Source: Deltaproteobacteria bacterium CG_4_9_14_3_um_filter_63_12 (GTDB lineage Bacteria; Myxococcota_A; Bradymonadia; UBA4248; UM-FILTER-63-12). From it: a stretch of DNA of 33,415 nucleotides. Positions 1 through 33,415 of this stretch are shown here, in pieces (within the stretch, counting starts at the first letter, position 1; each line of letters starts with the position of its first letter). The stretch lies in contig PFUG01000245.1 of NCBI GenBank assembly GCA_002789955.1, positions 1,983 through 35,397 on the forward strand, given 5' to 3'. Position numbers and translations under genes: made by a program. The notes below the pieces were generated by a model. The model saw nothing but the letters and a program-made list of their open reading frames with translations. It searched no databases and was not told the DNA's origin.

Positions 1-81
1 TCGTCGAAGCAGACCGACGCTGCCATCACGCCTCTGGCGATGCTCAGATGGGCAGGTTGTTTCCTGACGACGCCTAAGCAC

Positions 82-2913
82 TTACTGAGGCCGCGCGTCG
101 AGCTTCATGACCTGCAGCGCCCACACCGCGGTCTCGCTCAAGATCGGGTCGGGATCACCGACGGCGTGGTGCGCGGCCTCGCCAGCCGCAGGATGAACGA
201 GCTTCGTCGCGCAATAAATGGCGCAGGCGCGGATCCAGTGGTGTCGGTCATCCACTCGCCGTGCGAGGACATCGTCGATCTGCTTGTCCAGGCCGAGCTG
301 CGTGCCGACGGCACCGAGCGCGACCTTGATCTCATCGTTGGGGTCAAGGGTCAGGAAGGGCAAGAGAAGCTCGAAGAGCGGCCGATCCGCGAGGTTCTCG
401 AGGGCCTCGATGGCGTAGGCCCGAGCCACGGGGTCGGAGCTGAAGCAATAGGTCCGGATCGTGTCGAAATCCGGGTGCTGTGAGGCAAAGCCGACGATCT
501 CGATGACGATTTCCAGCGCCTCCTTGCGCCGATCGTTCAACGCCAAGTAGAACAGCTCCAAGGACCGCTCGTCGTCCTTTCCCTCCCCGTACTCCTCCTG
601 CAGCAGGTGCCGGTCTCTGAGAGTTCGGTAGGCCTCGGTCAGCTCGTCTCTGGCGACCTCGATGAGGAACGTTCGATAGCGCCGGCCGCACAGGCTCAGC
701 GCTTCGGCGGAGAGGATGCGCTCGTCGTGAGGTTTGGCGGGATCGTTGAGGGCGCTCTGCAGCAGATCGACGTTGTCGACAGCGTGATTCGAGAGGAAGT
801 GCGCAGCGCGATTGCGCAGCCCAGAGGGCAGCCCCTCCGCCGCGCGCAGCATGGGGCCGACCGCGAACGGCGAGGCAATGCGCAGCAGTGTGTCGATCAG
901 CTGCAGACGCACGGCGGGTTTGTGGCCGGTGAGCTCACGGACGATCTCGTCGACCAGAAAGTCGCAGCTGGGATCGACGCGTTCGTTGAGCGTGCGAGCC
1001 GTGAGCAGCCGCACCTCCTCGTCGGGATCGCTGAGCAGAGGAGTCAACATTCGCAAGTGCCGGCGATCTCCGAGCCGCGCGAGCACCGCCACCGCGTGCC
1101 CGCGCGAGCGGGCGTCTTCGTGGTGCAACAAGCGATGCAGCTCTGACGCCCCCTTGGCCACGTACATGAGGTCCCAGTGGGTGCAGAGTGCAGCGATGGC
1201 TTCGCGGCGTATGTCGCCGCTCTCATCGTCGAGCGCGGCGATCACCAGCGCCATGTCTGCGTCTGGAACCGAGGCCAGCGCGCGGATGGCGGCGGCGCGG
1301 ACGCGGCTGTTCGGGCTCGACAGGAAGGGCAGGGTGTCTGGGATCGACACGGAGCGGGTCTCGGGAGCCCACTTGGCCAACAGATTGAGCAGCTCCGCAG
1401 TCAGCTCGGGCTCGTCGTGCGAGAGACGAGTTCTGACCGACGCGATGGCGCGGACCGGCTCGACGGCGTAGAGGGTCTCGGCCGCGAAACAGACCAGCTC
1501 GGCGTCCTTGGATGCCAGCTGCTCGTTCAACAAGGCCATCGATTCGCTGGTCGCCATCCCGACGTCGACGCCCACATCTTCAGGGTCGAAGGTGCGGGTG
1601 CGAATGCGCTCGACGATGGCTTTCGGGTAGGCAGAGCGCGTGACCAATGCCACGGCGATGTAGCCCAGACAGACGAACAAGCCGCCCACACAGACGATGG
1701 CGGCGGAGCCGTGCGAGCCGATGGCGGCCATGAGCACCGACTCGGGCGAGCCAAAGAGGTAGAGCAGTCCCGCTGCGGTAGCCGCGGCGATGGGCTTCAC
1801 AGCGCCCTCGCTGCGGCCGCGGACCTGTTGGGCCACGGCCGGGGCGAGCCCCTTGTAGAGGAGCTTCTCGTTGGTCTCCTCGACGACGTTGCGGCTTTGA
1901 ATCAGGAGGAACGAGGCGACGGCGACGCCGAGCACCGGGGCGACGAGGACGGAGATGAAGACGCTGATCGAGAGCAGCGGCTGGACCACCGTGATGTTGC
2001 GCACGCCCAGCGACGAGGCCAATCTCGGCAGGACCAAGAAGCTCAACGTGAAGTTTGCGGCCGAGCTCACGGCTGACCAGAAGCCGAGGAATTCGGTCAG
2101 CGAGTCCGTGTCGGTATAGTTGCGGCTGAAGATGTCGAAATAGACATACTCGGCCAGGAACAGGACGACCGCGCCCACGAACGAGAGGCCGACGATGCCA
2201 AAGACCAGGGGACGCTCGACGATGGCCGCCTTGAGGCGACGCAGCGCGCCCCCTCTCTTGGCGCCCAGGCGTCTACTGGGTTTGCGGCTGCGCGGTGACG
2301 AGTCGCTGGACTGGACCACCTTGAGGTGTCTCTGGACCGCCCGAATGAATGCCAGGTTCAGCAACTCGATGCCGAACCAAAGGTAGAGCAGATTCTCGGT
2401 AGAGATCACCCCAGCCATGGTGCTCGTCGCAAATCCTGCGACGATTCCGCCAAGGCTCGCCGCGGCGAAGAGCTGAGGAAAGGCGCGTTTGGACTCGCGA
2501 ATGGTGAAGTAACGGCTGGCGAAGGTCCAAAACTCGTTGAGGAGAAAGGTCTGCACGACTGGGGTCGCGATCATCAGCGTGAAGCTGCCGACCGAAGAGT
2601 TGAAGTGGTTGAGCGTGGCGAGGCCCAACACCATCGCGCCGCAGAGGATGATGACCGGCGCAAAGCCACGGCTGGTGGAGTCCTTCGCGCTGAAGCGCTC
2701 ATAAACGATGGTGAGCGGCAGCATCGTGGCTGCCAAGCCCAGGCGCGCGGTGGGCAGCATCGCGACGCCGTGGGTCGAGAAGAACAGCGAGTCCGTGATG
2801 TTTTGCAACATCATGAGACCGCCGAAGAGGTGGAGGTTGAAGACGAAGAAGAGGCTCGTCTTGCTCCACTTCAACCCTAGGCGAGGCGACGATGACAGCG
2901 CGTCTTCACTCAT
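82..2913 (-). CDS. Npt1/Npt2 (ATP/ADP translocase)-like or MFS-like membrane transporter fused to C-terminal HEAT repeats
   Basis: Long ORF. N-terminal half is polytopic hydrophobic (SLFFVFNLHLFGGLMMLQNITDSLFF..., NEFWTFASRYFTIRESKRAFPQLFAAASLGGIVAG). C-terminal half has helical HEAT-type repeats (SRVRAAAIRALASV, DIRREAIAAL, EEVRLLTARTL). Start placed at MSEDALSS (2913); the ORF track extends to a GTG at 2961, and no clear SD discriminates. Confidence 0.78.
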   Translation of the reverse strand: MSEDALSSSPRLGLKWSKTSLFFVFNLHLFGGLMMLQNITDSLFFSTHGVAMLPTARLGLAATMLPLTIVYERFSAKDSTSRGFAPVIILCGAMVLGLATLNHFNSSVGSFTLMIATPVVQTFLLNEFWTFASRYFTIRESKRAFPQLFAAASLGGIVAGFATSTMAGVISTENLLYLWFGIELLNLAFIRAVQRHLKVVQSSDSSPRSRKPSRRLGAKRGGALRRLKAAIVERPLVFGIVGLSFVGAVVLFLAEYVYFDIFSRNYTDTDSLTEFLGFWSAVSSAANFTLSFLVLPRLASSLGVRNITVVQPLLSISVFISVLVAPVLGVAVASFLLIQSRNVVEETNEKLLYKGLAPAVAQQVRGRSEGAVKPIAAATAAGLLYLFGSPESVLMAAIGSHGSAAIVCVGGLFVCLGYIAVALVTRSAYPKAIVERIRTRTFDPEDVGVDVGMATSESMALLNEQLASKDAELVCFAAETLYAVEPVRAIASVRTRLSHDEPELTAELLNLLAKWAPETRSVSIPDTLPFLSSPNSRVRAAAIRALASVPDADMALVIAALDDESGDIRREAIAALCTHWDLMYVAKGASELHRLLHHEDARSRGHAVAVLARLGDRRHLRMLTPLLSDPDEEVRLLTARTLNERVDPSCDFLVDEIVRELTGHKPAVRLQLIDTLLRIASPFAVGPMLRAAEGLPSGLRNRAAHFLSNHAVDNVDLLQSALNDPAKPHDERILSAEALSLCGRRYRTFLIEVARDELTEAYRTLRDRHLLQEEYGEGKDDERSLELFYLALNDRRKEALEIVIEIVGFASQHPDFDTIRTYCFSSDPVARAYAIEALENLADRPLFELLLPFLTLDPNDEIKVALGAVGTQLGLDKQIDDVLARRVDDRHHWIRACAIYCATKLVHPAAGEAAHHAVGDPDPILSETAVWALQVMKLDARPQ

Positions 2914-2933
2914 GAGGCAGCACTCGCAGGGAG

Positions 2934-3016
2934 GGGATTGCCGAGCCAGTTTTCGCGGCACAACCGCCTGAGAAGACGCGCAAAATCGGTCGTGGTACGC
3001 GAGGCAAGAAACCCCT
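2934..3016. repeat. Dispersed REP-like repeat, locus 1 (imperfect inverted pair)
   Basis: Minus-strand unit 3015-2978 = GGGGTTTCTTGCCTCGCGTACCACGACCGATTTTGCGC, closely matching + strand 9194-9231. Plus-strand arm GGGGATTGCCGAGCCAGTTTTCGCGG is inverted relative to it. Confidence 0.6.
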
Positions 3017-3236
3017 CGAACGCCTCGCGTGCTTCGCGCAGGTCGGAGCGCGCCAATTGGTCGCCGGTGGGCAGGCGGAAGCCACCGCGGTCGGCCGCGA
3101 ACCGAAGGTTTCAGCCCTCGCTGCAGTTCGCCAATTCATGTCGATTCTCTTGCCGACGCAACCATAGGTCACCCGTAGGACGCAGTGGAAGGATACTTGG
3201 CGACGACAGCGGAGCAACCGTTGGATTGCTCTGAAA

Positions 3237-3299
3237 TCGGAATTCGCGCGCGACTCGGAACCGAGCTGGCCCGAGCCGCTGGCTTCCCTGCGCGCGATC
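3237..3299. repeat. Dispersed palindrome-rich repeat, locus 2
   Basis: TTCGCGCGCGACTCGGAACCGAGC (3243-3266) matches 31605-31628 at 22/24. Both are followed by CGCGCGATC, which can pair with the upstream TCGCGCG. Confidence 0.55.
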
Positions 3300-3566
3300 C
3301 CGCCGAGAAAGCCGTTAAAGCACGCCAGGAAATTTGATGATGGCGGTAGAAGCCTGGTGTAGCGACGCAGAAAGAAACTTTTTTTTGAGGTCAAGAACCC
3401 GACATCGCCCGCCGTTGCTGGGCTTTCGGCGCCGCTTGAAAATTGGGTCATAACTCGCTGTAGCTGTTACGAAATTTGAGTTCGAGATATCCAAAAGATA
3501 AACATTTTTCTGTTCATGATGGGGCGCGCGTCGAGATTTTTAGCGCTCTTGCGTTTCTTTTTTCGC

Positions 3567-3596
3567 TTGACACCCCCGGAAACACATGGTTATGGT
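3567..3596 (+). promoter_or_regulatory. Sigma70-type promoter for the HU gene
   Basis: TTGACA (3567-3572), 18-nt spacer, TATGGT (3591-3596), about 75 nt upstream of the HU start codon. Confidence 0.55.
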
Positions 3597-3612
3597 CCTG
3601 ATCGTGAGGCCA

Positions 3613-3633
3613 GATAAGGACTTGCGCCTTATC
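3613..3633 (+). other. Stem-loop in the HU 5' leader
   Basis: GATAAGG-acttgcg-CCTTATC, 7-bp perfect stem between the predicted promoter and the SD (AAGGAGAAGAG). Confidence 0.5.
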
Positions 3634-3669
3634 AAAAATGTGAACCACTTCGCTCAAGGAGAAGAGTAA

Positions 3670-3996
3670 ATGACGAAAGCAGAACTGATTGAAAAAGTGT
3701 ACGAAGGCGCTGACGGCTTGACCAAGAAGCAGACTGCCGATCTCGTCGACAGCGTCTTCGCGGCCCTGTCCGATGCCGTCCGCTCCGGCAACCGCTTCAC
3801 GTACCCCGGTTTCGGCACCTTCACGGTCAAGGATCGAGCTGCCCGTGACGGCCGTAATCCCCGCACCGGCGATGCCATCAAGATTCCTTCGAGCCGCACC
3901 GTCTCCTTCAAGCCGGCCCCCAAGTTCAAGGACACCCTCGGGAAACCGAAGAAGCCCGCCGGCAAGAAAGCTCCTGCTGCTCCCAAGAAGAAGTAA
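3670..3996 (+). CDS. HU family DNA-binding protein with Lys/Pro/Ala-rich C-terminal tail
   Basis: MTKAELIEKVYEGADGLTKKQTADLVDSVFAAL...GFGTFTVKDRAARDGRNPRTG is a canonical HU fold. Tail is GKPKKPAGKKAPAAPKKK. SD AAGGAGAAGAG precedes the ATG. Confidence 0.96.
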   Translation: MTKAELIEKVYEGADGLTKKQTADLVDSVFAALSDAVRSGNRFTYPGFGTFTVKDRAARDGRNPRTGDAIKIPSSRTVSFKPAPKFKDTLGKPKKPAGKKAPAAPKKK

Positions 3997-4021
3997 AGAT
4001 CCTAACCGATCTTGAATGAAT

Positions 4022-4055
4022 AAGGCCGAAAGCGAATGCTGACGGCCTTTTTCAT
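4022..4055 (+). terminator. Rho-independent terminator of the HU gene
   Basis: AAGGCCG...CGGCCTTTTT stem followed by a T-run, 26 nt after the HU stop. Confidence 0.8.
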
Positions 4056-4337
4056 TTCTTTCGTGCCTTGCAGCCTTTTACAACGAGATCGCGCAAGGTC
4101 AGATTTTCCCGTGGTACGGAAATTTTCCTCAAAATAAGTATTCATTGCTGTCAATATTACTGCCACTCTCGCCGACCCTTCCAAGACCGCCCAAAACTCC
4201 TCTCTAACGCAAAATTGCGCCAGCCAGAGTCGCGGCATGGCGAGTCGAGACACACTCGCTTCGCGAGCCATCGAGCGGAGTGAGCCAAGAACCCCCAAGC
4301 TCAGCCATTGACGCACCTGTCACAAGTCGATTCCGCG

Positions 4338-5936
4338 TCAACGGCCTCGCTTGCGCACCAGCTTTGCACGCACCCGGCTGCTCAGGCGGGACCAGTCGCT
4401 TGGCACCAGCACACGCGCCAGGCCCGCAGCCACCGCCCCACCGAGCACTCCACCTACCGTCACCCGCAACAGCGCGTCCAACGACACCCCCCAAGACGGC
4501 AGCAACAACATCCATCTGCACATGAGCGCCGCCACCAGCGAGCCACCACCCGCGATGACCAAGCCGCGCAGCGTACTGTCCAACAGCGAACGCAGGCTCA
4601 TCGCCCGGTTGCTGCGCTTGTAGGCCAGCACCGTCACCAAGGCCTGGGTCGTGATCCCGATCGTCGCCGCCAGCGCCAGCCCAGACGCCCCCATCCGGTC
4701 GCCCAACGTCATATAGAGGGGCACGCTCCCCAATGTTACGACAGTGCTCAAGGCCATGGGGGTGAGGGTGTTCTGCTCTGCATAGAATCCCCGCGCCGCA
4801 ACCATCTGGACGCCCCATGAGGCAATCCCCAGCGCAAACAACTCCAGCACCGCCGTCGCACGCGCCGAGTCTAAAGCCGTGAACGCCCCCCGCTGGTAGA
4901 CCAGCGTCACAGTGGGCTCCGCCAGCGCGACCATCAGGCCGCCTGCCGTCAGCGCCAACAATATGACGTAGTGCAACGAGCGGGTCAGCATCATCGCCAG
5001 CTCGTCGCGCTTCCCCTCGCCGGCCAGCCTCGACAGGAAGGGCAGCGCCGCCTGGCTCGCCGCCTGGCCGATCACCGCGATGGGCACCAACATCAGTCGG
5101 CGTCCGTAGTTCAGCCAGCTGATCGTTCCCGTCTCCATCGCGCTGCCGAGAATGCGGCCAAACCACTCATCCAAAGTGACCAAGCTCACGCCCAGCATCA
5201 GCGGGATCGTCAGCAGGACGTACCTGCGGAACTCCACCTCTCGCCAGGCGAAGTGTGGCCGGTACTGCAGGCGGTCGCGGGCCAAGTAGAGCGACAGCCC
5301 AAACGGCCCGATCACTGCGCCGATTAGGGCGCCGACTGCAAACCCCGCCATCCCCATGCTCGAACCGAGCAGCAGCCCGAAGAAAATGATGCTCCCGTTG
5401 TAGACCAGCGGCGCCAGCGTCGCCGCTGCAAAGCGGCCTTGCGCCATCAACGTCGCCAGGATCAGGCCGCCGATGTAGTGGAAAAACTGACACGGCAAGA
5501 CGATCCGAGTCATCTCCACGGTCAGCTGGGTTGCGGCCGGGCCGAAGTCCGGAAAGAGCAGGTGGATGAAGTATTCGGTGAACACCTCGGCGACCACGAT
5601 GCCTGCGAGGAGGACGCCGCCCATCACGGTGGCGATGGTCGAGAAGAGCTTCCACCCCACGCTCTCTCGGTCCTGCGCGAGGCAGGCGCCAAACAAAGGG
5701 ATGAACGTGATCGACAGCGTTCCCCCGGCCAAAAAGTAGTTCATCAAGTCGGGCAGCAGAAACGCCGCGTTGTAAGCATCCGTCGCGACGCCCGCTCCCT
5801 GCTGGTAGGCGATCACCGCCTCGCGCACGTAGCCCAACACACGCGACAGCAGAATGCCCACTGACAGCATCAGCGCAGCGATCCCTACTCGCTTACCGTG
5901 CAGCGCGCTGACGGCTCGGTGGCTGAGCTCACTCAT
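4338..5936 (-). CDS. murJ: Lipid II flippase MurJ
   Basis: 532 aa polytopic protein with MurJ/MviN motifs: GILLSRVLGYVREAVIAYQQGAG.ATDAYNAAFLLPDLMNYFLAGGTLSITFIPLF; Q-A-ALPFLSRLAGEG. Confidence 0.94.
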   Translation of the reverse strand: MSELSHRAVSALHGKRVGIAALMLSVGILLSRVLGYVREAVIAYQQGAGVATDAYNAAFLLPDLMNYFLAGGTLSITFIPLFGACLAQDRESVGWKLFSTIATVMGGVLLAGIVVAEVFTEYFIHLLFPDFGPAATQLTVEMTRIVLPCQFFHYIGGLILATLMAQGRFAAATLAPLVYNGSIIFFGLLLGSSMGMAGFAVGALIGAVIGPFGLSLYLARDRLQYRPHFAWREVEFRRYVLLTIPLMLGVSLVTLDEWFGRILGSAMETGTISWLNYGRRLMLVPIAVIGQAASQAALPFLSRLAGEGKRDELAMMLTRSLHYVILLALTAGGLMVALAEPTVTLVYQRGAFTALDSARATAVLELFALGIASWGVQMVAARGFYAEQNTLTPMALSTVVTLGSVPLYMTLGDRMGASGLALAATIGITTQALVTVLAYKRSNRAMSLRSLLDSTLRGLVIAGGGSLVAALMCRWMLLLPSWGVSLDALLRVTVGGVLGGAVAAGLARVLVPSDWSRLSSRVRAKLVRKRGR

Positions 5937-5985
5937 CGAGCTGCGCCATCACGTGCACCGGGAATTGGCTCATCTGGGCTGCCAT
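5929..5985 (-). CDS. Candidate 18-aa leader/upstream ORF of murJ (MAAQMSQFPVHVMAQLDE)
   Basis: ATG at 5985-5983, TGA at 5931-5929. Preceded by AAAGGAG 4 nt upstream. The stop overlaps the murJ start region (ATGAGTGA). Below the length cutoff of the supplied ORF track. Confidence 0.35.
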   Translation of the reverse strand: MAAQMSQFPVHVMAQLDE

Positions 5986-5990
5986 GCCAC

Positions 5991-6024
5991 TCCTTTCGCT
6001 CGCAATCCGTTGCGAGCGAAAGGA
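5991..6024. repeat. Perfect 15-bp inverted repeat (4-nt loop) in the murJ 5' leader
   Basis: TCCTTTCGCTCGCAA-TCCG-TTGCGAGCGAAAGGA read on the + strand; arms are exact reverse complements. Confidence 0.95.
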
Positions 6025-6070
6025 TTTGTCTCGTCCGCCGGACCAGTCTTGAGCGCCGAACCGACCGCAA

Positions 6071-6099
6071 GATATCTCAACTCGCTCGAGTTATGGCAA
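6071..6099 (-). promoter_or_regulatory. Possible murJ promoter
   Basis: Minus strand TTGCCA (6099-6094), 17-nt spacer containing AACTCG-ag-CGAGTT dyad, GATATC (6076-6071). Weak -10 match. Confidence 0.25.
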
Positions 6100-6203
6100 G
6101 GACGCCGCTCAGCGCAGGTCATGAGCGCTCGTGCGTGATCCCTAGGCTTGCCCCACGAGGGCCACATTGGGTACGCTCCACCGTCGCACAGGCCGCTCCA
6201 TTT

Positions 6204-6242
6204 GGTTCGTAGGCGTGGTTCGTAGGCGTGGTTCGTAGGGGC
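6204..6242. repeat. Three tandem copies of a 13-bp unit
   Basis: GGTTCGTAGGCGT / GGTTCGTAGGCGT / GGTTCGTAGGGGC, read directly. Confidence 0.9.
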
Positions 6243-6265
6243 GGCCGGCGGCCGCCCTCGGGCAA

Positions 6266-6766
6266 GTGCTGACGCAGAAGCCAGAACCCGTTCGAAGACC
6301 TCGAGGTTTCATTGACGTGAAGCTGACCACCCTCGAAAAAGTGCTCCACCTGAGGCGGGTTCCTCTCTTCTCCGAGATGACCGGGCGCGAGCTGAGGCAG
6401 GTCGCCGAGATCGCTGCAGAAGAGGTCTTTCCTCCCAAGGAACGCATCTTTAGCGAGGGTGACCCAGGGTCCAAGCTCTATATCTTGGTCGAAGGCGTCG
6501 TCGAGATCTCCCTCGAAGGAACCTTGCTCGCCGAGGTCGGCGTGGGAAACTTCTTCGGCGAAATGAGCATCTTCGACAAAGAGCCCCGCTCCGCCAGCGC
6601 CACGACCAAGAACAAGGTCGTCAGTCTGACGCTGAGCAGCTCCGATTTCCGTGAGCTGGTCTTCGTCTTTCCGTCGGTCGTCTTCCCGATCTTGCAGCAC
6701 ATCAGCCGCAATCTTCGCAAGGCAAACGCCGAGGTCCGCGCGCTGAGCCAGGAGCAGAAACGCTGA
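6266..6766 (+). CDS. Cyclic nucleotide-binding (Crp/cNMP-type) domain protein, single domain
   Basis: LTTLEKVLHLRRVPLFSEMTGRELRQVAEIA...IFSEGDPGSKLYILVEGVVEISLEGTLLAEVGVGNFFGEMSIFDKEPRSASATT is a cNMP-binding jelly-roll. No HTH follows. Alternative GTG start at 6317. Confidence 0.86.
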   Translation: MLTQKPEPVRRPRGFIDVKLTTLEKVLHLRRVPLFSEMTGRELRQVAEIAAEEVFPPKERIFSEGDPGSKLYILVEGVVEISLEGTLLAEVGVGNFFGEMSIFDKEPRSASATTKNKVVSLTLSSSDFRELVFVFPSVVFPILQHISRNLRKANAEVRALSQEQKR

Positions 6767-6788
6767 GCGCCAAAGAACGAGGAGACTC

Positions 6789-7862
6789 CTACTCTCGGTA
6801 GTGCTCTGCGAAGTCCAGGAGAAGCGGCAACGCGGGGTCGAACTGCTCGGGCAGTGCGCCGAAGCCCAGGCGAATCGTCCCTGGTTCGCCAAAGAACGAG
6901 CCAGGAGCCAGGGCACAGTCGTGAGCGGCCATGAACACACGCGCGAAGCGCTGGTCGTCCTCGACCCCCAAGAGCTCGACGCTGGCGATGATGAGCTCCC
7001 CAGCGGGCCGCAGCCAAGCCAGCCTCGAGCTCTCGGCCAGCGCCTGGTCGACGCGGTCTGCTCGACCAGCGACGTGGGCGGAGACGACACGATAGTGGGC
7101 TCCAAGGTCCTCGAGTGCGGTCAACGCGACGGCTGAGACCGCCGAGGGGAACAGCCCCGGCGTGTAGTACTGGGCTCGCTCGAGCTGTTCAGCGAGCAGC
7201 GGTGGAGCCGCGACCCAACCGCAGCGAGCGAAATCAAAGCCGTAAGCCTTGGTGAGGCTCGAAACGATGCAGACGTTCTGCGCAACCCCCCAGGCGCTCA
7301 CCGCCCCCGGGATAAAAGGCGTATAGACCTCGTCGACGACGAGCCAGGCCGGAGCCACCGCCTCGGCCAACGCCCTGATGACCCCTGGTGAATCGTATTG
7401 CCCGGAGGGGTTGTGAGGGTTGGTCACCACCACGCAGGCACAGCCACGCGACAGCCGATGGGCTTGCTCGAGAGAGGCTCCGAGGCTGTAGCGCTCTTGG
7501 CGGATTCTCCGAAACGAGCGCAGCTCGGCACCGAAGGCTTCGAAGCTCCTCCAGAGGGGCTCATAGGCCGGCGACTCCACCAGGACTGGACCGCTTCGTC
7601 CCAACGCCAAGGCGAGCAAGAAGATGCCGTTGGTCGCGCCAAGGGTGGGAAAGACGCAGGCGAGCTCGGCTCCGCAATGTTCGGCGAGACGCTCGCGCAG
7701 CGCCAAATTGGTCTCGTGCGCCGAGGCACGGAGCCAGCGGGCAGCATCGAACCGTGCCGGCAGCGCAGTGCCTTGCCAGGGCAGGCCACTGGTGGCCAGA
7801 TCGAACTTCGTTTGGTGAAAATAGCGGACAGCCCAATCTTGGAGGTAGGCGATCTTGTTCAT
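6789..7862 (-). CDS. Class I/II PLP-dependent aminotransferase
   Basis: TNPHNPSGQYD, VVDEVYTPF, SSLTKAYGFDFARCGWV (PLP-lysine region), IRLGFG. Start MNKIAYLQDW overlaps the upstream NYN gene stop (ATGA). Confidence 0.9.
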   Translation of the reverse strand: MNKIAYLQDWAVRYFHQTKFDLATSGLPWQGTALPARFDAARWLRASAHETNLALRERLAEHCGAELACVFPTLGATNGIFLLALALGRSGPVLVESPAYEPLWRSFEAFGAELRSFRRIRQERYSLGASLEQAHRLSRGCACVVVTNPHNPSGQYDSPGVIRALAEAVAPAWLVVDEVYTPFIPGAVSAWGVAQNVCIVSSLTKAYGFDFARCGWVAAPPLLAEQLERAQYYTPGLFPSAVSAVALTALEDLGAHYRVVSAHVAGRADRVDQALAESSRLAWLRPAGELIIASVELLGVEDDQRFARVFMAAHDCALAPGSFFGEPGTIRLGFGALPEQFDPALPLLLDFAEHYRE

Positions 7863-9190
7863 GTCGACAGGCCATCTCGGTTTGCGAAGGGGAGGGAGCC
7901 CTGCACGGTGACGTGTTGGAGCGCGGCGAAGAGTGGGCCGTAAGGACTCAGTCTCTGCCGCAACCGAATGCGCTGCGCCAAGACATTCGTGCGGCTCTCG
8001 ATGGTCGAAGGCGCCGCGACGAAGACCGGCTTGGGAGCGCTCTCCTCGGAGGCGAAGAGCGGCAGCTGCCTGAGCGCGCGGCCCTGCTCGACGATCATCT
8101 GCGCCGTGCTGGTGAGCGCTCGCCGCACAATGGTGTGTTCCTCGTTGAGCTCGAAGCCCAGATCGGTGAGGGCGTGCCAGAGTCGAAGCCGCTTGGTCAG
8201 CAGCGTGCGGATCTCCGCGCTGCTCTCCAGGATGGCGGCATGCAAGACGCTGAGAGGCAGGGGATAGCGGGCTCGGATGCCCAATAGGGCGAAACCGTCG
8301 CGCACGCAGACGGCGATCCTCGTCAGCCGTCTCCGGTCTTTTACGTAGCGAGTCTCTGGCACGTCGGCCGGCAGCCTCCACAAGTTGCCCGCTTTGGACC
8401 GCGCCACCTCGAGCAAGCTCCCGGCCCAAGACAACACCGTCTGTCGGTCAGCACTGAGCTGACAGCCCAGCGCCTCGAGCACGGTCGCCAACCGCAACTG
8501 TCCACGGGTGTTGTAATCAGGATGGTGGCGACGAATGGCGGGGATGAGCGCGCCAACTGGGCGGGGAACATCTGGACCGATCTCGAACAAGCCCGCGATG
8601 ATGTAGGGACGTTGGCTTTCGGCCCGTCGAAGGACGACCTCGCCGAAGGGGTTGGGGACATACTTGGAGGTTCCCTCGACGAGCTGTCGGTCCCAATCGT
8701 CGACTTGCTCGAGCATGAAGTAGCGGTCGACCTGTTCGGCCAAGCTGGGGTTGGGGCAATAGAGACTGCCAAAAGCCACGACCTGCAGCTCGAGCTTCCG
8801 TCGGATGAACGCACTGACGACCGCAAAATCCTTGTCCCCAGCGACGAGCAACGCGTAGGCATCGGGAGTGTTGATGTAGGACATCCGGACTGCGTCCATC
8901 GCCAAGCAGAGATCCAACGAGTTCTTCTTGTCGTTGGCGTCGACCAGCCCATCGAGAAGCCGGATCTCGAACCCCAATTCGACGAGTTTCTGCTCCCATT
9001 GCGGGCTCAACGTCGCGCGGTGTGCGTAGGCGAGAGCCGCCTTGAGCTCGTAGTGCCTTGCGAGGAAGTCGATGATCAAGGGAAAGGGGAGGGGGTGTTC
9101 CGCGGGCCGGATCCCTGGGAAGTTCTCCCAGTCCAACATGATGACGAGGGAGGAGACGCCCACACTCCGTTCTTGGTCACCGTCAGTCAT
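7859..9190 (-). CDS. NYN/LabA-like (DUF88, PIN-fold) putative ribonuclease with additional C-terminal region
   Basis: LVIMLDWENFPG (DxxN), DANDKKNSLDLCLAMDAVRM, DAYALLVAGDKDFAVVSAFIRRK. The ORF track begins at 9520, but the start is placed at MTDGDQERS (9190). Confidence 0.85.
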   Translation of the reverse strand: MTDGDQERSVGVSSLVIMLDWENFPGIRPAEHPLPFPLIIDFLARHYELKAALAYAHRATLSPQWEQKLVELGFEIRLLDGLVDANDKKNSLDLCLAMDAVRMSYINTPDAYALLVAGDKDFAVVSAFIRRKLELQVVAFGSLYCPNPSLAEQVDRYFMLEQVDDWDRQLVEGTSKYVPNPFGEVVLRRAESQRPYIIAGLFEIGPDVPRPVGALIPAIRRHHPDYNTRGQLRLATVLEALGCQLSADRQTVLSWAGSLLEVARSKAGNLWRLPADVPETRYVKDRRRLTRIAVCVRDGFALLGIRARYPLPLSVLHAAILESSAEIRTLLTKRLRLWHALTDLGFELNEEHTIVRRALTSTAQMIVEQGRALRQLPLFASEESAPKPVFVAAPSTIESRTNVLAQRIRLRQRLSPYGPLFAALQHVTVQGSLPFANRDGLST

Positions 9191-9270
9191 TTTGGGGTTT
9201 ATGGCCTCGCTTGCCCACGACCGTTTTTTGCTCGCGGAGCGAATCGGTCGTCCGCTCGGCAATTGGGGGT
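9191..9270. repeat. Dispersed REP-like repeat, locus 3 (inverted pair filling the intergenic gap)
   Basis: GGGGTTTATGGCCTCGCTTGCCCACGACCGTTTTTTGC (9194-9231) then the opposite-orientation arm GAGCGAATCGGTCGTCCGCTCGGCAATTGGGGG. ACGACCG/CGGTCGT pair at 9217-9251. Confidence 0.65.
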
Positions 9271-9285
9271 TGTTCGCCACCAAAT

Positions 9286-9912
9286 TCAAGGCGTCTTCTG
9301 GTCTTCCTTGCTGGGAGGAGTCGCTGGCGTGGTGGGATTCGCGGTGTCTGTCACGGTGACTGCCTCGCCGAACGGATTCGGCGCCCCCTGCTCGTCGAGG
9401 GTCTTGAACTGGTTGAAGAGCAAGGTGTGGAAACGTTTGATGGTCCCGTCCTTGTCCTCGAGCTCTGCGGCCATCGACAGGTGCCAGATGTAGTAGCGGT
9501 TTTCCTGGGGGTTGAGGCAACCGACGACTTGCGACTCCATCTCGCCGTCCTTGTAGACGTAGCTGTTCGCCATACAGCCGGAGAGCTTCATGCGGGCACG
9601 CCCTTTTGCGTCGAAGTCGAGGGTCTTCTCGACGTTGAGGAAGCCGCGCAGCATCTTCTCACCGTGTTGCTTTCCACCGGGCTCCAACCCATCTGCGTCG
9701 AGCTTGAAGACATGCAGCTCGAGCTCGCTGCCGAGCCCCTCGAGCAAGAATGTCGAGACTCTGGCGTCATCGACGAGCCTGACCACCTTCCACCCCTCAG
9801 GCGCGGTGAGTTCCATCTTCTCGTTCTCGAACCCAAAAGCAGTCTGAGCGGCGAGGTGCGAGGGCATGAAGAAGACGATGAGCGTGAACAGGACACAATT
9901 GAGCCACCGCAT
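9286..9912 (-). CDS. Secreted hypothetical protein
   Basis: MRWLNCVLFTLIVFFMPSHLAAQ signal peptide, followed by a 180-residue soluble domain. Confidence 0.75.
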   Translation of the reverse strand: MRWLNCVLFTLIVFFMPSHLAAQTAFGFENEKMELTAPEGWKVVRLVDDARVSTFLLEGLGSELELHVFKLDADGLEPGGKQHGEKMLRGFLNVEKTLDFDAKGRARMKLSGCMANSYVYKDGEMESQVVGCLNPQENRYYIWHLSMAAELEDKDGTIKRFHTLLFNQFKTLDEQGAPNPFGEAVTVTDTANPTTPATPPSKEDQKTP

Positions 9913-10052
9913 GGTTTGGCTCCTTCTGAGTGGTCGAGGAACGCAGCATTCGACTCCACGCCGCTGGCATCAACGGGTGAGGTCGAATCAAGACGAGGGA
10001 CATTATCAAGAAGCGTGGCCTACTATCAATCGCCCGCTCGTGTCGTACCGCT

Positions 10053-11717
10053 TCAGAGCCGGCTGGCTTTCGTGAGCTCGTAGAGCGTCTCACCGTCGAT
10101 GACATAGAGGCGACGGTCGAAGCGGAAGAGCTTGTCACCTTGAACGGGCAGTCCGACTTGCCAGACAATGCCGCCGGTGCCTGCGTCGAGCGCGTAGATG
10201 GCGCCAGGGATCAGGACGAACAAGACCCCGCCATGTGAGAGCGCGTCCAAGATCTCGTCGTTGGCGCGCATTCTCCATTTTGGGGTCATGGTGCTGACGT
10301 TGAGGGCGAGCAGCATCCCACCAGCCTCATCGAGGTACATCCCCTCGGCTTCGTCGCAGTAGAGGAATCGTCCGCCGTAGGTGGTGAGCTCCCACGGCGA
10401 GGTCTTGGCTTCGAGGTCGAAGGCCAAGTAACGGCCGATGTCGTTGGGGAAGATAAAGGTGTTGTTGACGAGGCAGGTCGAGGAGATGTCGCCGCTCAGG
10501 CCGGTCGCCTGGGCCACCTCGCCGTGCCACAGGGGGCTGCCGTCGTCGACGTTCATGAGCCTCAGGTGTCGCCCTGCAGCAAAGGCCAGGACGCCCTTGC
10601 GGATGGTGATCCCCTCGAGGTCCGTGCCGGGTTCGGTCCATTCCCACTTGGGCGCACCGGTTTCCGCTGAGAAACACTGGATTTTGGCGTGTCGCTCCCC
10701 GACATTTCCGCGCTCTCCGATGAGGCAGAGGCTGTCCCCGGCCGCAACGAAGCGGAGCAAGGCGATGTCGACCCCGCGGGCAAAACTCGCCTGGGCATCC
10801 CAGCCTTTCTCGCCAGACCAGGGCAAGTAGCGCACGCGAGCCGAGCGGTCGGTCTCTGGGATGGCAACGAAGGCGCCCTTGGCGTTGCAGCGAACCGCGA
10901 CATGGCGCTTGTCACCTATCATCAGCGGGGGGGCTTCGAGGCGTTGCAGTCGGTAGAGCGCCAGACCCTCCAAGGTGCTGAAGGCGGCGCATCCGCCGCC
11001 GTAGATGTCGACCAGCGGCTTGTCGATGGCGACGTGCAGCTCGCCGGCGGCGAGCTCCTCTCTGAGCTCCATGCGCAGCGGAAAGTCCCTTGCCGCTTCG
11101 GAGCTCTGGATGACCAAGCTCGGCAGCCTGGCCGCGAACGAGCGCCAGATCTCTTCGTCCATGGCGACGAGCTGCTCGTAGGGGCGCTCGTAGACGATGT
11201 CATAGTGAAAGCCCGTCCAGTTCGAGACGAAGCCATCGGGGAGTCGATCGGCGATCTGCACGTCGAACGTCATCTTGCCGCGTCGCGGCTGCTTCTTGCC
11301 GTGTTTGCGGAAGCGGTCGAGCCGACGTCTGAGGGTGACGTGCATCCTCGCCCAGGGCATCTCGCCGCGCTCGATCTGGTCACGTCGACGCAGCTCGTAG
11401 GGAGCGGGGACCCGTGAGGCGAGGATCTCGAAGAGCCGGTCGTCGAGCTTGTCGTCGCGTTGCCGTGGGCCCTTGATCGAGAGGACGAGCTCGACCAAGC
11501 GGTTGGCGTTGACCTCGGGAAACTCAGAGACGCGGTATTGGATCTTGCGTCCGGGCTCGATCAGCGCTTGCCGGCCTTCGGCGGGCAGCTCAGGAACAAC
11601 GGCGTCGGTGGGTTTGGCAGACGAAGCCGCAGGGCTGCGCCCCTCGGTCTCGCATCCCAATGACATGACGAGCAGGAGCAACACAAGGCTAGTGCGGTTT
11701 CGGCGGGCATTTCGCAC
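10053..11717 (-). CDS. Lipoprotein with PQQ-like beta-propeller repeats
   Basis: GTG start at 11717 gives VRNARRNRTSLVLLLLVMSLGC (lipobox). C-terminal PQQ-like repeats: GAPKWEWTEPG, GSPLWHGEV, MTPKWRMRA, GGIVWQVGL. Confidence 0.76.
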   Translation of the reverse strand: MRNARRNRTSLVLLLLVMSLGCETEGRSPAASSAKPTDAVVPELPAEGRQALIEPGRKIQYRVSEFPEVNANRLVELVLSIKGPRQRDDKLDDRLFEILASRVPAPYELRRRDQIERGEMPWARMHVTLRRRLDRFRKHGKKQPRRGKMTFDVQIADRLPDGFVSNWTGFHYDIVYERPYEQLVAMDEEIWRSFAARLPSLVIQSSEAARDFPLRMELREELAAGELHVAIDKPLVDIYGGGCAAFSTLEGLALYRLQRLEAPPLMIGDKRHVAVRCNAKGAFVAIPETDRSARVRYLPWSGEKGWDAQASFARGVDIALLRFVAAGDSLCLIGERGNVGERHAKIQCFSAETGAPKWEWTEPGTDLEGITIRKGVLAFAAGRHLRLMNVDDGSPLWHGEVAQATGLSGDISSTCLVNNTFIFPNDIGRYLAFDLEAKTSPWELTTYGGRFLYCDEAEGMYLDEAGGMLLALNVSTMTPKWRMRANDEILDALSHGGVLFVLIPGAIYALDAGTGGIVWQVGLPVQGDKLFRFDRRLYVIDGETLYELTKASRL

Positions 11718-11761
11718 GACTCTAGGGACCTCAGGGTGTCGTTCAGCCTCGCGCTCTCGCC

Positions 11762-12631
11762 TTACGGGACAACGAACACGACTTTGCCGTTCTCGCGCAG
11801 TTGTCTCGCGGTGGCGCCGGTGACGATTCCATCGCACTTGGTGGTCTTACAGTTGGTGGCCTTGACCTTGATCCCGAGCGCCTCCACCGTCCCCTTCATC
11901 CCATTCGTGACGCCGTTGCTCTTTCCGACTCCGCGAATCGTCACCTCGACCGTGCCGTCTTCCTTCTCGGTCGCCAAGGTGATGGTGCCCGTGACCTTCG
12001 TATTTCCGACGGCGCTGGAGCCAGCGTCATCGTCGTCGCCTGTTTCTTTTGGGGTCTCTTTTTTGGTGTCCTTCTTGACGTCTTTCGAGGTGTCCTTCTT
12101 GTCCTTCTTATCCTTCTTGACCTCGACCACCGGCTCCTCGACGACCTCAGCCACCTCGACGACTTCCTTCATGGGGTCAGCGGTGTACTTCGCGCCAACG
12201 GTATAGACCGACGCGCCCTTCTCAGCCGTGATGCGGAAGTAGTAGCGACCGGGTTCGACGGGCATGGAGGCGAGCTCATAGTAGCCGTGGGCCTCGGTGA
12301 AGACTTCGCTGTGAATAACCCGTCCCTCTGGGTCGTGCAGGTACCAAGCGCCAACCATCGACGGATCGTCGACGTTGAGGGACACGGACATCATCCCGGT
12401 TCTTGGGACGATGATGTAGCGCCAGTCGCTGCTGTCGCCGCTGCCGCTGTTGAGCCGGTCATCGACGGGAGGGAGGTCAAAGAACAGGCCGTTCGCCGTT
12501 CCCATGTCGCCGTCGGGATCTTGCTTGAAAGTCGTCTCGAGCTGGCGCGGCCCACACGCTCCCAGAACAATGCAGACGCCGACGAGCGCGGCAGAGAACC
12601 CAAGGTGCTTTTGAGTTGCGGTCTTCATCAT
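11762..12631 (-). CDS. Lipoprotein with Lys/Asp-rich linker
   Basis: MMKTATQKHLGFSAALVGVCIVLGAC lipobox; linker VEVKKDKKDKKDTSKDVKKDTKKETPKETGDDDDAG; C-terminal small domain. Confidence 0.8.
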   Translation of the reverse strand: MMKTATQKHLGFSAALVGVCIVLGACGPRQLETTFKQDPDGDMGTANGLFFDLPPVDDRLNSGSGDSSDWRYIIVPRTGMMSVSLNVDDPSMVGAWYLHDPEGRVIHSEVFTEAHGYYELASMPVEPGRYYFRITAEKGASVYTVGAKYTADPMKEVVEVAEVVEEPVVEVKKDKKDKKDTSKDVKKDTKKETPKETGDDDDAGSSAVGNTKVTGTITLATEKEDGTVEVTIRGVGKSNGVTNGMKGTVEALGIKVKATNCKTTKCDGIVTGATARQLRENGKVVFVVP

Positions 12632-12777
12632 GTCTTCTCGTCTCTTTAGGGCCGTTTGGGACATCGAAGGGGGCGTCGACAAGTCTTCAGCCCCCATTCG
12701 AACACGCAACAAACGCCGCCAAATCCTAGTCATTACACCTGCGACGACGCCTCGAGGCGCTGTACGAGCAGGAACTC

Positions 12778-13131
12778 TTACTTGCTCGGCGTGCACTCCG
12801 ACAAATGAAAAATCGGGTGATCCTTCTCGAGCGCCTGACCTTGTTTCTCGATTTCGCTGAGGAACCCCGTGCACTCGCTGGCGGGGCGGGCGTTCCAACT
12901 CGGGCAATGGTTCGGCCAGCCCCGGACCTGAGCGCGCTCGATGGCGTCATCGTAAGCCGTGGCCTTGTTCAACTCGACGCAACAGGCCTCTGCGACCGTG
13001 CAGACCTGAGTTTCCGCGCCGTCTCCTCTCTCGCCCTCACCCAGCAACTCGGCGAGCAGACTGCATCCGCCAAGCGAGAAGGCGACGATCGAACCGATGA
13101 AGAACAGGGAGAGGGTGCGAATGGTTCTCAT
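12778..13131 (-). CDS. Small Cys-rich lipoprotein
   Basis: MRTIRTLSLFFIGSIVAFSLGGC lipobox; CTVAEACCVEL...CPSWNARPASECTGF. Confidence 0.75.
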   Translation of the reverse strand: MRTIRTLSLFFIGSIVAFSLGGCSLLAELLGEGERGDGAETQVCTVAEACCVELNKATAYDDAIERAQVRGWPNHCPSWNARPASECTGFLSEIEKQGQALEKDHPIFHLSECTPSK

Positions 13132-13239
13132 GAAGGCCAGTCTACGCCCGGACTTGCGAGAGCGCAACCCAAGGCCCGCCGTTCCAGTCAGAATCGTCGA
13201 TAGTGCAAAGACGCCAACGGCTTCGCGATGCGACCAACC

Positions 13240-13340
13240 AGGGGCAAGAACCCCGATTTGCTGAACATACCACCGATTTTCGCTCCGCAACGCCCCGGAA
13301 TGTCGCGAAAATCGGTCGTGACAAGAGAGGCATAGCATTT
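13240..13340. repeat. Dispersed REP-like repeat, locus 4 (inverted pair, 12-bp perfect arms)
   Basis: ACCGATTTTCGC (13272-13283) / GCGAAAATCGGT (13305-13316), 21-nt loop. Right arm on the minus strand reads ATGCCTCTCTTGTCACGACCGATTTTCGC, matching loci 1 and 3. Confidence 0.65.
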
Positions 13341-13527
13341 CAGTCGAGCCAACATCTGGAGAGTTGGCATTCAGGCTCCCGCGCAGCATGAGCCGCTCCT
13401 TCTTGGCAAGAACCGATGCATTTGATTTCGGTCAACCCTACACTTAGCCTTCTTCGGTGCCGTTGCCCACCGCCGACGCGCTGCCCCTCGTGGACGTCTC
13501 GATGACGAACCCCTTTGAGCGAGAGCC

Positions 13528-16185
13528 ATGAACCCCAAAACACGCACTCTTCTCGTTGGTCTGGCGGTCGCCGCCGCGCTCTCGCTCGCCTCGTGCGGAG
13601 CCGATGAGGGGAACACGGGAACCGATACCCGCAAAGCCGATGCGGTGACGGACGCGACGGCTGCCGACCTGACCACCGAACTCACCATGCCGCCCGACGT
13701 CGAGCCGGACCTCGCACTAGACCTTCCCCTCGGTGAGGACACCGACGGCGATTGCATTGGCGACAACCTCGAGCTCGCCACAGGCACCGATCCCAACTCC
13801 GCGGACAGCGACGAGGACGGAGTCCCCGATGGTCTCGAAGACCGCGACTGCGACGGCCAGTTCACCGCCGCGGAAACCGACCCGAGAGTGGTCGACACCG
13901 ATGGGGACGGCCTCGGTGACGGCGTCGAAGACGCCAACCACAACGGCGCGGTCGACAGTGGGGAAACTGACGCCACGAAGGCCGACACCGACGGCGACGC
14001 GGTCAACGACGGTGCGGAGGCGGCAGGGTGCATGGACCCGTTCAACCAGGACACCGACGGCGACGGCCTTTTTGACAGCGCCGAGGACAAGAACGGCAAC
14101 GGAATTTACAACCCCGAGCGGGGTGAGACCGACCCGTGCAACCCAGACACCGATGGAGACGGCCTCTTCGATGGCTGCGAAGACGCCGACCACGACGGCA
14201 CCCTGGGCTTGGCAGAGACCGACCCTCGCTCGGTGGACACCGACAAAGACGGCCTCGACGACGGCGTCGAGTGCAGCGGGCTCGTCGACGGCTGTGTGCT
14301 CTTCAACGACCCCCTCGCTTGCCCCAGCGATCCAAGAGAGGGCGACACCGACCACGACGGTCTGACGGATTTTGTCGAGGTGAACTCCACCTACCCCAAC
14401 GGCTCCGCCAATCCGAGAAACCCTGACAGCGATGGGGACGGCGTTGACGACGGCCTCGAAGACCTCAACCAGAACGGAGTCTGGGAGTCGGAGTTCGGTG
14501 AGCTCGATCCGACCACCATCGAAACCTATGCGGGCAAACTCGACAAGGACAGCCCGATCAAGGACGCCTGCAAGACCAACCAGTTGCGCCCCGTACAGGA
14601 GGTCGTCAGTCCGGACGGCGACTGGCGCTTCGTCATCGAGTCTGCCTACCAGATTTCCCCGCTCACGTTGACCAACAACACCAACCGCTGGAAAGAAGCG
14701 ACGGCCATCGACGACAACACCGATAACCTCGCCATCTTCATCCTCTCCAAGCCGTCTGAGCCAGGTTCCACCAACGCCGCCACCGAGTTGGACTCCATCG
14801 AGACCCGGCTGAACGGATTGACGCCGTTCTTCCCGCGCTCGTTCACGACCTGGGACGGCTTCGACGGACGCACGGCGAGCTATCGGCTCTCAGGTGCGGC
14901 GTCGACCAACGCCCAACGCGGCCAGCTCGTCGCCTCCATCGTCAACCATCCCCTGGGCCAGATCGTCGGCATGCCGCCTGCTGGCAACGGCAGCGCGACC
15001 AACTATCAGCTCACTCTCTCGGTCCTCTTCCGTTCGACCGATCGCTCCGTCGTGGTCGGGACCCTCACGCCTGCGGACTCTCCCGTCGCTGAGGCGATTC
15101 AGGTCAAGATCCGCAACCTGACGAACGGCACCGCGGTTGGTCAGTCCGTTGACGCCATGCACTCGACCTGCGAGCTCTTCACCATCGATCAGCTGCCGCT
15201 CGCCGACTTCCTCTTCGTCATCGACGACTCCCGCTCCATGACCGATCAGCTCGACGCCGTCAGCGCCGCTGCTTCCGACATCTTCACGCGAGTCAACGCC
15301 TCGTTTGTCGATGCCCGCTGGGCCGTCGCCAGCGTGGAGTACGAGGGGTCTGGCACGCCGCCCGCCGCCGCCAGCAACGCCTGCGGCATGCTGAACAGCC
15401 CGAAGGGGGCCAACGGCGGGGTCTGGTCGACGTTCCAAAGCGCCAACCAGCTCAACTTCCGCTGCAAGATCAAAGATCCCGGCGGCAATCAGGGCTGCGA
15501 CCCACCGCCCGACGATTTCCTCGGCGGCCGTGAGTACCCCTTAGGGTGTGCTGAGGTCGCCGTCGACTACGTCCAAAATCGCCTCAGTCCCGCGGGTGCA
15601 GCAGGGGCCACACCGAGTCCGAACTTACAGAGGCCGCGGGCCGCGCTCATCGTCATCATCATGACCGACGAGGACGAATATCAGGTCGAGAGCGGCGTGA
15701 TGACCGCGGCCGCAGCCATCAGTCGCTACTCGACGTTCTTCAACGACACGGCCTCGACCACCGGAACCTACGGCAAGACCGTCCCCTTCGCGATCTTCAA
15801 GGAGAGCACCGCCCCCGCCCTAGGGGGCTTGTTCAACGCCATTCCTCCCCTGTTGCCAGACTCCACCTCGGGCAACATCGATGACCTCGCCACCATCCCG
15901 GCCGTGATCGAGCGGATCATCCGCGCCGCAGGCGGCTACGCGTCCTCGTTCGTGCCCCACTCCCCGCCGATCACCGTCTCCATGAAGGTCGTGCTCCGCG
16001 CCGCGAGCACAGGGCTCATGCACGAGGCGCCGCACAGCTCAGAGAATGGTTGGGAGTACGACCCGTTCAGCGGCGCCATGTTGTTCTATGGGACCGAACG
16101 TCCCGACCTACAGGACGATGTCGGGCTCTCGTACAAGTACTTCGAAAAACGCTGTACGAACCCGAACGGTTGCTCCATAGAGTAG
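13528..16185 (+). CDS. Surface lipoprotein with thrombospondin type-3-like Ca-binding repeats and a VWA domain
   Basis: MNPKTRTLLVGLAVAAALSLASC lipobox. About nine D[TS]D.DG..D repeats (13738 to about 14515). VWA MIDAS DxSxS in ADFLFVIDDSRSMTDQ. Confidence 0.93.
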   Translation: MNPKTRTLLVGLAVAAALSLASCGADEGNTGTDTRKADAVTDATAADLTTELTMPPDVEPDLALDLPLGEDTDGDCIGDNLELATGTDPNSADSDEDGVPDGLEDRDCDGQFTAAETDPRVVDTDGDGLGDGVEDANHNGAVDSGETDATKADTDGDAVNDGAEAAGCMDPFNQDTDGDGLFDSAEDKNGNGIYNPERGETDPCNPDTDGDGLFDGCEDADHDGTLGLAETDPRSVDTDKDGLDDGVECSGLVDGCVLFNDPLACPSDPREGDTDHDGLTDFVEVNSTYPNGSANPRNPDSDGDGVDDGLEDLNQNGVWESEFGELDPTTIETYAGKLDKDSPIKDACKTNQLRPVQEVVSPDGDWRFVIESAYQISPLTLTNNTNRWKEATAIDDNTDNLAIFILSKPSEPGSTNAATELDSIETRLNGLTPFFPRSFTTWDGFDGRTASYRLSGAASTNAQRGQLVASIVNHPLGQIVGMPPAGNGSATNYQLTLSVLFRSTDRSVVVGTLTPADSPVAEAIQVKIRNLTNGTAVGQSVDAMHSTCELFTIDQLPLADFLFVIDDSRSMTDQLDAVSAAASDIFTRVNASFVDARWAVASVEYEGSGTPPAAASNACGMLNSPKGANGGVWSTFQSANQLNFRCKIKDPGGNQGCDPPPDDFLGGREYPLGCAEVAVDYVQNRLSPAGAAGATPSPNLQRPRAALIVIIMTDEDEYQVESGVMTAAAAISRYSTFFNDTASTTGTYGKTVPFAIFKESTAPALGGLFNAIPPLLPDSTSGNIDDLATIPAVIERIIRAAGGYASSFVPHSPPITVSMKVVLRAASTGLMHEAPHSSENGWEYDPFSGAMLFYGTERPDLQDDVGLSYKYFEKRCTNPNGCSIE

Positions 16186-16245
16186 CGAACGCTTCGCGCG
16201 GATTTTCCTCCCAGCCAAAGCCCAAGCCAAAGAACGAGAGCAGAC

Positions 16246-16812
16246 ATGATTCCGAACTTCGAGAACATCGCCATCCTCGTCATCGACGTGCAAGAGAAGC
16301 TCGTCGCCGCCATGCCGAAGCCCGTCGTCGACGAGGTCGTCAAGAACATCGACATCCTCGTGGAGTTGGTCTCGGAGCTCGAGGGTGAGGTGATTTACTC
16401 AGAGCAGTATCCCCATGGACTCGGCTCTACGGTCGAACCGCTCAAGAGTCGCCTAGCGGGCTCCAAACGCATCGAGAAGATCACCTTCTCCTGCCTCGAC
16501 GAGACAGACTTCCTCGAGGAGGTCCTTCCGTCCTTGCCCGACGACATCATCGTGGTCGGCATGGAGGCGCACGTCTGTGTCTTGCAGACGGTCATCGACC
16601 TCTTCGGCGACTCGGTTTCCGAAGAAGAGGGCCGCAACATCTATGTCGCCGTCGATGCGGTCTGCTCACGCAAGAAGCTCCACTGGCAGAACGCTCTCGA
16701 CCAAATGGCTGAGCTGGGGGTATTTTTGACCAACACCGAGACGCTGGTCTTCCAAGCGCTCGGCGAAGCGGGAACCGACCGCTTCAGACACTACAGCAAG
16801 CGGATTCGCTGA
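16246..16812 (+). CDS. Isochorismatase-family cysteine hydrolase
   Basis: AILVIDVQEKLVAAMP (catalytic Asp), IIVVGMEAHVCVLQT (catalytic Cys). Confidence 0.9.
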   Translation: MIPNFENIAILVIDVQEKLVAAMPKPVVDEVVKNIDILVELVSELEGEVIYSEQYPHGLGSTVEPLKSRLAGSKRIEKITFSCLDETDFLEEVLPSLPDDIIVVGMEAHVCVLQTVIDLFGDSVSEEEGRNIYVAVDAVCSRKKLHWQNALDQMAELGVFLTNTETLVFQALGEAGTDRFRHYSKRIR

Positions 16813-16845
16813 GCCCTGGGGCGGGCGAGGAGTCACGGGTGGGCC

Positions 16846-16874
16846 TTGACAGCGTCTGAGGCCTTGCGTAGCGT
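16846..16874 (+). promoter_or_regulatory. Possible promoter for the zinc-ribbon protein/alr genes
   Basis: TTGACA (16846-16851), 17 nt, TAGCGT (16869-16874); weak -10. Confidence 0.35.
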
Positions 16875-17009
16875 CCCGTGGCCCGGGCCCGCAAGTCGTT
16901 TGGACTTGTTGCGCGCGTCCTGTGTGCAAGCCGTCGGGCGTAGACGTCTGTGGCCATCCCTGGCTGCGAGTGGTTGTTTGTTCGCTCTGCAAGAGCGCAG
17001 GAGTTCTGA

Positions 17010-17258
17010 ATGGCCAAATCGGATGCTCGACAAATCGTCTGGCGGGTCTTTTGCCCGCGCTGTCTCACGCCTCACGAAGGGCACGCCCACCAAGGTATGG
17101 CCGCCGTCGTGGCGAAGCTCGACTGTCTGCGCTGCCGCAAGCCCTTCGAAGTCACGACGTCCGTTGGTCGCGGTGGCATGCCCGTCTGCAACTCGGCTCC
17201 TCACGCCATTCGGAAGCCCGAGCTCATAGAAGACAACCGACCCTTCGACCTTCCCTAA
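17010..17258 (+). CDS. Small CxxC...CxxC zinc-ribbon-like protein
   Basis: MAKSDARQIVWRVFCPRCLTPHEGHAHQGMAAVVAKLDCLRCRKPFEV; immediately upstream of alr. Confidence 0.7.
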   Translation: MAKSDARQIVWRVFCPRCLTPHEGHAHQGMAAVVAKLDCLRCRKPFEVTTSVGRGGMPVCNSAPHAIRKPELIEDNRPFDLP

Positions 17259-17276
17259 CATGAAGAAGAGACGGGC

Positions 17277-18437
17277 ATGACCGAACTTCGCCGTACCTGG
17301 TGCGAGGTGGACGTCGATGCGCTCGGTCAGAACCTGCGCGCCTTGCGTGCCCTGACCTCGCCTCCGACGCTCGTCGCGCCCGTCATCAAGAGCAACGCCT
17401 ACGGGCACGGCCTGCTCCTCGCCGCGCACGCCTTTGTTGGGGCCGGTGCGGACTGGTTCTGCGTCGACTCCGTACACGAGCTCGAGGAGCTACGTCAGGC
17501 GGGGTTCTCGTTGCCGATCTTGGTTCTTGGCCATGTGCCACCTGCGCACGCACCTGCGCTCGTCGAGTACCAGGGTCGAGCCGTGGTCTATGATGCGGAG
17601 GTCGTCGACGCCATCAGCGCTGCGGCGTTGTTGCGAGGAGCCGTCGTCCCCCTGCACATCAAGATCGAGACCGGCACGCATCGGCAAGGCTTGACTCTCG
17701 ACGAGGCCTTGCAGCTCGGCGACCGCATCGAGCGTAGCGCTGGAGTGAAGCTCGAGGGCTTGTCGACGCACTTCGCGAACGTCGAGGACACGACCGATCA
17801 CTCTTTCGCGCGACGGCAGCTGTCCGTTTTTGAAGTGGCCCTGGAGCGCTTCGCGGCCAATCGACAAGAAACCCTCCTGAGCAGCATCTGCAACTCGGCC
17901 GGTTCGCTGCTTTGGCCCCACGCCCACCACGGCCTGATCCGGCCAGGCATCGCGACCTATGGTCTGTGGCCGTCCAAGGAGACCTACCTCTCAGCCATGC
18001 TGGTCGGGCGGCACGAGCTCGCGTTGCGCCCCGCGCTCACCTGGAAGACCCAGATCGCCCAAGTGAAATCGGTGACGGCTGGGGCGGCGGTCGGCTACGG
18101 CTGCAGCTTTCGCGCGACCACCGAGACTCGCCTCGCCATCCTCCCGGTCGGCTACTATGACGGCTACGACCGCGGGCTGTCGAACCTCGCCCATGTCCTC
18201 GTGCACGGACAAAGGGCGCCCTTGCGGGGCCGCGTCTGCATGAACATGACGATGGTCGACGTGACCCACATCCCCGCGGCGAAGATGGGCGACGAGGTCG
18301 TGCTGCTCGGAGTGCAGGGGGAGGAACGCGTCAGCGCCGAGCAACTCGCTGAATGGGCCTCGACCATCAACTACGAAATCACGACGCGGATCCACGAATC
18401 CATCCCAAGGATTGCGAGGCGGTCCTCCCTGGTTTAG
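17277..18437 (+). CDS. alr: Alanine racemase
   Basis: PVIKSNAYGHG (PLP lysine), VGYG (catalytic Tyr region), PVGYYDGYDRGLSN, GRVCMNMTMVDVTH. Confidence 0.96.
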   Translation: MTELRRTWCEVDVDALGQNLRALRALTSPPTLVAPVIKSNAYGHGLLLAAHAFVGAGADWFCVDSVHELEELRQAGFSLPILVLGHVPPAHAPALVEYQGRAVVYDAEVVDAISAAALLRGAVVPLHIKIETGTHRQGLTLDEALQLGDRIERSAGVKLEGLSTHFANVEDTTDHSFARRQLSVFEVALERFAANRQETLLSSICNSAGSLLWPHAHHGLIRPGIATYGLWPSKETYLSAMLVGRHELALRPALTWKTQIAQVKSVTAGAAVGYGCSFRATTETRLAILPVGYYDGYDRGLSNLAHVLVHGQRAPLRGRVCMNMTMVDVTHIPAAKMGDEVVLLGVQGEERVSAEQLAEWASTINYEITTRIHESIPRIARRSSLV

Positions 18438-18482
18438 CTTCAGGGAAGCGAGCGAAATCTCATCAAGGAGGAGGCCGCCGCC

Positions 18483-19007
18483 GTGAAAGATTTCATTGTC
18501 GCCGAGTGGAAGACGCTGCTTTTCGTCGGCATCGCCTTGTCACTCTTGTACGTCCTCTTTATCCGGGACGAGCGTGTCGTCACCTCGAAACCGAAGGGCG
18601 GCGAGCCGCTCGTGCCTGGCCAGTCCTACGACGGCATCAACCTCGGCGATTCGGCTGCGGGGCTGGGCGAGCCAGATTCGAGCGAGCCCCTCGAGCTCGG
18701 TCTGCGAGCGCTGCATTTTGCGCAACGGGGGTTGACAGTCTACGTCTTTGAAGAGGAGATCGTAGGGATTCGGCGTGACCTGACGACGCCTGAGGGGGCC
18801 ACACCCATCGCTGTGTACCTGCCCAAGGGGGCCAACCTAGTGAAGGGCTGGGGGCAAGCCCAAAATGAGCTTGGGCCGGTCCGCAACAGCTTCATCGTCG
18901 GGGACGAGCGCATCCTCCGGTTCGATGGCGCCATTGTCCTGCGGTCGAGCGAAAAGCACGCCACGACGCCGACGAGTGTGATCGTCGTCGGAGACAACAC
19001 TCGCTGA
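18483..19007 (+). CDS. Hypothetical protein with one N-terminal transmembrane helix
   Basis: GTG start with AAGGAGGAGG upstream; VKDFIVAEWKTLLFVGIALSLLYVLFIRDERV. Confidence 0.7.
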   Translation: MKDFIVAEWKTLLFVGIALSLLYVLFIRDERVVTSKPKGGEPLVPGQSYDGINLGDSAAGLGEPDSSEPLELGLRALHFAQRGLTVYVFEEEIVGIRRDLTTPEGATPIAVYLPKGANLVKGWGQAQNELGPVRNSFIVGDERILRFDGAIVLRSSEKHATTPTSVIVVGDNTR

Positions 19008-19012
19008 CCCGC

Positions 19013-19705
19013 TCAAAGTAAGGGTTGCAGCGCCGGGGTTCGATTGAGGGTGAGCAGCCGACACTGTGACGGAGGCAACAACCGCAGGTGGGTGAGGGAC
19101 GCGTTGCCGATCCGGAATGCATGGAAGTGCTCCCTCGGCAAGCCTAGCAACGACACCACCAGGACCCGAATCGGGCCGCCGTGGCTGACGATGAGCGTGA
19201 GGTCGGCGTCGGCAGCGACAATCTCTAAGAACGCGGATTCTACCCGCTCAAAGATCTCCGCCATGGACTCGCCGCTCGGGAAGGCTGCGGTCGCTGGGTT
19301 CCTGACGTAGTCCTGCCAGTTGGGCTCTTCGTGAAGCGAAGAGACGGTGCGCCCCACGTATTCGCCCATGTCGAACTCGGTGAGCCCAGGATGCGAAGCC
19401 ACCGGCAGCACGTCGACGCCGTCTCGCCGCAGCGCTTCGTGCAGGACCTCCGCGCTCTCCACCGCGCGGGCAACGGGGCTGGTCCAGAGCTGGACGCGCG
19501 AGGTGTGGGCGCCCCGCTGGTAGGCGTCGGCGACCTCGCGGGCGGTCCAACGCAGCTGCTCTCGGCCGGCGGCGTTGAGGGGCACCTCTGTGCAGCCCTG
19601 CACACGCCATTGGACGTTCCAGTCGGTCTCGCCATGTCGCACGAAGAGAACATCTCGAGTGCGCCTGGAGCGGACCTCGAGTCGCCTGAGCGGCTCAGTC
19701 GTCAT
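19013..19705 (-). CDS. Histidine phosphatase superfamily (phosphoglycerate mutase-like) protein
   Basis: DVLFVRHGETDWN (RHG), DMGEYVGRTV, LIVSHGGPIRVLV. Start MTTEPLRR overlaps the kinase 3' end by 11 nt. Confidence 0.91.
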   Translation of the reverse strand: MTTEPLRRLEVRSRRTRDVLFVRHGETDWNVQWRVQGCTEVPLNAAGREQLRWTAREVADAYQRGAHTSRVQLWTSPVARAVESAEVLHEALRRDGVDVLPVASHPGLTEFDMGEYVGRTVSSLHEEPNWQDYVRNPATAAFPSGESMAEIFERVESAFLEIVAADADLTLIVSHGGPIRVLVVSLLGLPREHFHAFRIGNASLTHLRLLPPSQCRLLTLNRTPALQPLL

Positions 19706-20942
19706 AGGCCTCGGTGATGGCACGACGCAGACCCGCCAGGTCGACCTGGCGGGTCGAGGCGGCCTTGTCCTTGCCGTCCTCTTTTGCTTCAGCAGCAGGG
19801 GCAACGTTTGCCGGTTTGGTCGCTATTTCGGGAGCGGGAGCCTCTTCGCTGGGTTTCTTGGCAGGCGCTTCCGGCCGATAGCGTGGGGTTTCGGTGCGTT
19901 TTGGGGCTGCTCGCCGAGGCGAGACGGGGCCGGGGACGACCCCGAGGTCGGCGCTGAGGACGACGGAGACGTCAGCGACCTGGGTCGCCTGGTCGCGCCA
20001 GATTTGCCGGCGTTGGGTCTCGAGGTTCTGCCCGAAGCTCTCCTCGACGCAACGCTGCAGATCGGCCCCACAAAACGAGGGGGCGAGACTGGAAAGGAGC
20101 GTGCGCAGCTCGCGGCTCATCTCGAGTGCGGTGTCGTAGCGGTTCTGTGGCTCTGGCGCGAGGGCCGTGTCGAGGATCAGGTTGACCCGCTCGGGCAGCT
20201 CAGGGCGCAGTGAGCGCGACGAGACGAGGAGTCCCTTGCGGGCCTTCTCGACGATTTGGAAGTCGTCCTCCCCCGAGAGCGCAGGGGTGTTGGTGAAGAG
20301 CTCGAAGAGCAAGAGGCCAACGCTGTAGATGTCGCTGGTCCTGTTGACGGTCTCGCCCATGGCCTGCTCTGGGCTGAAGTAGCGCGCCTTGCCTTTGATG
20401 AAATTGACCTCGGTGTCTCTCGGCGCCATCGAGCCCAGCGCGATCCCGAAATCCATCAGCTTGACGGCTCCGGAGGTGCAGATGAAGACATTCTCGGGGG
20501 ATACGTCGCGGTGCACGATGTGCATGGGCGCGCCGCGATCGTCGGTCGCGTTGTGAGCGAAGTGCAGGCCCTCAAGGACCTGCACGGCGACGGACAGCGC
20601 TACGGGAATGGGCAGCCAGTTGCGCCGGTGGTCGACCTCTTGGATCAGGGCGCGAACGGTGCAGCCATGCATGTACTCGGTGACGACGAAGAGCTCGTCG
20701 TTCTGCTCGATGAGCTCGAGGTACTGCATGATGTTCGGGTGATCGAGGAGCGCACCGATGCGCGCCTCGGCCAGCAATGCGCGTCGGTAGGTAGGCTCGA
20801 AGCGATAGGCGGGCTTGAGCCGCTTGAGTACGACGGGGCGCGAGAAGCCACCAGGCCCATCCAATCGGGCGAGGTAGACCTCGGCGACGCCACCAGTGGC
20901 GAGGGGTCGAATGAGCTTATATCGGCCGAGCGTTTGCTCCAT
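19695..20942 (-). CDS. Serine/threonine protein kinase
   Basis: GRYKLIRPLATGGVAEVYLAR, VVLKRLKP, HRDVSPENVF, LMDFGIALG, ARYFSPEQ. Pro/Ala-rich C-terminal tail. Confidence 0.95.
   Translation of the reverse strand: MEQTLGRYKLIRPLATGGVAEVYLARLDGPGGFSRPVVLKRLKPAYRFEPTYRRALLAEARIGALLDHPNIMQYLELIEQNDELFVVTEYMHGCTVRALIQEVDHRRNWLPIPVALSVAVQVLEGLHFAHNATDDRGAPMHIVHRDVSPENVFICTSGAVKLMDFGIALGSMAPRDTEVNFIKGKARYFSPEQAMGETVNRTSDIYSVGLLLFELFTNTPALSGEDDFQIVEKARKGLLVSSRSLRPELPERVNLILDTALAPEPQNRYDTALEMSRELRTLLSSLAPSFCGADLQRCVEESFGQNLETQRRQIWRDQATQVADVSVVLSADLGVVPGPVSPRRAAPKRTETPRYRPEAPAKKPSEEAPAPEIATKPANVAPAAEAKEDGKDKAASTRQVDLAGLRRAITEAYDD
19730..19755. repeat. Perfect 26-bp palindrome
   Basis: GACCCGCCAGGTCGACCTGGCGGGTC is its own reverse complement, with no spacer; lies in the kinase 3' coding region. 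Confidence 0.97.
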
Positions 20943-20984
20943 AAACTGTGCGATTGCCTCTCGAGTGTTCGTTAAGGATCTCCC

Positions 20985-21060
20985 GCCTCGAGTTCTCTCG
21001 ACGATTTTCGCTCAATTCGGCGAGTTGAGGCGCGAGAATCCGTCTTCTGGCGTCCGTTCA
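20985..21060. repeat. Probable diverged copy of the dispersed repeat, locus 5
   Basis: GCCTCGAGTTCTCTCGACGATTTTCGCTC then the opposite arm GCGAGAATCCGTCTTCTGGCG. Nested stems GATTTTCG/CGAGAATC and CTCAA/TTGAG at 21003-21040. Confidence 0.45.
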
Positions 21061-21310
21061 AGTGACGGGAAAGCACTCAAACGCTACAACGTACAGCTAA
21101 CAGCAGTTTGGGCTCAGGTTCAAGTGTCACATTCGGTGGCCCTGTTCTTGCTCCGCGGCTCGGCCCCGCCGCACTCCCCCGTTGATTGGGCTTGGGTCTT
21201 CGGCTTGTTGGACACCATCGAATCGTTGCCAAACGACGACTTGCGCACGTTTTGAAATGTCGCAAGACTCTGCGGCCACTGGCTCACCCCTTTGCCTTCT
21301 GGAGAAAACC

Positions 21311-23104
21311 ATGCCGACGCTGACGGTCCGACCGAGTGGAGAAAAGCCACGCTCCCACAATCTGTACAAGAAGGTCACCAGTATTGGTGTGGGCGAGGAG
21401 AACGACATTCAAGTCAGGGGTGAGGACATCCAAGAAACTCACGCGTTGGTCCATTTCGACGGCAAGGCGTTCAACATTCAAGCCGCAGATCGGCACTGTT
21501 CGGTGCTCGTCAACGGCAAGAAGAAGAAGAAGGCCAAGCTCGACCACAAAGACGAGCTGCTGCTTGGCAACCTCCTGATCACCTTCCAGCTCTACGACGA
21601 GCCCACCGTCCAAGACGACGACATCACGGCCGAGCAGCTCGAGGCCTACGCGAAGTTGCACGAGTTCTCCCGTGAGCTGACCACGGTCTACAAGGTTTCC
21701 GAGCTGCTCGAGTCCCTGATGGACCACGTGGTCGCGCTGACCTCCGCCGACAAGGGGTTCCTCATCTTGGTGGAAGGCGGAGACCTCGCCATTAAGGTCG
21801 CCAGAAACCTCAAGCGGGAGACGATCTTCGACGCCGAGGGCCACATCTCCGACTCGATCATCAACAAGGTGCTGCGCGCCAAGGTCCCCCTCATCGTTTC
21901 GGATGCGTTGAACGACGACGAGTTCTCGAATTCGCGCAGCGTCCTGCATCTCAAGCTCTGCAGCGTGATGTGTGTGCCGTTGTTGGACCGCGGCACGCTC
22001 ATGGGCTTGATCTACGTCGGCAACGACAACGTCGTGAACCTCTTCGAGCGCAAGCACCTTGGGCTGCTGAGCGTGTTCGCCGCGCAAGCCTCGCTGATTG
22101 TCTCCAATGCCATGTTGGTCAACGACCTGCAGCTGCGCAACCGAGAGCTCGAAGGCAAGATCGAGGAGATCCACTTTGGCAGCATCATCGGCAACTGCCT
22201 GCCCATGCGCGAGGTTTACCGCAAGGTGGAGAAGGTGGCTGCCGCCGATGTCACGGTCCTGATTCAAGGCGAGACCGGCACCGGCAAGGAGCTCATCGCC
22301 AAGGAGCTGCACAATCGCTCACCGCGCCGCAACGGCCCCTTCATCACCATCAATTGCGGCGCCATCCCGGAGAACCTGCTCGAGAGTGAGCTCTTCGGCC
22401 ATGTTCGGGGCGCGTTCACAGGGGCGACCAACACCAAGCCAGGTAAGTTCCAGCTCGCTGATGGAGGGACGCTCTTCCTCGACGAGATCGGGGAGATGCC
22501 CCTCAACCTGCAGGTCAAGCTGCTGCGGGTGTTGCAGGAGCGCGAGGTGACCAAGGTCGGCGGAACCAAGCCAGACATCGTGGACATTCGCGTGGTCGCC
22601 GCGACCAACAAGGACATCGAGACCGCCGTGGCCAACGGCGAGTTTCGAGAAGATCTGCTCTACCGCATCAACGTGGTGGCGCTGCACCTGCCGCCGCTGC
22701 GCGCGCGCGGCGACGACATCGTCCTCATCGCGACCTACCTCATCGAGAAGTACTGCAAAGAGTTCAACGTGAAGTCCAAGGGGCTCTCTCGCGAGGTGGC
22801 CATCGCTATGAAGAAGTACGCCTGGCCCGGGAACATCCGGCAGCTGGAGAATCGGCTCAAGAAGGCGGCGATTCTCTCCGACAAGGCGATGATTTCCCCG
22901 GAGGATCTCGACCTCATCCCCGAGGTGCTCAACCCGATCTTGCCCCTGGCCGCGGCCAAGGACGAGTTCCAACGGCGCTACATCAACGAGGTCCTCGAGC
23001 TCAACAACGGCAACCGCACCAAGACCGCGCGCGACCTCGGTGTGGATCCGCGAACCATTTTCCGTCACCTGGAAAAGGAAGCCGACAGTATTGACGAGGT
23101 CTGA
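21311..23104 (+). CDS. Sigma-54-dependent transcriptional activator with FHA, GAF, AAA+ and Fis-type HTH domains
   Basis: FHA-like N-terminus (TSIGVGEENDIQV, DRHCSVLVNGKK); GETGTGKELIAKELH (Walker A); GAFTGA loop; FLDEIGEMPLNLQVKLLRVLQE; C-terminal NGNRTKTARDLGVDPRTIFRHL. Confidence 0.96.
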   Translation: MPTLTVRPSGEKPRSHNLYKKVTSIGVGEENDIQVRGEDIQETHALVHFDGKAFNIQAADRHCSVLVNGKKKKKAKLDHKDELLLGNLLITFQLYDEPTVQDDDITAEQLEAYAKLHEFSRELTTVYKVSELLESLMDHVVALTSADKGFLILVEGGDLAIKVARNLKRETIFDAEGHISDSIINKVLRAKVPLIVSDALNDDEFSNSRSVLHLKLCSVMCVPLLDRGTLMGLIYVGNDNVVNLFERKHLGLLSVFAAQASLIVSNAMLVNDLQLRNRELEGKIEEIHFGSIIGNCLPMREVYRKVEKVAAADVTVLIQGETGTGKELIAKELHNRSPRRNGPFITINCGAIPENLLESELFGHVRGAFTGATNTKPGKFQLADGGTLFLDEIGEMPLNLQVKLLRVLQEREVTKVGGTKPDIVDIRVVAATNKDIETAVANGEFREDLLYRINVVALHLPPLRARGDDIVLIATYLIEKYCKEFNVKSKGLSREVAIAMKKYAWPGNIRQLENRLKKAAILSDKAMISPEDLDLIPEVLNPILPLAAAKDEFQRRYINEVLELNNGNRTKTARDLGVDPRTIFRHLEKEADSIDEV

Positions 23105-23132
23105 CACTGATGTCAGAGAGGTTTGCCGTTTG

Positions 23133-23159
23133 TGAGGGCGCGCATTGAGCGCGCCCTCA
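23133..23159 (+). terminator. Terminator-like GC-rich hairpin after the sigma54 activator (no clear U-tract)
   Basis: TGAGGGCGCGC-attga-GCGCGCCCTCA, 11-bp perfect stem, 29 nt after the stop codon. Confidence 0.45.
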
Positions 23160-23440
23160 GCGGTTTCGGCGCCGATATTGGGACTCCGGAGCGTGCTCCG
23201 CCAGTGTTGTCGACGTGGTTCGAGATTTGCTTCGATGCAAACACAGACGGACACTGGCTAGCCGTGCCGGCGATCGCGCGTGGGACGCGAGGCCGCTTGC
23301 TTCGAGCCACCTCTGTTCCGTGTCGCGCGCCATATCCGAAGGAGCCGAATGTTCTGGGCGAAGCGGGTGTTGATTCCAAGAGGCGAATGCGTAGGCTGAT
23401 TTTGTCGCCGCGGTCACTCAAGCTGTGTGGACTGTAGAAC

Positions 23441-25189
23441 GTGAGTACCCCCAATCCCCCGAGCATTGCTCGCTCTCCCCTGAACCTTACGACGCTCGTG
23501 TCGTACGCGCTGTGCTACGGCCTTGCCACGTTCTTCGTTTCGGCGTGCGGGGACGGCAGCATGGGGGGAGCAAGCACTGCCAACCTCTGCGCGACGGACT
23601 CAGACTGTCCGGCGCCCCTGACCTGCCAGGCCAACCTCTGCGTCGACGCCTCGGTCACCACACTGCCCATCGCGTTGCAGCTCCGCTTCCCGAAGGATCC
23701 CGGAGACCTCAGGAGGCAGGTAACAGGGCTCATCTTCGAGCCGGGTTTGCCATTGCCCGACATCGAGCCGAGACCGCTCGTGACGGTCACGGTGGATGCC
23801 CCGCGGTGGACGACGGCCGTCACAGGTAAAGTGTTCTTCAAAGCTCAGCAGTCGATCCCAGGAACCACCATCGAAGTCTGGACCGACATCACGGAGGATG
23901 GAGGAAGCGTCCAGCTGCTCGCTGGGACTTACGAGGTGACGGTTCGCCCGTCGGAGAACACGAATCTGCCCTACCGCGTCTTCCGCGGCGTCGAGGTCGC
24001 CGCGAGCCCAGGTGGGCAGTCGACACAACTTTCTCTGCCTCTGGTGAAGGGCGAGGAGGGCGAGAAGTTTGTCATCATCACTGGGAAAGTCGCCCTCGAA
24101 TACGTGGGGACCAGCCGAGAGGTCGACGCTCAGCACGTCAAGGTCAGGGCGGAGAGCTCGGATGGTCAACACGTGAGCCCGACCTATACGACTTGCACTG
24201 GCCAGACGGTGTGCGACGGCACCTTCGAGCTGTGGCTGCCCGCCCAACGCCAAGACGAGACCCGAGAATATCGACTGCACATCGGTCCGACGGCAGACAA
24301 TCTCATCCCCGAAATGGCGCTGGAGCCTTTCACCATTGGGCCAGAGACTTTCGCCAATCCAATGGAGACCACCCCTGACACCATAAAGGTCTCCACCAGC
24401 ACCCACGTAGCGAAGCGTGTACCGGAGAATGTGAAGGTCCGCGGTCGCGTCGTCGCCGCGGACACCGGACTGCCGATCCCCAAAGCCTTCGTCAGCGCCA
24501 CCGGAAAGGTCGGCGACGACTTAGAGTTTTCGACGTCGATTCCCGTTCTGGCGCAGGACGACGGTTCGTTTGAGCTGTCGGTGCCCAACCTCGTCAAGAA
24601 GGCCGACGTCGACGGGCTGAGCGCTGAGTTCAGCGTGCGAGTGAATGTCGAGCAGAGCAGCCCATTTGCCTCCGCGCATTTCGACGCGCTCAGTGCTTTC
24701 TCCCAGGACATCGAGCTCGAGTTAGAGCCCAAAGTGACCATGACGGGGCAAGTGTTTGGACGCGCCGTCGGCGAACCAGTGGCGAACACCCTCGTCTCTG
24801 TGGCGAGGACGTCCACCACCGGCGAGACTGTGTTGGGAACACCGCTGAGCGCAACGACAGACGGGAACGGCACGTTCGAGATGCCAATAGAGCCTGGTGC
24901 GTACGAGGTCACCCTGATTCCGCCGTCATCCAGTGGGCTGCCATGGTCCGTCAAGCGGGTCACTGTCGCCCGTAAGAACAACCCTGACGTCAAGGCCACA
25001 TTGGGCAAGAGCTCAGTAGTCTACGGGACAATTCGTGACACCGAGGGTGGTCCGGCCAAGAACGTCGCCGTCGAAATTTTCGCCCACGACAGAGAACTCG
25101 GTCAGGCACAGCTGCTGACCGCCACCACGACGGACGAAATGGGGTATTTCAGAGCGGTGATCCCCAACCCCGACGAGTTCGAGTTCTGA
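23441..25189 (+). CDS. Lipoprotein with carboxypeptidase-regulatory-like (Ig/CNA-B-type) repeats
   Basis: GTG start; LATFFVSAC lipobox; CATDSDCPAPLTCQANLCV Cys motif; repeated VKVRGRVVAADTGLPIPKAFVSATG, MTGQVFGRAVGEPVANTLVSV, VYGTIRDTEGGPAKNVAVEIF. Confidence 0.8.
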   Translation: MSTPNPPSIARSPLNLTTLVSYALCYGLATFFVSACGDGSMGGASTANLCATDSDCPAPLTCQANLCVDASVTTLPIALQLRFPKDPGDLRRQVTGLIFEPGLPLPDIEPRPLVTVTVDAPRWTTAVTGKVFFKAQQSIPGTTIEVWTDITEDGGSVQLLAGTYEVTVRPSENTNLPYRVFRGVEVAASPGGQSTQLSLPLVKGEEGEKFVIITGKVALEYVGTSREVDAQHVKVRAESSDGQHVSPTYTTCTGQTVCDGTFELWLPAQRQDETREYRLHIGPTADNLIPEMALEPFTIGPETFANPMETTPDTIKVSTSTHVAKRVPENVKVRGRVVAADTGLPIPKAFVSATGKVGDDLEFSTSIPVLAQDDGSFELSVPNLVKKADVDGLSAEFSVRVNVEQSSPFASAHFDALSAFSQDIELELEPKVTMTGQVFGRAVGEPVANTLVSVARTSTTGETVLGTPLSATTDGNGTFEMPIEPGAYEVTLIPPSSSGLPWSVKRVTVARKNNPDVKATLGKSSVVYGTIRDTEGGPAKNVAVEIFAHDRELGQAQLLTATTTDEMGYFRAVIPNPDEFEF

Positions 25190-25210
25190 ATCGACCCGTG
25201 CGCGAAACCC

Positions 25211-25741
25211 TTAGGGCTCTTCGGCGGTCGCGTCTGCGGCGGAAGGCTCTTTGACGGCTTCGATGTCGTTGGTCACGGTCTCTTCGTCGGGGACGACCAA
25301 CTCAGAGGCCTTGAGCAGTGACTCCGTCTCCTCCTCCAACACGCCTTCAGCGTCGGTGGTCTCAGCGGCAGTGGGCTCCTGCTCGTCGATTTTCTTGGCC
25401 TTGTTGCCCTTGATCACGTGGCCTGCGAGGCTGCGGGCCTCGAGGGTGAGCCTGATGGCGACTCGGAACTTCTCGCCCTTCAAGGCCGCTCTGGCGGCGC
25501 GTTGGTGTACGATCGCGTTGCGCAAGCGGCCCTTGAGGCTGCCACCCTCTTGAGCGGCCTTCGCAGCGTACTTGATGACCTTGTCCGTGTTCTTGAGCGA
25601 CTGATCGACGCGCTTGACGAGCTTCTTCATCTCCTTCTTCGAGAGCTGTGGCTGGTCCCCGGCGAACAGCGTTCCTGGAGCCACCGAGCCAGAAGCGACC
25701 AGCGAGAGCATCAGCACGCAGGCAAACAACAGAGAGCGCAT
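25211..25741 (-). CDS. Secreted small hypothetical protein
   Basis: MRSLLFACVLMLSLVASGSVAPGTLFAG signal; Lys-rich helical middle; acidic tail. Confidence 0.72.
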   Translation of the reverse strand: MRSLLFACVLMLSLVASGSVAPGTLFAGDQPQLSKKEMKKLVKRVDQSLKNTDKVIKYAAKAAQEGGSLKGRLRNAIVHQRAARAALKGEKFRVAIRLTLEARSLAGHVIKGNKAKKIDEQEPTAAETTDAEGVLEEETESLLKASELVVPDEETVTNDIEAVKEPSAADATAEEP

Positions 25742-25931
25742 CGAAACCTCCAAAACAGAATTGAGATGGGCAGTCAGCTTTGCGAGACAGCGGAACTGAT
25801 GTCAAGCACCCGAGTCCATCGGAGGAGAGTGAAGTCTATCGGCCTCGAATGATCGAGGCCGAGCAAGTGAGATGAAGCGCACGAGGAGCGTCTTCTGACG
25901 GGCACCCGAAGACGAAATTCACTGGCTCTGG

Positions 25932-28118
25932 TCAGAGCCCCTCACATGCGGTGTCCATGGGAGCGGGCTCTGGCACGATCGCAACCCCGGTCTTGTGGAA
26001 AGTCTCGAAGAAGCAACTGTACTGGTGTTTCACCTCTTCGAGCTGCGCGAAGAGGTCGTGCGGATCCGAAAAGCCGTCGCTGTCGCCCACGAACTGCACG
26101 AGAACACCCGTGTAGGCCGTGCCGTCGACGGACACCGCGTCGAGGCTGACGGGGTAGTCTTTGACGCCATCGAGTCCACCGAGCGCGAGGGCCTCCTGGA
26201 CTCCGTTCCAGATCACCGCTCCGGCCTGTGGATGGTGATAGGCCAAAGACGCTGCGTCGTAGATCACCGAGGGAAAGTAGGAGTCGCGCGGACCGACGGG
26301 CTCGTAGACAGACCGCACGGGGTGTCCCTCGAGTGGGTTCTGTCCGAGTCGCGGCATGTAGTTGAAGGGCTCGCAGGGGTCGAAGGACGACTGCACCATG
26401 TGGAGCAGAGGATGCATGAAGGTCAGGTCTGTGGTGGTCGACATGAGCATCGGCAGGATGTCACCAGCAGGAAGCAGCGTGGTCTCGAGGACGAAGTATG
26501 TCCAGAAACCTCCGGCGCCGGTGGGGACGACGGCTTTGATGAGGGGTTCGGTGGCGCCGACCATGTTCGTATAGGCCCCACCCATGGACTGGCCCATCGC
26601 GAGCGCCTCGTCGGCCTGGAAGAAGAAGTCGGTCTCGCCCGTGGGCAACGTCGCTTCGCTGCACGCGGCCAAGGTGGCCGGCGGAATTCGGAGGCGGAGC
26701 AAGGCTTCTAGGTATAGGCGCTGCTCGAAGGTCCCTTGCCTGAACGTGTCCCGCATGGCCTTCAGGTTGTTGAAGTTCAGGTAAGCCAGGGAATCCGCGC
26801 CCGGGACGCGTTCTGGGTTCACTGGATGCGCACTGCCCGCCATGGCGAAACCGTGCTGCGCGACGACGAACGCGGGGCCCTCGCCGATGGTTGTCGGGCC
26901 ATGAGAGACGAAGTACGGGCCGCGATCGACCAGCTGGTTGCTGAGTCCACCGGAGCCATGGAAGTAGAGCACCAACGGGTATCCATCGGCCGGCATGGGC
27001 GCTCGGGGGATGGTCACGACCACTGGGATGGTCTCGTCGCGCTGCCACATGGGCAGGCCGTCGGCGTCGAGCTCGAAGTTCCCTTCGGTGTCGAAGGGCG
27101 CGCTGCCCTTCTGGAACTGTGGCACGGTCATCTCGCCGTGCAGCTCGCAGTAGAAGGGGTGGTCCAGGCCGTCGACAGGGTCGATGGCGAGGTTCTCGAT
27201 GGTCGCATCGTACTGCTCCAAAATTGTGTCCCCCATGGCCGCGGTGACGGCCACGGTATTGGCCGTGGTGAAGACCGTAGCTCCCGCCAGCTCGGACGGG
27301 TCGATGGAGAGGGTCTGCAGCGTCTCCCAGAGCGGCTGGTAGAGGGCGACGGCCTCTGCACCACGCGGCGAGCTTGGGGTCTGTCCTGCCGCCAACGCCG
27401 CGAAAGTTGCGTTGACCGCCAGAGGCTGACCTTCGGCGTCGCCCAACGCGGTGCGCACGACAAAGGCATAGGTGCGGCCCGGTCTGAGCACAAAGCCTGG
27501 ACGAGGGGCAAACGCCAGGACATTGGTGGCTGTGTAGTAGTCCTTGGTCAGGTTGTGCGCGACGACCGGGAAGAGACGACCCCGCTCCGAGGAGCTCGTG
27601 TCGACGTCGACGAGCAGCAGCGGCGACTCCACCGACGCGGCAATGACCACGCTCTCGTCCTGCTGAGCCACGGGACCCGTAAAACGGAACCAGGCGACCG
27701 GCAGCGCTGGGTACCCGTCGAGGTCACCAGCGCTGGTGGCGAGGCCCATGAGCTGTGTGATTTTCCTGGGATTGTCGATGCCAACGAAGTCAGGGCCGCC
27801 CTGGGCGCTGGTGTTGAGGTCCGACGGGAAGGGAAAATCGAAGAACGTCGAGGCCGAATCCCTTGGGCTGTCGAGTTCGAAAACCAGCTCGGTGGGAGCG
27901 CTCTCCGTGTCGGTTTCCTGGACGTCAAGGAGGTCGCTCAGGTCGCCGAGGTCCTCGTCGATCTCCTGGGTGAGGTCCGGCTGAGCGGCAGGGTTGACCT
28001 TGGGATCGTCGTCACAGGCTAACAAGGCCACGGGGGAGGCCGCGAACAAGACCAGCAGCGCCAAACTCACCCACTTCGGCACCCCAACAGAGTTCTTACA
28101 CTCGGCATCACACCACAT
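25932..28118 (-). CDS. Lipoprotein, alpha/beta-hydrolase (lipase/esterase-like)
   Basis: SLALLVLFAASPVALLAC lipobox; GYPLVLYFHGSGGLSNQ (oxyanion-type); nucleophile elbow GQSMGG. Confidence 0.8.
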   Translation of the reverse strand: MWCDAECKNSVGVPKWVSLALLVLFAASPVALLACDDDPKVNPAAQPDLTQEIDEDLGDLSDLLDVQETDTESAPTELVFELDSPRDSASTFFDFPFPSDLNTSAQGGPDFVGIDNPRKITQLMGLATSAGDLDGYPALPVAWFRFTGPVAQQDESVVIAASVESPLLLVDVDTSSSERGRLFPVVAHNLTKDYYTATNVLAFAPRPGFVLRPGRTYAFVVRTALGDAEGQPLAVNATFAALAAGQTPSSPRGAEAVALYQPLWETLQTLSIDPSELAGATVFTTANTVAVTAAMGDTILEQYDATIENLAIDPVDGLDHPFYCELHGEMTVPQFQKGSAPFDTEGNFELDADGLPMWQRDETIPVVVTIPRAPMPADGYPLVLYFHGSGGLSNQLVDRGPYFVSHGPTTIGEGPAFVVAQHGFAMAGSAHPVNPERVPGADSLAYLNFNNLKAMRDTFRQGTFEQRLYLEALLRLRIPPATLAACSEATLPTGETDFFFQADEALAMGQSMGGAYTNMVGATEPLIKAVVPTGAGGFWTYFVLETTLLPAGDILPMLMSTTTDLTFMHPLLHMVQSSFDPCEPFNYMPRLGQNPLEGHPVRSVYEPVGPRDSYFPSVIYDAASLAYHHPQAGAVIWNGVQEALALGGLDGVKDYPVSLDAVSVDGTAYTGVLVQFVGDSDGFSDPHDLFAQLEEVKHQYSCFFETFHKTGVAIVPEPAPMDTACEGL

Positions 28119-28121
28119 GCC

Positions 28122-29471
28122 TTAACCCTCCTTGGCTTTCTTCTTGGGTGGGATGACCGGGATGACTGGAGTTGTGTTGGGAATGATCTCTTCGACCCGC
28201 TGCAGGACCAAGGGAGGCGGCTCGTCTTTGATCAGAGGGCCGAACTGCTCGATGAAATCCTCGAGGTGGATCCCGGCAGTCGCCGCGAACTTCGCGAGCT
28301 CATGAGGATCCTCGAAGTCGTCGCGCCGCAAGCGGATCATGTAGCGCCGAGCGATGGCGTAGCGCGTCGAGTGAATCTCGACCATGCGGATCTTGGCGCG
28401 GCCGGTCTCCGGGTCGAGCATGTCCACGAACGGGATGGGAACGAACTGCCCAGCCTGCATCGAGACCATGACCGCGTTGCCGCCAGCCAAGAGGTGCTTG
28501 GCCGCGCAATAACCCAGGTCTCGCGTGTACTCCATGTCGAAGGGGATGGGGTCGGCGCAGCGCAGCTCGTAGCCGATATTCTTGGCGACGATGGTCGACT
28601 TGAGCTTGAACTCGGCGAGTCGAGCCTGCACCGCCTTCTTGAGGATCTCGCCGATGTTCACCTCGGCGATCCGCAAGTTGCCGTGGGCGTCACGCTCGGC
28701 GTCTGCAAGCTCGGCGAGGTCGTTGGGATCGATGTCCAAGACGACGCCCTCGGCGATGACCGCGACGCCGTCTCGACGTCCGTAGCTGAGGCGCTTGATA
28801 ATGGCGCCCGCAAGGGTGTCGACGATGGTCTTGAGGCGTATGGGGTGCGTCTTGAACTCTTCGGGAATCAGGGTCAGCGTTGCCCCTGGCGCCTTGCCGA
28901 TGCCCAATGCGAGGTGGCCTGCTTTGCGGCCCATGGCGATGATGAAGTACCAGCGTGAGGTCGTGCGGGCGTCGACCATGAGGTTCTTCACGATCTCGAC
29001 GCCGACGTGGCGCGCGGTCTCGAACCCGAACGTGACGACGTGACCTGGCAGATCGAGGTCGTTGTCCACGGTCTTTGGAACGTGGACGATGCGGATCCGG
29101 CCGGCGCCCTTATCGGCCAGTTTCATGGCTGAGAAGGCAGTGTCGTCGCCGCCGATGGTGACGAGCATCGAAACGTTGAGCCGCAACAACGAGATGATGG
29201 TGTTCTCGAGGGTCTCCTCCAACAGCGTCGGGTTGGCTCGCGAGATGCCGATGTAGCTCCCGCCGCGGAAGTGGATTCGGCTCACGTCTTGGATGGTCAA
29301 CTCTCGAACGTGTTCGATGTTGCCTTTCATGATCCACTCGAACCCGTCCTCGATGCCGAGAACCTCCACGCCTTCGAGCGCCGCACGGATTGTCGCGGCG
29401 CCGATGACACTGTTGATCCCGGGGGCGGGTCCGCCGCCGACGAGAATGGCGAGTCGCTTCAGGGTGCTCAT
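28122..29471 (-). CDS. pfp: 6-phosphofructokinase family, with PPi-dependent-type motifs
   Basis: LVGGGPAPGINSVIGA, GGDDTAFSA (GGDD), VPKTVDNDLDLPGHVVTFGFETAR (PKT). This Asp/Lys pair is typical of PPi-PFK rather than GGDG/PGT of ATP-PFK. Confidence 0.92.
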   Translation of the reverse strand: MSTLKRLAILVGGGPAPGINSVIGAATIRAALEGVEVLGIEDGFEWIMKGNIEHVRELTIQDVSRIHFRGGSYIGISRANPTLLEETLENTIISLLRLNVSMLVTIGGDDTAFSAMKLADKGAGRIRIVHVPKTVDNDLDLPGHVVTFGFETARHVGVEIVKNLMVDARTTSRWYFIIAMGRKAGHLALGIGKAPGATLTLIPEEFKTHPIRLKTIVDTLAGAIIKRLSYGRRDGVAVIAEGVVLDIDPNDLAELADAERDAHGNLRIAEVNIGEILKKAVQARLAEFKLKSTIVAKNIGYELRCADPIPFDMEYTRDLGYCAAKHLLAGGNAVMVSMQAGQFVPIPFVDMLDPETGRAKIRMVEIHSTRYAIARRYMIRLRRDDFEDPHELAKFAATAGIHLEDFIEQFGPLIKDEPPPLVLQRVEEIIPNTTPVIPVIPPKKKAKEG

Positions 29472-29692
29472 AGTCTACCTCTCTAGCGTGTTTCGGGTCG
29501 TCTGCTCTCGGGCAGGCGCTCCGCGGCAGGTCGCCGAAGTCCGCGGACACCGTCGCCAGGTCTCGCGCCACGGCCAACCACGGGACATTTGGGTTTATCG
29601 CCTGTCGCTTGGCTACCAGGAGAAACGAGCCGCATCGTTCCCCTGCGCTTTGTTGGCGTCAAGCGACGAGCCGCAGGCCCCGCAGGCCCGCC

Positions 29693-31573
29693 CTACTCGA
29701 AATCCTCGCAGAGCTCCTCGAGATGATGCAGCGCCTCCATGTGCTCGAATCCCGCCCGAGCCTCCTCGAAGAGCGCAGCGAACTGGGCCGCGTCTCGCCG
29801 ATCCCGAGCGACACGGGCGCCGACGTGTGCCGCGAGCGCGCCACAGATGGTGTAATGCAAGCTCGCCGCCAGCGAGTGCGCCCGCGCCAGTGTGCTCTGG
29901 GCGAGGGTCAGGTCGCCTTGCCGCCGAGCCAGCTCGGCGAGCCAGACCTGGCCCAGCGCCAAGCGGGGCTGAAAGCCGTGCGCCTCGGCGATCCGTGTCG
30001 AGCGCAGGAGATCCTCCTCCACAGCCGACAGCTCCCCGAAGGTCTGGGCGTCCCAGCGCTCCTTGCGCAGCCGCACCTCGGCTCGGCTAAGGGAGAGGCT
30101 CGACAGCGCGATGGGGCTCTGGACCGCCTCCAGCAGAACCTCGGCCTCGTCGTAGCGCAGGATGGCGTCGTCGTAGCGTTTCTCGACGCGCGCCAGATCG
30201 GCAAAGGCGAGCTTCACGTCGATCTGGGACTCGGTATTTCCCCAGGTCTTCGAAGCCTCCTCGATCTCCGTGAGCTCAGCCGCGATGCCCTGGGTGCGCC
30301 GCATCTCCATCCGCATGATGGCGCGGCTGATGAGGGCGGCGTGAACCAGGCGCTCCTTTCCGACCTCACGAAAGCCGTCGATGGCCAGACCGAAAGTCTC
30401 CTCGGCCTCGGCCACTCGTCCGCGCAGCTGCGCGAGCTGGCCGCGCAGCGCGTGCATCGAGGGACGCAACGAGCGCAGTCCCGCGGCGTCGATGTCCACG
30501 GCGGCGGCCTGCAGCACGGCCTCGGCCGAGTCCCAATGCCCGCACACCACGTCCAGACCGGCCCGATTGAGGCGGCTCGCCGTCAAACCGTGCGGATCGC
30601 CCAGCCGTGCGTAGATGGCCTCGGCCTCCTCGAGCTGTCCTGTGGCGAGCTCGTAGAGACCGCGCTGGCCTTGTTGGGTGCCAAGGGCCAAGAGCGCCGA
30701 GGCCAAGGACTCGTTGTTCAACCCGCGCTCGTGAGCTAGGCGCACCGCCTCCTCGAGGGCTTTCAGGCCCTCGTCCACGCTGCCCTTGGCGATCAAGGCG
30801 TTGCCTAGGTCGAGGTGGGCGGCCGACGCGCCGCGCACGTCTTCAGCCTGGACGTGCAAATTCAGCGCCGTGCGAAAGTGGCCGATGGCGACGTCGACGT
30901 GCCCCATGGACAGCCGCAGCTGGCCCAACGCCCGCCTCGAGTACGCCTCTCCAGCCAGGTCGCCGGACTGGCGGCAGAGTACCAGAGAGCGCTCGAACGC
31001 GTCTGTCGCGAGCTCATGCTCGCCGGTCTTGCGGCTCAAATCGCCGAAGGCGCGCAGGGAGGCGGCCGCGCCGGCCTCGTTGCCCGCCGAGACAAAGACC
31101 GCTGCGGCCTCTTCGAGGAATCCCCTGGCTTTGTCGAACTCGCCGCGGCCCTGGTAGAGCAGGCCCAAGTTGCCCAGCTGCGCCCCGGCCGCGTTGGCGT
31201 CCTCCAGCGCTCGGTAGCGGTCCAGCGCGGTGAGCAGCAGCGCTTCGGCACGCGGGTCGCCGCGATCGAGGTAGAGCGTCGCCAGGGTGCTCTCACACAT
31301 GGCGATGCGCCCGATGTCGTTCAGGTTCCGCGACAGCTCCAGGGCTCGCTCGAGGGTCTCCATGGCCTGCGCCACAGCCCCGGCGGCCTGCTCGGTCATC
31401 CCCTTCTTCAGCAGCACGAGCACCGCGCGCTCGCCCAGCCCTGCCGCCGTGTAGCGGTCGAAGGCCAGGTCAAAGGCTTGCATCGCTTCATCGAGCCGTC
31501 CCTCGCGCAGCGCGGTCAGGCCCTGGCGAAAGGCGCGGTCGCCCGCGGCAATTTTCTCGTTCGTCTTTTCCAT
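29693..31573 (-). CDS. Tetratricopeptide-repeat protein
   Basis: Repeated TPR helices: RQGLTALREGRLDEAMQAFDLAFDRY, AMETLERALELSRNL, GNLGLLYQGRGEFDKARGFLEEA, ALGQLRLSMGHVDVAIGHFRTAL. Confidence 0.88.
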   Translation of the reverse strand: MEKTNEKIAAGDRAFRQGLTALREGRLDEAMQAFDLAFDRYTAAGLGERAVLVLLKKGMTEQAAGAVAQAMETLERALELSRNLNDIGRIAMCESTLATLYLDRGDPRAEALLLTALDRYRALEDANAAGAQLGNLGLLYQGRGEFDKARGFLEEAAAVFVSAGNEAGAAASLRAFGDLSRKTGEHELATDAFERSLVLCRQSGDLAGEAYSRRALGQLRLSMGHVDVAIGHFRTALNLHVQAEDVRGASAAHLDLGNALIAKGSVDEGLKALEEAVRLAHERGLNNESLASALLALGTQQGQRGLYELATGQLEEAEAIYARLGDPHGLTASRLNRAGLDVVCGHWDSAEAVLQAAAVDIDAAGLRSLRPSMHALRGQLAQLRGRVAEAEETFGLAIDGFREVGKERLVHAALISRAIMRMEMRRTQGIAAELTEIEEASKTWGNTESQIDVKLAFADLARVEKRYDDAILRYDEAEVLLEAVQSPIALSSLSLSRAEVRLRKERWDAQTFGELSAVEEDLLRSTRIAEAHGFQPRLALGQVWLAELARRQGDLTLAQSTLARAHSLAASLHYTICGALAAHVGARVARDRRDAAQFAALFEEARAGFEHMEALHHLEELCEDFE

Positions 31574-31590
31574 GTGGAGTTCGGCCCTTG

Positions 31591-31667
31591 GCTTCGAGCG
31601 GATTTTCGCGCGCTACTCGGCACCGAGCAGTCTCGAAGCTAGACTGCTGACGTGCCTACGCGCGATC
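31591..31667. repeat. Dispersed palindrome-rich repeat, locus 6, immediately upstream of the TPR gene
   Basis: TTCGCGCGCTACTCGGCACCGAGC matches 3243-3266 at 22/24. Stems CTCGG/CCGAG (31616-31627), AGCAGTCT/AGACTGCT (31626-31648) and outer TCGCGCG/CGCGCGA. Confidence 0.6.
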
Positions 31668-31883
31668 AAAGATTCTTCGTCGGCGAAGCTCCGCGCGGCG
31701 GCCGCGTCACCTCCGCCTCCTCGATGCGTGCAAATCGGCTGTCCTTGCATACACATTCGTGTCACGACGAACAAGGCGAGACCACCCTTTCAGGAGGTTT
31801 GACAGCACACGCAAAGGCACAGCAATCCTGCGTTCTGCCCGTTGTCGTACGAGTCATGAATATCACCCACCGGAGCGCGCCCC

Positions 31884-32678
31884 ATGAGAAAGACGACTGA
31901 TTACAACGCCACGGACGTCCTCGAAGGTCTTGGGGGGGCGATGCCCCTCGGCCCGCAGACTCTCTCCCTGCAGAGCGGTCGGACGGGATTAGTCATCGTC
32001 GATCCGGTCGTCGGCTTTACGCGGCGTGGGGCCCTCAGCGACCCCGACGCCATGCTCCCCATGGTCGGCGAGGTCAACGCTTTGACACAGAGGCTCCTGG
32101 AGGCCCTCGGCGAAAAGCTGTCCGTTTTCGTGTTCCTCGATCACCACGGGCCCGACCAGCTCGAGCCGCCCTATCCCCCGCATTGCCAGGAGGGCACCGG
32201 CGAAGAGGAGCTCGACCCGGCGTTGAAGTGGTTGCAGGGTCATCGGGCGGTGACGTTACAAGAAAAGAACTGCATTAACGGCATCGTCGGCGCCCTCGAG
32301 CCCAGCGCCGAGCACACCCTCCAGGGCCGCGATGGGAACCCCGTCGTCGCGTTCTCCTACCGCAACACCTTCGTGGAGTGGGTGCTGCGCGAAGGGCTCG
32401 ACCGGCTCCTCGTGGTGGGCGATTGCACGGACATTTGCGTGCTCGACTTCGTGGTCACCGCGCTCTCGGTGCGCAATCACGGGCTGTTCGGCGAGCGGCG
32501 CGCCGATATGCCGATCGGCGTGCTGGCTCGAGGGTGCGCGACCTATCACCTGGGAGACCCGGAGGCGCTCGGCCTGCCCTTGGTGGCTCGGCACGACCGC
32601 GACATTACGCACCACGCCGCGCTCTACTTCATGCAGTCCCGCGGCGCCCTGATTGTCGACAAAGTCACCACAGACTGA
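31884..32678 (+). CDS. Isochorismatase-family hydrolase, nicotinamidase-like
   Basis: TGLVIVDPVVGFTRRGAL, VVGDCTDICVLDFVVTAL (catalytic Cys region). Confidence 0.87.
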   Translation: MRKTTDYNATDVLEGLGGAMPLGPQTLSLQSGRTGLVIVDPVVGFTRRGALSDPDAMLPMVGEVNALTQRLLEALGEKLSVFVFLDHHGPDQLEPPYPPHCQEGTGEEELDPALKWLQGHRAVTLQEKNCINGIVGALEPSAEHTLQGRDGNPVVAFSYRNTFVEWVLREGLDRLLVVGDCTDICVLDFVVTALSVRNHGLFGERRADMPIGVLARGCATYHLGDPEALGLPLVARHDRDITHHAALYFMQSRGALIVDKVTTD

Positions 32679-32713
32679 GCGTCTTTACTGGGGCTTGGGA
32701 GTTGACAGCGAGG

Positions 32714-32731
32714 CGCGCGCTCGAGCGCGCG
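32714..32731. repeat. Perfect 18-bp palindrome in an intergenic region
   Basis: CGCGCGCTCGAGCGCGCG, downstream of a TTGACA (32702-32707). Confidence 0.9.
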
Positions 32732-32837
32732 GAGCCTACTCTGGGCCATGGCCGCATCTGCGGTGCCCGTGCCGGTTGACAGGGAACGGACGGCCGGCGA
32801 GTTTCTAGTCCGTCGTCGCACACTCCCCGAGGATCCC

Positions 32838-33224
32838 ATGCCCTTGCGTCAGCCGCTCGTCCTCCTCGCCGTTCTCCTCTTCACGCTGTTGACCGGCTGC
32901 AGCAAAGATCCGCTCGAGCGCTCCATCGAGCGCTTCGACGCGCTCACTGCCGTGCTCGAGGCCAACAAGCACGATCCAGGGCGGCTTTTGACCGAGTTTG
33001 ACACCTTTCTGAAGGACAATAACGCCGGCTGGATAGCCGACCGCGCCGAGCTCGAAGCCCTGGACACCGAGTCTCAGGGCAAGCTCGAGGCCAAGCACGA
33101 GCGGGAGATGGAGCGAGCGTTCAAGGCCTTCATGGACGTCTCGCTGGAGATCCAAGAGCGTTTGAAGAACGACCCCCAGACGCTGCAGGCTTTTGTCGAG
33201 CGGCTCGACGCCATCGGGCTCTGA
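32838..33224 (+). CDS. Small lipoprotein, helical
   Basis: MPLRQPLVLLAVLLFTLLTGCSKDP lipobox; helical acidic/basic body. The ORF track start at 32748 appears over-extended. Confidence 0.76.
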   Translation: MPLRQPLVLLAVLLFTLLTGCSKDPLERSIERFDALTAVLEANKHDPGRLLTEFDTFLKDNNAGWIADRAELEALDTESQGKLEAKHEREMERAFKAFMDVSLEIQERLKNDPQTLQAFVERLDAIGL

Positions 33225-33415
33225 GCCGCTCTAGTGGGGTTCGGCAGAGGAGCGCCAGCAGCGCGCTAAGAAGTGGTGGACGCAGCCATGCTTTCTTTCG
33301 AGAACACATTGGCAACATGTGTGTTTTGTAGTCGCCGCCGACGTGGGAGTCGCTCGTTCGGCAGGGGATCTCCTTCAACTTACGGAACACGGTGCGTTTG
33401 GAATTGGTGCTCAGC

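Follow-up and report, generated by a model that had tools for sequence, protein, structure and literature searches.

This locus raises the question of how translation of a murJ gene is started and controlled when its start codon has no Shine-Dalgarno (SD) sequence and lies behind a long hairpin. In the window, i.e., the whole stretch of 33,415 nt that was analyzed, murJ is located on the minus strand (4338..5936) and encodes a lipid II flippase of 532 amino acids, identified by a profile match to the Pfam family PF03023 (E = 3e-70). MurJ is normally essential. The ATG at 5936-5934 is the sole in-frame ATG, GTG or TTG ahead of the conserved region; the open frame starts 12 nt 5′ of it, and there is no other start codon in that stretch. 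As background, a sample of 1.22 Mb (15% of the genome) was used, in which genes were predicted with a simple codon-based gene caller. Scored alongside 703 sampled genes, the murJ ATG has an SD match of 0, as have 118 of these genes. By local folding, a hairpin AGCUCG-AUGAG-UGAGCU (5926..5942, minus strand) is predicted, the loop of which holds the murJ AUG, and for the region from -20 to +20 more structure is predicted than for 94% of 701 gene starts. Compared with dinucleotide shuffles, this start hairpin is not significant (z about -1), and its folding does not exceed what composition gives.

Upstream of murJ, an ORF of 18 codons (uORF; MAAQMSQFPVHVMAQLDE plus stop codon) is located at 5929..5985 on the minus strand. 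It starts with the ATG at 5985 and stops with the TGA at 5931-5929, which results in an 8-nt overlap with the murJ start inside ATGAGTGA. Its SD sequence AAAGGAG (5990..5996, minus strand) is positioned 4 nt (TGGC) before the ATG and matches 7 nt of AAAGGAGG. Matches of at least 7 nt were found in just 16 of the 703 sampled genes and in one of 1,666 intergenic ORFs. The codon score of the uORF is +0.20 per codon, compared with an average of -0.29 (sd 0.22) for intergenic ORFs of 12-30 codons, of which 1.3% (of 1,666) score as high; over 17 codons, the uORF scores at least as high as 63% of real gene starts. The G + C counts at the three codon positions (13, 5 and 14 of 17) are gene-like, and in a codon scan the coding-like frame shifts from that of the uORF to that of murJ at the overlap. 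Due to the codon score, the 7-nt SD match and this frame switch, translation of the uORF with initiation at ATG 5985 is likely. It is less certain that a separate peptide is made. Two other ORFs in the leader, one of 65 amino acids on the minus strand (5970-6167), which reads through the hairpin and could open it, and one of 45 amino acids with a TTG start (5933-6070), have negative codon scores and are probably not coding.

The leader sequence of the minus strand is TCCTTTCGCTCGCAA-CGGA-TTGCGAGCGAAAGGA-GTGGC-ATG, and it is predicted to fold into a hairpin of 15 perfect base pairs with a 4-nt loop (5991..6024). It consists of the 5′ arm at 6024-6010, the loop CGGA at 6009-6006, which becomes a hexaloop ACGGAU if the closing A-U pair opens, and the 3′ arm at 6005-5991. 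AAAGGA of the uORF SD lies within the stem. All elements of the original prediction, namely a 15-bp stem burying AAAGGA, an uORF and its 8-nt overlap with murJ, could thus be confirmed. The predicted energy of the hairpin is -25.1 kcal/mol, while shuffled sequences average -8.1 (z = -6.5) and none of 200 folds as well. No other perfect 15-bp inverted repeat with a short loop is found within the window. When SD-plus-start sites in the 1.22-Mb sample were searched for a perfect stem of at least 8 bp over the SD, the murJ leader was the only case, and no equal of its complete architecture was found in this sample. In a model of the 141-nt leader, pairing of the uORF SD reaches about 99% at 37 °C. 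An RNA thermometer was ruled out by a temperature series, because the SD stays 95% paired at 65 °C.

A REP element, which had been named as an alternative, was refuted. When up to 3 mismatches are allowed, the full hairpin sequence has a single match in the draft genome (8.29 Mb, 689 contigs), and for this reason it is not a REP element. The half-sites gave 14 matches at 2 mismatches vs. 12 and 5 in a reversed-pattern control, i.e., no clear excess, and a dispersed repeat was ruled out as well. The operator of a multi-copy regulon was also rejected, as no second good copy was found at 3 mismatches. The window contains no match to an Rfam family or known riboswitch above the gathering score, and no plasmid homology was found for the leader.

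The reading preferred here, with a probability of roughly one half, is that translation of murJ is controlled by a bicistronic leader, in which an SD-sequestered leader cistron is coupled to murJ by termination-reinitiation. Ribosomes would enter at the SD AAAGGAG, read the 18 codons of the leader cistron up to the TGA in ATGAGTGA and, after termination there, reinitiate at the overlapping murJ ATG, which lacks an SD and lies in a hairpin loop. Because the hairpin hides the SD of the leader cistron, the murJ output would be set by how often the hairpin opens. Translation of the uORF, reinitiation and regulation by hairpin opening are inferred. As for the control of murJ that had been suggested originally, the coupling is well supported by the anatomy and the coding statistics and the occlusion of the SD is strongly predicted; a switch, i.e., a signal that opens the hairpin, is conjectural. 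Overall, this suggestion is partly supported. If real, the arrangement would show that a mini-cistron can limit, at the level of translation, how much of an essential lipid II flippase is supplied, and one more SD-sequestered coupled uORF would be added from outside the model species.

Coupling of this kind was demonstrated experimentally for ORF27-iraD of E. coli, where CsrA binding represses ORF27 (PMC5574718). As in murJ, the stop codon of a short ORF with its own SD overlaps the downstream start, the downstream initiation region is folded and a GGA motif is located at the SD of the short ORF (PMC5574718). Control exerted on the short ORF reaches iraD via the coupling, and the same is proposed for murJ. 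Unlike murJ, iraD has its own SD, which is located in the sequestering structure (PMC5574718), whereas in the murJ leader the uORF SD is buried in a perfect 15-bp hairpin, murJ is without SD and binding of CsrA is hypothetical. The two genes are different and homology is not claimed. In uPPE2-ppe2 of M. tuberculosis, where coupling was also shown experimentally, expression of ppe2 requires the uORF by termination-reinitiation (PMC11260477). The downstream gene again lacks an SD, and stop and start codon overlap, in AUGA for ppe2 and in AUGAGUGA for murJ. The uORF SD of ppe2 is under the control of RNA folding, and the same anatomy is predicted at murJ. The ppe2 leader carries a B12 riboswitch aptamer (PMC11260477), whereas the murJ hairpin offers no space for an aptamer and the window is without an Rfam match. 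The original prediction had called control of murJ by a leader peptide or switch unusual. In the open-access literature, no description of murJ being controlled by a leader peptide or an SD hairpin was found; the mechanism itself is already known and less unusual than claimed, because iraD and ppe2 share the layout. What is described here is a proposed coupled-leader mechanism of a known kind, the application of which to murJ is unreported in open-access papers and which is seen in one draft genome.

Conservation speaks against a locked leader. Neither a comparable hairpin with an SD nor this uORF is present in any of the 29 class members compared, including all eight members of the order, and the hairpin sequence is absent from all 56 other genomes of the class. 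The closest relatives compared are at order level, with MurJ identities of about 47-57% to the eight order members, and the arrangement was seen in one draft genome. A weak uORF-like frame occurs in one relative only, the order member L004.

The same comparison brings up a frameshifted N-terminus, according to which MurJ starts at ATG 5985 and a 1-nt shift near 5929-5940, caused by an assembly error, a true mutation or, rarely, programmed frameshifting, splits off the first ~17 codons. In that case, the SD locked in the hairpin would be that of murJ. This explanation is unlikely but has to be taken seriously, because the order members carry long N-terminal extensions of MurJ: 33-78 residues in all eight (L004-L011), compared with 14 residues in the murJ described here. 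These extensions are disordered-looking. The joined frame would add ~17 residues and bring the extension close to that of the shortest relative, and the coding-like codons and the strong SD of the uORF next to a murJ ATG without SD fit a split gene as well. However, the junction contains no homopolymer. Outside the order, the MurJ N-termini of most class members are short, with a length similar to MSELSHRAVSALH-GKR, and the uORF peptide, as judged by eye, does not look like the extensions in the order, which are acidic or polar. Furthermore, frameshift errors look rare in this genome, since the spacings of tandem genes in the 1.22-Mb sample are clean, though the gene caller rejects large overlaps, which limits these counts. 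Almost every overlap is -4, -8, -11 or -1, and -14 and -37 were each found once; those of 4 nt are the commonest (44 cases), and 8 nt, as between uORF and murJ, were found in two cases.

The coupled leader also has to be weighed against an incidental role of the hairpin. Read on the plus strand, it is followed by TTTGTCTCG and resembles an intrinsic terminator (5991..6033), with TTTGTCT as a terminator-like tail. The hairpin could accordingly be a plus-strand terminator or another DNA-level element, the role of which is to end antisense transcription or to shield the divergent gene, with its overlap with SD and uORF being secondary. The tail keeps this explanation alive, and perfect hairpins of at least 12 bp are common in the genome and mostly located 3′ of genes. 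In the 1.22-Mb sample, 45 such hairpins with loops of 3-8 nt were detected, of which 16 are located in convergent and 14 in tandem regions, 8 inside genes, 5 at contig edges and 2 in divergent regions. As the sampled ones are mostly convergent or 3′ of genes, long perfect hairpins are an ordinary terminator style here, and the murJ hairpin is exceptional by its position: it is not 3′ of any gene and is one of the two in divergent DNA, which amounts to ~70 kb in the sample vs. ~27 kb of convergent DNA with its 16 hairpins. The end of the stem meeting the 7-nt SD of a coding-like, murJ-coupled ORF is unlikely to be due to chance, and the minus-strand tail GTGGC is not terminator-like. Altogether, an incidental hairpin is considered quite improbable. 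A minus-strand terminator for an upstream RNA was rejected as well, since there is no U tract.

Among the sampled hairpins, some are unusually long, with perfect stems of 14-22 bp and loops of 3-5 nt (e.g., L044:6892, L087:5570, L090:12428, L121:3189). They are mostly convergent or 3′ of genes and probably terminators, and the U-tract often lies inside the stem. A core CTCGCTTCGAG is common to three hairpins (L043:10856, L053:10027, L080:11884), and the one at L080:11884 is the only divergent-region perfect hairpin of at least 12 bp besides that of murJ.

A further point against the locked leader is that no convincing promoter was found, and the 5′ end of the mRNA could lie inside the hairpin. 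A stricter scan for sigma-70 promoters upstream of murJ yielded none. The sole candidate of a relaxed scan is a weak sigma-70-like promoter TTGCCA-17-GATATC with a TG before the -10 (6071..6099, minus strand), which would place the hairpin inside the mRNA; such a match is not evidence of function. In modelled mRNAs starting at 6016 or lower, the SD is largely free. This leads to the explanation that the 34-bp palindrome is a DNA site for a repressor or activator and that the murJ mRNA starts inside it with a free SD. A long perfect palindrome upstream of murJ would suit such an operator, and a permanently locked SD on an essential gene is hard to explain; without an opener, an SD lock of -25 kcal/mol on the normally essential MurJ would be costly. 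At 3 mismatches, the core CGCTCGCAA-N4-TTGCGAGCG gave 17 matches per orientation vs. 5 in the control. On the other hand, the full palindrome is single in the genome at this threshold, and the 16 core matches besides murJ are partial palindromes (e.g., C286:19091, C559:2089, C624:2694). A sigma-70-like -10 was not found in the right place, and a perfect 15-bp arm exceeds what most operators need. An operator with an internal transcription start is hence held to be very unlikely, slightly more so than an incidental hairpin.

For the coupled leader, CsrA is the only candidate named for opening the hairpin, and the loop sequence draws attention to it. The genome encodes a single canonical CsrA (E = 3e-22; MLTLTRKVGE...PREVKIYREEVY). 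As criteria for CsrA/RsmE sites, a GGA in an ANGGAX hexaloop and another one at the SD, separated by 10-63 nt, have been described (PMC7652899, PMC4005645). The murJ loop ACGGAU fits this hexaloop, a second GGA is located at the SD and the distance between the two motif starts is 15 nt. For a single hairpin, however, an ANGGAX loop is a 1-in-256 match, and it was noticed after the fact. In 696 leaders, A.GGA. loops on stems of at least 3 bp were counted 12 times in sense and 5 times in antisense orientation, with too few cases at longer stems. CsrA sites obtained by SELEX mostly have four or fewer contiguous pairs and the consensus RUACARGGAUGU (PMC7652899). The 15-bp stem of the murJ hairpin is not short or weak, and ACA before the GGA is missing. 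For these reasons, i.e., the stem and the poor fit to the consensus, murJ was not assigned as a CsrA target, and judged from the motifs, the link of its hairpin to CsrA is only suggestive.

Among the known CsrA/RsmE-controlled leaders, that of ymdA in E. coli is described as an SD-hiding hairpin opened by CsrA, and, as at murJ, this hairpin bears a GGA motif (PMC7492729). A coupled uORF was not noted for ymdA. The perfect 15-bp stem of murJ would be harder to open, and an action of CsrA at murJ is a guess. An ACGGAU hexaloop on a stem at the ribosome-binding site is shared with the RsmE site of hcnA in P. fluorescens (PMC4005645). There, the stem-loop encompasses the ribosome-binding site and the recognized GGA lies in the loop, whereas at murJ the loop GGA is separate and the GGA of the SD is paired in the stem. 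In a speculative extension of the coupled leader, which is considered very unlikely, MurJ synthesis in this lineage would be gated by an RNA-binding protein, with CsrA as the likeliest one, the binding of which to the ACGGAU loop would open or stabilize the SD hairpin. If true, it would tie the export of cell-wall precursors to a carbon and stationary-phase regulator.

The divergent gene (6317..6766, plus strand) encodes a stand-alone cyclic-nucleotide-binding domain protein (PF00027, E = 2.4e-19) without an output domain. It starts with GTG, and a longer form would start at 6266. In the relatives, no cyclic-nucleotide-binding gene adjoining murJ was found. Between murJ and this gene, a short tandem repeat GGTTCGTAGGCGT is located at ~6206-6240, with three copies of which the last is diverging.
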